This document shows positions 1 to 64,000 of a stretch of DNA of 64,000 nucleotides, piece after piece. Below the pieces are notes generated by a model. The model was not told the origin of the DNA, searched no databases, and worked only from the letters and a program-made list of their open reading frames with translations. This DNA comes from Fluviicola sp. (lineage in GTDB: Bacteria; Bacteroidota; Bacteroidia; Flavobacteriales_D; Crocinitomicaceae): assembly GCA_002734085.1 (NCBI GenBank), contig NVXV01000001.1, forward strand, positions 74,198-138,197. Direction: 5' to 3'. Position 1 is the first letter of the stretch. The number at the start of each line of letters is the position of its first letter. The position numbers were made by a program, and so were the translations under genes.

Positions 1-699
1 TCGAACAGCAAAGTCTTCTGGTGGATTATCTAACTCTGGCAATGCAGCTCCAACTTCAATTTTAATTTGTTCTGCTGTACGCTCACCAACTAAGATGTTA
101 TGTTGACGACGCATGTATTCTTCAATATCATTCGTAAAATCATCACCCGCAACACGAATCGATTTATCACAGACAATACCGCCAAGCGCAATAACGGCAA
201 TTTCTGATGTACCACCACCAATATCGATAATCATGTTACCCATTGGTTCTTCAACGTCAATTCCAATACCGATAGCTGCTGCCATTGGTTCGTGAATTAA
301 ATATACTTCTTTTGCTCCAGCATGTTCAGCTGAATCACGAACGGCTCTTTTTTCAACTTCAGTAATCCCAGATGGAATACAAATAACCATACGCAAGGAT
401 GGGTTAACCAATCCTTTACCACCTTTGATCATTTTGATCATTCCGCGAATCATTTGCTCAGCACTCTGGAAATCGGCAATTACACCATCTTTCAATGGTC
501 TTACAGTTTCAATTAATTTATGGGTTTTACCATGCATTTGTTGCGCTTTTCTTCCGATAGCAACAATTTTTCCTGTTTGAATATCTCTTGCTACGATAGA
601 TGGCTCATCGACAACTACTTTATCATTCATTATGATCAAAGTGTTTGCAGTTCCTAAGTCAATAGCAATTTCTTGAGTAAAAAAATTAAATAATCCCAT
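1..699 (-). CDS. mreB: Rod shape-determining protein MreB (C-terminal part cut off by window edge)
   Basis: Actin-like ATPase that forms filaments under the inner membrane and guides cell-wall elongation. The visible 233 codons begin MGLFNFFTQEIAIDLGTANT, the N-terminal membrane-facing turn followed by the phosphate-1 loop (DLGTANT). Further on come IDIGGGTSEIAVI (phosphate-2 loop) and the stretch EEPMGNMIIDIGGG typical of MreB rather than FtsA or DnaK. The reading frame runs off base 1, so roughly the last third is missing. The start ATG (rc 697-699) is the only plausible one. In this phylum mreB usually lies next to purH and mreC; purH is indeed immediately upstream here on the same strand, supporting a shared cluster. 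Confidence 0.97.
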   Translation of the reverse strand, partial: MGLFNFFTQEIAIDLGTANTLIIMNDKVVVDEPSIVARDIQTGKIVAIGRKAQQMHGKTHKLIETVRPLKDGVIADFQSAEQMIRGMIKMIKGGKGLVNPSLRMVICIPSGITEVEKRAVRDSAEHAGAKEVYLIHEPMAAAIGIGIDVEEPMGNMIIDIGGGTSEIAVIALGGIVCDKSIRVAGDDFTNDIEEYMRRQHNILVGERTAEQIKIEVGAALPELDNPPEDFAVR

Positions 700-790
700 A
701 TTGTATTTGCGCGATAAATATTATTATAAGTATAGTTATAATACTTCAAAATTAACTAAAAGTTGCAATTTCTTTTCTGATTTTCTGAAA

Positions 791-2317
791 TTAGTGTTTA
801 AAATGGCGATTTCCTGTAAAAACCATTTTCATTTGGTTTTCGTTACAATAATCAATAGATAATTTGTCCTTAATTGATCCTCCTGGTTGAATCACAGTTT
901 TAATACCTTCATTTCCTGCTATTTCAACACAATCAGGGAACGGGAAAAACGCATCCGAAGCCATCACTGCACCATTCAAGTCAAAATTAAATGACTTTGC
1001 TTTATGAATGGCCTGGTTTAAAGCATCAACTCGAGAAGTCTGTCCTGTTCCACTCGCGAGCAGTTGACCATTTTTGGCTAAAACTATCGTGTTTGACTTT
1101 GTGTGTTTTACTAATTTGTTTGCAAACTCTAAATCGTCTTTTTCCTGATCAGATGGAGATAATTCAGTTACGGTTTCAAAATCAGATTTTTGGTCAGTAA
1201 TCAAATCTTTATCTTGAGCCAACACTCCATTCAATATTGTACGAAATTGATTTTTAGGCAGCGCGATGTCTTTTTGAATTAAGATGATTCTGTTTTTCTT
1301 AGATTTTAATACCTCAAGTGCATCATCTGAATAACTTGGCGCAATAACTACTTCACAAAATAATTCGTTGATGTGATTTGCAGTAGCTAAATCTATTGGC
1401 TTGTTGGAAATCAATATTCCACCGAATGAAGAAACTGGATCTCCAGCTAACGCATCTAGATAGGCTTGTTCAATCGTATCTCTAGTTGCTAATCCACAAG
1501 CATTATTGTGTTTTAATATGGCAAAAGTTGGTTTATCGTTTTTAAAATCTCCCATTAAATTAACCGCAGCATCAACATCTAGAAGGTTGTTATAAGATAA
1601 CTCTTTACCATGGAGTTTATCAAAAATATCATCCAAATTGCCATAAAAAGTTCCTTTTTGATGTGGATTCTCACCGTATCTCAATGCTTGGGATGTCTGA
1701 ATACTTTCCTTAAAAACAGGTAATTCTCCATCATTGAAATAATTAAAAATATGCGTATCGTAGTGAGATGAAACATTGAATGCATCTCTCGCGAAATTTC
1801 TACGTTGTTCAAGTGTCGTTTCACCATTCTGATTTGAAATTGTTTCTAAAAAAGAACCATACTGCTCAGTTGAAGGGATAATAACAACATCATTGTAGTT
1901 TTTAGCTGTTGCACGAATCAATGCAATTCCACCAATGTCAATTTTCTCGATAATCTCTTCGTGTGTCCCTCCCGATGCAACCGTTTCCTCAAATGGGTAT
2001 AAATCAACCATTACCAAATCGAGAGAAGGAATTTCGTATTCTGCAATCTGTTCTTGATCCGTTGAGTGATCTCTTCGATTTAATATTCCACCAAATACTT
2101 TTGGGTGAAGTGTTTTCACTCTCCCTCCTAAAATAGACGGATAAGAGGTTAAATCTTCAACTCTTTCAACTGAAATACCGAGATCTTCAATGTATTTTTG
2201 TGTACCACCCGTACTATATATTACAACACCTTGCTCATCAAGCTTTTTAACGATTGGCGAAAGTCCATCTTTATTGAAAACTGAAATTAATGCACTTTTG
2301 ATTTTTTTATTGCTCAT
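791..2317 (-). CDS. purH: Bifunctional AICAR formyltransferase / IMP cyclohydrolase
   Basis: Catalyses the last two steps of purine synthesis: formylation of AICAR with 10-formyl-THF, then ring closure to IMP, in the cytosol. The N-terminal MGS-like cyclohydrolase domain (about residues 1-140) carries STGGTQKYIEDLGI and GGRVKTLHPKVFGGIL; the formyltransferase domain (about 200-508) carries the motif KHNNACG with the catalytic Lys-His pair. I start at the ATG giving MSNKKIKSALISVF (508 aa, the usual size). A 20-codon upstream extension in the same frame (to 2377) looks hydrophobic and unlike the family. It lies upstream of mreB on the same strand with a 91-base gap. Confidence 0.97.
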   Translation of the reverse strand: MSNKKIKSALISVFNKDGLSPIVKKLDEQGVVIYSTGGTQKYIEDLGISVERVEDLTSYPSILGGRVKTLHPKVFGGILNRRDHSTDQEQIAEYEIPSLDLVMVDLYPFEETVASGGTHEEIIEKIDIGGIALIRATAKNYNDVVIIPSTEQYGSFLETISNQNGETTLEQRRNFARDAFNVSSHYDTHIFNYFNDGELPVFKESIQTSQALRYGENPHQKGTFYGNLDDIFDKLHGKELSYNNLLDVDAAVNLMGDFKNDKPTFAILKHNNACGLATRDTIEQAYLDALAGDPVSSFGGILISNKPIDLATANHINELFCEVVIAPSYSDDALEVLKSKKNRIILIQKDIALPKNQFRTILNGVLAQDKDLITDQKSDFETVTELSPSDQEKDDLEFANKLVKHTKSNTIVLAKNGQLLASGTGQTSRVDALNQAIHKAKSFNFDLNGAVMASDAFFPFPDCVEIAGNEGIKTVIQPGGSIKDKLSIDYCNENQMKMVFTGNRHFKH

Positions 2318-2440
2318 AACTGACTTGGATTGAAGTTGCAAAGATAATGAGATTGAACTAAAATTAAGGAAAATCAAATATAAAGTTTCAGTATTTACGC
2401 TATATTTTCAACGACCTAATCATCGGTGGAAACAAGGGGT

Positions 2441-2578
2441 AAGTGACGACATCTCGCATGACGAGATTTAGTGACGAATTTAAAGTGCTTGTATTTGGCT
2501 ATATTTTAAAACCCCACTTACGCTCACTCAATTAGTCACTAAGATTGGCGAGTCCAATAGATGTCACTGGTCACTAAA
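2441..2578. repeat. Intergenic imperfect inverted-repeat element between globin gene and purH
   Basis: The gap contains nested complementary segments. A perfect hairpin ATCTCG-CATGA-CGAGAT lies at 2451-2467. TTTAGTGAC (2467-2475) is the exact reverse complement of GTCACTAAA (2570-2578), and AGTGACgACATCT (2442-2454) pairs with AGATGTCACT (2559-2568) with one bulged base. A related AGTCACTAA is at 2534-2542. It could be a small mobile-type (MITE-like) or regulatory RNA structure, or the terminator region of the globin gene. No coding potential was found. Copies elsewhere in the genome cannot be checked from this window. Confidence 0.45.
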
Positions 2579-2956
2579 CTAACTATTCACCATATGATTT
2601 GCCAATTTCGGGAAACAGCTGTACAACGCTTCGGCTAAATTTGGCTCAAGATCTAACGAGTTAATTGCATCCTTCATACAAACCAACCAAGCCTCTTTTG
2701 CTTCATTATCTATATGGTGAGGCATGTGCCTCATTCGCATTCTTGGTGGACCGTATTTTTGGCTATATAATTGAGGGCCTCCTAAAAATTGACTAAGAAA
2801 ACAAAATTGCTTATCTTTCACAACTTTTATATCGTTTTGAAATAGAGGCATCAAGGTAGGATGGTTATAAACACGAGCGTAGAACGCATCTACGAGATCA
2901 CTTATAACAGATTCACCTAGTATTTCGTAAAGCGTTTTTGTGGATGAATATGCCAT
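2579..2956 (-). CDS. Group II truncated hemoglobin
   Basis: Small cytosolic haem protein (125 aa) of the trHbO/YjbI class, which bind O2 and NO and are thought to act in peroxide or NO handling. Visible hallmarks are Tyr26 (B10) in DAFYARV, the GGP turn and LYSQKYG loop, the proximal His77 (F8) in MRMRHMP and the group-II-specific Trp90 (G8) in EAWLVCM. Length is standard for the group. The start ATG is preceded, five bases upstream, by the promoter box TAAATTTG (2962-2969 on the minus strand). It stands alone between purH and a divergent OmpA-like gene. Confidence 0.92.
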   Translation of the reverse strand: MAYSSTKTLYEILGESVISDLVDAFYARVYNHPTLMPLFQNDIKVVKDKQFCFLSQFLGGPQLYSQKYGPPRMRMRHMPHHIDNEAKEAWLVCMKDAINSLDLEPNLAEALYSCFPKLANHMVNS

Positions 2957-2961
2957 AAAAA

Positions 2962-2969
2962 CAAATTTA
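2962..2969 (-). promoter_or_regulatory. Putative -7 element (TAAATTTG) of globin gene
   Basis: Exact match to the Bacteroidota -7 consensus TAnnTTTG on the minus strand, five bases before the globin start codon. No convincing TTG was seen at the -33 spacing, so the call rests on the -7 box and its position. Confidence 0.45.
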
Positions 2970-2989
2970 AATATTATTCGGTATAAAAC

Positions 2990-4198
2990 TTGATTAAGTA
3001 TAGTAAATTAACAATTAGGTTGAAAACAATAATCACGATACTATTACTCTTTTTTGCCGTGCTCGCTCACTCGCAGAGGAATATTGATGCTGCAAATGTA
3101 GCGGATTGTGATGGAGGTATATTCATTGAAAGACCTGGTAATTATACATTAGAGTTCACTGGGAATAATGGTGAAAAGGAAGAATTAGGCGCCTTTGCCA
3201 GTTTAGACAAAATTGACGAGGTCAACACCTTGTGGTGTTCATTTTCTGCACCCTTTGATGGCTTTTTTACACTTAAAGCCTTTACAGAGGGTTCTGCATT
3301 AGACTTACTTATTTTTAAATCTGAAAATCAAGACTTTTGTGAAGGTATCTTATCGGGTAGAACTGAAATAGAACGTATTGTTCGCTCTGAAACACCCGAT
3401 ACTATTGGATTAGGCATTCCCACCAACAAAAATAGCCTTTATGGTATTGATTTACTTAAAGGGGATGAGATTTACATTATGTTTAATATTACTGAAAACG
3501 TAAGAAAAAAATTGAACTTATATGTCGAATATCAACCGAAGAATGATGATATGGCGGCAACAGATTTAATCCAATTGCTTGATAACAGAACAGATAAAAC
3601 AGCCCCGAAATTAGAGATAAAACTTAGAGATAAAAGAACTGGTTTACCCGTTAAAGGACAATTGATCATCAAGGAATCAAAAACAAAAAACGCCATGTAT
3701 ATGGGATCTGATTTTATGTTTACCATTCAACGAAGAAATAATTTAAAAATGAATATTGATGCCCCTGGTTATTTTTTCCAAGATTACGATGAAACATTTG
3801 ATGGTGAACACGATTATGAAATCATTGTATGGCTTGAACCCGCTCAACCAGGTCAAAAAGTTGAAATACCAGGGATTCGATTTAATATGGGGACAAGTGA
3901 TTTCGCAACGGGTACCGAGGCTCGACTTAGAAGGGTTAAAGACTTTATGTCTCTAAATTCAGAAGTTAGGATAGAAATTCAAGGTCATGTTCACGCAGTA
4001 GGAGAGAACTCCTTTTCTGGTAGGAGGTTGTCGCTGGCAAGAGCGAAAAAAGTAATGCAGTATCTTGAAGATAGTGGCATTGATAAAAATAGAATGGAAG
4101 CCGTTGGATTTGGAAATGAACACATGGTCTATCCTGAACCTAAATTCACCTGGCAAGAACAGGCAAATCGAAGGGTAGAAATAAAAGTGATTGAATAG
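2990..4198 (+). CDS. Secreted OmpA-family protein (first of a tandem pair)
   Basis: Envelope protein with a signal peptide (KTIITILLLFFAVLAHSQ), a roughly 280-residue Bacteroidota-type N-terminal region and a C-terminal OmpA-like peptidoglycan-associated domain (about 290-402) ending NRRVEIKV. The start is uncertain: the annotated TTG at 2990 is followed by a second in-frame TTG at 3020 that would place the signal peptide at the very N-terminus, and no ATG is available. In the ligand-binding motif the usual GHTD is GHVH, so the Asp that normally binds diaminopimelate is His. The stop overlaps the next gene's GTG start (TAGTG), implying translational coupling with its paralogue. Confidence 0.82.
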   Translation: MIKYSKLTIRLKTIITILLLFFAVLAHSQRNIDAANVADCDGGIFIERPGNYTLEFTGNNGEKEELGAFASLDKIDEVNTLWCSFSAPFDGFFTLKAFTEGSALDLLIFKSENQDFCEGILSGRTEIERIVRSETPDTIGLGIPTNKNSLYGIDLLKGDEIYIMFNITENVRKKLNLYVEYQPKNDDMAATDLIQLLDNRTDKTAPKLEIKLRDKRTGLPVKGQLIIKESKTKNAMYMGSDFMFTIQRRNNLKMNIDAPGYFFQDYDETFDGEHDYEIIVWLEPAQPGQKVEIPGIRFNMGTSDFATGTEARLRRVKDFMSLNSEVRIEIQGHVHAVGENSFSGRRLSLARAKKVMQYLEDSGIDKNRMEAVGFGNEHMVYPEPKFTWQEQANRRVEIKVIE

Positions 4199-5358
4199 TG
4201 TTAAATAACCGTTTATTATTAATCTTTTTTCTCTTAGTTCAGAATGTTACTTTGTCAGTAGCTCAAAAAGAAAGTACAATTTCTGAAAATATTGGAGATT
4301 GTTTTGGAGCGATTAAAATTCCTGTTGATGAACAAGTAGAACCAACTTTTACAGGTTATGCTGGAGCAGAGAATGATTTGGCTAAATGGAAGAACACATT
4401 ATCACTAGAATTATCCAATACCCTCTGGCTCACTTTTAAAGCACCTTTGAACGGGACAGTTGAACTGCAAGGAAACTTTGAAGTTCTCCCGCTCGAGTTA
4501 CTGATTTTCAAATTAGAAAAAAATCAAACATGTAAGGAGATACAGGAAAAAAAGGTAACCCTTGCATTTCAGAAAAACTATAAAGATGTTGGTAAATTAG
4601 ACACTAATTTCCAGCTTGAAAAAGGAGAGTCCATCTATTTATACTTTAATACTGCTCAAGACACAAAAGAGAGCTTAAACCTTAATGCTAGTTTTCTCAT
4701 TGAAGATAAAAATGGTGCCTCAGCTTCCTTAATGGTAATAGAAGATCTTCGTACGGATGATTCACAACCCTCTTTTCAGATAAAAATTAGAGATGCAAAA
4801 ACTAAACTACCCGTTGAGTCGAGAATAATCATCTCAGAATCTAAAAACTTTAACGCTTTATACACTGCTTCTGATATGTACCTTAATCGAAAGGGATATT
4901 TAAAGTTTCAAATGAAAGTAGATGCCCCTGGTTATTTTTTTAAAGACATTTTTATAAATGTTAGGGATGATGAACAAAAAGAGTTTACTGTATATCTCAA
5001 CCCGCTCGAAAAAAATCAACAGATTGAACTCGAAGGTATTCAGTTTTTACCTCAGTCAACAGTTTTCACTGAGGAGGCAAAACCCAAATTAAGGAGATTA
5101 CGAGATTTTCTAGCGCTTAACAAGGATGTCCAAATAGAAATTCAAGGACACGTTCATCGCATTGGGAAAAACAATTGGAAGTCAAAAAGGGTTTCAAAAC
5201 AAAGGGCAAAAGAAGTCAAAAACTACCTCGTTCAAAATGGTATTGAAGAGGGTCGGATGACAGTAAAGGGTTTTGGTAATTCAAAAATGAAATACCCCGA
5301 ACCTCAAAATGATGATGAGCGAAGGGCAAATCGTAGAGTGGAGATTAAAATAAAATAA
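4198..5358 (+). CDS. Secreted OmpA-family protein (second of a tandem pair)
   Basis: Paralogue of the preceding gene, 386 aa, with the same layout: signal peptide (LLLIFFLLVQNVTLSVAQ), N-terminal region beginning IGDCFGAIKIP, a shared stretch VDAPGYFFKDI, and a C-terminal OmpA-like domain ending NRRVEIKIK. It also has GHVH in place of GHTD. The GTG start shares its G with the stop codon of the upstream gene. The two proteins clearly align along their whole length but differ at most positions, so this is an old duplication. The role is probably anchoring or spacing at the peptidoglycan/outer-membrane interface; nothing more specific can be read from the sequence. Confidence 0.85.
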   Translation: MLNNRLLLIFFLLVQNVTLSVAQKESTISENIGDCFGAIKIPVDEQVEPTFTGYAGAENDLAKWKNTLSLELSNTLWLTFKAPLNGTVELQGNFEVLPLELLIFKLEKNQTCKEIQEKKVTLAFQKNYKDVGKLDTNFQLEKGESIYLYFNTAQDTKESLNLNASFLIEDKNGASASLMVIEDLRTDDSQPSFQIKIRDAKTKLPVESRIIISESKNFNALYTASDMYLNRKGYLKFQMKVDAPGYFFKDIFINVRDDEQKEFTVYLNPLEKNQQIELEGIQFLPQSTVFTEEAKPKLRRLRDFLALNKDVQIEIQGHVHRIGKNNWKSKRVSKQRAKEVKNYLVQNGIEEGRMTVKGFGNSKMKYPEPQNDDERRANRRVEIKIK

Positions 5359-5409
5359 CTCAAAGGGTCTTATAAAACTGTCCCTTCAAGTTATTTGAAC
5401 AGACCGCTA

Positions 5410-5625
5410 TTAGTGACCCTCACCACAATGAACTGTATACGTTGAGCCATCTGCTGCCGCATAACCATTAGCTTCAGCCTCTTCTAATTCATCATCACAT
5501 AGTTCTCCCATTTCAACTTCTCCATTTGGTCCGTCATAATGACATTCTTCACACTTTTTACAGGAGGTTGCAAAAAATAATAGTCCAAACATTGGAACGA
5601 TTAAAAATTTAACTGCCTTTTTCAT
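5410..5625 (-). CDS. Small Cys-rich lipoprotein next to the TonB receptor
   Basis: A 71-aa protein with a lipoprotein signal peptide (lipobox FATSC, acylated Cys22) followed by CKKCEECHYD, a C-x2-C-x2-C cluster, then an acidic middle, and a further Cys near the end (TVHCGEGH). Seven Cys and two C-terminal-half His in about 50 mature residues suggest metal binding or disulfides. Its start lies 2 bases from the stop of the TonB-dependent receptor gene, in the same orientation, so it is almost certainly co-transcribed and Fur/Zur controlled. I do not recognise a named family; a metal-capturing partner of the receptor is an inference. Confidence 0.75.
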   Translation of the reverse strand: MKKAVKFLIVPMFGLLFFATSCKKCEECHYDGPNGEVEMGELCDDELEEAEANGYAAADGSTYTVHCGEGH

Positions 5626-5627
5626 AA

Positions 5628-7898
5628 CTATTTATTGTTTATAGATTTACTAAATTGATACTTGACAGAACCAAAAAAGTTGATTCCTGGCTGGTTCAAA
5701 CCAAGATTTTTCAATGCTGATAAATGACCAATATAGCTCGTATTCAACATGTTTCTCACACCAAAACTGGCAGACCAACTTTTGGTCTCTCTAAAACCAA
5801 CTTGTATTGAAAAATTAATCAAATGAAAGTCAACAGTTGACATTTCGTTCTGCCCAACCCTATCTTGTGGTAAAAAGTATTGGTGTTCTAAAATAAAACT
5901 CTTGATTTGAATTTTTTGCTTGTTATTCACATCAAAACGAATTCGCGTATTACTGTTAGGTTGAGGAATCAAACTCAATGGATTTCCTTGGTTATCTTCT
6001 GCTAGAGTAATGGAAAAGTTAGACTCCAAATGCAGTCGATGTAATTGATGTGGATGATAATGAAAACCAATTTCTCCTCCATACAAATAAGCTTGTTTTG
6101 CTTGTTCAAACTGAAAAACTGGAAGCCCACCCTCAAATTCACCTTCATTTTGAAGATAAATGAAGTTTTCTATAACATTGAAGTAAGGATTAACTGAGAA
6201 CTCAAGATGATCAAAATGTAATTCTATAGTACCATCAAACTGTAATGCTTTTTCAGATACTAAGTCCCTATTTCCTTTTTCATAACGTAATGCTCCATGA
6301 TGAAACCCATCAGATTGCAACTCCACTAAATGCGGGGCTCTAAAACCACTCGATACATTAAATCTGAGAGTTATTTTTTCTGTATTACGTACAAATCCCA
6401 ATGAATAATTTAAGCTTTCATAAGTTTTATTTATTGGCGTATTATCAATATTTGCAAGTATTGAACTATCTGCACTTGATTTAAAAGACTCTAAGTGTCT
6501 GACATCGAGCCTAAAACCTCCCTGTAATCGCCATTTATCAAAATCTATATTTAAAAGTGAATACACACCATTATCGAAAACATTCGCATCTGGAATTAAA
6601 AAAGATTCTACTGGAAAATTATTTCTATTCATTTGAAACATACCTTGAGCCCCAACTTTGAGTTCGATATTTTTATTTATCTCAGTACTGTACCTTAAAT
6701 TATATGTTGAATTATTCAAGTTTAAATCAAGAAAGGGTAAAGTAACTTTACCATCGAATTCTTTTAAATGGTTATTTGTGTTTCCAATTTGAATCAATAA
6801 ATCTGAACGCTTAAAGAATAATTTGTTCTCGAACGTTATATAGTTATTAAAAACATGCATTGCTACAGAAGTAATGGCTCTCGCTCTTTCATCTCTAATA
6901 AAATCCGAAGGAACGGGGTCGTCACTATGACTGTGTCCGGGCAAACCTAATTGATTATATGTACTTTGAAAGCGAATATTCAAAAGGTAGTTCTTGTTGC
7001 GATACCCGATATTCCCTTTAAAATTGGTTCCCCAAAATCTGGAGTTGTCAATAAAGTCACCATTTGGTAGTTGAAAATCTGCATGATTTATATAGTTTGC
7101 GAAAAAATTGGCTCGCCATTTACCTTTGTTAATTTTATAGCCTACCTCATTTGTTATACCAAGTGAATTGCTCTCAAACTTGGTCGTTGCATAACCACTA
7201 ACTTCATTCTTCGGAGCATAAGATTCATCAATAAAGTGGATAACACCCCCTAATGCATCAGCCCCATACAATAAAGAAGATGGACCTTTAATCACTTCTA
7301 CGCCCTGAAGTCCTACTTCATTAACTCCCATTCCATGATCTCCTCCCCATTGTTGATTCTCTATTCTTAAACCATTCCAATAAGTCACAACTCGCATCCC
7401 AGAAAGTCCTCGTATAACAGGTTTACTAATACCCATCCCAACTGATGAAGTCTGAACACCAGGCATCATAACTAATGCCTCCCCCAAAGTGGTTGCGCCC
7501 GTTTCAAATAAGTTTTCTTTTGAACTATATTCAATTGAGGTGATATTTTCTCTTTGTAACTTTCCTTCACTCGCTGTTATCGCTACTTCTTCAAAAACTG
7601 TATGTTTAGCTTCTAAAGTTATTGTCATATTCGACACCTCCTCCAAGTTAAGTTTTTCAAAATATACAGAGTAATCAAAAGCAGTTACTTTAATTTTTGT
7701 AATTGTTTTAGGAACATTTTGAAAATAAAATTTCCCCAAAGAATCTGTAGATGTGTATAAATCTAAAGAAGGAAACCCAACTTTCGCAAAGGGAATTTCT
7801 TTCTTCGTAGCAGCATCGATTACAGTTCCTTCCAGTGTTTGAGAGAATCCTGCAAACACTACAGTGAAGTAAAAGATTATACTTATTTTTGTTTTCAT
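5628..7898 (-). CDS. TonB-dependent outer-membrane receptor, ZnuD-like (probable zinc)
   Basis: A 756-aa outer-membrane receptor that imports a ligand using TonB energy. Signal peptide to about residue 20; carboxypeptidase-regulatory-like domain (about 21-100, EGTVIDAATKKEIPFAKV); plug (about 120-230) with VIRGLSGMRVV and VEVIKGPSSLLYGADALGG; then the barrel. A loop reading GLPGHSHSDDPVP and a later HYHPHQLHRLHLES stretch are His-rich, as in the zinc receptor ZnuD. The gene is divergent from a Fur-family regulator with a palindromic operator over its promoter. Zinc is therefore the best guess; haem or another metal remains possible. Confidence 0.88.
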   Translation of the reverse strand: MKTKISIIFYFTVVFAGFSQTLEGTVIDAATKKEIPFAKVGFPSLDLYTSTDSLGKFYFQNVPKTITKIKVTAFDYSVYFEKLNLEEVSNMTITLEAKHTVFEEVAITASEGKLQRENITSIEYSSKENLFETGATTLGEALVMMPGVQTSSVGMGISKPVIRGLSGMRVVTYWNGLRIENQQWGGDHGMGVNEVGLQGVEVIKGPSSLLYGADALGGVIHFIDESYAPKNEVSGYATTKFESNSLGITNEVGYKINKGKWRANFFANYINHADFQLPNGDFIDNSRFWGTNFKGNIGYRNKNYLLNIRFQSTYNQLGLPGHSHSDDPVPSDFIRDERARAITSVAMHVFNNYITFENKLFFKRSDLLIQIGNTNNHLKEFDGKVTLPFLDLNLNNSTYNLRYSTEINKNIELKVGAQGMFQMNRNNFPVESFLIPDANVFDNGVYSLLNIDFDKWRLQGGFRLDVRHLESFKSSADSSILANIDNTPINKTYESLNYSLGFVRNTEKITLRFNVSSGFRAPHLVELQSDGFHHGALRYEKGNRDLVSEKALQFDGTIELHFDHLEFSVNPYFNVIENFIYLQNEGEFEGGLPVFQFEQAKQAYLYGGEIGFHYHPHQLHRLHLESNFSITLAEDNQGNPLSLIPQPNSNTRIRFDVNNKQKIQIKSFILEHQYFLPQDRVGQNEMSTVDFHLINFSIQVGFRETKSWSASFGVRNMLNTSYIGHLSALKNLGLNQPGINFFGSVKYQFSKSINNK

Positions 7899-7909
7899 AA
7901 ATGTAACTA

Positions 7910-7943
7910 TGTTGCAAATATATACAAATGCAACAATATTGCA
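7910..7943. promoter_or_regulatory. Divergent promoter/operator, Fur/Zur-type palindromes
   Basis: The 48-base gap between the receptor and the regulator holds two overlapping inverted repeats: TGTTGCA (7910-7916) with TGCAACA (7929-7935), and the 15-mer TGCAACAATATTGCA (7929-7943), a near-perfect 7-1-7 palindrome of the Fur-box type. The minus-strand -7 box TATATTTG (7915-7922) of the receptor gene lies inside the first repeat, so a bound regulator would block it. The second palindrome ends three bases before the regulator ATG, consistent with autoregulation. Confidence 0.7.
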
Positions 7944-7946
7944 AGT

Positions 7947-8360
7947 ATGAAAGAGAATATTTTAAAAGAAAAACGTCTTCGAATAACACCTTTTCGCAAA
8001 GAAGTGCTTCAAATCTTTATTGAAAATGAGCACGCTATTTCGACACAAGACATTGAGAGGTCACTTGGTGAGCATGATAGAATCACACTTTACCGTACAA
8101 TTAAGTCTTTCATCAACAAAGGTGTAATTCACGAGATTGTAATGCCGGGAGATGTTAAAAAGATGGCGCTTTGTGATCCTGTTTGTTCTCATGATGATGG
8201 TTTACACGAACACAATCATATTCATTTCCAGTGTAAAAAATGTGAAGAAGTATACTGTGTTGAAGTAGATAAACTACCTAACGTTAAACTTCACGATTTT
8301 GAAATTGATGAGATGGAAATTCAAGCACGCGGAACTTGTAAAGCATGTCTAAAAATGTAA
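7947..8360 (+). CDS. Fur-family metalloregulator, Zur-like
   Basis: A 137-aa winged-helix metal-dependent repressor. N-terminal DNA-binding part: RITPFRKEVLQIF, then ISTQDIERSL and DRITLYRTIKSFINKGVIHE (recognition helix). The C-terminal dimer/metal domain shows HEHNHIHFQCKKCEEVYC and a final GTCKACLKM, giving the two CxxC pairs of a structural zinc site plus a His cluster. The start is the ATG at 7947 (MKENILKEKRL); a longer in-frame version from 7839 would cross the operator and the receptor's start and is rejected. The gene ends 3 bases from the convergent esterase gene. Confidence 0.9.
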   Translation: MKENILKEKRLRITPFRKEVLQIFIENEHAISTQDIERSLGEHDRITLYRTIKSFINKGVIHEIVMPGDVKKMALCDPVCSHDDGLHEHNHIHFQCKKCEEVYCVEVDKLPNVKLHDFEIDEMEIQARGTCKACLKM

Positions 8361-8363
8361 CTA

Positions 8364-9488
8364 CTACTTAACGATAAATTTCTTCGTAATTAAACCAGAA
8401 TCACTTTCAAATTGAATAAAATAAACTCCTTTCCGATTGATTTCAATTGTTTCTTTTGATTCAATGTTTTGTTTTGTAAAGACTTCTCTACCCAACGCAT
8501 CTACAACAACAAAAGAGTTGATCGATTCACCGAACTCCACATAAACAATTCCTTCTGATGGATTAGGATACAACTTAAACATTTCTTTCGATTGCTCTTC
8601 CTTAACAGAAGCCAAATTATTCAATTTGTATTGTCTGAAAAACCTCCAAATTTCAACGCTTGCATCAATATCATGATTGGTAACTCCAATGTCAATAGGA
8701 GCCCCAGGCCAAGTATGTTCACCGTTTATAATCTTAAAGTGCTCTACCGTTGTGTTTTGATCACCACCTGTATAAAGATAGTGTTCAGCTGTTGAACCAT
8801 CTGACATATCAATATCGGGCATGTTAGTAACAGCTGGAGTCGAGTTGCAATTTGTTTGATCGACCCAAAAGTCAACAATATCTTCTATTGGCTCCATTGT
8901 AGAATTACCTCCATAAGGAACTGTTGGATCATTTGTACCGTGAATCTGCATAATAGGCGTTGGTTTTGGTGCATTACACGAATTAAACTTTCCAACAGGC
9001 ATTGCTCCAGTAACAGATGCAACAGCCGCAATTCGATTTCCTAAGGAACATGCCAGCTCGAAGCTCATAAACCCGCCATTACTCATACCTGTACTGTAAA
9101 CGCAGTTTAAATCGATATTATAGTTTTGATCTAACTCATCAATCATTGCAGAAACAAATCCTACATCATCTGGCGAAGGAGCATCAAATGCATTCCACCA
9201 TTGCTGACCTGACCCATCAACAGTCCCTTCAGGATGAACTACAATAAAATTTGCTGTATCTGCAATTGCCGTGAAATTTCCATACAATTCTTGTTGTTGC
9301 GCATTTGAAGTGTAACCATGAAGGTTAAACACTAATGGAACAGCCTCCGTACCATCATACATTGCAGGAACATATAAACGATACTCACGTGTTATACCTC
9401 CATGCTGGATAGTTTCAACAGTATTTGATTGGGCTTGAGCAAATGTAAATGATACAGTTGCAAACAATAGTAAGTAAAGTGATTTCAT
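8364..9488 (-). CDS. T9SS-exported PHB depolymerase/feruloyl-esterase-like hydrolase
   Basis: Secreted alpha/beta-hydrolase (374 aa) of the LpqC/poly(3-hydroxybutyrate) depolymerase type. Signal peptide to about residue 19; catalytic core about 25-290 with oxyanion-hole sequence LVFNLHGYTSN, nucleophile Ser136 in GMSNGG, and a late His in NGEHTWPGA. The last 80 residues (FKLYPNPSEGIVYVEF to KKFIVK) are a type-A T9SS C-terminal sorting domain, so the enzyme is exported across the outer membrane and either anchored or released. Likely substrates are polyesters or acylated polysaccharides; the precise one cannot be told. The upstream gap to the divergent porP-like gene is 114 bases. Confidence 0.9.
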   Translation of the reverse strand: MKSLYLLLFATVSFTFAQAQSNTVETIQHGGITREYRLYVPAMYDGTEAVPLVFNLHGYTSNAQQQELYGNFTAIADTANFIVVHPEGTVDGSGQQWWNAFDAPSPDDVGFVSAMIDELDQNYNIDLNCVYSTGMSNGGFMSFELACSLGNRIAAVASVTGAMPVGKFNSCNAPKPTPIMQIHGTNDPTVPYGGNSTMEPIEDIVDFWVDQTNCNSTPAVTNMPDIDMSDGSTAEHYLYTGGDQNTTVEHFKIINGEHTWPGAPIDIGVTNHDIDASVEIWRFFRQYKLNNLASVKEEQSKEMFKLYPNPSEGIVYVEFGESINSFVVVDALGREVFTKQNIESKETIEINRKGVYFIQFESDSGLITKKFIVK

Positions 9489-9602
9489 TGTTTTAGTTTA
9501 GAGCTAAATTACAAAATAAATCAATAATGATAAATTAAATCTAAAAGGCCCTCATTGTTAAAAACGTATAAATTCCTTACTTTAGCTTAAAATCTAACAC
9601 AC

Positions 9603-10451
9603 ATGAAACGTCTATTGACTATAATTTTCATTTTTGCGGCTTCATTTCTTTTTTCGCAACAAATCAAAAATTCGGGACTCTTCCAACAAAACATTTCTTT
9701 TTTTAATCCTTCGGCTACGGCCTATCAAACGAAACATTACGCGACGATTATATATGATGAAAAGTTATCTACTTTCCCAGGTAATCCAACAACTTTTATT
9801 GCGCAGTATGAGAAAAATCTTGAAAAGATAAATTCAGGTATAGGTATTTTGATGGCTAATGAGAATATTGGATTTGCGAAATACAATATTGGAATGTTTC
9901 AATATCGATACACTCTTAAAACAGGTGAGGAAAGTCGAATTTTAGTGGGAACAAGCGCAGGTGTTTTTCATTCTAAATTTCCAGATATCATTATCATTTC
10001 AAATAGTAATGATACTCTCGAAGGTGGCAGTCAAGGTAAGTTCACAATGAACATAGGTGCTTCATATCAATGGAAAAACCTATATGCTGGAATAAGCGCA
10101 TTGAATGTTACCAAACCACTCTTTGATCGTTTAAATTACAATTCTGCAATACACTATGTAGCACACGCAAACTATGTTTTTAATGTTTCCGATAAGTTCA
10201 AGATATCTCCACAAGCTAAGTTAATGACAGAATTAGTGCAACTATCAGCTACATTCAATCTTAGATTTGAACACTACAACAAGTTTTGGTATTTGGCAGG
10301 AGTTCGAAACGTAAAATCCTTTTTGTTCGGCGCAGGGGTTCAGTTTTGGGATCGATTATACATCGGTTATCTTTATGAACATTTTACAAATTTCCTAGGT
10401 AAATATGGGCCTAGTCATGAAGCATTTGTAACATTTAAGATCAATAATTAG
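9603..10451 (+). CDS. PorP/SprF family type IX secretion outer-membrane protein
   Basis: A 282-aa outer-membrane beta-barrel protein of the PorP/SprF family; members anchor the T9SS or gliding machinery and help deliver particular, often type-B, substrates. Signal peptide MKRLLTIIFIFAASFLFSQQ; the family opening NISFFNPSATAYQTKHYATI (the position of the FNPA motif); then alternating strands such as GIGILMANENIGFAKYNIG and YAGISALNVTKPLFD. Unusually, no cargo gene adjoins it: the nearest type-B T9SS cargo in the window is at 16.1 kb. Its stop codon overlaps the stop of the convergent downstream gene by 3 bases. Confidence 0.88.
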   Translation: MKRLLTIIFIFAASFLFSQQIKNSGLFQQNISFFNPSATAYQTKHYATIIYDEKLSTFPGNPTTFIAQYEKNLEKINSGIGILMANENIGFAKYNIGMFQYRYTLKTGEESRILVGTSAGVFHSKFPDIIIISNSNDTLEGGSQGKFTMNIGASYQWKNLYAGISALNVTKPLFDRLNYNSAIHYVAHANYVFNVSDKFKISPQAKLMTELVQLSATFNLRFEHYNKFWYLAGVRNVKSFLFGAGVQFWDRLYIGYLYEHFTNFLGKYGPSHEAFVTFKINN

Positions 10452-11710
10452 TCTTTTTTGATTTCAATGTGAAAGTCGAATTTTTTAGGACTTTTATTCA
10501 AACCGTGGAACTCAATCCAAAAATTTAAAAAGCCCCCTTCTACTCTTACTATTTCGTCTGAAGAACGTTTTAACAAATTCTTATTTCCACTACGCAATAT
10601 CAAAACCTCTTCTGAGCCAGTATATTTCATAGGCGGAGAAAAAGGGAGATAGATCTCAGATCCTTTCACATTAACATTTGACTGCTTTTTGATAAAAGAC
10701 AACATCTCCTGAGGTTCAGAACTTCCCATAACCAAGCCGAAATCTATTATACTATTTTCGGTAACCTCCCGCTCTTCTATTTGATTGAAATTCTCATCAA
10801 ACACCGTCTTTGTGGTCACTTTCTCAATAACCGTTTCTCCTCCAAATTGAAGTGATAGCGTTCCATTCCAATACTTTTTAAACGCTTTATAGTCAAATTC
10901 TAATTTTTTTGTCAAACGATTAAGCTTTTCTTGCAACCAAATATTATGATAAGCTTCTATTTGTTTTGGATTCATATTCACTGCTATAAACCATTTTTTT
11001 TCAACGCTCGGATAAAAGGATATCGAATCTTGAACTCTCACTAATGGGCTTCCGCTTTCAACATACCAGCTTCCCTCAATATTCAAAGAGGAGTCAAGTA
11101 CATAGCTAATTTCGAAAAACTCATCTTTGCAAATAGTATCATTGCCTTGTGGATTTACAAATAGTTTGTTTTTTACAGATAATAGGCTGTCGCGAAATGG
11201 ATTTTTTGTAGAAAGTGCTTTGTCAAGTTGTTTTAAATTCCCCCAAGACAAAACAACATATTTCTCATTGAAATCGATGGCTGTCTTTTGATTTTTAGTG
11301 ATATATAATTGACTTGTGGTATCGACTAGTACTAGATTGTAGGACTCAAAAATTTCCTTGGCAAATTTATCACACTTTTCTTGATCTTTAATCTCCAAAT
11401 ACAAAGCAGATATATTGAGATTGTCAGAATGTGTGAAGTAGGTAGATTCTAATTCTAGTCCTGAGTTCAAGATTTGTTTCTCAAATTGACTCAAATAGAA
11501 GCTATAACTTATTCCCCATTTTAATTGACGATTTATTGTTTTCGAATCTTCTAGGATTCGTACTAAATCGAGGTGAGCCACAACTTGCTGTTCTGGGACT
11601 ACTGAAAGCAATGAAAACTTATCATTTTCTTCAGTACTTTTAGAAAAATAAACTATTGCAGCGATACAAAGTAACGCAAACAAAAAAACAACAATGAGTC
11701 TTCTATTCAT
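10448..11710 (-). CDS. Uncharacterised membrane-anchored protein
   Basis: 420 aa with one N-terminal membrane segment (LIVVFLFALLCIAAIVYF, about residues 4-21) and a large periplasmic part starting FSLLSVVPEQQVVAHLDLVR. The opening (a hydrophobic anchor, then 'VP' and a self-referential strand pattern) is similar in style to the following gene's SSYFVFTADIGRI, and the two genes are 12 bases apart on the same strand, so they are probably one operon and may be distant relatives of the DUF4836-type envelope proteins. No catalytic motif was recognised. It overlaps the stop of the convergent porP-like gene. Confidence 0.7.
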   Translation of the reverse strand: MNRRLIVVFLFALLCIAAIVYFSKSTEENDKFSLLSVVPEQQVVAHLDLVRILEDSKTINRQLKWGISYSFYLSQFEKQILNSGLELESTYFTHSDNLNISALYLEIKDQEKCDKFAKEIFESYNLVLVDTTSQLYITKNQKTAIDFNEKYVVLSWGNLKQLDKALSTKNPFRDSLLSVKNKLFVNPQGNDTICKDEFFEISYVLDSSLNIEGSWYVESGSPLVRVQDSISFYPSVEKKWFIAVNMNPKQIEAYHNIWLQEKLNRLTKKLEFDYKAFKKYWNGTLSLQFGGETVIEKVTTKTVFDENFNQIEEREVTENSIIDFGLVMGSSEPQEMLSFIKKQSNVNVKGSEIYLPFSPPMKYTGSEEVLILRSGNKNLLKRSSDEIVRVEGGFLNFWIEFHGLNKSPKKFDFHIEIKKD

Positions 11711-11722
11711 TAATCGAATAAA

Positions 11723-13636
11723 CTAATTATTAGTTCTTTCAAAGATGGTATTCATAATATCCATCATATAATATGCACCATTTTTATACTTTCCATCGAA
11801 AGTATAGTTTAATTGAATGGTCTGTTTATTATCCGTTATTCCTTTCATAGCCAACTCTGCATTTCCTGTTTTATCCTTCATGGATTCAAAGAAGTCACGC
11901 TCACGTTGATTTGTAGTTAATGTCTTAAAATCTTTGGGGAGTTCCTCCATATTCATATTTGCATAAAACATTTGGCTTGCTTTAGCCGCTTTATAACGGT
12001 CTCCACTAATAGCCTCCTTCCCATATCCTTTGAGATTGTTTTTCATTAAAGATTCATCATTCGATATAAGAATTATATTATCAATTATAGCAATGTAATA
12101 AGGCGTTCCTCCAATCGGTCCTTTATCAAAACGGTAGTAGTCTCCAATTTTCTCCATTCCAATATCATCGTATGCCCTCCAGGCTTTCATATATTTTTCC
12201 ATTAAATATGCTTTTTCTGTATATACCCCAAACGTCATAATAGGAACTTGATCTTCGTAGTTTTCTGTTTGTTCTTCATATTCAAATGTTTCTTCGTCAT
12301 AATCGTAAGTAGTTCTTTCCAACATCATTGTCTGAAGACCATTGTAAGTTACAAACATGTTTGCACTATAAATATCAAATACAGCCTCTTCATCTACTAG
12401 TTCATCTAACGTCGACCAAATGGCAGAAGCAAGTAGATATTCTGGTTTTTCTGACTCGTCCAACACGGGCATATATGATGCTTTCATTGCTTCATACGCT
12501 CCTAATCCATTCATATTGTACAGTGCAAAACCTTGCGTGTTTTCAGGAATGTAAGACAACAAATTTTCGTTAAACTTCGAATTCATGCCTGCTTTCATTA
12601 CATTCATAAAACGCTCTTCGCCATGCGTATTCCAGTCTACAGTTAATCCTGTTTTTGTAAAGTTGATGTACCCCGACTGCCATGTTTCTTTTGTAAACCT
12701 ATTCATTCCACCAAGGAGTGGGTTTTGCATTTGATAGTAATAATTATTACGATTATCATCGACAATCGCCGGATTTAGATAAATACTCCCATCCGCTACT
12801 TGTGTTTGAGTTGAAGCGTAGTTTTTATCTGTTTTTGACAATACATTTCCTTCTTTCAAAGAGCTAATAAAAGCTTCAGTTATCTTCGGTATACGACTTT
12901 CCATTACACTATCTAAGAAACGTTCGTATTTTTCATACATATCTTCTTTTTCTTCGTAATAATCATCTTCCATTTGTGCAGGTGGGTATTCATACTCTTC
13001 TTCAACTTCGATTGACTCGTCATATTCTTCCACTGCTTCCTCTTCAGTTTCATATTCCATAGGCTCCTCAATGGGTATTGATTCGGTATATTCATAATCT
13101 TCATAACCTCCCCACCTGTAAGGACGTTCCCAATGGTTTGCATCGAAAATACTATCGACAACTTCTTCAAAAAGGTAATCCTTCCAGTTCAATTCCATCA
13201 TCATAAAAGTATTTCCATGAATAAAGGCTAACCTTCTTTCATTGTAGGCTACATTTTCATTTTTCAATGCAGTTCTAAATTCTAAAGGGACTAATTCATT
13301 TTTTAAAAATGATAACTGATCTTTTAAAGGCATACTAAACCCATGAAAACTGAATGATTGTTTTATACCCGAAAACATATGGATTGACCCTGATAAATCC
13401 ATTCCAATTTCTTCTAAGGTTAATTCTTCCTTATTATAGCCCGTAACTTCTTTAACCATTTGTTGAACGAATGGATAGTCATTCATGTCTTTAATCGGCA
13501 TGGATTTAGTAATTCTTCCTATATCTGCAGTAAAAACAAAGTAGGATGAATCTGGAACCAGTCCATTATTGCTTGACTGACCATTAGAAAAGTGTACAAC
13601 AAAAAAAAGAGTTGTAATTATAAAAAGAGATTTCAT
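11723..13636 (-). CDS. Secreted DUF4836-like protein with acidic Glu/Tyr segment
   Basis: 637-aa exported protein: signal peptide to about residue 20 (TLFFVVHFSNGQ), a domain from about 30 to 170, then a strikingly acidic Glu/Tyr-rich linker (about 180-240, for example EYETEEEAVEEYDESIEVEE), then a long second domain to the C-terminus. The later part (ISNDESLMKNNLKGYG, SQMFYANMNMEELP) resembles the Bacteroidota DUF4836 family, but I hold this loosely. It has no T9SS tail and no lipobox, so a periplasmic location is likely. It sits upstream of, and 12 bases from, the 420-aa anchored protein. Confidence 0.7.
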   Translation of the reverse strand: MKSLFIITTLFFVVHFSNGQSSNNGLVPDSSYFVFTADIGRITKSMPIKDMNDYPFVQQMVKEVTGYNKEELTLEEIGMDLSGSIHMFSGIKQSFSFHGFSMPLKDQLSFLKNELVPLEFRTALKNENVAYNERRLAFIHGNTFMMMELNWKDYLFEEVVDSIFDANHWERPYRWGGYEDYEYTESIPIEEPMEYETEEEAVEEYDESIEVEEEYEYPPAQMEDDYYEEKEDMYEKYERFLDSVMESRIPKITEAFISSLKEGNVLSKTDKNYASTQTQVADGSIYLNPAIVDDNRNNYYYQMQNPLLGGMNRFTKETWQSGYINFTKTGLTVDWNTHGEERFMNVMKAGMNSKFNENLLSYIPENTQGFALYNMNGLGAYEAMKASYMPVLDESEKPEYLLASAIWSTLDELVDEEAVFDIYSANMFVTYNGLQTMMLERTTYDYDEETFEYEEQTENYEDQVPIMTFGVYTEKAYLMEKYMKAWRAYDDIGMEKIGDYYRFDKGPIGGTPYYIAIIDNIILISNDESLMKNNLKGYGKEAISGDRYKAAKASQMFYANMNMEELPKDFKTLTTNQRERDFFESMKDKTGNAELAMKGITDNKQTIQLNYTFDGKYKNGAYYMMDIMNTIFERTNN

Positions 13637-13700
13637 AAGAATAATTTGTTGCTAAATTAGTGTTTTTAGAATTGTCTAAAAACTATTCCCCTTTTAAAGT

Positions 13701-14381
13701 TTATTCTTCTAAACTCACAGAATAATTCAGCGATTTTGGATTTTGAATGATTTCATGAGGTGATAACATCAACATACAGGCAGTACCATTTTTTGCAATC
13801 TTCACGTTGACATTTGAAACCGAAGATATTTGATTAGGAAATCGCTGTATAAAAACACATTTTCCTTCTTTTAATTTGTTATAGTCCTCATCTTCCGAAG
13901 CTTTCGTTTTCCATCGATCTGAAACTTCTGTATTTATAATCCTCTCGTACCCAGCATTACTAAAATTGACTTCAAAATAATCTCCGATTTTCTGATCCTT
14001 TTTTTGCCATTTTTTAGTGGATAAATTTAATCCGTTCTTTAATGCTTCCAAATCATCAAATGTACATGAGAATTTAAGAATCCATTCCTCTGTAGATAAA
14101 GAAGCTTTGGCATTTTTGATTCCTTCTTGACTGTTCAAGTCAGCAATAAATGATTCTATTTCATTTTGTAAATCTTTTTCGGATGGGACTTTTTTACCGT
14201 CAATTGAATCCATAGCCATTACTGAGTTTAGACGGGTTTGACTAGAGCTCATATTTAATGTCACTTTATACACTCCTGAACCATCTTTATTAAAAGTCGT
14301 GTCTTCGATTAATTCAAAACAGCTTGAAAAAATAAAAATTAACGGTAAGAGTAAAGATATTTGAAGCAGCGACTTTTTCAT
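13701..14381 (-). CDS. Uncharacterised lipoprotein
   Basis: Lipoprotein of about 226 aa. I start at MKKSLLQISLLLPLIFIFSSC (ATG rc 14379-14381), which puts the lipobox FSSC at the expected place; MA two codons earlier (14387) is equally possible, while the longest frame (14429) would overlap the upstream small gene. The mature part opens FELIEDTTFNKDGSGVYKV, a style seen in Bacteroidota lipoproteins with a beta-rich domain ('edtt f n kdGSG'). No enzyme motif is visible. It belongs to the minus-strand block of unknown envelope genes from 10.4 to 15.1 kb. Confidence 0.75.
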   Translation of the reverse strand: MKKSLLQISLLLPLIFIFSSCFELIEDTTFNKDGSGVYKVTLNMSSSQTRLNSVMAMDSIDGKKVPSEKDLQNEIESFIADLNSQEGIKNAKASLSTEEWILKFSCTFDDLEALKNGLNLSTKKWQKKDQKIGDYFEVNFSNAGYERIINTEVSDRWKTKASEDEDYNKLKEGKCVFIQRFPNQISSVSNVNVKIAKNGTACMLMLSPHEIIQNPKSLNYSVSLEE

Positions 14382-14416
14382 AGCCATATCAATTAACAAG
14401 AAGCGCACCAAAATTT

Positions 14417-14602
14417 TTAGCTTCCACAATAAAGACAGCCTTCATCATCAAAATCATCTAACTCAGGATTTTCCTCAATCTCTGGACGAAGCTGTTTTTT
14501 TAATTCGTAGATTTTTTGTTGTAACTCTCCATCTTCAAAGATATTTCCTGTTAACTGGCCTTTAAGCTCTTGGATTTCTCCCATTAATTTTTCTTCTGTC
14601 AT
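14417..14602 (-). CDS. Small coiled-coil protein with C-terminal CxxC
   Basis: A 61-aa cytosolic protein: helical Lys/Glu-rich body (MTEEKLMGEIQELKGQLT, then LQQKIYELKKQLRPEIEE) and an acidic tail ending EGCLYCGS with a C-x2-C pair that could bind metal or be redox active. The ATG has the box TATTTTTG (14619-14626, minus strand) 16 bases upstream, supporting its own promoter. It ends 35 bases before the lipoprotein start. I do not recognise the family, but its codon usage and the promoter make it a plausible real gene. Confidence 0.65.
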   Translation of the reverse strand: MTEEKLMGEIQELKGQLTGNIFEDGELQQKIYELKKQLRPEIEENPELDDFDDEGCLYCGS

Positions 14603-14683
14603 TGTTGTTGGTTTTATTCAAAAATAGCTGAAAAATTTAGAACTTACTATTTTCTTAAAGCGGAGTTTTGAACTTATTTTTGT

Positions 14684-15145
14684 TTACCTCACTTTTTTAT
14701 AAGTAATTTCTAGTGTCAGCGGAATTTGAAGTTGATCAAACTTTTTCTCATAAGTAAAAGAGGTATCTGTCAATTCAACTATTGGCATTACATAAGTTTC
14801 ATTACTGTTTTTTAAATTGATTTGGGATTGATCATTCATTACCGAATATTGTCCACGAATGGTTGTGACACGGTCAGGCGCTCCACGAAATAGCTCCTCG
14901 TATGTTCCGTTGGGTTTGAATTCTATTGTTGAGTTAGTCAAGTCTTTCCCATTCTCTATCCACTGGTCTACTTTAATCTTCCAATTCTCAGGAACCAATC
15001 CCGCCAAAGCTCCAAGTCCTGAGTCTGCCGCTTTGTAGGAATCATATTCCCATTTCCCAATGAACTTATCTTCTGGATGTTGACAGGTTGACAAAACAAT
15101 CAAAAGAAAAGCACTAAATAAACTTGTTTTAAATAAAGTTCCCAT
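14684..15145 (-). CDS. Lipocalin-like small lipoprotein
   Basis: 153 aa with lipobox LSTC (acylated Cys21). The mature part begins EDKFIGKWEYDSYKA and continues with TIEFKPNGTYEELFRG and GQYSVMNDQSQINLKN, the GxW plus 'F...dGty' pattern of lipocalin-like lipoproteins of Bacteroidota, a small beta-barrel fold of unknown ligand. Its start codon is shared in space with the divergent promoter of the DUF2480 gene. A minus-strand box TAAATTTG at 15168-15175 may drive it. Confidence 0.72.
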   Translation of the reverse strand: MGTLFKTSLFSAFLLIVLSTCQHPEDKFIGKWEYDSYKAADSGLGALAGLVPENWKIKVDQWIENGKDLTNSTIEFKPNGTYEELFRGAPDRVTTIRGQYSVMNDQSQINLKNSNETYVMPIVELTDTSFTYEKKFDQLQIPLTLEITYKKVR

Positions 15146-15152
15146 AATTTTG
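15124..15152 (+). promoter_or_regulatory. Promoter of the DUF2480 gene (TTG-N18-TAATTTTG)
   Basis: TTG at 15124-15126, an 18-base spacer and TAATTTTG at 15145-15152 match both halves of the Bacteroidota promoter consensus. The predicted transcript would begin near 15157, about 35 bases before the ATG at 15192. The box overlaps the start codon of the divergent lipoprotein gene. Confidence 0.65.
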
Positions 15153-15191
15153 CATAAATTAGACTTACAAATTTATCAAATAATTTAGCTG

Positions 15192-15701
15192 ATGGAAGAG
15201 ATTGTCAACAAGGTTCAAAAAAGTGGTCTAGTCCAGATGGATTTAGCCGGTTTCAAACCAAAAATAGCAATCAAGACAATTGATTTAAAAGAAAATCTAT
15301 GGCAAGGACTCGCTCTGAAAGAAAAGGATTTTCGCACATTTGTAAAAGAAAATGATTGGGAGAAATACAAGGGGAGCGTTGTTGGTGTCTATTGTTCAGC
15401 AGATGCCATCATTCCAACCTGGGCGTTTATGCTCGTAGTCTCTAAACTGCAAGAATTCGATGTTGAGTCTTATGTTGGAGACGAAAAAGAAGTTGAAAAA
15501 GAACTCATCAAAAAGAACATTGCGGCAATTGATCTTAAAGATTATCAAGACGCTAAACTCATCATCAAAGGGTGTGCAGATATCGCTTCTCCTTCGTTTG
15601 TGATGTCTGAATTATTGAAAAAATTACAACCTGTTGCGGCGAGTATTATGTATGGAGAACCTTGTTCTACTGTGCCTGTTTTTAAGCGGAAAAAGAAGTA
15701 G
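15192..15701 (+). CDS. DUF2480 family protein
   Basis: 169-aa cytosolic protein of the Bacteroidota-specific DUF2480 family. Recognisable stretches are VQMDLAGF near the N-terminus, KGSVVGVYCSADAIIPTWAF (residues about 60-79), a central KGCADI and the end AASIMYGEPCSTVPVFKRKK. Function is unknown; conserved Cys residues (C68, C116, C161 by my approximate count) hint at metal or redox chemistry, which is inference. It has its own promoter and no co-transcribed neighbour: the next gene is 444 bases away. Confidence 0.88.
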   Translation: MEEIVNKVQKSGLVQMDLAGFKPKIAIKTIDLKENLWQGLALKEKDFRTFVKENDWEKYKGSVVGVYCSADAIIPTWAFMLVVSKLQEFDVESYVGDEKEVEKELIKKNIAAIDLKDYQDAKLIIKGCADIASPSFVMSELLKKLQPVAASIMYGEPCSTVPVFKRKKK

Positions 15702-16145
15702 TAATAGCGTACAGGCACATCGAAATTAACCTTATCCTTACTTCAATTGGTGGATCATCGATACGTAATCTTGTCATCTTAATTTATTCAAAAAGAGGTT
15801 TACGCACACCTTATCTAACATTTTTATCGTAACGTGTTAAATAACATATATTTAATCCCCTGAATTATTAAAAATCCAATATATTTTGTAAGTTAGCAGT
15901 AACGACACTACTAACACATGAAAAATAATGCTAATCAACACTTTACGACTACCCCTGATTAAGTTAGGGAATCTGAATCATAGAAGACCGTTTTATGTAA
16001 ATTTCAAACGAATTTACTTATTTTTACGTACACGTTATAGAGAGTTTGATGACCCTCCCTAATTTTTAAAAAGTATTTCGATCTAAATATGCCTTACTCA
16101 ACAGGCATGGTTCGTTGAGAAAAATTTTAAATTATACTTTATTAT
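15702..16145. other. Long intergenic region with a hairpin before the T9SS cargo gene
   Basis: This 444-base gap contains no convincing gene; the only ATG frame with any length encodes 14 codons from 15918. A perfect 6-bp hairpin ATGCCT-tactcaac-AGGCAT lies at 16089-16108, within the probable 5' leader of the next gene. TTAGGGA (near 15965) and TCCCTAA (near 16056) are complementary and could enclose a longer structure. The size and position suggest a regulated leader, but no known riboswitch was recognised. Confidence 0.4.
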
Positions 16146-17096
16146 TTGAACAACCTTGTTTTATATATAGTTATTTTAAGTGGTTTTATTTTAAAAATAA
16201 ATGCCCAACAAAACTTGATACCGAATCATAGTTTTGAAGATACAGTAAGTTGTCCTACTACAGTTGGGCTGAGCAGTGTTGACCTTTGGTTCGTTCCTAA
16301 TACATCAAGTCCTGATTATATGAACTCTTGCTCTGAAGATTTTGGTGTGCCTGAAAATGTATGGGGTTATCAAGAGGCTTATGATGGTTTGGCTTATGCT
16401 GGAGTAGTAACTTATATCAAGTCCCTTGATAACTATAGGGAGTATCTAGGTATTGAATTAGTTTCCCCCTTAATAGCAAATAAGAAATATTATTTTTCAT
16501 TCTATGTTTCTTTGGGAGATATTTATCAGTATGCTACCAAAGAGTTAGGACTGGCCACTTCAGAGACCCAAATTAATCAAAATAATAATGCAGTTTTAAC
16601 AGGAGTGAACGTTATTTTTCAACATGATAAATTTATAACTGACACCCAAAACTGGGTGAATATTTCAGGAAGTTTTATTGCAAATGGAAATGAATCTTAT
16701 CTTTACATTGGTAAGTTTTCAACCGAAACGGATACTTTGGAAGTAAACCCATCTGCTATATTCCCAGACACTTACTATTTAATAGATAACGTTTGTCTCT
16801 CAGAACAACCTTGTGTTGAACCGAGTATCGAAATCCCCAATGTGTTTACACCCAATAATGATGGGGCAAATGATTTTTTTAAAACAAAAGATCAGGGATT
16901 AATTAATAAGCAAATGGTTATTTTAAACCGATGGGGAAACGTTGTTTTTGAAAGCGATGAGTTCGAACAGTGGGATGGAAAAGATCAAAAAGGAAATGAT
17001 TGTACCGAAGGGGTTTATTTTGTAAAAGTTTCTTATGAAAATTCATTAAACAATACTATTGAAACTAAAACAGGGTTCGTTCATTTGATAAGGTAG
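16146..17096 (+). CDS. Secreted protein with type-B T9SS (gliding-motility-associated) C-terminal domain
   Basis: 316 aa starting at TTG (no ATG precedes the signal peptide NNLVLYIVILSGFILKINAQ). Mature N-terminus reads NLIPNHSFEDTVSCP, a common Bacteroidota opening with a jelly-roll-like domain (about 22-220). The last 85 residues (EIPNVFTPNNDGANDFF, ILNRWGNVVFES, WDGKDQKGNDCTEGVYFVKV) are a CHU_C/type-B T9SS sorting domain, so it is exported to the cell surface. The next gene follows 14 bases later on the same strand, suggesting that the two secreted proteins form one operon. Confidence 0.87.
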   Translation: MNNLVLYIVILSGFILKINAQQNLIPNHSFEDTVSCPTTVGLSSVDLWFVPNTSSPDYMNSCSEDFGVPENVWGYQEAYDGLAYAGVVTYIKSLDNYREYLGIELVSPLIANKKYYFSFYVSLGDIYQYATKELGLATSETQINQNNNAVLTGVNVIFQHDKFITDTQNWVNISGSFIANGNESYLYIGKFSTETDTLEVNPSAIFPDTYYLIDNVCLSEQPCVEPSIEIPNVFTPNNDGANDFFKTKDQGLINKQMVILNRWGNVVFESDEFEQWDGKDQKGNDCTEGVYFVKVSYENSLNNTIETKTGFVHLIR

Positions 17097-17110
17097 TAAT
17101 ACTTTATATT

Positions 17111-20100
17111 ATGAACGTTAAATATCTAAAATGTGGAGCTCTTCTACTGATGATGCTTCCCATACTGATGATGCTTCCCACTTTTGCAATTAGTCAAAGT
17201 ACTACTGCTACAAACAATCAAAATAATGCTGGAACTCGCTATCTTGGTTTTCAAAACAACTGGGGTCTTTCAGTAAGAACAGATGGAATCACAAGAATGA
17301 GGATAAACCCAAGTGGAAGTCTTTTTGGTGGTTCAGTTCCTACTGATGGTTATATCGGTATTGGCGATAACCCCGCTGATATACGTAGCCGTTTAACGAT
17401 TACTGGAACCAACAACACCTTCTTTGGAGGAGCTGGTTATCGTTCCTGGATGAAAACAGGAGTTTTTAATCTTGAAAATTCTGACAATTTATACGTAGGT
17501 TTAAAAGATGAAGGGTTTAACCGAAGTGATGCCATTTTTGCATGGGGTGATGATGGAGGTGGAAATGCTTTGAATAACGCTCGATTTATCTTTGCAGGTA
17601 CTGCTCCAGTTAATGGTTCATGTACAAACTGCCCTACAAATTCATCAGGGCTTAATGGTCGTGAAGTTTTAAGGATGAATCCTAATGGAAACATTGGTAT
17701 TGGCCCACTGTTTGTGCAAAACAATCAACCGAAAAGTACAATGCATTTGCACATCGAAAATAACCTGTCGAATTGGTTACAAATCTCTAACCAAAATTTG
17801 GGATTAACACCAAATCTGATATCACAAAGTGACGGATTAAGAATCGGTATCTTTGGTAGTGCAAACAATCTTGTAAATGGAAATGCAATGATTTACAATC
17901 AAGAAAATCGTCATTTATTATTTTCAACAGGTAGTGGAACAGGAATCACAACTCCAACCAACACACGAGAAAGAATGCGAATTACTGCAGTTGCCAATCC
18001 AACAGAATTGCCAAATGGAAACATAGGTAATTACAATCCGGGAAATATAAACGGAAACAGAACTAGGGTGGCGATTAGTCATGATCCTGCAAATCCAGTT
18101 ACACGACCCCTTAGTTTGTTACATCTTGGGTATAATACCGGGAGTTTTCTTTTCCCTGGAACAACCGATGGTTGGCGTTCTTGGATGGACGTAGGGATGT
18201 TTGTGGCACAAGGAACAGACAACATGTATTTTGGTTTAAAACCTGAAGGAAATGATCGATTTGATGCGGTAATTAATTGGGGGGATAATCAAAATCCGGC
18301 TGGTCCTTTTCAGGTTGGACCTGATAATCTAAGATTTGTATTTACTTCAACGATTGCAGTGGGGTCTGGTGATCCTATTTCTACATCTAATGATGGTTTA
18401 GAGGTTATGCGTATGGAGCCTCAAGATGGGCAAACTTTTCAATACAACAATTTTGGTATGGTAGGGATCGGTAATTTCGCAGCTAATGGACCCAATACGG
18501 CACCTGCCGATGTGGTTGATGCTAAATTGGATATTGATGGAGATTTAAGAATTCGTCAAGTGAATCAAGATGATCTTTTAGAAAGAGTTCTTGTAGTTGA
18601 CCCTACAGATCATAATCGAGTATACTGGAGAGATGTTAACAGTATTACGGCAAACGCAAATATTCAAGCCAACAACGGAACCTCTTTAGATCCCAACTCA
18701 ATAGATCCTATCGTTCAGTTAGGACAAGAACTAGTTGGGGGAACACCTGCTTATACAGGAATTGGAGAGTTACTCAATGACCGAGAAATCCCAATGAATG
18801 GACAAGATTTGATCTTTTCTAGTACGAACGCTGGTTTTACAACACCAGGAATCGAACGCATCGCAATTGGTGCAGCCCCACCATCAGCGCCGGGAACTCC
18901 AGTTTTTCCTTCTTTACCAACTTCATTTTTTAATAATGCTTCTTCTAAGCTACAAGTATTTAATGCTACCGAACAAACCGGAGCTCATTTCGTAACACTC
19001 ATGGATCCGTTAGGTATTGGTTTTTCTCCTGATCAGTATTCAGGTGCTAAAGGAACTGTTTTCGCTGATGAAAATGACAAGTCAATTATAGGTCTTTTAG
19101 GTCAAGGAATCTCTTTAACTCAAGGAACAAGGACAGAAGGTGTACGAGGAGAATCATTTGGTTCAGGAAATAATGTGGGTGTAAGTGGTCGCTCTATAGT
19201 GACTCCATTCACTTCCACTGGAGGTGAGTTTACAAGTAGATCTGTTGATGGAATTTGTTTACCAGGAACATCTGTTGGTGTAAGAGGTCGAGCAACAGGA
19301 AGTAACACGAGCAACATCGCAATACTTGGAGAGGTAGATAATGGCAACCCATGTAACGCAGCTGAAAACTATGCTGGGTTCTTTAATGGAGATGTTTTTG
19401 TTAACGGAACATTAACTCAGGCTTCAGACGAAAACTTGAAATCAAACATCCAAAATATTCAGGGAACAGATGCTTTAAATATTATTCGAAATTTAAATCC
19501 AGTTTCTTTTGAATACGATAATAGCATCAATGAACGAATGATGTTGCCAGATGGGATTCAGTATGGATTTGTAGCGCAAGATGTTGAGCAGGTACTGCCA
19601 GCTATTGTGCATACTACAACACTTCCAGCAGAGTTTGATAGTCTTGGGAATGAAATTTCACCAGCATTTGAATTTTTATCGTTGGAGTCTCAGGATTTAA
19701 TTCCGCTTTTACTCGCTGCGGCTCAGGAACAAAGTCAAACAGTTGATAGTTTGTCAAACGAACTCGCTCAAAAAGACTCCCTACTAAACGATGTAAACGA
19801 CCGTTTAACTCAACTTGAAAACTGTTTAAGTAATTTGTTACCACTATTGTGTCAAATTAATAACTCAGCGATCCAACAAAATGATGAAGAAACACAAGAA
19901 GCGTTACTACACCAAATCAATGTAGAGCTGTTCGACGGTGAGAACATCATTCTGGAACAAAACATTCCAAACCCTTTTGCTGAAAGAACAGTGATTAACT
20001 TTAGTATTCCCGCTTCTGTGGGAGAGGCAAAACTGTTATTCTACAACAATCAGGGTAGAATGATTCGTACTGTAAAAATCAACGAAAGAGGTGCTGGACA

Positions 20101-20200
20101 AGTAAATGTGTTCGGTGCGGAACTTAGCAAAGGAACGTACTCTTATACTTTAATTTGTGATGGTGAAGTAATTTCTACCAAAAAAATGGTGAAACAATAA
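17111..20200 (+). CDS. Tail-fiber-like surface protein: S74 chaperone plus type-A T9SS tail
   Basis: 1029 aa. Signal peptide containing a tandem duplication; a long Gly/Asn-rich beta region (about 30-760) with repeated patterns such as NLYVGLKDEGFNRSDAIFAW and NMYFGLKPEGNDRFDAVINW; then a peptidase S74 intramolecular chaperone (about 763-880) whose catalytic-looking motif is Ser772-Asp-Glu-Asn-Leu-Lys777, followed by FVAQDVEQVLP; a coiled coil (about 880-925); and a type-A T9SS domain (about 945-1029, LEQNIPNPFAERTVINF to KKMVKQ). Probably a trimeric surface fibre. If S74 cleaved here, the T9SS tail would be separated from the fibre. Confidence 0.88.
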   Translation: MNVKYLKCGALLLMMLPILMMLPTFAISQSTTATNNQNNAGTRYLGFQNNWGLSVRTDGITRMRINPSGSLFGGSVPTDGYIGIGDNPADIRSRLTITGTNNTFFGGAGYRSWMKTGVFNLENSDNLYVGLKDEGFNRSDAIFAWGDDGGGNALNNARFIFAGTAPVNGSCTNCPTNSSGLNGREVLRMNPNGNIGIGPLFVQNNQPKSTMHLHIENNLSNWLQISNQNLGLTPNLISQSDGLRIGIFGSANNLVNGNAMIYNQENRHLLFSTGSGTGITTPTNTRERMRITAVANPTELPNGNIGNYNPGNINGNRTRVAISHDPANPVTRPLSLLHLGYNTGSFLFPGTTDGWRSWMDVGMFVAQGTDNMYFGLKPEGNDRFDAVINWGDNQNPAGPFQVGPDNLRFVFTSTIAVGSGDPISTSNDGLEVMRMEPQDGQTFQYNNFGMVGIGNFAANGPNTAPADVVDAKLDIDGDLRIRQVNQDDLLERVLVVDPTDHNRVYWRDVNSITANANIQANNGTSLDPNSIDPIVQLGQELVGGTPAYTGIGELLNDREIPMNGQDLIFSSTNAGFTTPGIERIAIGAAPPSAPGTPVFPSLPTSFFNNASSKLQVFNATEQTGAHFVTLMDPLGIGFSPDQYSGAKGTVFADENDKSIIGLLGQGISLTQGTRTEGVRGESFGSGNNVGVSGRSIVTPFTSTGGEFTSRSVDGICLPGTSVGVRGRATGSNTSNIAILGEVDNGNPCNAAENYAGFFNGDVFVNGTLTQASDENLKSNIQNIQGTDALNIIRNLNPVSFEYDNSINERMMLPDGIQYGFVAQDVEQVLPAIVHTTTLPAEFDSLGNEISPAFEFLSLESQDLIPLLLAAAQEQSQTVDSLSNELAQKDSLLNDVNDRLTQLENCLSNLLPLLCQINNSAIQQNDEETQEALLHQINVELFDGENIILEQNIPNPFAERTVINFSIPASVGEAKLLFYNNQGRMIRTVKINERGAGQVNVFGAELSKGTYSYTLICDGEVISTKKMVKQ
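17146..17181 (+). repeat. 18-bp tandem duplication inside the signal peptide
   Basis: ACTGATGATGCTTCCCAT and ACTGATGATGCTTCCCAC follow each other directly, differing only in the last base. In protein terms the six-residue hydrophobic unit LMMLPI/LMMLPT is doubled, lengthening the signal-peptide core. It looks like a recent replication-slippage event and may vary between strains. Confidence 0.85.
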
Positions 20201-20224
20201 CTGATATTTACAAATCAATTTTTT

Positions 20225-20262
20225 GTAAAGCCACGACTTTGGAAGTTGTGGCTTTACTTTTT
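20225..20262 (+). terminator. Rho-independent terminator after the S74/T9SS gene
   Basis: A 15-bp stem (20225-20239 with 20243-20257, one G-T pair, loop TGG) is followed by five T. It lies 24 bases after the stop codon and 14 bases before the end of the convergent BamA-like gene; on the opposite strand the stem is followed by A residues, so it terminates the plus-strand transcript. Confidence 0.85.
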
Positions 20263-20275
20263 CTGCTTAATACAT

Positions 20276-21967
20276 TTAGAAATACGCCACATACCCAAAA
20301 TGTACTTTACCATTTCTCAACTCAATAGGATTGTCAAATTGTTTTCCTAGCGCATAGGATATTGAGAATATGCCAATGTTAGTTCCAAAACTAAAGCCTG
20401 CTCCAAAACCAAAGGGCGTATCAGCGGAATAGCCATTTGAATTGTTTTCATAGATGGATTGATCATAAAAAGCAAATGCATGGGAGTTTTGATCCACTAA
20501 AAATCGATACTCAAGCGTGAAAGTTGTCATGGTTGTTGCCAACAACTGTTCTTCATCAAAACCTCTTTGTGTCAATAATCCTCCAAACCTATAAAGCTCA
20601 TTTGTAAAAATTGTTGGCGCATAGTATGTACTCGTTTGGTTTGCTAAGCGAATAACATTTCTCCGAGTTATAGGTATAAACCACTCTGCAGTTAAATTAA
20701 TTGAAAAAGTAGTGGATATAGAACTTGTGTCCACCTCTGGTTCACGGCTCGTTCTTCGACCAACGGCCCCTGTTAGATCAAACATAAACCCTTTAGAAGG
20801 ATTAGGCAAATAATCCAATTGTCTTCTAAAGATCCCTAAACCATATCTATTTGTACTAACAGATGAAAAACTCGAATTGGGTAAGGAAGAAGCTCCGCTA
20901 AGTAAATTTGAATTATCCGCTTCATAAAAAGCTTTTATATAATTTCCTCCAAGTAAAAAATATTGCACTCCAATATTAACATTGGTTGTAAGGAAAGTGG
21001 AGTCCTGTTTATACAAATCAAAACTTCCGTCAATTCCAAACGGTGTATTGAAAAGAAAAGGGAAATTCAATTTCATTTTTAAATCTTGTGTTTGAGGCTT
21101 TAAGCTTCTCCAGTTGATATCCAAAAGCTCTCCACGCTTGAGTACGTTTTGTAATTTCAATCGAACATCTCCCGTAATAATATTCTCTTGCGTTACTGGG
21201 TCTGGCTGTATTCCCACCACTCCATTCACTAGACTAACAGGATTACTTTCAAGGTATAAAAACAATTCTGCTCCTTTTTCGGTAAATAAGAGTTCGTACG
21301 GTTTTATTTCATTTAAGAATTGAATTTGTTCTATTCGACTAGGAATTTTTCTTAATCTATTCTCATTGTACAAGTCGCCTTCTTTGATCGAAATATTATT
21401 ACTCAAAAATTTCTTATTAACTTTTGGCTCTCCTTTCAAGTGAATCTCAACAATCTCAACAAGAGGACCTGTATCAATAATCAACTCAGCGATGGTTGTT
21501 CCCGGTTGGATTTCATCCATCTCCAAAAACACTTTTGAAAATGGATAACCATTGTTGACCAGGTAATTAGATACACCGGTAAGTAATATTTCAACTTCTC
21601 CAGGGTTAAAAGGCAATTTGGAGATTGCTCTTTCATTAACTCTTGGTACTTTGCTAATAATGTAATCGTAATCTCTTTTATAGGAGATCGAAATTTTATC
21701 GAATTCATCTCCATAATAGTAATAGACTAATGCTTCATTGTCTCTCCACGATATAGAATCAATTGCGGCCAGGATATGGCCTTTCCGAATATGCTTAGCT
21801 CTCAGTTTTTCGAGTCTATCAATTACGCCTTGTTTTGATTTAAATTCTTTTCCTTCTAATCTTTCAGCTTCCGGAAAATCCTGTTTACTAAAAGACAAAA
21901 AATAAGAATTTTGAGCACTCAAAAAAGTACTGCAGTTCAATGCTATAATCAACACTATTCTTATCAC
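20276..21967 (-). CDS. BamA/TamA-type outer-membrane assembly protein (Omp85 family)
   Basis: 563-aa Omp85-superfamily protein, shorter than BamA. GTG start with signal peptide IVLIIALNCSTFLSAQN; a periplasmic part (about 20-250) with POTRA-like repeats, for example FNPGEVEILLTGVSNYLVNN followed by GYPFSKVFLEMDEI and VEIVEIHLKGEPKVNKKFL; and a C-terminal barrel (about 260-563) with the Omp85 lid-lock motif as QRGFDEEQL and a final aromatic residue (VHFGYVAYF). It probably inserts or exports specific outer-membrane proteins, as TamA does. No tamB-type gene adjoins it, but a large AsmA-family gene lies at 50.2 kb. Confidence 0.85.
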   Translation of the reverse strand: MIRIVLIIALNCSTFLSAQNSYFLSFSKQDFPEAERLEGKEFKSKQGVIDRLEKLRAKHIRKGHILAAIDSISWRDNEALVYYYYGDEFDKISISYKRDYDYIISKVPRVNERAISKLPFNPGEVEILLTGVSNYLVNNGYPFSKVFLEMDEIQPGTTIAELIIDTGPLVEIVEIHLKGEPKVNKKFLSNNISIKEGDLYNENRLRKIPSRIEQIQFLNEIKPYELLFTEKGAELFLYLESNPVSLVNGVVGIQPDPVTQENIITGDVRLKLQNVLKRGELLDINWRSLKPQTQDLKMKLNFPFLFNTPFGIDGSFDLYKQDSTFLTTNVNIGVQYFLLGGNYIKAFYEADNSNLLSGASSLPNSSFSSVSTNRYGLGIFRRQLDYLPNPSKGFMFDLTGAVGRRTSREPEVDTSSISTTFSINLTAEWFIPITRRNVIRLANQTSTYYAPTIFTNELYRFGGLLTQRGFDEEQLLATTMTTFTLEYRFLVDQNSHAFAFYDQSIYENNSNGYSADTPFGFGAGFSFGTNIGIFSISYALGKQFDNPIELRNGKVHFGYVAYF

Positions 21968-22106
21968 TTCATCAAATTAAACGAATACTTGGCATCTTTA
22001 TTGAGACAAACTAAAACGATAATCTGTTCATATATTATTCTTTAAGTTAAAAGTAATTCCATATATTTACAGCATCAAACAAAACAAATTAAAATTTTAT
22101 AAAGCT

Positions 22107-22244
22107 ATGAAAAGATTTTTGCCTTGGGCTTTCGTTGGTATATTTTTTGTTTCACTCGCATCATGCGGATCATCTAAAGCACACTGTGATGCTTATGGTG
22201 ATAACTCAATTGAGTTAGAGCAAGACGATTTAGCGCAGCGTTAA
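22107..22244 (+). CDS. 45-aa lipoprotein
   Basis: Small gene in the gap between the Omp85 gene and SCO1. ATG at 22107 and stop TAA at 22242-22244 give a protein starting MKRFLPWAFVGIFFVSLASC, a clear lipoprotein signal with lipobox SLASC, followed by GSSKAHCDAYGDNSIELEQ and a short acidic end. A near-consensus -7 box TATATTTA lies about 40 bases upstream. The size and sequence are typical of the very short 'SCGSSK-HCDAYG' lipoproteins seen in this phylum, function unknown. Confidence 0.7.
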   Translation: MKRFLPWAFVGIFFVSLASCGSSKAHCDAYGDNSIELEQDDLAQR

Positions 22245-22347
22245 TTTTTCGCATAGCTAATCTACTACTCATTTCTCGATTCTACAAAGCTTTTAATTTT
22301 GAATTGAAATTTTTTGGTGGTACACGCTTAATCCAAATCAGTTGAAA

Positions 22348-23013
22348 TTATTCATTCTTATTCAATAGAATTTGAATGTCTTCCATTAACTCATTTACTT
22401 CTGTAATACTTGTACCATCATAATATCCTCGTATTCTTAATTGTTGATCAACAAGAACGAAGTTATTTGTATGTATAAAGTCTGAACCAGCATCTCCAAG
22501 TTTTAGAGTTTCAGCAGGCTTTAACACAAAAAATGAATTTCTGGCGAGATGGTACAATTCTTTTTTAGAACCCGTTAAAAAATGCCACTGCCCTTCAATT
22601 GCATTGTGTTTCTCGGCATAAACCTTCATTACCTCAACCGTATCATGTTTAGGATCAACTGTAAAGCTTAGTATTTTAAAATCATCGTTTCCCTTAAATT
22701 CTTTTTGAACACGAGTCATTTGCGCAGTCATTTTTGGACAAATGGATTGGCACGTAGTAAAAAAATACTCTACGACGAAGACTTTACCTTTTACATCGTC
22801 CAGAGTTATCGTTTCACCTACTTGATTTTGAAGAGAAAACTCGCCAATTCTATGACCTATTCCTACTTCTAGCAATTCGGGATTAACCATTTCTGATTTC
22901 AAGTCTCTAGGCTGAATTACTGGCAGCTTTTTTTGATTTACACTCGAGTAAGTAAAGTAGTATGCAATGGCAATCCCCATAACTACAATACCTAGAATGG
23001 CAATGATTCGCAT
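22348..23013 (-). CDS. SCO1/SenC/PrrC family copper chaperone
   Basis: 221-aa membrane-anchored thioredoxin-fold protein that delivers copper to cytochrome c oxidase (CuA site) or acts in thiol redox. One N-terminal membrane helix (about 3-22), then a periplasmic domain with the copper-binding C-x3-C motif at Cys88 and Cys92 (TTCQSICPKM) and the third ligand His181 (SDFIHTNNF). FKILSFTVDPKHDTVEVM is also family-typical. No cytochrome oxidase gene is next to it; a small GldL-motif membrane protein is 70 bases upstream on the same strand. Confidence 0.93.
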   Translation of the reverse strand: MRIIAILGIVVMGIAIAYYFTYSSVNQKKLPVIQPRDLKSEMVNPELLEVGIGHRIGEFSLQNQVGETITLDDVKGKVFVVEYFFTTCQSICPKMTAQMTRVQKEFKGNDDFKILSFTVDPKHDTVEVMKVYAEKHNAIEGQWHFLTGSKKELYHLARNSFFVLKPAETLKLGDAGSDFIHTNNFVLVDQQLRIRGYYDGTSITEVNELMEDIQILLNKNE

Positions 23014-23083
23014 TTCTATTGTTTTTTTACAAATTTAATCCTTTAAAGAAAGACTTTTGTAAATAGAGTTTAAAAATTTCTAT

Positions 23084-23455
23084 TTATCCATCTAACAAGT
23101 CCTCGTTTTCGCTTTTTGGTTTGACTTTAATAAAAATCGAAACAAGTGAAATTAATATACCAATTGCAAATAAGTGTATGACATATGGATAATGCATGAA
23201 TTTAAATGCTATTCCAGCAAAAATAAACATCATCCCTAGGTAAAATATAAAAGTCTGGATTCTGTTTACGCGTTTCTTTGGGGTGTCGAAAAAATTAGAT
23301 AGTAAAGAAAAAACAAAACCTAAAACACCGAGGATTATCACTCCAAAATAAAAGAGAAACTCATAGCTAAATCCAAATGGGTTGAACCCAGTAGACAATA
23401 TTACCAGAGCTAACATTGATAATATAAAGGCTCCAAAACTTAGTCTACTAAACAT
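23084..23455 (-). CDS. Small four-helix membrane protein with GldL-like motif
   Basis: 123-aa inner-membrane protein with four predicted helices (about 7-26, 33-52, 66-84, 89-108) and a polar acidic C-terminus. The third segment reads FIFAGIAFKFMHYPY, similar to the FKxMHWPG motif of the gliding motor protein GldL and of other small Bacteroidota membrane proteins, so a distant relation is possible. It is much shorter than GldL and lacks its cytosolic domain. It is 13 bases from the coiled-coil gene upstream, so they are probably co-transcribed. Confidence 0.7.
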   Translation of the reverse strand: MFSRLSFGAFILSMLALVILSTGFNPFGFSYEFLFYFGVIILGVLGFVFSLLSNFFDTPKKRVNRIQTFIFYLGMMFIFAGIAFKFMHYPYVIHLFAIGILISLVSIFIKVKPKSENEDLLDG

Positions 23456-23468
23456 AAAATATGTTTTT

Positions 23469-24443
23469 TTATTTCAATGTAAAGCTATCTTTACCAATCA
23501 AGGCGCCGTCAGCAAATATTTTCACAGCATAATTACCACTTGGGATTTCATCTCCTTGCAAATTATGCACTATCGTCATATCTATTTGTTGACCTTGATA
23601 ATTAATCTCTCTCTTATCCGTGTAAATTATTTCACTACCAGAAACATTAACAATATTATTCGGTCGTGAAAATATAACTTGTCCTTTCGGGTCGGTAACT
23701 TGCATATAGATTGTTTTGTCTCCCGTTTCAGCGATGGTGTTTTCACCAATTGTAAAGGTAGAAGAGATCACATCCGTTCTTCCAGCTCTATTCACTTCGT
23801 GTGTGTTTCCATTAATTCTGTAACGCAAAGCAGTTGTATTGAAGTTAAAAGCATTCAATTTTGCCCCTTTCGCTAGGAGTTTCGAGCTTTCCGCAGCCTG
23901 TTTTTCTAGCTTGTCACGCTCCTCTTCTGTTTGAGATAATCTATTACTCTTTTCATCCAACTCAGACGTCAAGTTCACATTAAGCGTGTTTAATGAATCT
24001 ATTGTATATAGGTAATTCTTCATGATTCCTCGTAACTGCTCATTCTCTTTCTTTAATCGGTTGATTTGACTATAGCTTCTATTACGTGTGTCTTTCAATT
24101 CTGCCATCAACTCATTGATTCGATCCTTTTGAGCATTAAGACTATCCGCTTTGGAAGCATCTTTTTCAATGAGCTTATCATAGGTATCCAACATGTTTTG
24201 GAAATCAGTCTTTAAGTCTTCGGTTGTAACATCAATATAGCCAGAAAGAGCTTCATTCATCTCTTCCTTCTCCTTTTCAAGCTGTCTATTTTCTGCTTGA
24301 CAATCCTCGTACGCTGAAGACTCGTTAGCATACATCCACCCCAACGCAGCCGCTCCAAGAAGAGCGATTATCGTTATTAAAATCCATGCACCTGCTCTTG
24401 ATTTGTTTGAATCCGTTGTTGTTTTTTTTTCTTCGTCTGACAT
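23469..24443 (-). CDS. Membrane-anchored periplasmic coiled-coil protein
   Basis: 324 aa: a short charged cytosolic N-terminus (MSDEEKKTTTDSNKSRAG), one membrane helix (about 19-38, AWILITIIALLGAAALGWMY), a long coiled coil (about 45-200, rich in Glu/Lys/Leu heptads) and a C-terminal beta domain (about 205-324) with FNTTALRYRINGNTHEVN and PSGNYAVKIFADGALIGK. The type is widespread in Bacteroidota and often mis-annotated as an SMC-like protein; I see no ATPase motifs. The role may be to span the periplasm. It lies between prfB and the GldL-motif gene. Confidence 0.75.
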   Translation of the reverse strand: MSDEEKKTTTDSNKSRAGAWILITIIALLGAAALGWMYANESSAYEDCQAENRQLEKEKEEMNEALSGYIDVTTEDLKTDFQNMLDTYDKLIEKDASKADSLNAQKDRINELMAELKDTRNRSYSQINRLKKENEQLRGIMKNYLYTIDSLNTLNVNLTSELDEKSNRLSQTEEERDKLEKQAAESSKLLAKGAKLNAFNFNTTALRYRINGNTHEVNRAGRTDVISSTFTIGENTIAETGDKTIYMQVTDPKGQVIFSRPNNIVNVSGSEIIYTDKREINYQGQQIDMTIVHNLQGDEIPSGNYAVKIFADGALIGKDSFTLK

Positions 24444-24512
24444 TTTTCTACTGTTTTATATAAAAATACGTAAAATAATAGGTTATGTTACCTCAATATA
24501 TTACAAATTATG

Positions 24513-25598
24513 TTAAGCGCCATATTCCATCAAATAGGCTTTTAAAAAAGCATTCAAATCGCCATCCATAACAGCATCGACATTGCCCGTTTCATATCCT
24601 GTTCGGACATCTTTAACAAGCTTATATGGGTGCATAACATAGTTCCTTATTTGAGACCCCCACTCTATTTTCTTTTTTTCTGACTCAATCTCATTCCGTT
24701 TTTCTAAACGTTTTCTAAGCTCCAATTCATACAGTTGAGATTTCAATAATTGCATTGCTTTCTCTTTATTTCCCAATTGAGATCTAGACTCAGAATTTTC
24801 AATAACAATTCCAGAAGGCTCATGACGCAAACGAACAGCCGTTTCAACTTTATTTACGTTTTGACCACCTTTTCCTCCAGAACGAAACGTCTCAAAAGAA
24901 ATGTCAGCAGGGTTTATATCAATTGTAATTGTATCATCCACCAATGGGTAAACATATACAGAAGCGAAGGAGGTGTGTCGTTTTGCATTAGAATCAAAGG
25001 GAGAGATTCTTACCAGTCGATGAACTCCATTTTCTCCTTTTAGATAACCAAATGCAAAGTCACCATCGAATTCAATTGTAACCGTTTTTACTCCGGCAAC
25101 TTCTCCTTCTTGATAATTCAGTTCTTTAATTTTATAGTTGTTTTTTTCGCCCCACATTATATACATGCGTAACAACATGTTTGCCCAATCACAACTTTCC
25201 GTTCCTCCAGCACCAGCAGTTATCTGTAAGACAGCATTCAATCCATCTTCTTCACCCGACAACATATTCTTTAATTCGAGCTCTTCGATATCTTCTACCA
25301 AACCAGCATAAAGATTTTCTATTTCTTCCTCGGATCCTGAACCATCGTTATAAAACTCTATGAGTACTTCTAAGTCGTCAAATTTGGTTTGAGCGCGTTC
25401 ACAACTCTCAACCCAGAATTTTAATTGTCTTGTTTTTTTAAGTAGTACCTCAGCTGATTTCGGGTCGTCCCAAAAAGTAGGATCTTGAGATTTTAACTCT
25501 TTCTCCTGAATTTCCGCTTTTTTCTCATCAATTTTTAGATAATCTAATAGCTTAGAAATTCGTTCTTTTAACTCCTTTATTTGGTCACTGTTTACCAT
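24513..25598 (-). CDS. prfB: Peptide chain release factor 2, without programmed frameshift
   Basis: 361-aa RF2 that recognises UGA/UAA and triggers peptide release in the ribosome. Shows the RF2 tripeptide SPF ([16 protein letters not shown]) and the catalytic GGQ at residues 244-246 ([11 protein letters not shown]). Unlike the E. coli gene, the reading frame is continuous: at the position where the in-frame TGA frameshift site normally lies, the protein reads [11 protein letters not shown] with an ordinary CTA AAA, so no autoregulatory frameshift exists. An exact TAATTTTG box lies four bases upstream of the ATG. Confidence 0.96.
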
Positions 25599-25602
25599 GA
25601 TA

Positions 25603-25610
25603 CAAAATTA
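25603..25610 (-). promoter_or_regulatory. Putative -7 element (TAATTTTG) of prfB
   Basis: Exact TAnnTTTG match on the minus strand with only four bases (TATC) between it and the prfB ATG. The predicted transcription start would coincide with the start codon, implying a leaderless or nearly leaderless mRNA. Confidence 0.5.
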
Positions 25611-25742
25611 AAAAATTGAAGTTATAATTCTCATTTTTTCTAAAGTTTGCTTTTGACTTGTTTCATTATAAGAATATTTTACCAAAATCTGAACGGGTTC
25701 TCTCTAAAATATTTTACATTTGAAACCAAAATAAATATAAGC

Positions 25743-26120
25743 ATGAATATTCCTGCAAATTTAAAATACACAAAAGATCACGAATGGTGTAAGGTCGACG
25801 GTGATGTCGTTACCATTGGAGTTACTGATTTTGCGCAAAGTGAATTGGGTGATATCGTTTTTGTTGAAGTAGAAACAGAAGGTGAAACTTTAGATAAAGA
25901 AGAAGTTTTTGGAACTATTGAAGCAGTGAAAACAGTTTCCGATTTATTCATGCCAATTGCTGGAGAAGTAATTGAGTTCAATGAAGAAATCGAAGCGAGC
26001 CCTGAACTTGTTAATGATGATCCTTATGGAAATGGTTGGATGATCAAAGTGAAAGTTTCTAACCCTAGTGATTTAGATGAATTGCTAGATGCTGATGCTT
26101 ACAAAGAAATCGTAGGTTAA
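25743..26120 (+). CDS. gcvH: Glycine cleavage system H protein
   Basis: 126-aa lipoyl carrier of the glycine cleavage complex, shuttling the methylamine group between the P and T proteins in the cytosol. Lipoyl-attachment Lys63 lies in [13 protein letters not shown]; other family sequence is YTKDHEW near the N-terminus and [14 protein letters not shown] use the ATG at 25743 ([15 protein letters not shown]), the standard start; the 32-residue upstream extension is atypical. A TACATTTG box lies at 25715-25722. The next gene starts six bases after the stop. Confidence 0.97.
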
Positions 26121-26126
26121 TTTATT

Positions 26127-26504
26127 TTGTTACGGTTTGTTCTTCCAAGTGTTTTATGGACGATTTTAGTCATTGTTTTAAGCGTTTCGTCTTCACAGAA
26201 ATTGATAGGAGACGGTTTCGTTTTTGAAGGAGCAGATAAAATTGCACATTTCATAATGTACACTTTTTTAACACTCTTTTGGACTACAGCATTAAAGCGC
26301 CAGAATAAATCGGTGAAAATGAGAGCAAAAGCGTTCTTAATTGCACTAATTGGAGGGTTTTTACTAAGCTTGATTCTAGAAATTATTCAAGAATATTTTA
26401 TAATTTCTAGATTTTTTGAGTCACTAGACTTGATTGCTAATGCTTTTGGTTGTATTTTTGGAGTACTGTTGTTTAAATTAATATATAGAAATACTTATAG
26501 ATAA
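26127..26504 (+). CDS. VanZ-like membrane protein
   Basis: 125 aa with a TTG start and four predicted membrane helices. VanZ-family features are the early LPSVLWTILVIVLS, the DKIAHFIMYTFL segment with a conserved polar His, and EIIQEYFIISRFFESLDLIANAFG, where Glu and the S/R/D cluster form the family core. VanZ gives low-level teicoplanin resistance in enterococci; relatives in Bacteroidota have unknown roles, perhaps in envelope lipid or glycan chemistry. It sits between gcvH and tonB, probably in one transcript ending at the terminator near 27.25 kb. Confidence 0.85.
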   Translation: MLRFVLPSVLWTILVIVLSVSSSQKLIGDGFVFEGADKIAHFIMYTFLTLFWTTALKRQNKSVKMRAKAFLIALIGGFLLSLILEIIQEYFIISRFFESLDLIANAFGCIFGVLLFKLIYRNTYR

Positions 26505-26547
26505 TTAGGAACAGTTTTTGTGGTGTTAGATAATAAATACTAAGAAT

Positions 26548-27216
26548 ATGGAATTAAAGAAAAATCCCGATGTTGACAATGAAAAGGTAAAAGTACCTTT
26601 GATTTTCCTTGGTTTCTTTATTGTTGCGAGTTTAATTACACTGTCTTTCTCTTATGAGACGCCTGTTATGGCTGACGATGGTAGTGATAGAGAACGCGAC
26701 AAAAGTGAGATACCTGAAGAGATGATTGAGGAACAGCCCGAAGAAGATGAGCCTGTTGTTCAAGAATTACCTGAACCAGATATTCCACCACCACCAACAG
26801 AAGAATCTGTTGAGGAAGAAAATGTCGATGAGGATGAGGAGATTGTTGTTGAAACACCTCCTATCGTAATCGAAGAAGAAGAGGAACCAGAGCCAGAAGC
26901 TCCGATTGTGGATTATCCAGATCAAGAGGCTGCATTCCCTGGAGGAATTGCCGCTATGAAACAGTTCTTAGCTGAAAACATCAATTATCCTGAAGTAGCC
27001 ATGGAACTTGGTGATCAAGGAAAAGTGTTCGTTGAGTTCGTTGTGAACAAAGATGGAAGTATCGAACAAGTAAAGGTGCTAAGAGGTGTTTCTAGAGAAA
27101 TTGATAGAGAAGCGAAGAGAGTTGTACGTTCAATGCCGAAATGGACTCCTGCCGAATCTAGTGGTGAAGCCGTTCGTGCAAGGTGTAGAATTCCGATTAA
27201 CTTTATTCTTCAATAA
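26548..27216 (+). CDS. TonB-family energy transducer
   Basis: 222 aa: short cytosolic N-terminus, one membrane helix (about 16-35, PLIFLGFFIVASLITLSF), a Pro/Glu-rich periplasmic spacer (about 45-125) and a C-terminal TonB domain (about 128-222) with YPDQEAAFPGGIAAMKQFL, GKVFVEFVVNKDGSIEQVKV and the end CRIPINFIL. It transmits proton-motive force to outer-membrane TonB receptors, possibly including the ZnuD-like receptor in this window. It is the last gene before a clear terminator. Confidence 0.93.
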   Translation: MELKKNPDVDNEKVKVPLIFLGFFIVASLITLSFSYETPVMADDGSDRERDKSEIPEEMIEEQPEEDEPVVQELPEPDIPPPPTEESVEEENVDEDEEIVVETPPIVIEEEEEPEPEAPIVDYPDQEAAFPGGIAAMKQFLAENINYPEVAMELGDQGKVFVEFVVNKDGSIEQVKVLRGVSREIDREAKRVVRSMPKWTPAESSGEAVRARCRIPINFILQ

Positions 27217-27237
27217 AAATATTTTAATCAGTTTTAT

Positions 27238-27267
27238 AAAGTCTATCAGTGAGATAGACTTTTTTTA
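27238..27267 (+). terminator. Rho-independent terminator after tonB
   Basis: Stem GTCTATC (27241-27247) and GATAGAC (27253-27259), loop AGTGA, extended by three A-T pairs, followed by a run of seven T. Lies 21 bases after the tonB stop and just before deoC. Confidence 0.85.
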
Positions 27268-27276
27268 TGCAGTAAA

Positions 27277-28020
27277 ATGAATACTATGTGGAACCCGAAA
27301 GAAATATGTCGTTTTGTAGACCTAACTTCTCTCAATACGTCAGATTCTAATAAAAGTATTGATCAGTTTTTAAATCAAGCACTTGATTACGATAAAAAAG
27401 GGTTTACTGTAGCGGCTGTTTGTTTATTCCCAAACTTTGGTAGAAAAGCAGTAGAAAAACTAGAAGCTTCTGATATAAAAACAGCTGTTGTGGCCGGTAG
27501 TTTCCCTTCTTCTCAAAGCTTTTTATCTGTTCGTTTACATGAATGTGAACTAGCACTTGAAGCTGGAGTTGATGAAATTGACATCGTACTTAATATTGGT
27601 GAATTACTGGATAAGAATTATAGTCACGTCTCAGATGAAATTAGAGCTTTTAAAAACCTCATGGGAGATAAAAAACTTAAGGTCATTCTCGAAACTGGGC
27701 TTCTTAAAGAAACCTCACTCATTAAGAAAGCAGCAGAACTTGCCATTACTGGGGGTGCTGATTTTATTAAGACATCAACAGGGAAAGGTTTTCCCGGAGC
27801 AGATTTGGATGCAGTTATTGAAATGGCAAATGTAATAGCCTCTCACTACAAAGAATCTCACAAAAAAGTAGGTTTAAAAATAAGTGGAGGTGTTAAAACA
27901 TATTCTGATGCTATTCGTTATTTTGAAAAGGTGGAGTCAATTTTAGGTGAAAAATTCATGACTCCAAATTTATTACGTATCGGCGCAAGTTCTTTGGTAC
28001 AAAATCTTATGGATGAATAA
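27277..28020 (+). CDS. deoC: Deoxyribose-phosphate aldolase
   Basis: 247-aa class I aldolase that splits 2-deoxyribose-5-phosphate into glyceraldehyde-3-phosphate and acetaldehyde in deoxynucleoside breakdown. Schiff-base Lys165 is in ADFIKTSTGK, and the second active-site Lys lies in VGLKISGGVK; AGVDEIDIVLNIGEL holds the acidic residue of the active site. MNTMWNPK or the internal ATG three codons later could be the start. Its last eight bases overlap the following gene (ATGAATAA), so the pair is translationally coupled. Confidence 0.95.
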   Translation: MNTMWNPKEICRFVDLTSLNTSDSNKSIDQFLNQALDYDKKGFTVAAVCLFPNFGRKAVEKLEASDIKTAVVAGSFPSSQSFLSVRLHECELALEAGVDEIDIVLNIGELLDKNYSHVSDEIRAFKNLMGDKKLKVILETGLLKETSLIKKAAELAITGGADFIKTSTGKGFPGADLDAVIEMANVIASHYKESHKKVGLKISGGVKTYSDAIRYFEKVESILGEKFMTPNLLRIGASSLVQNLMDE

Positions 28021-28828
28021 ATCAATTTATGAAATATCTAAAGAACCCATCTCAGCGGCAATTTCAGCTTCTAAAGCAATCATGGATATTTACGTTCAAG
28101 ATTTCAAAAAAATTGAAAAAGATGACGGGAGTCCATTAACCGCAGCAGATCTAGAGTCTTCAAAAATAATTCGTACTCACCTTAGTAAAACCAACATTCC
28201 AATTACTGGTGAAGAAGTTTTAAAAGAGCCTTATTCCGAAAGAAAAAGCTGGTCGCAATCATGGTGCATTGACCCCCTGGATGGAACAAAAGAGTTTATT
28301 AAAAAGAATGGTGAATTTGTTATAAACATTGCATTAATTGAAAATCACAAGGCCATATTTGGTCTTATCGCTTCGCCAGTTAAAGAAGAAATCATGATTG
28401 GTGGTCCTTCATTTGGTGCCTATCACTTCAGTTTCTCAAATGCATTTAATCCTGAAAAGTGGACGAAACTCCCAGAATTAAATACCCTCAACACACCGAT
28501 ACAACTAATCTCTTCAAGAAGTCATTATTCAGGAGACTTGTTGTCATTAGTAAATTTTATTGAGGAAAATTATGGGAAAGTAACCTCAAAACAAATGGGT
28601 TCAGCATTAAAGTTCTTTGATTTGGTTCAAGGAAAATCAGACATTTACCCTCGATTTGCCCCTACTATGGAGTGGGATATTGCAGCAGGACAAGCAATCT
28701 ATGAAGCGGTTGGTGGCGAAGTTCTCCAAAGAGGGAGCGCACTGCCACTCATCTATAATAAAGAAAATTTAAAAAATCCATATTTTGTTGCCAGTAAAAA
28801 GGTAATCCCTATCGATTTATCAAAATAA
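28013..28828 (+). CDS. cysQ: 3'(2'),5'-bisphosphate nucleotidase (CysQ-type)
   Basis: 271-aa Mg-dependent phosphatase that removes the 3'-phosphate from PAP formed during sulfate assimilation or lipid transfer. The inositol-monophosphatase-family metal site is visible as DPLDGTKEF (Asp87, Asp90), the second acidic site GEEVLKE further upstream (ITGEEV), and MEWDIAAGQAI (Asp222) near the end. It overlaps deoC by eight bases. No other sulfate-assimilation gene is nearby, so a general PAP-clearing role is likely. Confidence 0.92.
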   Translation: MNKSIYEISKEPISAAISASKAIMDIYVQDFKKIEKDDGSPLTAADLESSKIIRTHLSKTNIPITGEEVLKEPYSERKSWSQSWCIDPLDGTKEFIKKNGEFVINIALIENHKAIFGLIASPVKEEIMIGGPSFGAYHFSFSNAFNPEKWTKLPELNTLNTPIQLISSRSHYSGDLLSLVNFIEENYGKVTSKQMGSALKFFDLVQGKSDIYPRFAPTMEWDIAAGQAIYEAVGGEVLQRGSALPLIYNKENLKNPYFVASKKVIPIDLSK

Positions 28829-28856
28829 TCTGTGAAGAATTCACTAAATTTATCCT

Positions 28857-30440
28857 ATGAAGTTTAAGCACTACATATTACTTTTCGGATTATTGAGTGC
28901 TTCATTTGAAACTTCAAACACTTTTGCCCAACAAGTTTTAACTCCAATTGGAACTAACTTTAAAGATAAGGTGATCGCAGGACAAAGCGATTCAACTTCG
29001 CTTTTCCTTGGAAATGGATTTTTTCCTGTTACTTATGAAGAAAGTGGTTATCAGTTACCGTTGAAAGACACTTCAAAAGGATGGATAAAAAGGAAGTTAT
29101 TTCAAGAACATTTCATTCAAATTGAACACAAAGACTATTTTCTTGCTGTAGACCCTGTTTTGAACACTTCACTAGGTGAAGATATTTTACAAAATACGGG
29201 GGAAAGATTGTTTCAAAACACAAGAGGTGTACAAGCTTTTGGCGAACTCCTGAATAAAGTATCGTTTTATACCGCATTTTATGAAAATCAGGCGCGATTT
29301 GCAGGATATAAATCTGACTATTTTGAAGATCGAGGTGAGCAACGATTGAGTAATGGTGTTTATAATACAACGAATGCAACAGTTCCTGGTGGCGGAAGAA
29401 CTAAACCTTTTAAAGGTACTGGCTTTGATTACTCTTCCTCAGTGGCTTACATTCGATATCAACCAATTAAACAGCTAGCTCTTCAGCTTGGTAACGCTCC
29501 TCAGTTTATAGGTTGGGGGCATCGATCTTTATTGTTGTCGGATAACTCATTTAATTTTTCTAATTTAAAAATCGATTGGAAAATCACTCCTAATATAACC
29601 TATACGGTAATAAGAGGAAAACAATTAAACCTATTTAGAAGAGCCGTTACAAATCAAGTTGAACCTCCCTTTGAACGCAAAAATTTTGGTCTTCACTATC
29701 TCACTTATCAACCAACTCAAAATATTTCTATTGGCTTATTTGAAGCAACTATGTACTTGAGAGACGAAGCAGTAAAATCTAGATCCGTAGACCCAATGTT
29801 TTATCAACCTTTGATAGGAGTAAACACGATTGCCTTTGGAAGTGAGTCTACAACTTTAAAAAATGTCGTCGGGCTAAACTTTGGTTGGAAATTTTTCAAA
29901 AATCAATTAATCTACGGCCAACTCGTAACAGATAATTTTAGTACACTCGAATATGGTGCTCAATTGGGTTGGAGAAGTTTTAATTTATTCCGAATTAAAA
30001 ATCTCTTTATACAAGTCGAATATAACATTGCAACCAATCTACTTTATAGTGCAGAAAATAGAAGGTTAGCATATACGCATTACAACCTTCCTTTAGCGCA
30101 TACTTTAGGCAACGGATTTGAAGAAATTGTTTTTAGAGCAGGATACGAATGGAAAAAGATCTATTTGAATATAAAATCCGTGAACTACCGGGCCGACCAA
30201 TCTATGGCTGATAAGTCATTACTGTTCGAATCGAATAGCGATGCAGTAGATTTCAATGAAACTGTTGTTAGCTTTAATAGCGTAGAGTTGGGATATGTTT
30301 TCAACCACGCAACTCGATTAAGTGTTTTTACAAAGGCGATTTATCGTATGAGCAACACATCTCAGTCGGGTCAACTCAATAATGGTATAATACAGTTTGG
30401 GTTAAGAACGGGATTAACCAATCAATACATGGACTTTTAA
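28857..30440 (+). CDS. RemB/Wzi-like outer-membrane protein (first of a pair)
   Basis: 527 aa with a signal peptide (to about 24, SNTFAQQ) and beta-strand-rich sequence. The segment QLALQLGNAPQFIGWGHRSL followed by LLSDNS is the signature of the RemB/capsule-assembly Wzi-type family of Bacteroidota, some of which affect gliding motility and surface polysaccharide. VDPMFYQPLIGVN and AYTHYNLPLAHTLGNGFEE are shared in style with the following gene. It starts 28 bases after cysQ and its stop codon directly abuts the start of the next gene. The exact function is not shown by the sequence. Confidence 0.78.
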   Translation: MKFKHYILLFGLLSASFETSNTFAQQVLTPIGTNFKDKVIAGQSDSTSLFLGNGFFPVTYEESGYQLPLKDTSKGWIKRKLFQEHFIQIEHKDYFLAVDPVLNTSLGEDILQNTGERLFQNTRGVQAFGELLNKVSFYTAFYENQARFAGYKSDYFEDRGEQRLSNGVYNTTNATVPGGGRTKPFKGTGFDYSSSVAYIRYQPIKQLALQLGNAPQFIGWGHRSLLLSDNSFNFSNLKIDWKITPNITYTVIRGKQLNLFRRAVTNQVEPPFERKNFGLHYLTYQPTQNISIGLFEATMYLRDEAVKSRSVDPMFYQPLIGVNTIAFGSESTTLKNVVGLNFGWKFFKNQLIYGQLVTDNFSTLEYGAQLGWRSFNLFRIKNLFIQVEYNIATNLLYSAENRRLAYTHYNLPLAHTLGNGFEEIVFRAGYEWKKIYLNIKSVNYRADQSMADKSLLFESNSDAVDFNETVVSFNSVELGYVFNHATRLSVFTKAIYRMSNTSQSGQLNNGIIQFGLRTGLTNQYMDF

Positions 30441-31928
30441 ATGAAGTTGCTATTCTACATATTATTGATTGGATACTCTTTAATCTCCTGGGGTCAAAAA
30501 GAAGTGACCTACTTAAACTACGATCCTTTTTTTGAAGATACTATCATCCATACACAAACGACCGTCAAGCCTTTATTGAGTCAGAGTAATCCTGAAACCG
30601 GTTGGAACATTTTAAAAAAGAATAAAAACCAAAACAGTTTTCTAAGGCTTTTCCCAGAAGCAAATATTGGTTTTGGAACCGCAAAAAATAATGTTTGGAA
30701 CAATTCAACAAGGCTAGGTATCGGACTAGGTTTTGAATCGAAATTAGGAACAAACTTTTATATCCGAGGAACGCTAGTTCCGAGTTACTATGCCTTGAAT
30801 TTTACGGGATCAAAAACGCAATCTATTCTTCAAAACACCTATTTATTCGACTGGAATGGTGAGCGTTCATTAGAACTACAACCCAGAATTCGAATAGGTT
30901 ATACACCCAACAAATACTTCAATTTTCAAGTCGGTGTTGATCAACAGTTCATTGGTGAAGGAATCCGATCGATGCTTTTAAGCGATTATTCAAGTCCACA
31001 TCCCTTTGCGCAATTAAGAACAAAATTATGGAAAATTGAATTTGTAAACCTGTATCAATTTTTTAGGGAAAATGTTATAACAAAGGTTCGCCAAAAATAT
31101 GCCTCGACCCACATGCTAAATTTACAAGCCACTAGACGTTTTCAAATAGGAATATTCGAATCTGTAATTTTCGAACCAAAAGACACTGTATTAAATCGTG
31201 GGTATGATATAGAGTACTTGAACCCTTTTCTCTTTTACCGACCCACAGAATATAGCATCGGCTCCCAAGATCGATTGCTAATAGGTCTTAATTTAAGCTA
31301 TCAATTTGATAACCTAATGCTTTATGGCCAACTTGCAGTAGATGATTTTGTATTGAGCGAGTTGGTTGAGCGTTCACGTTGGTGGGCCAACAAATATAGT
31401 GGACAGTTTGGCTTTAAGGGAAAAATAAAGTTCAACGATAAACAATTACGATATTTATCAGAAATAAATTTTTCAAGGCCTTTTACTTATACACATTTAA
31501 GTGAGGGGACAAATTATGGTCATCAAGGAATGAGTCTTGCCCATCCAATAGGGGCTAATTTTGTTGAATCCTTAAGTGAAATTAATCTGATATTTAAAAA
31601 CCAATTATCTATAAAAGCCCAATTCATGTTTGTTCAACAAGGAGGTGCAGATGGTGATCCAAATACAACATACGGTGCCGACATCTACCAACCATATACC
31701 GATCGACCTTTTGAATACGGCTACTATATTGGAGCAAACGGTAAGCACAATCGTGCAAGAACATCTGTTGAAATTACCTACCCTATTGTTCGCAAAGCTG
31801 CATTAATTGCTTTTGTTCGTCCAGCCATAGAAATGTATCAATATAATGACAATCCATACCAATCAGTATTTTTATTTTATGGGGGTTTAAGAACAAGTCT
31901 CTGGAACGATAGAAGCTTCTCCTTTTAA
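30441..31928 (+). CDS. RemB/Wzi-like outer-membrane protein (second of a pair)
   Basis: 495-aa paralogue-like partner of the preceding gene; the ATG is the very next base after its stop. Signal peptide LLFYILLIGYSLISWGQ; then a beta-rich protein with FQVGVDQQFIGEGIRSMLLS (the same signature), YLNPFLFYRPTEY (cf. VDPMFYQPLIG) and SLAHPIGANFVESLSE (cf. LPLAHTLGNGFEE). The matching order of motifs supports an ancient duplication. Both probably act together at the outer membrane, perhaps as capsule or adhesin surface proteins. Confidence 0.78.
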   Translation: MKLLFYILLIGYSLISWGQKEVTYLNYDPFFEDTIIHTQTTVKPLLSQSNPETGWNILKKNKNQNSFLRLFPEANIGFGTAKNNVWNNSTRLGIGLGFESKLGTNFYIRGTLVPSYYALNFTGSKTQSILQNTYLFDWNGERSLELQPRIRIGYTPNKYFNFQVGVDQQFIGEGIRSMLLSDYSSPHPFAQLRTKLWKIEFVNLYQFFRENVITKVRQKYASTHMLNLQATRRFQIGIFESVIFEPKDTVLNRGYDIEYLNPFLFYRPTEYSIGSQDRLLIGLNLSYQFDNLMLYGQLAVDDFVLSELVERSRWWANKYSGQFGFKGKIKFNDKQLRYLSEINFSRPFTYTHLSEGTNYGHQGMSLAHPIGANFVESLSEINLIFKNQLSIKAQFMFVQQGGADGDPNTTYGADIYQPYTDRPFEYGYYIGANGKHNRARTSVEITYPIVRKAALIAFVRPAIEMYQYNDNPYQSVFLFYGGLRTSLWNDRSFSF

Positions 31929-31980
31929 TTTGTCACCTAGGATAATTAAGATAAGATCCGCTATTCGTCGATATTATTTT

Positions 31981-32008
31981 TTGATTCGTCGTGAATTACA
32001 TATATTTG
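31981..32008 (+). promoter_or_regulatory. Bacteroidota promoter (TTG-N17-TATATTTG)
   Basis: TTG (31981-31983), a 17-base spacer and TATATTTG (32001-32008) match both consensus elements. The ATG of the small Lys-rich gene is at 32027, leaving a short leader of about 14 bases. This is the clearest promoter in the window. Confidence 0.72.
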
Positions 32009-32026
32009 CACTAAAAATAAAGTCTT

Positions 32027-32278
32027 ATGAAAAAATATACATTTATTGCTTCTATGGCACTAATATTTGGTGCATTTAGTGTTTCAGCTCAAAATTCTGA
32101 GCAAACTGAAACTGAAAAGAAAGAAGGATTAGAAAAAAAGGAGGTTAAGGTTAAAAGTAAAGCTACTTTAAAGCCTGCTCAATCTAAAAAAATTGTGACT
32201 TCTAAGAAAAGAACAGTTCAAAAAGCGCGTATTGAAGAAAAGAAAGAAGCGCCTATAAAAAAAGAAGAAGATCTTTAG
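32027..32278 (+). CDS. Small secreted Lys/Glu-rich protein
   Basis: 83 aa: signal peptide MKKYTFIASMALIFGAFSVS (cleavage near AQN), followed by a highly charged, low-complexity mature region of Lys, Glu, Thr, Ser and Gln (for example KEVKVKSKATLKPAQSKK), with no hydrophobic core, so probably disordered in the periplasm. It has the best promoter in the window and is followed 27 bases later by the Ig-repeat T9SS gene. No family was recognised; a short basic tail of this kind could bind nucleic acid or anionic polymer. Confidence 0.7.
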   Translation: MKKYTFIASMALIFGAFSVSAQNSEQTETEKKEGLEKKEVKVKSKATLKPAQSKKIVTSKKRTVQKARIEEKKEAPIKKEEDL

Positions 32279-32305
32279 TCAATTACTAATAAACATTAAT
32301 TAGCC

Positions 32306-35300
32306 ATGAATAAAATATTAACGCTCCTATTGGTTTCAATAGGGATTTTTATCTATCAAAATGTATCTGCTCAAAGCTGTGATACATTGAGAAATTACTC
32401 ATTATCTGATAACTTTTATGAAATTTCAGGTGATTATGGTGCACTTTTAGGTCACGATAAAATAGACGCTGGAGCAACTAACGTTACTCAATGGGCAGAA
32501 CCATATTCTGTAGGAGCATCCACAGAGGTTAGACGATTAGTCTTTGTGCCTTGGGTTGTTCACGATGAAGGAGGTTCGGTAACTTTTAATGTTTATCAAG
32601 ACAATGCTGGAGTTCCAGGAGCAGTTCTTGGTTCTGAGACAGTAGCATTAGCTGATATTGATGAGTACTTTTTTACAGAAATAGATTTTACAACCCCTGT
32701 TACGGTAAATGGTTCTTTCTTCGTTGGATATGAATTAGAATATAACACTCCACAAGATACTTTCGCTATTTTGGGAACATTTAAGCCAGGGGGAATTAAT
32801 TATACACAAATGTTTTCTGGAGGTGTATGGGAAAATGTTGATGATAATTATGTTATTGGTGCAGATCCATTAATTAGTGCATGGAGACTTGATGTTCTAT
32901 GTTCTAACGCTCCAGATCCAGTAGCTGATTTTACTGCTGATGGTTATACAGCTTGTTTAGGAAGTGAATTTATTATGGATGGAAGTCCTTCTCAGAATGT
33001 AGACCAATATCTATGGTACTTAACTGGACCAAGTGCAACACCTACTTATGATACAGATCAGGGAATTAATGGAACACTTACACCAACAGTTGCCGGAAAC
33101 GGTCAAGAAATTACATTAATTGCTGATGGAGGATGTAAAACGAATGGTGTTTATACAACAGTTGATGTTTTTAATCCAGTTTCTGCTACAGTTGGCACAG
33201 AAAATACAACTTGTGGTCTTGACAATGGAGAAATTAATGTCACATCTCCTACTGGGGGTAGTGGAACTTACTCCTACTCAATAGATAACGGTAGCACTTT
33301 CCAAAGTAATGGAAACTATACTGGTCTTGCATCAGGAAGTTACGATGTTGTCGTAAATACAGGTGGAAATGGATGTTCATACACTGAAACTGTAACTGTT
33401 GGTGCAACACCTCAGGAAACAATAACAGTAGGGACAGATCAAACCATCTGTGCTGGTGGAACGGCAACAGTTACTGCTTCTGGTACAGGAACGATTGAAT
33501 GGTTTGATGGAGGAACTTCTGTTGGAAATGGTACTTCAATAAACGTTTCACCAAGCACAACTACAACATATGATGCAGTTTTAACAGATGCAAACGGTTG
33601 TGAAGATATTGATCAAGTTATCGTAAACGTAAATGCACTTCCTTCAATTGATGCAGGAACAGATGATGACATTTGTAATGGAGACTCTTTTACTTTAACT
33701 GCAACTGGTGGAGATACATACAATTGGGATAACGGTCTAGGAGCTGGCGCTTCACATGTTGTTAGTCCAACAAGTACAACTACTTATGAAGTTACAGGTA
33801 CTGATGCAAATGGTTGTATCAATACTGACCAAATTGAAATTACAGTAAATGCGCTTCCTTCAGTTGATGCTGGTACAAACCAAACTACTTGTGCTGGTAG
33901 TGCAGCAACGATAACTGCAACTGGAGCAAGTTCATACAATTGGAATACATTGGGAGCTGGAGCAAGTCAGGTTGTTTCGCCAACTACAACAACAGTTTAC
34001 GAAGTAACTGGAACGGATGCGAACGGATGCGAAAATACTGACCAAGTAACTATTAATGTTAATGCACTTCCGACCGTTGATGCTGGAACTGACGTTTCTA
34101 TTTGTGATGGAAGTAGTACAACAATAGTAGCAACAGGAGCTGATTCTTACTTTTGGGATAATGGTTTAGGAGCTGGCGCTTCACAAACTGTTACGCCAAC
34201 TGCAACCACAACTTATGAAGTAACTGGAACAGACGCAAACAATTGTGAAAACACTGCTACAGTTCAGGTTACAATTAACCCAATTGATGACCCAAGTTTT
34301 ACTTTCAATGACTATTGTGAAGTTGCGCCTTCAAACGGACCAACAAATATTGCTACACCTGGAGGAAACTTTATTTTCAATCCAGCACCTTCAGATGGAG
34401 CATCAATTGACGCTTCTACAGGAGAAATTTCAAATGGTGTAACTGGAGCAACTTATACGGTAGAGTATACAACAAACGGAACTTGTCCTAGCTCATCTAC
34501 AGAAACAGTAACAGTTCAAACGAATGACGATCCTTCATTTGATTACGATGATATTTGTTTGGGTAATGGTCTCGCAATAGAACCATCTAATGTTTCTACA
34601 ACTGGTGGAACGTTCGCCTTTGTAACAACTCCAACTGATGGAGCAACGATAGACGGAAACACTGGTGTTATATCGGGAGCAACTCAAGGAAGTACATATG
34701 ATGTAGAGTACACTACTCCTTCAGGGGTTTGTCAAGCATCATCGATTGTTACTGTTGAAGTATTCAATGCACCAACAATTGTAGCAACTGGTGGACAAAC
34801 CATCTGTGAGCAAGACGCAGTTACTTTGAATGCAACAGGAGGAGACTCTTATAGTTGGGATAATGGTTTAGGTAATGGAGACACACAAGTTGTATCTCCA
34901 ACAACAACGACAACTTATATCGTTACAGGAACTGATGCAAATGGTTGTACAAACACAGATAATGCAACAGTAACTGTCAATCCACTTCCAACCGTAGACG
35001 CTGGAGTTGATCAAGAGGTATGTGAAGGTGAAACTGTGAATATTTCTGCTTCTGGTGCAACTAGTTACAACTGGGATAATGGTTTAGGTGCAGGTGCTAC
35101 TCATTCCTTCACTGCCGCTGCAACAAATACATATATTGTAACAGGAACTGATGGTAACAATTGTGTCAATACTGATGAAGTTATTATTACAGTTAACCCT
35201 TTGCCAACAGTTGATGCAGGAGCGGATCAAGCTATTTGTAATGGTGATCAAACTACAATTTCTGCTACTGGCGGTAACACTTATGACTGGAACAACGGCC

Positions 35301-36109
35301 TAGGTGCTGGCGCTGCTCACAACGTGTCTCCAACAGCAACAACCACTTATGTAGTTGTTGGAGCAGATTTAAATGGATGTGAAAACTCCGACGAAGTAGT
35401 TGTAACTGTTAACGCGATTCCAACAATCAATGCAGGAGTTGATCAAGAAGTTTGTGAAGGTGAAAGCGTTACTCTAACTGCAACAGCTTCAAATGGTACT
35501 ATCTCTTGGGATAATGGAATTACTGATGGTGTTGCCTTTACAGCAACTACAACAACTACATATACTGCAACTGCAGATGACAACGGATGTACTGCGACAG
35601 ATGATGTGATTGTTACAGTTAACCCTTCACCAATTGTTACTACGGGAGCGGATCAAACGGCTTGTGAAAATCATGACCCTATACAACTAGTTGGATCACC
35701 TAGCGGTGGTACATTTGCAGGGCCAGGTGTCTCAGGAACTGAATTTGACCCAGGAACATCAGGGGTTGGTACACATACGATTACATACACTTACCAAGAT
35801 GGAAATGGATGTGAAAATTCAGCAGTTCAAGTAATCACTGTTGACGGTTGTGCATCTCTAGATGAGAATAACATCAATAATAATATTATTGTTAAGCCAA
35901 ATCCAGCCACTGATTATGTTGATATCGTGGTTGATAATTTGAAATCAATTCAGTTGATGACATCTGAAGGTAGAATAATTGATGTTTCTTTAAATATGAT
36001 TAACAACAATACTTCTCGTATTGACGTTTCAACTCTTTCTAAGGGAACTTACATTTTACAAATTCAAACAGATAAGGTCTCAACTATTCGAAAAGTTATT
36101 ATTCAATAA
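32306..36109 (+). CDS. Giant Ig-repeat adhesin-like protein with type-A T9SS tail
   Basis: 1267 aa. Signal peptide to about 22 (IYQNVSAQS); N-terminal jelly-roll-like domain (to about 205); PKD-like stretch; a SprB-type repeat (about 292-370, ENTTCGLDNGEINVTSPTGG); then Ig-like repeats of about 72 aa. I count eight units sharing the pattern YxWDNGLGAGAS, SPTxTTTYEVTGTDANGCxNTDQ and TVNALPxVDAG, with two different domains inserted after the fourth. The end (about 1185-1267, IIVKPNPATDYVDIVVDN to VIIQ) is a type-A T9SS sorting domain. It is probably a surface adhesin. Confidence 0.88.
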   Translation: MNKILTLLLVSIGIFIYQNVSAQSCDTLRNYSLSDNFYEISGDYGALLGHDKIDAGATNVTQWAEPYSVGASTEVRRLVFVPWVVHDEGGSVTFNVYQDNAGVPGAVLGSETVALADIDEYFFTEIDFTTPVTVNGSFFVGYELEYNTPQDTFAILGTFKPGGINYTQMFSGGVWENVDDNYVIGADPLISAWRLDVLCSNAPDPVADFTADGYTACLGSEFIMDGSPSQNVDQYLWYLTGPSATPTYDTDQGINGTLTPTVAGNGQEITLIADGGCKTNGVYTTVDVFNPVSATVGTENTTCGLDNGEINVTSPTGGSGTYSYSIDNGSTFQSNGNYTGLASGSYDVVVNTGGNGCSYTETVTVGATPQETITVGTDQTICAGGTATVTASGTGTIEWFDGGTSVGNGTSINVSPSTTTTYDAVLTDANGCEDIDQVIVNVNALPSIDAGTDDDICNGDSFTLTATGGDTYNWDNGLGAGASHVVSPTSTTTYEVTGTDANGCINTDQIEITVNALPSVDAGTNQTTCAGSAATITATGASSYNWNTLGAGASQVVSPTTTTVYEVTGTDANGCENTDQVTINVNALPTVDAGTDVSICDGSSTTIVATGADSYFWDNGLGAGASQTVTPTATTTYEVTGTDANNCENTATVQVTINPIDDPSFTFNDYCEVAPSNGPTNIATPGGNFIFNPAPSDGASIDASTGEISNGVTGATYTVEYTTNGTCPSSSTETVTVQTNDDPSFDYDDICLGNGLAIEPSNVSTTGGTFAFVTTPTDGATIDGNTGVISGATQGSTYDVEYTTPSGVCQASSIVTVEVFNAPTIVATGGQTICEQDAVTLNATGGDSYSWDNGLGNGDTQVVSPTTTTTYIVTGTDANGCTNTDNATVTVNPLPTVDAGVDQEVCEGETVNISASGATSYNWDNGLGAGATHSFTAAATNTYIVTGTDGNNCVNTDEVIITVNPLPTVDAGADQAICNGDQTTISATGGNTYDWNNGLGAGAAHNVSPTATTTYVVVGADLNGCENSDEVVVTVNAIPTINAGVDQEVCEGESVTLTATASNGTISWDNGITDGVAFTATTTTTYTATADDNGCTATDDVIVTVNPSPIVTTGADQTACENHDPIQLVGSPSGGTFAGPGVSGTEFDPGTSGVGTHTITYTYQDGNGCENSAVQVITVDGCASLDENNINNNIIVKPNPATDYVDIVVDNLKSIQLMTSEGRIIDVSLNMINNNTSRIDVSTLSKGTYILQIQTDKVSTIRKVIIQ

Positions 36110-36131
36110 TATTAAATGTTCTTTAACACAG

Positions 36132-36163
36132 ACCCCATCGGCCAAAGACTGATGGGGTTTTTT
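36132..36163 (+). terminator. Rho-independent terminator after the Ig-repeat gene
   Basis: Stem ACCCCATC (36132-36139) pairs with GATGGGGT (36151-36158) across an 11-base loop and is followed by six T. It lies 22 bases downstream of the stop codon and just upstream of pnuC. Confidence 0.85.
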
Positions 36164-36189
36164 ATTTGTTTTTCACTACTTTCGCTCTC

Positions 36190-36795
36190 ATGGAAGAATA
36201 CTGGAACCAAGTTCTAAACGGAATCAAAGAAACAAGTTTTTTAGAATGGATTGGAGTAGTTACTGGAGTAACCTATGTTCTATTAGCAGCAAAAAAAATT
36301 ATTCTTTGCTGGCTATTTGCTTTAATAAGCACCGCAATCTTTGTCATTCTATGCTTTCAACAAAAATTATTCATAGAGTCTGGCTTGCAAGTCTTTTATT
36401 TTGCCATGGCCATTTACGGGTGGACCAATTGGAGTAAAGATGAAACTAAAAACCTACCTATTCAGACTTGGCCTATTCAATATCATCTTATAAATATTTC
36501 ATTAAGTGCTATAGTTGCATACGGGTTAGGTTACTTTATGAGTGTCTTCACAAGTCAAGAGAGCCCATTCCTCGATGCGTTTACAACTATTTTTAGTTTA
36601 GCCGCAACATTTATGGTAGCACAACGAGTACTGGGGAATTGGATCTACTGGATAATTATTGATGTAGGGCTGGCTTATTTATATAGTACTCGTGGACTTG
36701 AACTCGCTGGTTTACAATATTTCATATTTTCTATTATAGCTATATTTGCATGGTATTCGTGGTTTATGTTTTATAAAAAGCAAAAAATTAAATGA
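36190..36795 (+). CDS. pnuC: Nicotinamide riboside/mononucleotide transporter PnuC
   Basis: Inner-membrane SWEET-like vitamin transporter of about 201 aa. Sequence from MEEYWNQVLNGIKETSFLEW shows seven hydrophobic segments and the PnuC signature YFAMAIYGWTNWSKDE plus GNWIYWIIIDVGLAYLY, where the tryptophan/asparagine cage binds the nicotinamide riboside. I start at the ATG 36190; the extension to 36166 runs into the terminator's T tract and is unlikely. It overlaps the kinase gene by four bases (ATGA), so import and phosphorylation are coupled. Confidence 0.93.
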   Translation: MEEYWNQVLNGIKETSFLEWIGVVTGVTYVLLAAKKIILCWLFALISTAIFVILCFQQKLFIESGLQVFYFAMAIYGWTNWSKDETKNLPIQTWPIQYHLINISLSAIVAYGLGYFMSVFTSQESPFLDAFTTIFSLAATFMVAQRVLGNWIYWIIIDVGLAYLYSTRGLELAGLQYFIFSIIAIFAWYSWFMFYKKQKIK

Positions 36796-37322
36796 AAATT
36801 GCCATAACAGGTCCTGAAAGTACTGGAAAAACAACTTTAGCTAAGGATTTAGCGAAAGCATTTGATACAGTTTGGACTCCTGAGTTTGCTAGAGAATATC
36901 TTGAATCTAGAAACGGTCAATATGGTTTTGATGATATCGAAGTAATAGCAAAAGAACAAAAACAAAGCTGGAATAGAGTAAGTGATTTAGACCTTGTCTT
37001 TTTTGATACTGAATTCACAGTATTCAAAATATGGTCGGAAATAAAGTTTGGAAAAGTTTCACCATATATTATTGAATCTTTAGAAAATCAAGATTTCGAT
37101 CATTATTTCATTTGTGATCCTCAAGAGGTTGAGTGGGAAGAAGATCCTTTAAGAGAGCATCCAGAAAGGAGAGAAGAATTCTTTCACCTTTATTTACGTG
37201 TTATGAATTCAAACAAACGATCTTATACGATATTATCTGGAACTTGGGAGGAAAGGTTTAACAAAGCAATTTCTGAGGTAAATCAATTATTAGATTCTGA
37301 GAAAACCACATTAAATTTGTAA
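36792..37322 (+). CDS. Nicotinamide riboside kinase (NadR C-terminal-type P-loop ATPase)
   Basis: 176-aa P-loop kinase that phosphorylates nicotinamide riboside to NMN, trapping it after import. Walker A GPESTGKTTL at residues 7-16; EFAREYLE (about 31-38) and WSEIKFGKV match the NadR kinase domain; a Walker-B-like VFFDTEF follows. It lacks the N-terminal adenylyltransferase part of full NadR. The four-base overlap with pnuC and their partnership in other genomes make the role secure. Confidence 0.9.
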   Translation: MKIAITGPESTGKTTLAKDLAKAFDTVWTPEFAREYLESRNGQYGFDDIEVIAKEQKQSWNRVSDLDLVFFDTEFTVFKIWSEIKFGKVSPYIIESLENQDFDHYFICDPQEVEWEEDPLREHPERREEFFHLYLRVMNSNKRSYTILSGTWEERFNKAISEVNQLLDSEKTTLNL

Positions 37323-37361
37323 GGAGCTATTTAAAAGTCGTTCTTACTTAAAATATCCAAT

Positions 37362-37976
37362 ATGAAATTTTTGTTTATCACATTTCTAATTTTAAATAAT
37401 ATAGTAATGGCACAAGACACGACATACTATAAAGCAAAAGAACGAGAGGGGTTGAATGTTGGAGAAAAAGTTGAAAATTTTTCTGCTCAAAGCATGCGCG
37501 GCGATACAGTTTCATTGGACGCTTTATTAGAAAAGGGGCCTTTGGTTATTGTCTTTTATCGTGGTCATTGGTGTCCAATATGTAATAAACACCTTAAAAA
37601 ACTCGAATCTAATTTAGAGAAAGTTTATGAGAAGGGAGCTCAACTAATCGCCATTTCTCCTGAAAAATCCGAATTTTTAAGGAAAACTGCGGATAAAACA
37701 AACGCCTCTTTTACCCTTTTATACGACGAAGGCTACAAAATTTCAGATCAATTCCAACTTACTTTTCAACCGGATAGTATGACAAGAGTAATGTATAAAA
37801 CGGTTTTAGGTGGAGATCTTAAAACAGCACATTCAGACGAAAGTCAACAGCTCCCAATTCCAGCAACGTATATACTAAATAAAGAAGGAGTAGTTGTTTG
37901 GCGGCATTTTGATCCCGATTATAAGAAGCGTTCAAAAATTGAAAACATAATTGCAAATATTCCAACTTATGAGTAG
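37362..37976 (+). CDS. Exported peroxiredoxin (AhpC/TSA family)
   Basis: 204-aa thiol peroxidase with a signal peptide (MKFLFITFLILNNIVMAQ), so periplasmic. The catalytic motif lies in YRGHWCPICNKHL, where the first Cys is the peroxidatic one, and the fold is thioredoxin-like (PLVIVFYRGHW, QLIAISPEKSEF, IPATYILNKEGVVVW). It overlaps the AhpD-like gene by eight bases (ATGAGTAG), so the two are made together, although the partner lacks a signal peptide. Confidence 0.9.
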   Translation: MKFLFITFLILNNIVMAQDTTYYKAKEREGLNVGEKVENFSAQSMRGDTVSLDALLEKGPLVIVFYRGHWCPICNKHLKKLESNLEKVYEKGAQLIAISPEKSEFLRKTADKTNASFTLLYDEGYKISDQFQLTFQPDSMTRVMYKTVLGGDLKTAHSDESQQLPIPATYILNKEGVVVWRHFDPDYKKRSKIENIIANIPTYE

Positions 37977-38529
37977 AATAAAAGTAATTTCATATGAAGA
38001 GTCTCAAGGTAGACTAAAAGAAGTCTATGATGATCTTATAAAATCCAGGGGAATGTTGGCAGACGTCCATATGATACAGAGTCTAAGACCTGAAAGTATT
38101 GTAAAGCATATGGACTTGTATATGGAAATCATGTTTTCGCGTTCAGAACTTTCAAGAGCTGATCGTGAAATGATAGCTGTAGTTGTTTCCGTTGCAAATA
38201 AATGTGATTACTGCCAAACACATCACGGAGAAGCGCTCAACAATTACTGGAAAGACAAGAAAAAACTAGAAGAGTTCAAAGCTGGTTATTCTAAAGTTGG
38301 ACTAGCAGAAAAACAAATCGCACTTTGTGATTATGCTAGTAAAATGACTTTGCATCCTGGAGAAGCAGTTGAAAAGGATGTAGTAGCTCCTCTTAAGAAA
38401 AACGGATACTCTGACGAAGCTATTCTGGACGCCTCTTTAGTTGTTTCATATTTCAACTTCGTAAATAGAATGGTTTTAGGTCTTGGTGTTCACTTAGAAA
38501 ATCACGCAGGAGCCGGATTTAAGTATTAG
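37969..38529 (+). CDS. AhpD/carboxymuconolactone-decarboxylase-family peroxidase-related protein
   Basis: 186-aa cytosolic protein of the 'uncharacterised peroxidase-related enzyme' branch of AhpD. The redox pair is in NKCDYCQTHHGEAL (C-x2-C followed by His); the N-terminal MSRIKVISYEESQGRLKEVYDDL and the end NFVNRMVLGLGVHLE are typical. I use the internal ATG at 37969, which overlaps the peroxiredoxin stop, rather than the longer frame at 37951. It probably acts against organic peroxides. Confidence 0.87.
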   Translation: MSRIKVISYEESQGRLKEVYDDLIKSRGMLADVHMIQSLRPESIVKHMDLYMEIMFSRSELSRADREMIAVVVSVANKCDYCQTHHGEALNNYWKDKKKLEEFKAGYSKVGLAEKQIALCDYASKMTLHPGEAVEKDVVAPLKKNGYSDEAILDASLVVSYFNFVNRMVLGLGVHLENHAGAGFKY

Positions 38530-38636
38530 AATAAAGGTCTATAGCAAGTATATATTTTACATTCAATGACTGTCGTTAAAAACACAAGTGATTAGATTCA
38601 TTTATGCTCTTTCATGTAATTTAGCTACATATTGAT

Positions 38637-38644
38637 TAGATTTG
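38637..38644 (+). promoter_or_regulatory. Putative -7 element (TAGATTTG) next to a GTG start
   Basis: Exact TAnnTTTG match four bases before the GTG at 38649. If used, the transcript would begin at or beside the start codon. No TTG was seen at the usual -33 distance. Confidence 0.45.
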
Positions 38645-38648
38645 TAGC

Positions 38649-38918
38649 GTGAAAAAGATGTTGGTTGTCATTTTATTAATATCCGTGTTCCTTTTCATCG
38701 ATTTGGATGCAATGGCGCAATGTTCGCAATGTAAGTTGTTAGCAGAGCAAAGCGGTAATCCTGCAGATGATAAATTACTCGGTGATTCAGGAGGAAACAA
38801 TATTAACTCAGCTATACTTTATATTATGGCCGTGCCCTATATCATTTTGTCTTTCCTCTTTCGCAAACAAATCAAGCGTCTTTTCAAACGTACATTTGGT
38901 GTAGCAAAAAATTCCTAA
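38649..38918 (+). CDS. Small membrane protein with CxxC and signal peptide
   Basis: 89 aa from GTG (an in-frame ATG lies three codons later, at 38658). N-terminal signal (KKMLVVILLISVFLFIDLDA, then MAQ) leads to a short periplasmic segment with CSQCKLLAEQSG, a C-x2-C pair, and then one membrane helix (about 54-72, AILYIMAVPYIILSFLF) with a basic cytosolic tail. The layout suggests a small exported redox or metal-binding membrane protein, common in Bacteroidota; no function is known to me. Its last four bases overlap the stop of the convergent phoH-like gene. Confidence 0.7.
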   Translation: MKKMLVVILLISVFLFIDLDAMAQCSQCKLLAEQSGNPADDKLLGDSGGNNINSAILYIMAVPYIILSFLFRKQIKRLFKRTFGVAKNS

Positions 38919-40240
38919 AGTAGTTCATTTGCTAAATTAGCTAACTCTGAACGCTCCCCTTTCTCTAGTTTTACATGTGAAAAGAGTTTCTCTCCTTTGA
39001 CACGATCGATCAAATAAGCCAAACCATTTGAGTTCTCGTCTAAGTATGGCGTATCTATTTGATTAATGTCTCCAGTAAATATAATTTTGGTGTTCTCGCC
39101 TGCTCTAGTAATAATTGTTTTCACTTCATGAGGAGTTAAATTCTGTGCTTCATCTACAATGAAAATAACATTAGATAAACTTCTTCCTCGAATAAATGCA
39201 AGCGGAGTAATCATAATTTTTCCCTCTTCCTGCATCGCAGTTAATTCCTTAAATTTTCGTTCGTTTTCTTTAAACTGGTTTTTAATGAACTTCAAATTAT
39301 CCCATAAAGGCTCCATGTACGGAGAAATTTTATCATTAGCATCACCAGGTAAAAATCCAATATCTCTATTTGAAAGTGGAACTAAAGGTCGAGCTAAAAT
39401 AATTTGATGATAGCTTTTGTGTTGTTCTAATGCTGCCGCAAGTGCCAAAAGTGTTTTGCCCGTTCCTGCAACACCTTGTAGAACAACCAATTTTATATTA
39501 TCATTCATCAAAGCATTTACCGCAAACGCTTGTTCAGCATTCTTAGGTTTTATTCCTGAAATGTATGATTTTTCAACGCGCTCAATCTGATCTAGCAAGG
39601 GATTATAAAAAGCCAAAGAAGAAGAACGTCCATTCTTTAGAACGTAATAACCATTTGCAACTTTACTTCCGTTCAATATTCCATCCTCCGGAACCTTTCC
39701 TTTGTTAAACAAGTGACGAATAACATCAGAATCTATATTTTCAACCACCCTTAAACTTGATGACTCCAGTGACTTTTGATCTACCTTTCCTGTTTCATAA
39801 TCCTCTGATTTAATCCCCAGTGCCTTTGCTTTTATTCGAAGATTTATATCTTTTGTGACTAACGTAACGAGTTTCGTTTTGTTCTGCTCTTGAAGAAAGA
39901 GTGCTGCATTTATAATCTTATGGTCATTTTTACCTTCTGCATAGATTTTTTCAGCATTTACTTCCAGCGGGCTTCCAGAAAGTATAACGTTGAACTTCCC
40001 TTTTCCTTTTCCCAATGGAATCCAGTCTTGCAAAGAATTATCTCCTGACAGCTTATCTATAAAACGAATCACAGCCCTTGCCGTAAAGTTTTTAGTATCA
40101 TTCCCAACTTTAAAGTTGTCCAATTCTTCCAATACAGTTATTGGGATTGCAACATCATGTTTTTCAAAATTTGTAATGGATTGGTGGTCGTGAAGTAAAA
40201 CGGAAGTGTCAAGTACAAAAATCTTTTTTTTCTTAGCCAT
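38915..40240 (-). CDS. PhoH-like ATPase with N-terminal PIN domain
   Basis: 441-aa cytosolic protein of the PIN-PhoH (PhoH2/YlaK) family, proposed RNA helicase/ribonucleases. PIN domain about 1-150: IFVLDTSVLLHD opens with the first catalytic Asp, EELDNFK and VTLVTKDINLRIKA give others. PhoH ATPase about 230-441 with Walker A GVAGTGKT (near 260) and Walker B VIFIVDEAQNLTPHE, plus FTGDINQID. It is not a toxin with its own antitoxin here: no small partner gene precedes it. Confidence 0.92.
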   Translation of the reverse strand: MAKKKKIFVLDTSVLLHDHQSITNFEKHDVAIPITVLEELDNFKVGNDTKNFTARAVIRFIDKLSGDNSLQDWIPLGKGKGKFNVILSGSPLEVNAEKIYAEGKNDHKIINAALFLQEQNKTKLVTLVTKDINLRIKAKALGIKSEDYETGKVDQKSLESSSLRVVENIDSDVIRHLFNKGKVPEDGILNGSKVANGYYVLKNGRSSSLAFYNPLLDQIERVEKSYISGIKPKNAEQAFAVNALMNDNIKLVVLQGVAGTGKTLLALAAALEQHKSYHQIILARPLVPLSNRDIGFLPGDANDKISPYMEPLWDNLKFIKNQFKENERKFKELTAMQEEGKIMITPLAFIRGRSLSNVIFIVDEAQNLTPHEVKTIITRAGENTKIIFTGDINQIDTPYLDENSNGLAYLIDRVKGEKLFSHVKLEKGERSELANLANELL

Positions 40241-40413
40241 AAACTGTCTTTGTTTGGCATTAAGGTAGGAAGTTTTGAACTCAATAAAATATCAATCTCA
40301 AACAGTTATTAACAATGAAATAGTAATTATATGAAAGACAAAACCCTGGTTTTAACTATAATACTCAACTAACAATATTTTAATATTGCGTTAATCATTT
40401 GAATATCAAAAAC

Positions 40414-41589
40414 CTATCTTTTCACAACCTTAATTACCTCCTGAGCCTCATTTGTCGTAACTCTCAAGGTGTAAACGCCACGAGCCAAATGATTAATATC
40501 AATCTCTCCAGCATTTTTTGAAGAAGGTGAAAACGTGATTTCATATACTTTTCCTTTCAAATCATAGAGCTGGATATCCGCTTCTACCAAGCTTTCAGAA
40601 GAACTCAGGTACACTTTGTCGTCTGCAGGATTTGGGTGTAATTTTAAAATGCTTTCTTCACCACAATTTGCAGTAAATGTATTTAATATCTCTGTGGTTC
40701 CATCAAAATCGGTTTGTGACAGTCTATAATAAGACACACCACTAGATTGAATATTTAGTGCTTCTTCATAAGAAATACTCTCTGATGAGTTTCCTGCACC
40801 ATCAATCGTTTTTACAGCTCTCCAGTTTTTGCCATCTTCCGAATATGATATTGTAAAGTAGTCATTGTTTTTTTCTGAAGCGGTTTCCCAATTGATAGTT
40901 GTGCTATGTTTATCACAAGATAAATTTGATGAAGCCAGTTCTACTGGTAGTGGATAAGCACAAATATCTCCAGGATTTGTGAATTGTAATGCGAGGTTAA
41001 ACCTCCTGTTTGAGCTTGTTCCAGTAGCTGCACCCCAAGAACCACCCCATCCAACTTTACCTGGAAATATGCCTGCTGCTGTACCATTTGTCCGATCAAA
41101 CCATGGTTCTTCCGGGGTGTTATCAGATCCTCCTCGATTTTCAAATAGAACTTCTAACTGATCTGTCCCGTTGTAAACGAAGCTAGGAGCAACATTAAAA
41201 TTAAAAGTATAAATACCTGTACCATTAAAAGTCATATTTCCAGAATATACTTGAGTAAAACCTCCCGTTCCTGGATATCCTGGATCACTAGCGAAATTAT
41301 TCACAGCAGTATGTCTAACATAGACACGTATATCGTTGTATGTATAATTACCCCATGACCAGTCATTATCCAGTCGAAATGACACGCTTGTCATCGTTTG
41401 CGCACCACCTAGTTGACTGGAATAATATAAATTCGAAGACCAACTGTAAAGTGTCCAATTATCATCTGTAGTAAAAGGAAATTCAGGGGAATTCAAAGGA
41501 CAACTTTGCCCAAAAGAAAAAGAGTAAGCAAATAATAATACGAAAAAAAGAAATGATTTTCTGACGTTTTTTAGTAGCAAATTAAACAT
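40414..41589 (-). CDS. Secreted protein with type-A T9SS sorting domain
   Basis: 391 aa: signal peptide ending SFSFGQS, a Gly/Asn/Trp-rich beta-domain (about 30-210), the module LPVELASSNLSCDKHSTTIN with WETASEKNNDYF and SEDGKNWRAV (about 212-310) that precedes many Bacteroidota T9SS tails, and a type-A T9SS domain (about 318-391, LKLHPNPADDKVYL to KVVKR). The substrate-binding or enzymatic role of the N-terminal part is unknown. The same spacer module occurs in the LamG protein at 42.1 kb, so the C-terminal halves are related. Confidence 0.85.
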   Translation of the reverse strand: MFNLLLKNVRKSFLFFVLLFAYSFSFGQSCPLNSPEFPFTTDDNWTLYSWSSNLYYSSQLGGAQTMTSVSFRLDNDWSWGNYTYNDIRVYVRHTAVNNFASDPGYPGTGGFTQVYSGNMTFNGTGIYTFNFNVAPSFVYNGTDQLEVLFENRGGSDNTPEEPWFDRTNGTAAGIFPGKVGWGGSWGAATGTSSNRRFNLALQFTNPGDICAYPLPVELASSNLSCDKHSTTINWETASEKNNDYFTISYSEDGKNWRAVKTIDGAGNSSESISYEEALNIQSSGVSYYRLSQTDFDGTTEILNTFTANCGEESILKLHPNPADDKVYLSSSESLVEADIQLYDLKGKVYEITFSPSSKNAGEIDINHLARGVYTLRVTTNEAQEVIKVVKR

Positions 41590-41684
41590 AGTAATATAAG
41601 GTTATTTATTAGTCGAAGATACTTAAATCAAACGTTTTATAGAAACCGTTCGTCACAAAATGAAAAATTGAGGGGGTAGCCCTA

Positions 41685-42032
41685 TTACGATTTCAAAGCA
41701 ATTAATTTTGACTTAATCTGCTCTAATTTATTAATAACCTCAGAGCTATTTGAACTCAAGCTAGTTGGTGTACTTGATTTACTCTTTAGGGCTTTTTTGG
41801 CTCCGTCCAAGGTATGTCCATCAACTTTAACTAAATTATATATGCGTTGAAGCTCCATTATGTTTTTTGGAGAGAATAAACGATTGCCTTTTTTATTTTT
41901 CTTGGGTTGAACTGAAGGAAATTCTTTTTCCCAAAAACGAATAAGTGAAGCATTGACATCAAACATCTTTGCTACATCTCCAATCGAGTAGTACAATTTG
42001 GTTAATTTCGATTCTTGAATTTGTTCATTCAT
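41685..42032 (-). CDS. MerR-family transcriptional regulator
   Basis: 115 aa with a MerR winged-helix domain (about 12-80): YYSIGDVAKMFDVNASLIRF followed by WEKEFPSVQPKKNKKGNRLF, the typical HTH plus wing, and a shortened helical tail (KVDGHTLDGAKKALKS). There is no metal-binding C-terminus of the MerR/CueR kind. In many Bacteroidota a regulator of this shape lies beside an M23 peptidase gene and alaS, as here, though the LamG gene separates them. Confidence 0.9.
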   Translation of the reverse strand: MNEQIQESKLTKLYYSIGDVAKMFDVNASLIRFWEKEFPSVQPKKNKKGNRLFSPKNIMELQRIYNLVKVDGHTLDGAKKALKSKSSTPTSLSSNSSEVINKLEQIKSKLIALKS

Positions 42033-42074
42033 GCTTCAAGCTTAATTAAATTCTGCTCTTACGGAATAAATATA

Positions 42075-44945
42075 CTAATAAACAATTAATCGATACTGAT
42101 TTTTAGAAGTTTCACCTAAAATTGATACTGTATAAGTACCCGATTTAATATGACTCGGTAAATCAAATTGAATTGTATTTGTACCCTTACCAACTTCTAA
42201 ATTCATTTGTTCAACACGTTTCCCCATGTTGTCATGAACTGAAATACGAATTGATTCACTAACACTTGAATTTATCTGAACGTTCACTTTTCCACCTGCG
42301 TTGACTGGATTGGGATAAATTACATATTCCGACTGACCTTCTTTTAGAATGGAAATAATTCCTAATTCTTCAGTTTCTCCGTCGAAATCATGTTGCACTA
42401 ACTTATAATAATTAATTCCGTATCGTGGAAAGCTATCAACAAACTCGTATTGTGTTGCTTGACTTGTGTTTCCTTGTCCATTTACCTTCCCGATCAAGTC
42501 AAACTGCATACCATCTTCACTACGGTAGACAGTGAAATAGTCGTTATTTAGTTCCGTCGCCGTTTCCCAATTCAGAACAGAATTATCATTTGGGGCATCG
42601 TAATATCCCGAGTAAGCAACAAGCTCTACAGGGAGTGTGCTGAAAGCGTAATCAATTATAAACTCTGCATTTTGTCCAGCTACTTGTATTGTATTTACCC
42701 CAATATTTAATATACCAAAAGTGTTCACCCAAGGGAATATTGCATTGTCAGGACGACGATATAACTGAACGGTAGGTTCATTACTTGCATCAATGTATGG
42801 GTTTCCAGTATAATTGTAAGTCGCTGTATAGGTTGCTAATGGATCACCAATTTTGTACACACCAAAATATCTATCATAAGTTCCTGTGCCAGAAAGACCA
42901 CTAACATCATTGGGGAAATTGTTTACATAATATAAGTGAACTCCTGTTGGTGCGCCCAACATATTAGACAAAGTAAAGGTCTCACCATCACACGAGCTAA
43001 TACTTGGCGTTAACCCTCCCCAAGCCCCAGTGTAAACAAAAACACTTCGATCTCCGATAGGAGCTGCTGAAATCACTTCGGCTCCTGCTCCAAAATTAAA
43101 CATTACAGCATTATTTATCAATTGAGTATTATGGTCAAAAATCGTATCATTTGAAATATCATCAAATTTATAGTATGCTTCTAGTCCATTAGACTTACCT
43201 GAAATATGTTTTGCCATATTTGTACGTACTTCAAGTTGAGATAGCGCACGATCCCATATTTTAAACTCGTCCATTTCACCGTTAAAATAATCATTGGGCC
43301 CTCTTGTACCATTGTAAGTATTAGATTCCGAACCAGTACCTAAAAAACCATATCTCGTTAATCCTGAGCCAAAAGTTGCTCCACTAGTTGTTGTAACATC
43401 CAAAATACCATCAATATATATATTCAATGTTCCATTATCGAAAACACAAGCAACATGGTGCCACTCACCATCATCAACTCGTGTAGTACTTCCAAAGTCA
43501 ATGATCCCAGATGACGTAAGCAGATCAAATCCTATTTGTCCATTTCCAGCTCCACTGCCATTGATTTCAACCCTCCAGTATTCACTTCTATCAAAAGAGG
43601 CAATTATTTGATTTCCTGCATCTGTAGTCTTTAACCAGGTTTCTACGGTTAATTCATCGTAGGTTGAACCTTCATAATACATATTTTCGATCGCTGCATA
43701 GTCGTTATTTCCATCAAATAACAAAGCATTTTCTGAATGTGTAAACCCTTCTACTGCGATCCTGGCAGCACCATTACATCCTCCTCCACTTGTTGTCACT
43801 TCGTAAAATCCATTTTGACTTACCGTTATTGTCTGGGTTGATTCTCCTGTACTCCAATTGTAATTAGTTGCAGAAGTTCCAGCGTCCAAAATGATTGAAG
43901 GTGCACCACAGGTTAAAATTGTATCTTGTAAATCGCCTTCAATTGTTACTGTAGCAGGAATAAGATTGCTTTCGCAATCACATTGTAGCAAAGCTCCAGA
44001 AACCCATGCAATAGATGTATTCATATTATACATAGTACCGTCGGCTCCATTCCCTGTGACATCCACAACTGCTGTTCCTCCATTTTCATTAAAGTTGTAA
44101 TACGTCTCTAGATTAGCCTCTGCACCAGTTAGACAAGTATCTTTATAATTCATAATTTCAGACGGCGTCCGAACATCATTCCAAATTCGCACTTCATCTA
44201 TACTTCCATCATAATATCTATTATTTCTTCCACCATTGAATCCACCTGCTTCAGAACCATCACCCAAAATACCAAATCGATTGGTTCCAGTACCGAGACC
44301 AACTCCTGAATGAGGGTTATTGCTAATCGCTACTTGTACACCATCGATGTAAATCATTTTATCTACACCGTCATAAACACCAACAATGTGATGCCATGCT
44401 CCATCATTTACTGGTACGCCTGAATAAAAGTCATCAATGCCTCCAGAAGTAGCTGCCGTACAAAAACCTACTTCTCCATTGTCACCTCGAACAAAAAGAT
44501 TGAAATATTCACTTCTATCGAAATCAACAATCGACCAATTATCAAAATCTGCAACTCCACCAACAGAGGTATTTACCCAGGCTTCAACTGTAATCTGAGG
44601 TATTGCTCCAGCAGAATTGTAAGACTTATTCAAAGCAACATAATCATTAGTGCCATCAAATTCAAGAGCAGTGTTTGTATCTGTTGCTGAAACGTAAAAC
44701 GTTTGTGAAGAAGTTAAAAAAGGTGTCTGATAATTACTCCCAGAACCAACAATGCTATCACCCACTGCGGAATCATACCAATTGTAAAACCCAGTTGATC
44801 CAGAAGCTGTAAGGTTCACGGTGCCCGACTGAAAAACACAAACATTTGAAGTCGATGGATCACTAACTGGGCATTGAGCATTGACAACTTGCATTGTCAA
44901 AGCAAGCATAAAAAAAGTTGAAAGCAGACAACATCTTAGGAACAT
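42075..44945 (-). CDS. Large secreted LamG-domain protein with type-A T9SS tail
   Basis: 956 aa. Signal peptide ending MQVVNAQ; an Ig-like start (CPVSDPSTSNVCVFQSGTVN); two LamG/concanavalin-like glucanase domains, about 98-275 (ALEFDGTNDYVALNKSY, DEVRIWNDVRTPSEI) and about 405-590 (ALLFDGNNDYAAIENMYY, DEFKIWDRALSQLEV); a middle domain; the LPVELVAYSGYY module with WETATELNNDYF; and a type-A T9SS domain at the end (YVIYPNPVNAGGKVNV to YRLIVY). The two LamG units are similar, indicating internal duplication. Probably a surface glycan-binding or adhesive protein. Confidence 0.88.
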   Translation of the reverse strand: MFLRCCLLSTFFMLALTMQVVNAQCPVSDPSTSNVCVFQSGTVNLTASGSTGFYNWYDSAVGDSIVGSGSNYQTPFLTSSQTFYVSATDTNTALEFDGTNDYVALNKSYNSAGAIPQITVEAWVNTSVGGVADFDNWSIVDFDRSEYFNLFVRGDNGEVGFCTAATSGGIDDFYSGVPVNDGAWHHIVGVYDGVDKMIYIDGVQVAISNNPHSGVGLGTGTNRFGILGDGSEAGGFNGGRNNRYYDGSIDEVRIWNDVRTPSEIMNYKDTCLTGAEANLETYYNFNENGGTAVVDVTGNGADGTMYNMNTSIAWVSGALLQCDCESNLIPATVTIEGDLQDTILTCGAPSIILDAGTSATNYNWSTGESTQTITVSQNGFYEVTTSGGGCNGAARIAVEGFTHSENALLFDGNNDYAAIENMYYEGSTYDELTVETWLKTTDAGNQIIASFDRSEYWRVEINGSGAGNGQIGFDLLTSSGIIDFGSTTRVDDGEWHHVACVFDNGTLNIYIDGILDVTTTSGATFGSGLTRYGFLGTGSESNTYNGTRGPNDYFNGEMDEFKIWDRALSQLEVRTNMAKHISGKSNGLEAYYKFDDISNDTIFDHNTQLINNAVMFNFGAGAEVISAAPIGDRSVFVYTGAWGGLTPSISSCDGETFTLSNMLGAPTGVHLYYVNNFPNDVSGLSGTGTYDRYFGVYKIGDPLATYTATYNYTGNPYIDASNEPTVQLYRRPDNAIFPWVNTFGILNIGVNTIQVAGQNAEFIIDYAFSTLPVELVAYSGYYDAPNDNSVLNWETATELNNDYFTVYRSEDGMQFDLIGKVNGQGNTSQATQYEFVDSFPRYGINYYKLVQHDFDGETEELGIISILKEGQSEYVIYPNPVNAGGKVNVQINSSVSESIRISVHDNMGKRVEQMNLEVGKGTNTIQFDLPSHIKSGTYTVSILGETSKNQYRLIVY

Positions 44946-45081
44946 AAGTACTACGTAAAATTATTAAAAGTCAAAGCTTTAAGTAATAATAATTAAGCAA
45001 AACTAAGTAATTTTACTTAAAAGAAAAAACAAGTTAATAATTTTAGCAGCTAGTTTACGAATGTCATACATTTGTCCATGT

Positions 45082-46053
45082 TTAATCCATGGATTTTAAC
45101 GCATTCTTTGAAATTTCAACAATTTTTTCATATTGATCAGGAGATAAATCCGAATGAAAATAATTGATTGGGTTTACTTTATGTCCGTCTTTTTCAACTT
45201 CATAGTGTAGATGTGGTCCAGTGGATTTACCAGAACTGCCCATCAATGCAATTAAATCTCCTCTTTTTACTTTATCTCCTTCTTTTACTAAAAAGGAACT
45301 TAAATGAGCATATCGTGTTTTATAACCAAATCCATGGTTAATTACAATTTCTCGTCCATATCCCCAAGAGTTGTGCTCTACTTTCTCAACTACACCATCA
45401 CCTGTAGAGTAAATCTCAGTACCAACATCTGAAGTGAAATCTAACCCCCAGTGCATTTTACGTGTTCCATAAACAGGATCTACGCGCCAACCATACCCGG
45501 AGGCCATTCTTCTTAATTCCTTGTTATTAACAGGCTGAATAGCAGGCAAAGAAGCGAGTCTTAATTCTCTTTCTTTTGCCAGTTTCACAAGTTCTTTAAA
45601 TGACAAACTCTGAGCGTGCAACTTTCGCTCTACATCATCTAGCTTTTTAGCTGTTGATATTAAAATATCAGAATTAGACATCCCTTTGAGGTGCGCATAA
45701 CGATCACTACCGCCGACACCCATCATTCGCAGCTCTTCTGGAAATTCTTTAGCACCAAGAGCGGTTCTGTACAAACTCTCATCTCTTTGTTTAATAGCGT
45801 CTGCTACTTTCTCTACAACTTGCATTCGACCTTCGTATTCTTTAACGATTTGTCGCATTTCTAAAATCTCGGCTTTAAGTTTCTTCTCTTTGGGAGAGTC
45901 CAATCGGTAGGCAATAAAAAAACCAAATACAATACTCAAAACTAATGTGGGCGCGATAAATATGATTCCGCGAAGTACTCGTTCACCGATGGAACGGTCT
46001 ACTTTCTCATAGGAAAGTGTTTCTGGATTATATCTAAATTTAGTTTTTGCCAT
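45082..46053 (-). CDS. M23 family peptidoglycan endopeptidase (membrane anchored)
   Basis: 323 aa: cytosolic N-terminus, one membrane helix (about 29-48), a coiled coil (about 55-130) and a C-terminal LytM/M23 zinc endopeptidase domain (about 195-300). Zinc ligands His201 and Asp205 (MHWGLD) and His283, with His281, in GPHLHYEV are all present, so it should be active, cutting peptidoglycan cross-bridges. The gene is divergent from alaS, a common arrangement in this phylum. A minus-strand TAATTTTG box at 46074-46081 may drive it. Confidence 0.92.
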   Translation of the reverse strand: MAKTKFRYNPETLSYEKVDRSIGERVLRGIIFIAPTLVLSIVFGFFIAYRLDSPKEKKLKAEILEMRQIVKEYEGRMQVVEKVADAIKQRDESLYRTALGAKEFPEELRMMGVGGSDRYAHLKGMSNSDILISTAKKLDDVERKLHAQSLSFKELVKLAKERELRLASLPAIQPVNNKELRRMASGYGWRVDPVYGTRKMHWGLDFTSDVGTEIYSTGDGVVEKVEHNSWGYGREIVINHGFGYKTRYAHLSSFLVKEGDKVKRGDLIALMGSSGKSTGPHLHYEVEKDGHKVNPINYFHSDLSPDQYEKIVEISKNALKSMD

Positions 46054-46073
46054 TATTTACACTTAAAACATCG

Positions 46074-46100
46074 CAAAATTAGGCAAATAATCTAACTTTG
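46074..46100. promoter_or_regulatory. Divergent -7 boxes between M23 gene and alaS
   Basis: TAATTTTG on the minus strand (46074-46081) faces the M23 gene and TAACTTTG on the plus strand (46093-46100) faces alaS, both exact TAnnTTTG matches. The second predicts an alaS leader of about 140 bases. Neither has an obvious TTG at -33, so transcript mapping would be needed to confirm either. Confidence 0.45.
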
Positions 46101-46244
46101 TAGATGCATTAACAATGCTTAACAGTTAGAATACGTATTAAAGAACATAAGGTTATATGAAATAAGCCATTAGAAAATCCTATACAGAAAAGATAAATCT
46201 AATAAAGCGATTTCATGTTACCGTTAGAAATAAGTTATATACAC

Positions 46245-48857
46245 ATGAATCTAGAAGAAATTCGAAGTCAGTTTTTTGCGTTTTTTGAAGATAAAAAACA
46301 TACGCTTGTTCCATCAGCACCAATGGTCATTAAAAATGATCCAACGTTAATGTTCACGAATGCAGGAATGAATCAATTTAAAGATTACTTCTTAGGTCAT
46401 TCTACTGCCAAGGACAAACGTGTGGTTGATACTCAAAAGTGCTTACGTGTTTCTGGAAAACATAATGATTTGGAAGAGGTAGGTGTTGATACATATCACC
46501 ACACCATGTTTGAAATGCTTGGAAATTGGTCGTTTGGAGATTATTTTAAAGAACAAGCAATTGATTGGGCATGGGAACTCCTTACTGAAGTATATAAAAT
46601 TGATAAAGACTCTCTTTATGTGACCATTTTCGAAGGTGATGATAAAGACGGTGTCCCTAGAGATGGTGAATCATATAATTTCTGGAAAAAGCATATTAAT
46701 GAAGGACGGATTTTAGAAGCCAATAAAGAAGATAATTTCTGGGAGATGGGAGAAATGGGGCCATGCGGACCATGTTCTGAAATTCACGTGGATATTAGAT
46801 CTAACGAAGAAAAGGCGAAAATTGATGGCAAAACACTTGTAAATAAAGATCATCCTCAAGTTATTGAAGTATGGAATCTTGTTTTTATTCAATTCAATAG
46901 GAAAGCAGATAGTTCATTAGAAAAGCTGCCTCAAACACATGTGGACACAGGGATGGGGCTTGAAAGACTAGCGATGGTACTTCAAGGTAAACAATCTAAT
47001 TATGATATTGATTTATTTCAATCATTGATCTCTCATGTTGCTAATCGCGCTAACATTAAATATGGTGCTTCAGAGGAAACGGATATTGCAATGCGTGTAA
47101 TTGCCGATCATATTCGTGCAATTGCATTTTCAATTACTGATGGACAGTTACCCTCAAACACTGGTGCAGGTTATGTGATTAGAAGAATTCTTAGACGTGC
47201 AGTTCGGTATGGTTATCAAACACTATCACTCAGCGACCCTTTTCTTTCAGACTTGAGCAAAGTTCTGATTAAGGAAATGGGAAATGCTTTTCCCGAGTTA
47301 AAAGATCAGGCAAGCCTTATTGAAAATGTAATTCGCGAAGAAGAAATCAGCTTTTTCAATACATTGGAGCAAGGAATTAAGCGAATTAACACCATTATCA
47401 ATAACCAAAAAAAGCAAGGAAGTAATGTTATTCCTGGCGATATGGCTTTTGAATTATACGACACTTTTGGATTTCCTTTTGACTTAACTGCATTAATCGC
47501 AAGAGAAGAAAATATAAAAGTGGATGAAGTAGGGTTTGAAAAAGCACTTGAAGAACAAAAAAATCGATCTCGCGCAGCTACTTCAATCAAAACTGATGAT
47601 TGGGTAGAGCTTTTAGAAGATGATCGTGAAGAGTTTATCGGATACGACAACTTAAAAGCGGATGTGAAGTTGGTGAAGTATAGAAAAGTTGAACAAAAAA
47701 ACAAGTCGTTTTATCAACTGGTATTTAATTACACACCTTTTTACCCAGAAGGAGGGGGTCAAGTTGGAGATAGTGGTTATATCGAAGCAAACGGTGAGAA
47801 GACAACTATTTTTGATACAAAAAAAGAGAATAACCTTATTGTTCATCTGGCAAAACAATTACCTCCAGTTCCAGAAGCTAACTTCCAAGCTGTTGTTAAT
47901 ACCGAAAAACGTTTTCTTTCTACAGCTAATCATTCAAGTACACATCTACTTCACTATGCACTGCGAGAAGTACTTGGTGAGCATGTGGGTCAAAAAGGAT
48001 CATTGGTAAATCCAGATTATTTACGATTTGATTTTTCTCATTTTTCAAAAGTTACTGATGAAGAACTTGAAACAATTGAACGCAAAGTGAATGAAATGGT
48101 GCGCGCTAATATTGCTTTGGAAGAACATAGAAATGTTCCCATGTCAAAAGCTGAAGAGCTTGGAGCACTCGCATTATTTGGCGAAAAATATGGTGATGTA
48201 GTTCGTATTATTAAGTTTGGCGAATCTGTTGAATTGTGTGGTGGAACACACGTTGAAAACACTGGGAATATTGGTCTATTCAAAATCACTTCCGAATCGG
48301 CAGTAGCTTCTGGTGTTCGAAGAATTGAGGCAATTAGCAATCAAAAGGCCGAAGCGTTTATTCAGAATCAAATTGATACCCTGGATGAAATAAAAATGCT
48401 TTTCAAAAACCCTAAAGATATCAAAAAAGCAATCACTGATTTGATGGCTAAAAATGATGAGCTAAATAAAAAATTAGCTGAAATCGAAAAAGACAAAGCG
48501 AAGAACATCAAGGCTGACCTTAAGAATAAAATTTCAGAGTTAAATGGAGTTCCATTTTTAGAGGCAATTGTGCCTTTAGACGGTGGATCGATTAAAGATA
48601 TACTTTTCCAGCTCAAAAGTGAAATGGATTCTTTAGTTGCTGTAATTGGAGGGGAAAGTGAAGGTAAATGCACCTTGAGTATTTTAATTTCTGAGGATTT
48701 AGTGAACGACAAATCACTGCACGCGGGAAATATGGTAAGGAATGCTGCAAAACATATTCAAGGTGGTGGCGGTGGACAACCATTCTTTGCTACGGCAGGT
48801 GGTAAAAAACCAGGTGGACTTCAGGCAGCAATTGAAGAAGTCAAAAAAGGACTCTAA
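46245..48857 (+). CDS. alaS: Alanyl-tRNA synthetase
   Basis: About 870 aa; charges tRNA-Ala and edits mischarged Ser/Gly. Catalytic domain opens MNLEEIRSQFFAFFEDKKHT with PSAPMVIKNDPTLMFTNAGM; the editing/zinc motifs ANHSSTHLLHYAL (His-x3-His) and ELCGGTHVENTG (Cys-x3-His) are present, followed by the C-terminal coiled coil and DHHA1 domain (HIQGGGGGQPFFATAGG). I use the ATG at 46245, matching family starts; the frame opens ten codons earlier at 46215. Full length. Confidence 0.97.
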   Translation: MNLEEIRSQFFAFFEDKKHTLVPSAPMVIKNDPTLMFTNAGMNQFKDYFLGHSTAKDKRVVDTQKCLRVSGKHNDLEEVGVDTYHHTMFEMLGNWSFGDYFKEQAIDWAWELLTEVYKIDKDSLYVTIFEGDDKDGVPRDGESYNFWKKHINEGRILEANKEDNFWEMGEMGPCGPCSEIHVDIRSNEEKAKIDGKTLVNKDHPQVIEVWNLVFIQFNRKADSSLEKLPQTHVDTGMGLERLAMVLQGKQSNYDIDLFQSLISHVANRANIKYGASEETDIAMRVIADHIRAIAFSITDGQLPSNTGAGYVIRRILRRAVRYGYQTLSLSDPFLSDLSKVLIKEMGNAFPELKDQASLIENVIREEEISFFNTLEQGIKRINTIINNQKKQGSNVIPGDMAFELYDTFGFPFDLTALIAREENIKVDEVGFEKALEEQKNRSRAATSIKTDDWVELLEDDREEFIGYDNLKADVKLVKYRKVEQKNKSFYQLVFNYTPFYPEGGGQVGDSGYIEANGEKTTIFDTKKENNLIVHLAKQLPPVPEANFQAVVNTEKRFLSTANHSSTHLLHYALREVLGEHVGQKGSLVNPDYLRFDFSHFSKVTDEELETIERKVNEMVRANIALEEHRNVPMSKAEELGALALFGEKYGDVVRIIKFGESVELCGGTHVENTGNIGLFKITSESAVASGVRRIEAISNQKAEAFIQNQIDTLDEIKMLFKNPKDIKKAITDLMAKNDELNKKLAEIEKDKAKNIKADLKNKISELNGVPFLEAIVPLDGGSIKDILFQLKSEMDSLVAVIGGESEGKCTLSILISEDLVNDKSLHAGNMVRNAAKHIQGGGGGQPFFATAGGKKPGGLQAAIEEVKKGL

Positions 48858-48860
48858 ATT

Positions 48861-50144
48861 ATGGCAAAAAAACGAGTGCTTATCATCACGTATTACTGGC
48901 CTCCAAGTGGTGGTAGTGGAGTACAAAGATGGGCGTACTTCGCCAAGTATTTAGAACAGTTTGGGGTTGTTCCAATCGTTCTAACTGTAGACCCTAAAAA
49001 AGCATCTTACCCTTCAATAGACAATGATTTATTAAAAGACGTAGAGCATATTGAAGTGCATAGAACTTCTACTTTTGAACCGCTTCAGATTTATTCGCTT
49101 CTCACAACTGGCAAAAAGAAAGAAGGAATTCCTTATGGTTCGATTGAGACAAAATCAAAATCTCCGATTAAAAAATTGGGTAGATATGTCCGCGCAAATT
49201 TAATATTACCAGATGCCAGAAAATACTGGAATTCTTATGCTTTAAAAGCAGCTAGAAAATTGATACAGAACAACGAAATAGATGTTGTTGTAACTACAGG
49301 CCCTCCACATTCTACGCATTTAATTGGAGAAAAGCTAAAAACCCAATTTAATATCCCCTGGCTCGTCGATTTTAGAGATCCTTGGAGTGAGATGTTTTAC
49401 AATCAGGATTTGCCAATGACAAAAGCATCGATTAAAAAAAATGAAGACTTAGAAGTTTCTATACTAAACAAAGCTGATAAAGTGGTTACGGTCTCTCAAT
49501 ATATTGCCGATTTATTACTGAAAAAGTCCAAAAAATCTAAGAATGACATTCATATTATTGAAAATGGTTACGACGATCGATTGTTTAAGGAAAAGTATGA
49601 AAAGAAAACGCAAAACACAATAGCCTACGTAGGATATTTAGGGAAACACCATAACTACGAATTACTTGTCGAGGGACTTTCAATATTTGTAAAGCAATAT
49701 CCTGAAAACGAAATCACTTTAGAGTTAGCAGGAAACATTGAACCTGTTGTACTTGAATTATTGAAACAGAAACTCTCCATACAAATAGAGAATCACGGAA
49801 TTGTGTCACATGAAGCAGCTATTCAACTGATGCAAGAAGCACATGTTTTACTATTTACTGTTCCCAAAACAAATTATATAAAAGGCCTTATTTCTGGAAA
49901 AATATTTGAATATATCGCATCAAAAACACCCGTAATATCTTTGAATTCAGATGCCGAGGAAGCCAATAAAATTATCTCTCAATTTGATACAAACTTTGTT
50001 GTCGAAAACCCAAATGAAATGGCTTCTGCGATTAACAATTGTATTATGAATACTGGAAATAGTCAGCCAACAAATGATAAAATCTCTCAATACAGCAGAG
50101 AAAATTTAACAAGAAAACTGGGGAATATAATTAAAGTTATGTAG
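48861..50144 (+). CDS. Glycosyltransferase, GT4-like
   Basis: 427-aa cytosolic glycosyltransferase of the GT-B fold. N-terminal acceptor half: VLIITYYWPPSGGSGVQRWA, a hallmark of a Bacteroidota GT4 subgroup; VVVTTGPPHSTHLIG and WLVDFRDPWSEM. C-terminal donor half: AYVGYLGKHHNY and ISGKIFEYIASKTPVISL, containing the conserved Glu. It starts three bases after alaS, so it is expressed with it. The acceptor (capsule, LPS or glycoprotein glycan) cannot be inferred; no other glycan genes are adjacent. Confidence 0.9.
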   Translation: MAKKRVLIITYYWPPSGGSGVQRWAYFAKYLEQFGVVPIVLTVDPKKASYPSIDNDLLKDVEHIEVHRTSTFEPLQIYSLLTTGKKKEGIPYGSIETKSKSPIKKLGRYVRANLILPDARKYWNSYALKAARKLIQNNEIDVVVTTGPPHSTHLIGEKLKTQFNIPWLVDFRDPWSEMFYNQDLPMTKASIKKNEDLEVSILNKADKVVTVSQYIADLLLKKSKKSKNDIHIIENGYDDRLFKEKYEKKTQNTIAYVGYLGKHHNYELLVEGLSIFVKQYPENEITLELAGNIEPVVLELLKQKLSIQIENHGIVSHEAAIQLMQEAHVLLFTVPKTNYIKGLISGKIFEYIASKTPVISLNSDAEEANKIISQFDTNFVVENPNEMASAINNCIMNTGNSQPTNDKISQYSRENLTRKLGNIIKVM

Positions 50145-50174
50145 CCAGTTTTTGGAGCTATTGGGACAAGTTAT

Positions 50175-52838
50175 TTAATTAAAATCGAATTCTACCTCTG
50201 GATCCTCTTTTTCATTTTCCTTCTTCCATTTGTCAATTCTCTCTTGTAGTTTTGTCTTCTTTTTCTTCTTGTTTTCAGGATTAAATTCCTCCTTTATACT
50301 ATCATTTGAAAAGTCCATATAAACTTTCTCGGTCAGGTGTTTCTCCTTGTGATATTCTTGAATTGTAGTATCATTTTTATTCACACCAAACCCAGTCTTC
50401 ATTACGCTCTTAAAATCTTCTTTCGCCTCTTCTCGTTGCTCTTTTTTATCTGCTTTTTTGGCTTCTTTATCCCATTCAAACTTTGGGTCAGCTAGGTTAC
50501 CATACATTTTAAGGTATATTTTAACGCCTGTCCCATCATCGATGATCTGACCAAATTCACTGTCTCCAGAATTACTTTTCAAGTCTCTAAAACGAAAATT
50601 GAAAGAATAATCAATCGTATTGTCAAAAGCATGAGTACCTTCTAAGTTTACGTCTAATGCATTAGACTCGATACTCATTTTAGGTATCGTCAACACTCCT
50701 TTTTCAATTGTAAAAACGTTTTCAAATGTTTCGAAGTTTAAATTAAGTAGTTTCTCTTCAAAGCGATTAATGTTGGACTTTGACATTACTAATTTGGCAC
50801 TTGAACTTCTTAAACTCTCCGTGATTTCTTTAAACGTACTAACATTTATTAATGCTCCATTTGTAATCTTAACCCGTGCTTTTGCAATAAATTGATCTTT
50901 TAAATCTGTTTTTTCATAAAGATCGAAAGGACCTTTGAAATCGAGTTCAACTGCTGCCGTTCCACGAATATTATCAGCCGTTATCACTTTTTGATCGAAA
51001 TTATTCCACTCCTTAAATAAAGGTCCAAAAGACACATTATTTGATGTCAAGTACGTGTTTACCACCAAATACATGGGATACATTTCAGAAATTGTTAAAC
51101 TACCAGATACATCTGCACTTGCCGTTTTACCTTTTAGGTAAGGCACATAAATTTCTCTAGGTCTAAAATGCAACTGTCCTTGAATACTTTCATACAAATG
51201 ATTGCTATAGTTTACCTTTGATAAAGTAAGGTTTATTTTACCATCAATGTTAGAGGGCAGCAACCATGATTTAATCTTCTGCGCATTTGGGTTTGTCGTT
51301 GAAAGATCATTTAAATGGAGCTCCTTACTTTCAACAGAAGCGTCCACGACTAAAGCTCCACTATTATTAAAATAGTCCGCTATTTTGTTCAAACTACCAT
51401 CGATTACAATATCAGAATTGCCGAGTGTTATTGCTAAATCAGTAAACCCAGCATATTGATTTCGCACCGTAATCTCTCCACTTGGTATGTTAAATATGCG
51501 TGTATCGTTAGCAAAGTTTGTAGTTATGTTGCTAACAGATAGAGAGGCCCTTAAATCATAAATAGAAATATCTCTAGGGTTTACTGTTGGATTATTAAGT
51601 CGAATGTCAAAATTGCTATTGACCATGATGTTTCCACTCAACTCTCTCATTTTAAAAGGTCCGAATAAACGATGTACTGCTTTTAAATCAATTACTCCAT
51701 TTGCTTTCCCTTGAAGTTTAGGTTTTGCAAAATCTGTAATTTTCAGGTTTCCTTTGAAATCTCTATTCAAAGAGTGAAAAGCAAGTTGATCAAGCAGCAG
51801 CACTTCGGTTCCATTTCGGACTCCATTTGAATAAGACCCGTTCAATAAAATCTTGTTCAACTGAAAGCCATTATCTGACAATGAACCATTCTTTACACTA
51901 AATTCTGCATCAATCGCTGGAGATTTAGTATTTGAGATCGGCCCTTCGATATGAACATCGATATTAACATCTCCTCCGCCATTTAAACGATCCACAACAT
52001 CCAACTGCTGTAAGGTGAAATTCGTAGCAACATCAGCTAAATTCAATGATTTTGCACCACAGTAGAAATCCAAACTATCCTTTGTAACTTTTCCTTTGAT
52101 TTGAAAAGGAAGTTGGTTTATCTTTAAGTCAGCAGATTTTATTTCAAACACGTGGTTAATCTGATCCATGCCAATGGATATATCACACGAAGCCTGTTTG
52201 TTAGAAATTAGATCAAGGGACTTGTTTTTTATGGAATGAATAAGAAAGTCTGTTTTAGCAGCCATCGTAAACTGTTTCTCATTAAAAGACCCATTCAAAA
52301 TAAGTTTCTGAAAATCCGCACTGTAATCCTGACCTGTTGCTTCATTGATGTAGGTAAAATCGGTTTCAGATAGATTTATTTCTTCTAGCTTGAATTCAAA
52401 GCTTTGCGAAACGCTATCTTGAGATGATTTGATAAAGTCATAATTCACTCTTCCATCTTCAAGTATTTTAAGATTTAACTTAGCCTTTTCAATATCAACT
52501 TGGTGGACGCTATAATTCGACTCTAAAAAGTCGAATGGGTTAAAACGCAATCGTACTTTTTTTCCATAAAAAGCAGTATCAATTGTTTGTAAGGTGTCAA
52601 ATTTACTATGAACCAAGACATCATCAAATTCGAGTGACATATCGGGAAATGTTTTCCAAATGCCCACATCGATATAACCTATATGAACGCGTTTGTTTAA
52701 GTGATTATTAATTTCTTCAAGCGCATAATCTTTGATGTCATCCTTAAAAACTAGCAGCAACGCACTGATAAGTAACATCAAGCCGACGATGATGCCCACA
52801 AACCACTTCGTAATTTTAAGAATACGTCTCCACGTCAT
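50175..52838 (-). CDS. AsmA-family envelope protein
   Basis: 887 aa with a single N-terminal membrane helix (about 13-31, VGIIVGLMLLISALLLVF) and a very long beta-repeat periplasmic domain, starting with the AsmA-type LEEINNHLNKRVHIGYIDVG and SLEFDDVLVHSKF. AsmA/TamB/YhdP proteins form bridge-like conduits that move phospholipid or help outer-membrane assembly. The C-terminal 120 residues are highly charged (repeated Lys/Glu/Asp), probably disordered. An exact TACTTTTG box lies four bases before the start codon. Confidence 0.88.
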   Translation of the reverse strand: MTWRRILKITKWFVGIIVGLMLLISALLLVFKDDIKDYALEEINNHLNKRVHIGYIDVGIWKTFPDMSLEFDDVLVHSKFDTLQTIDTAFYGKKVRLRFNPFDFLESNYSVHQVDIEKAKLNLKILEDGRVNYDFIKSSQDSVSQSFEFKLEEINLSETDFTYINEATGQDYSADFQKLILNGSFNEKQFTMAAKTDFLIHSIKNKSLDLISNKQASCDISIGMDQINHVFEIKSADLKINQLPFQIKGKVTKDSLDFYCGAKSLNLADVATNFTLQQLDVVDRLNGGGDVNIDVHIEGPISNTKSPAIDAEFSVKNGSLSDNGFQLNKILLNGSYSNGVRNGTEVLLLDQLAFHSLNRDFKGNLKITDFAKPKLQGKANGVIDLKAVHRLFGPFKMRELSGNIMVNSNFDIRLNNPTVNPRDISIYDLRASLSVSNITTNFANDTRIFNIPSGEITVRNQYAGFTDLAITLGNSDIVIDGSLNKIADYFNNSGALVVDASVESKELHLNDLSTTNPNAQKIKSWLLPSNIDGKINLTLSKVNYSNHLYESIQGQLHFRPREIYVPYLKGKTASADVSGSLTISEMYPMYLVVNTYLTSNNVSFGPLFKEWNNFDQKVITADNIRGTAAVELDFKGPFDLYEKTDLKDQFIAKARVKITNGALINVSTFKEITESLRSSSAKLVMSKSNINRFEEKLLNLNFETFENVFTIEKGVLTIPKMSIESNALDVNLEGTHAFDNTIDYSFNFRFRDLKSNSGDSEFGQIIDDGTGVKIYLKMYGNLADPKFEWDKEAKKADKKEQREEAKEDFKSVMKTGFGVNKNDTTIQEYHKEKHLTEKVYMDFSNDSIKEEFNPENKKKKKTKLQERIDKWKKENEKEDPEVEFDFN

Positions 52839-52842
52839 AATA

Positions 52843-52850
52843 CAAAAGTA
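52843..52850 (-). promoter_or_regulatory. Putative -7 element (TACTTTTG) of the AsmA gene
   Basis: Exact TAnnTTTG match on the minus strand, four bases (TATT) from the ATG, the same spacing as at prfB and at the genes starting at 38649 and 54403. Confidence 0.5.
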
Positions 52851-52915
52851 ATGTAGAAAATTGCTCTGTTTTGAGCAGTTCTACATACTTATTAACGTGA
52901 TAAATTGTAAAACGA

Positions 52916-53016
52916 TACGTTAAAAAAAGAAAATTATTGAAGAGACATTAGAGGTTAGACGACAGATTAGAGGTTGTAACTCATGTCTTACTTCTAGCAT
53001 CTACCGTCTTTTTACT
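52916..53016. repeat. Intergenic low-complexity repeat between helicase and AsmA genes
   Basis: The 180-base gap holds short degenerate direct repeats: TTAGAGGTTAGACGACAG and then ATTAGAGGTTGTAAC on the plus strand, then CTTACTTCTAGCATC and TACCGTC towards the helicase end. On the minus strand it reads as purine-rich AGACGGTAGATGCTAGAAGT. No gene or terminator was seen. Such motifs are frequent between Flavobacteriales genes, but I cannot check copy number here. Confidence 0.35.
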
Positions 53017-53018
53017 CA

Positions 53019-54266
53019 TTACCCTCTAGAATAACGCTTATTTCCCTTAGGGCGATTAGAGTTTCCACCACCTTTTCCCTTATTTCGTCTCGGTTGACGA
53101 GGTTGCTTTGGTGGAATCTTGGCATCAACGTCTACGAGTGGAAACGGATGTCCATCTATTACTTTAATTTTTTGCTTGATTAACTTCTCGATGTCTTTCA
53201 AATATGGTTTTTCAGTTGCGTCACAAAAAGCAATTGCCGTTCCTTCTGCTCCTGCTCTACCCGTTCTTCCAATTCGGTGAACGTAGCTTTCAGCAACATT
53301 TGGTAATTCGTAGTTAATGACATAAGCTAATTCGTCTATATCAATACCACGTGCTGCAATATCTGTTGCCACAAGCACTCTGATTTTCCCATCTTTAAAT
53401 TGTCCTAATGCTTTTTGACGGGCGTTTTGAGATTTATTCCCATGAATAGCTGCAGCATTGACTTTGTTCTTATTTAAAATCCGTACCACTTTATCTGCTC
53501 CGTGTTTTGTTCTGGTAAAAACCAGCACTGAAGTCAACTCAGGATTCTCAAGGAGGTGCAGTAACAACTTACTTTTGTTTCCTTTATCTACAAAGTAAAT
53601 CGACTGATTAATAATTTCAGCTGTTGAAGATTTTGGTGTTACCGCAATTTCAACTGGGCGATCTAAAATTTGATTCGATAATTTAATAATTTCTGGCGAC
53701 ATCGTTGCTGAGAAAAACAGTGATTGTCTTTTTTGCGGCAAGTGTTTCAGTAATTTCTTAACATCATGAATGAATCCCATATCCAACATTCGGTCTGCTT
53801 CATCTAATACAAAATGTTCTATCTCTCTTAATGAAATATATCCTTGTTGCATTAAATCCAAAAGTCTTCCAGGAGTTGCTACTATCACATCAACACCATT
53901 CTTAAGTGATGCTGTTTGTTTTCCTTGCTTTACACCACCAAAAATCACGGTGCAATTCATATTTGTATACTTTCCGTATTCTCTAAAATTCTCACCTATT
54001 TGGATCGCTAACTCACGTGTTGGAGTAACAATCAATCCTCTAACTTTTCTTTTGTTATCGCGAGATTTACTTTTTTTAATTTGCTCCAGCATTGGAATTA
54101 CAAATGCCGCTGTTTTTCCTGTTCCCGTTTGGGCACAACCTAAAACGTCTTTATTTTCTAAAACTACTGGTATCGCTTGTGCTTGAATGGGTGTTGGAGA
54201 GGTATAACCTGTTTCATCGAGTGCTCTTAAAATCTCTGATGAAAGATTTAATTCTTTAAATGTCAT
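53019..54266 (-). CDS. DEAD-box RNA helicase, RhlE-like
   Basis: 415-aa ATP-dependent RNA helicase. Motifs in order: Q motif GYTSPTPIQAQAIP (about 19-32), Walker A AQTGTGKT (about 45-52), PTRELA, TPGR, DEAD (about 155), SAT, then in the second domain ARGIDIDELAYVINYELP and HRIGRTGRAG. The C-terminus is a short basic Arg/Gly/Lys-rich tail (PRRNKGKGGGNSNRPKGNKR) that binds RNA. RhlE-type helicases act in ribosome assembly and cold adaptation. It stands alone, with its own promoter region upstream. Confidence 0.92.
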   Translation of the reverse strand: MTFKELNLSSEILRALDETGYTSPTPIQAQAIPVVLENKDVLGCAQTGTGKTAAFVIPMLEQIKKSKSRDNKRKVRGLIVTPTRELAIQIGENFREYGKYTNMNCTVIFGGVKQGKQTASLKNGVDVIVATPGRLLDLMQQGYISLREIEHFVLDEADRMLDMGFIHDVKKLLKHLPQKRQSLFFSATMSPEIIKLSNQILDRPVEIAVTPKSSTAEIINQSIYFVDKGNKSKLLLHLLENPELTSVLVFTRTKHGADKVVRILNKNKVNAAAIHGNKSQNARQKALGQFKDGKIRVLVATDIAARGIDIDELAYVINYELPNVAESYVHRIGRTGRAGAEGTAIAFCDATEKPYLKDIEKLIKQKIKVIDGHPFPLVDVDAKIPPKQPRQPRRNKGKGGGNSNRPKGNKRYSRG

Positions 54267-54390
54267 ATATGTACTTAAAATTTATTCTACGAGAACAAAT
54301 TTATTAAGTCCTCTATATTTGATGCAAAGGTACGTTATTTAATTTGATGTTGAATTAAGTCATTGATTTCAGAAGTCTTTTGCTTTTTAA

Positions 54391-54398
54391 TACCTTTG
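54391..54398 (+). promoter_or_regulatory. Putative -7 element (TACCTTTG) next to the ATG at 54403
   Basis: Exact TAnnTTTG match with four bases (GGTC) before the ATG. No -33 TTG at normal spacing was seen (the nearest is 25 bases away). Confidence 0.5.
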
Positions 54399-54402
54399 GG
54401 TC

Positions 54403-55743
54403 ATGATAAATTATAAAATCATTTTTATATTTCCATTATTGTTTTTAGGATTCTTTAGTTCTTGCAATAATAGCCAAAAAGAGAAAAAACAATCGAAAAA
54501 AAATGCAGATACCCTTAAAAAATTCTCCTTTGAAATTCAGGAGTTTTCTGAAGAAGATTATCCAGATAACCCAAATATTGGATATAGATCACAACATTTT
54601 TCTTCTGACTACTTTACGTATGGAAAACTTGAAACAAAAAAAGGTTTCAACGTAGATTTGACCTTTTATAGTTCTGAAAAGTATGGAGATTCTATAACTT
54701 TGAATGAATTTAACTTGTCTGAATTTATTCCAACAGTTCCTAAACACATTCGAGGAAAAGATGAATACTTAACTAGATTGGCACTCATTAATCAAGAATG
54801 GAATCGTAATCAAGTTAGATTAGATGAAAATGAATTTAACTCCACCAACGATCAAATTACAAGACTGGATATATCAAGAAATTGCCTCAATGCTTATTTG
54901 TGGGAAGTTATTGCTTTTACAAATGAAAATGGCAAAGAACTTCCCTTATATCATGGATGGTTTGATTTTCCAAAAAAAGTATACAAGGCATTTTTTGAAT
55001 CGAAAAATAAACTGAACTACTCTGAATATTCCAAATCTCTTGAAAAATGGAATACCCCTGAAAACAAGAATTTTGACAAAGGATTGTTACGTTCAATAGA
55101 GGATACAATTCAAATTAAATATTCTGATAAGAGCGGTAAAATGTATCCGTTAAAAGGTGCTCGCCTGAAGAAATACAAAGAAATTATTACTCCTGATACT
55201 TTTAGCACAATGAGGGGTTTACAATCCGATTCAACGACATTCGCAACCTTTAGTCAACCAGGTTACTACAATAAGAAAGAACCCAGACCTACAGAATTAG
55301 GTCGTTTTTATCATCTTGAAAACATTCAGCTTTACAATACACTTTGTAATGATAATAACAAACTGAACGAAATAAAATTCAGCTTTTTAGATCGTCAAAA
55401 AGAACGTAAAACGTATATATATTTTGGTGGGCTTAAACTAAATGATCTTCCACAATTAGCCACTGAAAAAGCCAATCAAGGTTGGAAAAATGCTATGGGG
55501 TTCGGCAATCACCCTTTTTATGAGAACTACGAGGAACATCTGTCTTGGAATCTTTCTAAGAGCTGTTATTATGGATATTTAACGAATGGGGAAGGAGAAT
55601 GGCTCGATAGTCATCATGTTGGAATTGACGGACCTATTTTACATTGGGACAATAAAATCGAAAATCGATTACATGTTTGGTTACTTTCCTTTGAACGTCA
55701 TGCGTTAGTTGGACATTATGTAATAGACATTTTAAAACAATAG
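54403..55743 (+). CDS. Uncharacterised lipoprotein
   Basis: 446-aa lipoprotein with lipobox FFSSC (acylated Cys about 22) and a Lys-rich linker. The mature domain contains YFTYGKLETKKGFNVDLTFY, EFIPTVPKHIRGKDEYLTRL, and near the C-terminus GWKNAMGFGNHPFYENYEEH and HVWLLSFERHALVGHYV. Conserved-looking Trp, His and Tyr are plentiful, but I recognise no family or catalytic motif. It begins a same-strand run with the DUF3179, DoxX and interrupted genes, 52 bases before the next start. Confidence 0.75.
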   Translation: MINYKIIFIFPLLFLGFFSSCNNSQKEKKQSKKNADTLKKFSFEIQEFSEEDYPDNPNIGYRSQHFSSDYFTYGKLETKKGFNVDLTFYSSEKYGDSITLNEFNLSEFIPTVPKHIRGKDEYLTRLALINQEWNRNQVRLDENEFNSTNDQITRLDISRNCLNAYLWEVIAFTNENGKELPLYHGWFDFPKKVYKAFFESKNKLNYSEYSKSLEKWNTPENKNFDKGLLRSIEDTIQIKYSDKSGKMYPLKGARLKKYKEIITPDTFSTMRGLQSDSTTFATFSQPGYYNKKEPRPTELGRFYHLENIQLYNTLCNDNNKLNEIKFSFLDRQKERKTYIYFGGLKLNDLPQLATEKANQGWKNAMGFGNHPFYENYEEHLSWNLSKSCYYGYLTNGEGEWLDSHHVGIDGPILHWDNKIENRLHVWLLSFERHALVGHYVIDILKQ

Positions 55744-55795
55744 TGTAAGGAACTAAAAAACAGTTCGTCAAACACTTTAAATAAAATGAATTACT

Positions 55796-56911
55796 ATGCT
55801 TAGAGTAAGTTTTCTATTATGTTGCGTCATTCTGTATTTCACATCAAATGCTCAAAAAAATCCGCGCAATATAGATGTAGATTGGAAAACTGACACAACA
55901 AAAGCTAATGTATCACTCGACGAATTTACGGCACTAATGAAACCCGATGGAATTCCTCCAATAGATGATCCAAAATTCATGTCAATTGAAAAAGCAAAAG
56001 AAGTCTTTTTCGAACACGAACCTGTAATTGCCATTGAGGCAGGTGGAGAAGTAAAAGCTTATCCTTTAAGCATTCTAATGTTTCATGAAATAGTTAATGA
56101 TAAAGTGGGTGACGAATATTTAGCAATAACTTATTGTCCATTATGTAATGCAGCAATGGTTTTTGACAGGAAAAGTGAAATCAAAGGTGAAGAAGTAATT
56201 ATGGATTTTGGTGTCTCTGGAATGTTGCGTAATAGTGACATGGTCATGTACGATCGTCAAACAGAAAGTTGGTGGCAACAATTTATTGGGGAAGCGTTGG
56301 TTGGAGAGTTAACGGGAATGAGCCTAGATATTTATCCATCAATGTTGATTTCATTAGAAAAATTCGCAGAAAGTTATCCCAACGGTGTTGTTTTATCAAC
56401 TGACACTGGAGATGACTTTGAGTACGGTAAAAATCCTTATGTGAATTATGACAATATTGAAAATAGGCAGCCTAGATTGTTCAAGGGAGAAGTAGACGAA
56501 CGTCTTCCAGCAATGGAACGCATTATAAATATCAGAGCCAACGGAGAACACAAAATATATCCCATTTCTATCATTCAAAAAGAAGAAGTAATTAATGACA
56601 GGTTTCACGATCAGTTTGTTGTATTTTTCTACGATGATGGAATGACTTCTGTTTTAGATGAGAATGACATTAAAAAATCAAAAAAAATAGGTTCTGTAAC
56701 TGTATTTGAACCCATAATCAATGATAAAAAATTAACTTTTAAAAAGAAAAAAGGGAAGTTTATAGATAAAGAGACTGGTTCTATTTGGGACATAACTGGC
56801 AAATGCATTGAAGGAGAATTAAAAGGCGAATCCTTATATCCTATTATTCATGGAAATCATTTTGCTTTTGCTTGGTTCGCATTTCAGCCAGAATGTGAGA
56901 TTTACGAGTAA
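55796..56911 (+). CDS. DUF3179 domain-containing secreted protein
   Basis: 371 aa with signal peptide (to about 19, YFTSNAQ). DUF3179 family: IPPIDDPKFMSIEKA near the start, YLAITYCPLCNAAMVFDR with the conserved C-x2-C at Cys-Pro-Leu-Cys, MLRNSDMVMYDRQTESWWQQ, and the C-terminal IHGNHFAFAWFAFQPE. The function of the family is unknown, but the paired Cys and conserved Trp/Asp are in the expected places. It is followed by a DoxX gene, suggesting membrane redox or respiratory work. The start ATG at 55796 gives the cleanest signal peptide. Confidence 0.88.
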   Translation: MLRVSFLLCCVILYFTSNAQKNPRNIDVDWKTDTTKANVSLDEFTALMKPDGIPPIDDPKFMSIEKAKEVFFEHEPVIAIEAGGEVKAYPLSILMFHEIVNDKVGDEYLAITYCPLCNAAMVFDRKSEIKGEEVIMDFGVSGMLRNSDMVMYDRQTESWWQQFIGEALVGELTGMSLDIYPSMLISLEKFAESYPNGVVLSTDTGDDFEYGKNPYVNYDNIENRQPRLFKGEVDERLPAMERIINIRANGEHKIYPISIIQKEEVINDRFHDQFVVFFYDDGMTSVLDENDIKKSKKIGSVTVFEPIINDKKLTFKKKKGKFIDKETGSIWDITGKCIEGELKGESLYPIIHGNHFAFAWFAFQPECEIYE

Positions 56912-56959
56912 CTCTATTTAAATAGTCGTAAATTCAGATTACTTTAATAAAACTCAAAA

Positions 56960-57400
56960 ATGAAAGTATTAGATCGTCATCACTATGCACTTGCCTTATT
57001 ATTTCTACGTATTCTTTTAGGCATTATTTTAATCATGCAAGGATATGGGAAAATTTTTCAGTACGGTGTGCCAGAAGTTTATGATATGTTTTTTAAGTCT
57101 TATGCTGAGTCAACTTTTCTTTCTGAAGGAATATTGAAACTCACAGCCTACTTCACCTCATACGTAGAATTTATAGGTGGATTGTTGATTATTCTCGGTT
57201 TTTTTAGAATGGTATCATATTTGGCAGTCGCAATTGTTTTAATCGTTGTTAGTTTCGGACATGGATTGGTACAACCAATATGGGATTTACAACATGTGTT
57301 TTTTCGAGCAGTTATGGTGTTTACATTGCTCATTATACCAGCGTCAAAAGATGCTTTTTCAGCCGATCAAATCATAAATCAAATTCGTTTAAAAAAATAA
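56960..57400 (+). CDS. DoxX family membrane protein
   Basis: 146-aa inner-membrane protein with four hydrophobic helices. The family opening is clear: YALALLFLRILLGIILIMQG, then YGKIFQYGVPEVYDMFFKSY, and a later YVEFIGGLLIILGFFRMVSY. DoxX relatives in other bacteria include quinol-oxidase-associated and redox-stress proteins; the role here is unknown. It lies 48 bases after the DUF3179 gene and six bases before the interrupted gene, so all are probably co-transcribed. Confidence 0.85.
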   Translation: MKVLDRHHYALALLFLRILLGIILIMQGYGKIFQYGVPEVYDMFFKSYAESTFLSEGILKLTAYFTSYVEFIGGLLIILGFFRMVSYLAVAIVLIVVSFGHGLVQPIWDLQHVFFRAVMVFTLLIIPASKDAFSADQIINQIRLKK

Positions 57401-57406
57401 AGAGTT

Positions 57407-57859
57407 ATGAAATATTCCCTACTCGTAATAATTCTATTTTCTGTTTTTATTTCTAAAGCGCAAAAAATGGATAACGATAAACTTACTAAAATATACTCAG
57501 CTTTTTCAGACAGTATCAATGGTGAAGAAGGTTATTGGCAGTTATATAAAGATGGTCATGTCTTAATATCGATAAGTGATAAAGCAAATGATCGGATGCG
57601 TATTATTATGCCTATCGTTGAAATTGAAGATATTAAAATGATTAATCTTCATGAGGCATTAGAAGCGAACTTTCATACAGCACTAGATGTCAAATATGCA
57701 ATATCAGATGATATAATGTAGAGTATATTTGTTCATCCTTTGAAAGCACTAAGTAAAGAGCAAGTTGAAGACGCACTTAAGCAGGTTTTCTATGCAGCAT
57801 TAACTTTTGGAGGAAGTTATTCCAGTACGAATCTTGTTTTTCCGTCAGGAGATGAATAA
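57407..57859 (+). pseudogene. Secreted small protein gene interrupted by in-frame TAG
   Basis: Signal peptide (MKYSLLVIILFSVFISKAQ) and a mature part ending KYAISDDIM, then TAG at 57719-57721. The same frame continues without another stop for 45 codons (SIFVHPLKALSKEQVEDALK, then FYAALTFGGSYSSTNLVF and PSGDE) to TAA at 57857-57859, so the original protein was about 150 aa. I recall relatives carrying Trp at this spot (DDIMWSIF), implying TGG became TAG; this rests on memory. Options are a pseudogene, a sequencing error or read-through. No family name is assigned. Confidence 0.75.
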
Positions 57860-57915
57860 AAGGCTTACCGTAATAGTTATAACTATTTGCTTGCTTTATA
57901 CTCCATAGTCTAAAA

Positions 57916-58200
57916 TTACTGACCTTGACCCAGTGAGAACCCTCTTTGACCATCAAAAGTATACAGGTTTTCAGTTTTAATTACATCAATATCTTTCTCT
58001 ACTGCAGTCAAAAGTAATTTTACAACGTCCTCCTTATCTATATTTCGTTCATTGGGAGTGCTAAAACAACACCTCCAGTGATTTGTACAAAATGTTTCAT
58101 CAAATCCATTTGGTCATACTTTAACTCCTCGGTTAGTAATCATTACCAACTCAATGTCATCAACGAAAACGTCTACTCCTTTGAGTTCTTTTTTATTCGG
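57916..58200 (-). pseudogene. icd: Decayed 3' fragment of NADP-isocitrate dehydrogenase gene
   Basis: On the minus strand one frame reads GVDVFVDDIELVMITNRGVK, V, then a stop (TGA, 58114-58116), then PNGFDETFCTNHWRCCF and KTENLYTFDGQRGFSLGQGQ before a genuine TAA at 57916-57918. This matches the C-terminus of the long Thermus-type NADP-isocitrate dehydrogenases, where the stop position is a conserved Trp (VKVWPNGF). About 15 residues seem missing before IELVMITNRG, HWRCRF has become HWRCCF, and no upstream part of the enzyme remains. It is a pseudogene remnant; a functional copy would lie elsewhere. Confidence 0.78.
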
Positions 58201-58456
58201 TAATGGTAAGCTGTCTCAAATCAAGTGCAATATTATCTTGTTCTATGTTGTTCAATAATCCGCAAAGAAATTCTTTTTCCTCTACATACCCTTTTAACTT
58301 CTTGTCAATTACAGAAGAGTTGAAACTATGATTTTTTTCCCATTCCCTCATGTATTCCAACTTTAAAGAATTGATTTTTTCATCGATCTGATTACAGTAG
58401 TTTTCAATTAAAACTGACTTTTGGATTTCTAGTTTTTCATTACTTAAATTAGACAT
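58193..58456 (-). CDS. Small coiled-coil protein
   Basis: 87 aa, soluble, without signal peptide: repeated charged helix sequence, KLEIQKSVLIENYCNQIDEK and YMREWEKNHSFN, ending LDLRQLTITE. Its stop overlaps the upstream end of the isocitrate dehydrogenase remnant by a few bases, and the DUF6671 gene begins 140 bases further. It may be a true small gene of unknown function or part of the decayed patch. I see no homologue I can name. Confidence 0.45.
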   Translation of the reverse strand: MSNLSNEKLEIQKSVLIENYCNQIDEKINSLKLEYMREWEKNHSFNSSVIDKKLKGYVEEKEFLCGLLNNIEQDNIALDLRQLTITE

Positions 58457-58595
58457 AACTTTTTTACTTTAAAGGTTAAACAATTTAATGCTCTTTTTCT
58501 TTGAAATTGAATCTAAATCAGAAGAACACAACAAAGATTAGCATTTTATTTTATATATTTTTATTTATGTTTTTTATACTATTCATTACTTTATG

Positions 58596-59444
58596 TTATG
58601 GATTGCAAACATCGCAGTACATCGGTTCCTCTGTTTTTTTACCATGTGGATTCATCTTTCTCTCAACAGCGTTGCATACAGAACATTTGTACTTAAAAGC
58701 TAAAGTTGATCGCGTAGGCATGCTACAAAGTCCACAAGGCAAACCTAATTCCACCTTTTCGACTTGAAAACCTGGTATATCACATTCCGGACAGCAGTTC
58801 ATGATATTATCCACTAAATCTTCTGCAGCTTGCGCAATTACATCCATGCGCTTTGGATTGTGCATCGCTCTCATATCTGTTTCAATCCAAGCAGATTTTG
58901 ATTCTTCTAATATGTTCTCTAAAAAATGAATCAAACGATCTTCTTCATGGATGTTTTTATGGATAATCTCAATACTGTTTTGCTGATTCCTAAGAATCAT
59001 AGCATGACCGGGAAACCCGTGTTCATTGGCAAATTCCAATCCTTCTTTTACTGAACTAATTTCTTGTCCGTCAAAGTTTGTATCCGTCGATATTTTCCGA
59101 CCAAAGATTTCCAAATTATTCTTTCTATCTGAAAACAAAACAATCTCATCGTCGGCAGAAGCAAAAAGGATACTTAGGTGCTGACCAAAAGAACCTTCGC
59201 TGGCTATGGCTATGTCATAGCCAGTTTCATCCATTGCCAATTTGCATTTCATTCGAACCGTATCCAAAGGATTGAGTTTCCGTTCTACTTCTCCTGAAAA
59301 AGTCCCCAACTGATCTGTGTCAAATCCACTTGGCACGATACATTGAACATCTATTGCCTTTTCCAGTATCGGAGCAATAACAGCTTCTTTTTTATGTTTT
59401 GTTGCAATCACTAAAGTTCTATTCTTAAAGATTTCGATTCCCAT
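58596..59444 (-). CDS. DUF6671 zinc-ribbon protein in the dab operon
   Basis: 282-aa soluble protein. N-terminal two-thirds (EIFKNRTLVIATKHKKEAVI, IAIASEGSFGQHLSILFASA) form a compact domain; the C-terminal third carries four Cys-x2-Cys pairs (CCPECD, LPCGLCSM, CSVC, CDVCNP), consistent with zinc ribbons. I place it in DUF6671. It starts three bases after the dabA stop, so it is co-expressed with the inorganic-carbon transporter. Its function is unknown; zinc supply to DabA or regulation is speculation. An 88-codon plus-strand frame over its end is discounted. Confidence 0.8.
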   Translation of the reverse strand: MGIEIFKNRTLVIATKHKKEAVIAPILEKAIDVQCIVPSGFDTDQLGTFSGEVERKLNPLDTVRMKCKLAMDETGYDIAIASEGSFGQHLSILFASADDEIVLFSDRKNNLEIFGRKISTDTNFDGQEISSVKEGLEFANEHGFPGHAMILRNQQNSIEIIHKNIHEEDRLIHFLENILEESKSAWIETDMRAMHNPKRMDVIAQAAEDLVDNIMNCCPECDIPGFQVEKVELGLPCGLCSMPTRSTLAFKYKCSVCNAVERKMNPHGKKTEEPMYCDVCNP

Positions 59445-59447
59445 TGA

Positions 59448-61970
59448 CTAAACAAGTTGAGCTTCTTTAGATTGTTTTAAATCAATTGAACTCCATTCTA
59501 AATCTTTTTCATAGATGTGAGATATATTACCATCGCTATCCATCACCATTAAGAAAATCCAATTGTTATCACATAGCTCCTTGACGTTTGGATGTTTATC
59601 CAAAATTTTATTTATTGCATCAAGAGGGGCTTCTATGGCTACATTCAATCGCTGAGGAAGATGCTGATAGTTTTCACCGTCATGTACTGATTGCCAAGGC
59701 AGCCCAACTTTTAAATCTCCACTGGATCCCTCTAGCACACCAATTCCTCCTGTGATATTGTGTAAGGTTTTATTTCCCGACCCAAAGTTTTTGTTGTCGA
59801 CGGTTGAAGCATAGTACTGCATGTTAATCCAGTTGGTCACTACCATTGGTGCGGTCATAATTAATTCTAGTACACCGAACTCTTTATCTTCTTTCCAGTT
59901 ATAAGAATGTAAAAATGATTTCCCGTTAAGGTTCGTATTTTTTGTTCTTTCACGTGGTGCAACTACAAATGTGTTACAACCCGCTAACCCCCATTCATGT
60001 CGCACTTGTGACCAGTCTTTGCTTCGACCTATTATTTTTCTATCGAGCGCCTTATCTTTCACATTCAAACGAAGTGATCGTTCTGTTCGCGCAGTATGAC
60101 TTGCTGCCGACAACCATTTTTTCAATTGAGAAAGATCTTTTTGTAATCGACTGGGAACACTTTCAGTTTTAAACAAACGAAGTTCATCTGTCGTTGTATC
60201 GTGTTCCGCTGCAATAAAGTGTGTATCTTCTGGAATCTTAATTCCTTGTTTTGCTAGTCCAAATCGAACTTCTGAATTATTCAAAACTTCAGCTGCTACT
60301 TTAGCATTGGCTTCTCCAGAGTTTCCTCCACACGCACCACAATCATAACCAGTAGCGTGTGGATTGTTGGTAGAAGTTGAACCGTGCCCTGTGATTAAAA
60401 CCAGTTTCGCAAAATCTTTTGTTAACGACATTGCGTTCAAGGCGTTTTTCGCCAATTCAATTTGTTTACTTAATTCAAGTCCCAGCGTTTGCTCATTATG
60501 ACTTTCTGGAGCTAAACTCACTGATTTCTTTTTCGCGTTTCTCTTTGACAGATAACTTCCACTTGGATGAGACGTAGGGCGTGTAAGACCAAAAGCATCC
60601 ATAAACAATTTTGGTAGATATGTTATCCCTATTGGACTTACGAATCCAAAACAAGAAACTGCGCTGTGTCTAAATGATTTCCACGAAGTAAATAAGTGGA
60701 ATTTATTTTTTCTATTCTCTAATGCTTTCTCATGCTCTTTTTTGTCTGGAATAACTTCTTTCACAGTTGCTCCAGTTGGGATTAATGCTGGACATTGACT
60801 TTGTCCTCGTCCGTGTCCTATTGGAATATAGTTGATTGGAAATGCGAAGAACCCTGCAAACCCCATCGTTTCAATTTCTGGTGAAAACATTTCCAGGTTC
60901 CTTCTGTATACTTCCGAGCGCACATCGATACAAAAGATGGCTTGAACAAGCGGACGCTTATTTTTCTCTACTAAACTTCCATCACTATTTTTTATGTTTT
61001 GTATTAACTCTCTCTGACAGGCAAAGTCATATGCATTTTGTAAAATAAGTCGCTGATAAATTGACTCGTCTTCATTTATTTCAAACAATAAAGCTTCATT
61101 TTGTTTCTGCGCTCTACGCCATAATTCATCTATTTCTTGACTTTCATAAGTGTTATAAAATGCCAGCTCCCATGCCAATAAAATAGCCAAAAAATCTTGG
61201 AGATTTGTATTCTTACCACCGTATAGGTTTGCGTCCCAATCTAAACCAGCATTATAAGCCGACCATCCTTGGACACGCATCATCAGGGCATGTAGATATG
61301 GCACAAGTGTTTCTTCTGACGGAGCGAGAATACTTAAACACCCTTCTATAGATTGTAATGAATTATCAGGTAAGGACTTCAAAGTTGAGTGGAATTTCTT
61401 CAACCCATGAATTTGAGGTGTTCTATCTGCATACGCATCATTTTTCCATGACAAAAAGTTTGACGCTTCCTTTTTTGTGTTGTTCCAGGAGGCAATGCCT
61501 TTATCAAAATAGTTAGACGCCCATGATGTTGTGCAATCTACCATAATTGAATTCCATTTTTTCCCGCTTATAGATTCTGCGCAATCAGATAATAGTTGAA
61601 GTCCAACCGTGCTTTTTATTTTGCTTTTATTTATTTGGTGAGCTTTTTTAATAAACTCGCTTGATGAAACAACGCTCAGGTTTGATTTTTCTAAGGCCTT
61701 TTCCACATCCTTTTTGGAAATAGTTCCTTCACTTATTGCTGATAAGTAAAACGAAAGCGGCATCGTCAATTGCGAACCATTCAATTTATTATAGTAGCGT
61801 GCTGTATCTTCAAAAGAACTGCTTGCTTTACCTAAGTAAGGATTAACTGCTACAAAATTTTCTAAAGACCACAGCGGCGCAATTTTACCTAAAGCTTGCG
61901 TTAAGATTTCATTTATTTCCATATTCATAGTTTGTGAATTATTCATTGTTGAAGTTCTACCGTTTTTCAT
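59448..61970 (-). CDS. dabA: Inorganic-carbon transporter subunit DabA (UPF0753/DUF2309)
   Basis: 840-aa cytosolic, carbonic-anhydrase-like subunit of the DAB complex, which hydrates CO2 vectorially to bicarbonate driven by cation flux through DabB. The four residues described as zinc ligands in Halothiobacillus DabA have counterparts at Cys347 and Asp349 (IFCIDVRSE), His529 (LITGHGSTS) and Cys544 (GYDCGACGG), with the same 15-residue His-Cys spacing. Several ATGs near the start make its exact N-terminus uncertain. It lies 31 bases from dabB. Confidence 0.92.
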   Translation of the reverse strand: MKNGRTSTMNNSQTMNMEINEILTQALGKIAPLWSLENFVAVNPYLGKASSSFEDTARYYNKLNGSQLTMPLSFYLSAISEGTISKKDVEKALEKSNLSVVSSSEFIKKAHQINKSKIKSTVGLQLLSDCAESISGKKWNSIMVDCTTSWASNYFDKGIASWNNTKKEASNFLSWKNDAYADRTPQIHGLKKFHSTLKSLPDNSLQSIEGCLSILAPSEETLVPYLHALMMRVQGWSAYNAGLDWDANLYGGKNTNLQDFLAILLAWELAFYNTYESQEIDELWRRAQKQNEALLFEINEDESIYQRLILQNAYDFACQRELIQNIKNSDGSLVEKNKRPLVQAIFCIDVRSEVYRRNLEMFSPEIETMGFAGFFAFPINYIPIGHGRGQSQCPALIPTGATVKEVIPDKKEHEKALENRKNKFHLFTSWKSFRHSAVSCFGFVSPIGITYLPKLFMDAFGLTRPTSHPSGSYLSKRNAKKKSVSLAPESHNEQTLGLELSKQIELAKNALNAMSLTKDFAKLVLITGHGSTSTNNPHATGYDCGACGGNSGEANAKVAAEVLNNSEVRFGLAKQGIKIPEDTHFIAAEHDTTTDELRLFKTESVPSRLQKDLSQLKKWLSAASHTARTERSLRLNVKDKALDRKIIGRSKDWSQVRHEWGLAGCNTFVVAPRERTKNTNLNGKSFLHSYNWKEDKEFGVLELIMTAPMVVTNWINMQYYASTVDNKNFGSGNKTLHNITGGIGVLEGSSGDLKVGLPWQSVHDGENYQHLPQRLNVAIEAPLDAINKILDKHPNVKELCDNNWIFLMVMDSDGNISHIYEKDLEWSSIDLKQSKEAQLV

Positions 61971-62001
61971 TTTTAATGATTTTTAGTTCTTATTAACCCA
62001 A

Positions 62002-63570
62002 TTATTTTTTCACTTTATAAGCTCCAACCAACCTGTCAAAGTAGCTATTGATATAAAATCCATTTCTCAAATGGACACTTAGCATGTTATTGTTTTGACG
62101 CTGTCTGTATAGTGGAGCAAGTAATTGTACCAAGATCGCAATCGCAAAAAGCGACAACATTAAAATGATGACATACGCTTGATTCGTTGAAAGCATGATT
62201 TCAATTGGGAATTGATTTAAAAGAATCATATGAAATAAATGTTCGAAACCGAAAAAGGCGAAGGAAACCACTGATACTAACAAGCAAGACAAAAATAACG
62301 TCGAAAGGCTTCGTTTAGAATCTAAAATTGGCGTTAATAAGAGTGTTAAGCTCATCACAATTACTAATCCTACTGCGAGAAGTGAAAAGTTTTTACTCGG
62401 ATCGATTCCAAATAGAGCAGCTACTCCTGTATAGATTGCAAACGTCAATATCACACCTAAAACAATCAATAATGGATTTCTCAAGCGTTGAGGCGTCACT
62501 ATTCGCTTGGATCGAACGAGATCTACTAAGCTTCCTGAAGAAAGGAACGAATGTGCTTTATAAAAAGAGTGTGCTACAATGTGAAGTACCGCTGCAGAAT
62601 AAGCTCCCGTTCCACAAATGAACAAACTGAACCCCATGTGCGCAATGCTTGAGTATCCAAGTGCTGTTTTGATTGAAGATTGCGTAAGGAACACGGCAGA
62701 AGCAAACAACGCTGTAAATCCTCCCATTAATAGCAGAATATTTGATGCTGTTTCTGTCTGGTTTAGCAAAAATGCCAATCTCATGATAATAAAAGGCCCT
62801 GCATTTAAAACGCCCGCATGTAATAAAGCCGAAACAGGAGTTGGAGTTTCCATCACCTCAACCAACCAGCCATGGAAAGGAAACTGTGCTGATTTAAACA
62901 ATGCTGCCAATACTAAAAATACAGTAGGCCATTCTAAACTAAGCGGACTTCCATTTATGTTCCCTTGTTTTATGGCTTCAAAAATGACTTCCAAATTCCC
63001 TGAACCTACTTGGTTGAAAATCAAAAGGAAACTCACAAGTAAAAAGCTGTCTGCTATTCGTGCAACGATGAACTTCTTTCTAGCTGCAATTTTTGCACGT
63101 GGTCTATCTCTATAAAAAACTAGTAAACGATGTAGAAAGAGACTCGTTAGCACCCATGCAATGAACAAGATAAATAGATTACCCGACAAAACGAACAGTT
63201 GAACTGAAGCTATGGTTGCTGCAATTCTTCCCATAAAAACTCCTTGACACTTGTCGCCGTCTAGGTAGTTGACGCTGTATTTTACAATTATAAAACCGAG
63301 AAGTGCAATCATTCCAAAAAATAACACACTTAAAGCGTCAAGCCTAAAGTTAAGACCAAGACCTTGATAATCTAATAGAGTTACTTCTGAAACGCCGTTG
63401 TTGAAAACATAAAATCCTCCTGCTACTGAAAGTAAGATACTGAGTATAGAGGTAAACATCGAGCTGTAAAAAATTACTTTCTTCTTTCTATTGCTTAAAA
63501 TCCCTGACAAGAGACTCGTAGCAAAAAATAATACTGCTGGAAGAATTGTGGCTATCGCTAATAATTTCAT
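62002..63570 (-). CDS. dabB: Inorganic-carbon transporter membrane subunit DabB (NuoL-like)
   Basis: 522-aa proton- or sodium-channel subunit of the NuoL/MrpA family, with about 13 membrane helices. Family core: GSGNLEVIFEAIKQGN between helices, AQFPFHGWLVEVMETPTPVS (with the conserved Lys/Glu region) and KTALGYSSIAHMGFSLF. It supplies ion flux to DabA at the inner membrane. The start ATG is 101 bases from the divergent LysR-type gene. Being upstream of dabA and DUF6671 on the same strand, it is the first gene of the operon. Confidence 0.92.
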   Translation of the reverse strand: MKLLAIATILPAVLFFATSLLSGILSNRKKKVIFYSSMFTSILSILLSVAGGFYVFNNGVSEVTLLDYQGLGLNFRLDALSVLFFGMIALLGFIIVKYSVNYLDGDKCQGVFMGRIAATIASVQLFVLSGNLFILFIAWVLTSLFLHRLLVFYRDRPRAKIAARKKFIVARIADSFLLVSFLLIFNQVGSGNLEVIFEAIKQGNINGSPLSLEWPTVFLVLAALFKSAQFPFHGWLVEVMETPTPVSALLHAGVLNAGPFIIMRLAFLLNQTETASNILLLMGGFTALFASAVFLTQSSIKTALGYSSIAHMGFSLFICGTGAYSAAVLHIVAHSFYKAHSFLSSGSLVDLVRSKRIVTPQRLRNPLLIVLGVILTFAIYTGVAALFGIDPSKNFSLLAVGLVIVMSLTLLLTPILDSKRSLSTLFLSCLLVSVVSFAFFGFEHLFHMILLNQFPIEIMLSTNQAYVIILMLSLFAIAILVQLLAPLYRQRQNNNMLSVHLRNGFYINSYFDRLVGAYKVKK

Positions 63571-63639
63571 TCGTTTCTTTTTTTAATAAAAATGTTATCT
63601 GAGGACAAATTAAAGAAGAATGATTCATATATTTTTATT

Positions 63640-63665
63640 TATATTTGAAATGTTATACATAACAT
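63640..63665. promoter_or_regulatory. LysR operator and promoter between dabB and the regulator
   Basis: A perfect inverted repeat ATGTTAT-AC-ATAACAT (63650-63665) sits six bases before the regulator ATG, beside an exact -7 box TATATTTG (63640-63647) for the regulator. LysR-type proteins bind partly palindromic sites like this in the divergent region they control, so it is probably the regulator's own binding site, also affecting dabB. Confidence 0.6.
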
Positions 63666-63671
63666 ATATTT

Positions 63672-64000
63672 ATGAACTATACAATTCACCAACTCCAGAT
63701 ATTCCTGGAAGTCGTTAAGCAAGAGAGTATTACAAAGGCTTCAGAGGAGCTGTTTATGACCCAACCGGCGGTATCTATTCAACTCAAAAAATTTCAAGAT
63801 CAGTTCTCTGTTCCACTTACAGAAGTAATTGGAAGAAAGCTACACGTCACGGAATTTGGACATGAAGTGGCTGGTATGGCAAAAAAAGTATTAGCAGAAG
63901 TGCAGGAAATTCAGTTTAAAACAAAAGAGTATGAAGGTGGATTAACTGGTGTTCTGAAAATCTCTAGTGCTTCTACAGGAAAGTATGTGATTCCTTATTT
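63672..64000 (+). CDS. LysR-type transcriptional regulator (5' part only)
   Basis: The visible 109 codons give the N-terminal winged HTH: MNYTIHQLQIFLEVVKQESI, TKASEELFMTQPAVSIQLKK with the recognition helix, then FGHEVAGMAKKVLAE and the linker helix into an effector domain beginning LKISSASTGKYVIPY, which continues past the window. The tone of the effector start resembles CbbR/CmpR-type carbon regulators. Divergence from dabB makes it the likely regulator of the bicarbonate transporter. Confidence 0.9.
   Translation, partial: MNYTIHQLQIFLEVVKQESITKASEELFMTQPAVSIQLKKFQDQFSVPLTEVIGRKLHVTEFGHEVAGMAKKVLAEVQEIQFKTKEYEGGLTGVLKISSASTGKYVIPY

Follow-up and report, generated by a model that had tools for sequence, protein, structure and literature searches.

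Peptidase S74 domains cut only once a trimer has formed, as described for K1F, T5 and MyRF (PMC4690869, PMC3742443), and self-cutting has been proven for MyRF (PMC8326128) and for the T5-type fibre (PMC4690869). After the cut, the T5 chaperone must be released (PMC4690869) and the halves of MyRF part (PMC3742443); in MyRF, the strand that carries the cut site is threaded through the neighbour's ring (PMC8326128). Cargo of the T9SS depends on a C-terminal tail for its export and, according to a review of this pathway, folds in the periplasm (PMC10202324). No description of an S74 domain joined with the T9SS was found in the open-access literature, papers elsewhere being possible, and the one S74 paper on Bacteroidetes found there deals with injection systems.

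Within the window, the whole stretch of 64,000 nucleotides of Fluviicola sp. DNA that was analysed, the gene at 17111-20200 encodes a protein that combines the two (Table 1). The sequence-only reading had placed S74 domains ahead of a coiled coil and a type A T9SS tail in this product, and that order is borne out, with the correction that there is one S74 domain and not several: Pfam's PF13884 matches residues 772-833 (E 6.8e-15, 55.5 bits, cut-off 22). After the S74 domain and its helix, the protein continues for 110 more residues, which include the sorting tail. Here NCBIfam's TIGR04183 matches residues 953-1029 with 27.6 bits against a cut-off of 23, Pfam's type A model PF18962 scores 21.6 bits, below its cut-off of 27, and Foldseek likens the domain to chain 8gl8_D of the T9SS translocon complex (prob 1.00, E 0.039). 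The tail is of type A, weak but real. SprA (2416 bits), PorU (1222 bits) and 138 matches to type A tails are found in the same genome. At the other end, the N-terminus resembles a Sec signal peptide and is likely to be one. The fibre part (residues 30-771) has no Pfam match, and BLAST with residues 30-735 finds matches almost only among proteins with a T9SS tail. A Pfam coiled-coil match, XLF_CC, fell below its cut-off and was taken as coiled-coil noise. As judged from its domains, the product would be a phage-fibre-like secreted protein of Bacteroidota that presumably forms trimers.

Table 1. Features of the fibre gene and of the partner gene upstream, in window positions.
Feature	Residues	Position	Strand	Evidence
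Partner gene, jelly-roll-like N-terminal domain		16146..16811	+	AF2 pLDDT 86; PDB matches
Partner gene, T9SS type B sorting domain		16827..17093	+	TIGR04131 44.2 bits, cut-off 35; CHU_C 2.8e-18
Gap from partner to fibre gene, 14 bp; probable operon		17097..17110	+	same order and strand, short gap in relatives
Fibre gene, complete and open reading frame, ATG start, 1029 aa	1-1029	17111-20200	+	
Sec signal peptide, predicted	1-29	17111..17197	+	hydrophobic N-terminus MNVKYLKCGALLLMMLPILMMLPTFAIS
Fibre part, ~740 residues	30-771	17198..19423	+	BLAST matches of residues 30-735 almost confined to tail-bearing proteins
Peptidase S74 / intramolecular chaperone domain	772-833	19424..19609	+	PF13884; AF2 model against MyRF ICA 7dc3
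Predicted nucleophile; predicted cut Ala771-Ser772	Ser772	19424..19426	+	aligned with MyRF S587 and T5-type Ser
Predicted catalytic partner	Lys777	19439..19441	+	corresponds to MyRF K592 (PMC8326128); invariant in 70/70
Coiled-coil helix, 60 residues	860-919	19688..19867	+	AF2 model helix H123-182
Cys pair at coiled-coil end	Cys905, Cys914	19823..19852	+	conserved Cys pair
T9SS type A sorting domain	953-1029	19967..20197	+	TIGR04183; Foldseek to 8gl8_D

Two further features of the locus were observed. The fibre contains an internal repeat, residues about 109-191 and about 355-440 (17435-17683 and about 18173-18430), 43% identical over 88 residues and with the pattern RSWM..GVF...DN.Y.GLK.EG..R.DA...WGD. 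Directly behind the fibre gene, a convergent gene (20276-21967) encodes an outer-membrane barrel-like protein with a POTRA domain; no homologue of it was found in the loci of 80 relatives (the best 80 of at least 489).

The motif SDENLK holds Ser772, Asp773 and Lys777, and its Ser and Lys, the pair named by the sequence-only reading, fall in the alignment on the catalytic residues of MyRF and of the T5-type fibre. An AlphaFold (AF2) model of residues 738-1029, computed as a monomer, predicts an S74 fold followed by a helix of coiled-coil type. The model matches the MyRF ICA domain 7dc3 with Z 9.4 (2.8 Å over 133 residues), the K1F endosialidase 3gw6 with Z 6.2 and the T5 fibre 4uw8 with Z 6.1; only the MyRF match is clear of unrelated rows, K1F and T5 being named as the expected family. 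The residue 14 positions before the Ser, where the stalk arginine would stand, is Phe758. With a cut at Ser772, the fibre would indeed be parted from its sorting tail, and the puzzle seen from the letters is a correct one.

Conservation of the pair bears on whether this cut is made. In the S74 part of 70 aligned tail-bearing members, only Ser772, Asp773, Lys777 and Gly819 are fully invariant. The two findings that would have refuted the sequence-only reading, catalytic residues out of register with known S74 proteins and a uniform lack of Ser/Lys in homologues with the same order, were both looked for and not obtained: the residues align, and of the S74 domains that stand ahead of a T9SS tail across Bacteroidota, 120/120 have the pair, partial S74 domains at contig ends being set aside in these counts. 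As 80 of the counted loci were collected by peptide patterns in the sorting tail alone (the best 80 of at least 489), this conservation is not a selection effect. In the genome samples, all 108 tail-less bacterial S74 domains also have the pair, as do 76/76 viral ones. In contrast, in one other family, fibre-less secreted proteins of about 140 residues, consisting of a signal peptide, S74 and a helix, have lost the Ser in 5/5 cases (L364, L365, L366, L367 and L368) and the Lys in 4/5. In T5 and MyRF, domains with the Ser changed to Ala still fold and form crystals (PMC4690869, PMC8326128), which, together with the loss in fibre-less proteins, indicates that the S74 fold does not need the pair. 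Kept beside a fibre and lost where there is nothing to cut, the pair points to cutting, and the comparison argues that self-cleavage before Ser772 is real. Tandem S74 domains, two before the coiled coil and both with Ser and Lys, occur in three other fibres (L029, L064, L025).

At position +3 of the motif, Arg (SDxRxK) is found among the relatives in 1/32 domains with a tail versus 41/53 without (Fisher p 3e-12). As a switch tied to the tail, this Arg was rejected: 10 of the 13 tail-bearing domains of the phylum sample have it, the T5-type fibre is without it (SDINLK), and phylogenetically independent pairs on the tree gave no association with the tail. On these sequence comparisons, its absence is a lineage trait. 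The missing arginines have nonetheless to be weighed, as they would fit an S74 domain that does not cut and only folds and joins the chains, leaving the fibre covalently on its foot with the C-terminus anchored at the T9SS attachment step. Such an arrangement, which the Cys pair described below would also fit as the staple of a permanent foot, would account for the absence of both the stalk arginine and, in the main lineage, Arg +3; yet it leaves the 120/120 Ser/Lys pairs set against their loss in fibre-less S74 proteins, Arg +3 is lacking in the T5-type fibre as well and has no tie to the tail once relatedness is considered, and the R590A version of MyRF still cuts partly (PMC8326128). We consider it unlikely. 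Of the two alternatives that the sequence-only reading had put forward, folding without cutting is thus weakened, by the fibre-less proteins and the Ser-to-Ala domains, and delayed cleavage is the one that the sequence comparisons would favour.

A Cys pair (NCLSxILPxLC or CC) closes the coiled coil, immediately ahead of the sorting tail, in 86/99 tails of the Arg-less main lineage, compared with 1/13 tails with Arg; tail-less S74 proteins have it in 1/105 bacterial and 1/76 viral cases. These figures count sequences and not independent events. A covalent ring of three chains requires two Cys in each, and the adjacent CC form makes a bond within one chain unlikely. Cys905 and Cys914 are thus probably an inter-chain disulfide staple of the trimer, which suggests a lasting foot rather than a discarded chaperone. 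The position of the pair right before the tail would also suit a cut made before export with the pieces held together. The trimer would then fold and cut itself in the periplasm, the fibre ends would stay threaded through the S74 rings of the disulfide-stapled foot, and the three tails would take the nicked complex out via SprA. This order of events is supported by the folding of T9SS cargo in the periplasm (PMC10202324), by cutting that follows trimer folding in K1F, T5 and MyRF (PMC4690869, PMC3742443) and by the threaded cut site of MyRF (PMC8326128). However, the nicked trimer would need to survive the passage, and in the known systems the pieces come apart, with release of the chaperone required in T5 (PMC4690869) and the halves separating in MyRF (PMC3742443), so that we regard this course as rather unlikely.

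To place the protein among its relatives, S74 domains and sorting tails were counted across genomes. S74 is present in 35/59 related genomes, where 33 of 90 S74 rows carry a T9SS tail, and in 39/148 genomes of the phylum sample. When one genome per species was scanned, an alignment of eight tails serving as query, at least 489 related stretches were obtained. The best 80 of these, fetched by sorting-tail patterns, have the S74-then-tail order in nearly all loci and come from Crocinitomicaceae, Fluviicola, Brumimicrobium, Taishania, Vicingus and other Bacteroidota, many of them as metagenome assemblies. TIGR04183 matches 70/70 aligned homologues and PF13884 does likewise. The S74-before-T9SS-tail layout is a widespread family, far beyond chance. 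On trees, which have few columns and are weakly resolved, well-supported branches show at least four to six switches of the tail label, indicating that tail and S74 have been joined or parted repeatedly. T5-like fibres match residues 696-899. A viral origin of the whole protein was rejected, as viral contigs match only the S74 domain and coiled coil, none of them with a tail, and for the whole 1029-aa protein no viral relative was found. The genome itself holds two S74 proteins, the 17111-20200 product and one without a T9SS tail. The second (L001, 1330-2988 of contig C12) has a signal peptide and near-perfect repeats of about 31 residues (LSGIPADIADGDDVDDADNDPTNEIETWST).

Upstream of the fibre gene lies a second T9SS cargo gene (16146-17096), which we call the partner. 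A homologue of the partner is the direct upstream neighbour on the same strand in 37/67 loci with sufficient upstream sequence, and 32 of these 37 pairs have a gap of 3-20 bp. Elsewhere, the partner is upstream in 0/7 loci with Arg and tail, 1/43 without a tail and 0/46 viral loci, all loci of this test having been fetched via the fibre and not via the partner; the single tail-less locus with a partner looks like a broken family member. Partner and fibre genes are a two-gene cassette and a probable operon. The sorting tails of the partners, 39 in all, match TIGR04131 (type B) in 26 cases and TIGR04183 (type A) in 15, a few of them matching both models. The N-terminal domain of the partner matched no Pfam family, and the best PDB matches of its model include CBM4, CBM16, CBM22 and gingipain adhesin domains. 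By this model it would be a carbohydrate-binding-like jelly roll, a common fold, for which sugar binding is a guess. The cassette also bears on the idea that the cut precedes export and the pieces part, the tail exporting the S74-coiled-coil foot only and the fibre being the active product in the periplasm. Nothing in the sequence forbids this, and S74 proteins with a signal peptide and without a T9SS tail do exist, as L001 illustrates; the tail would, however, then do nothing for the fibre, although fibre head, S74 and tail are inherited as a unit and the gene next door encodes T9SS cargo. This makes a periplasmic fibre very unlikely.

Overall, we favour a reading in which the cut follows export and use of the tail and parts the fibre from its foot, with a probability of roughly 50%. 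Three chains would be joined by the S74 domain and the coiled coil, the Cys pair would staple them into a covalent trimer, and the T9SS, acting on the C-terminal tail, would take the protein through the outer membrane. With Lys777 activating it within the S74 trimer, Ser772 would then cut between Ala771 and Ser772 and so separate the fibre (30-771) from the S74-coiled-coil foot, the tail being removed by PorU. The fibre might be released as a soluble trimer or stay at the surface through some other contact, the partner protein being one candidate. What we infer is when the cut takes place and what the partner does, and the argument is as follows: if cleavage is real, it must follow export or leave the pieces attached, as a cut before export with the pieces parting would deprive the fibre of its tag, whereas a cut after use of the tail would not waste the sorting signal. 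Several points count against this favoured reading. Periplasmic folding of cargo (PMC10202324) would favour early cutting, the Cys staple hints at a foot that lasts, the stalk arginine is replaced by Phe758, though MyRF is also without it, and simple release of the fibre would bring no evident gain over tail removal by PorU alone.

A more tentative extension of post-export cutting is self-release gated by export. Passage through the T9SS, by formation of the trimer outside or by removal of the tail by PorU, might switch the S74 protease on; the stapled foot would stay, and the phage-type fibre would be freed or passed to the partner. We see this as possible, and if it is true, fibre and partner gene would jointly make up a bacterial surface appendage of a new kind. 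At this locus, a phage-type self-cutting fibre chaperone sits between cargo and address tag in a pathway that reads C-terminal tags. Because the Ser/Lys pair shows no decay there, the bacteria need some way of putting trimer folding, export and cutting in sequence, and the locus makes a T9SS question testable, namely whether trimeric folded cargo passes and when it is assembled. Beyond this genome, the data point to a two-gene fibre cassette that is widespread in Bacteroidota and has no name as yet.

Among known systems, type A cargo of the T9SS (TIGR04183 / PF18962, for example gingipains) has the C-terminal sorting domain in common with this protein, whose genome encodes SprA and PorU; no type A cargo with S74 or with a self-cutting trimeric fibre was found described in the open-access literature. 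The phage chaperones of the T5 L-shaped fibre pb1 (4uw8), the K1F endosialidase (3gw6) and the GA-1 appendage (3gud) have the S74 fold and SDxxxK, as here. In these phage proteins, S74 and helix are the extreme C-terminus and are discarded, whereas here a T9SS tail stands behind them; in K1F and T5 a stalk arginine completes the active site, where the 17111-20200 product has Phe758. The closest fold is the ICA domain of MyRF/MYRF (7dc3), an animal and Dictyostelium transcription factor that shares the Ser/Lys pair and, like our protein, is without the stalk arginine (PMC8326128), which shows that this arginine does not define S74 overall. In MyRF, S74 is internal and followed by a coiled coil and a C-terminal membrane anchor (PMC3742443), in the place of the T9SS tail here. 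The expectation that S74 sits at the extreme C-terminus thus holds for phages and Bdellovibrio fibres and fails as a general rule, internal S74 domains being common in Bacteroidota too. MyRF is an ER membrane protein with a DNA-binding head and a TM segment after S74, unlike the T9SS tail, and no Cys pair such as Cys905/Cys914 is reported for it in the papers cited here. The S74-group MAT fibres of Bdellovibrio (Bd3182) are likewise bacterial and have a long fibre and S74, with a signal peptide where the Fluviicola protein has a probable one, and the MAT family is marked by a conserved domain of ~130 aa behind that peptide; Bd3182 is a trimeric surface fibre with a self-cutting S74 domain, S782 (PMC10769870). 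These MAT proteins end in S74, whereas the 17111-20200 product ends in a T9SS tail; neither such a tail nor a partner cargo gene is reported for them, and their attachment is thought to be via an N-terminal domain. Internal S74 thus has its precedent in MyRF and the self-cutting S74 surface fibre in the Bdellovibrio MAT proteins, and it is the sorting tail behind S74 that sets the Fluviicola protein apart from both.
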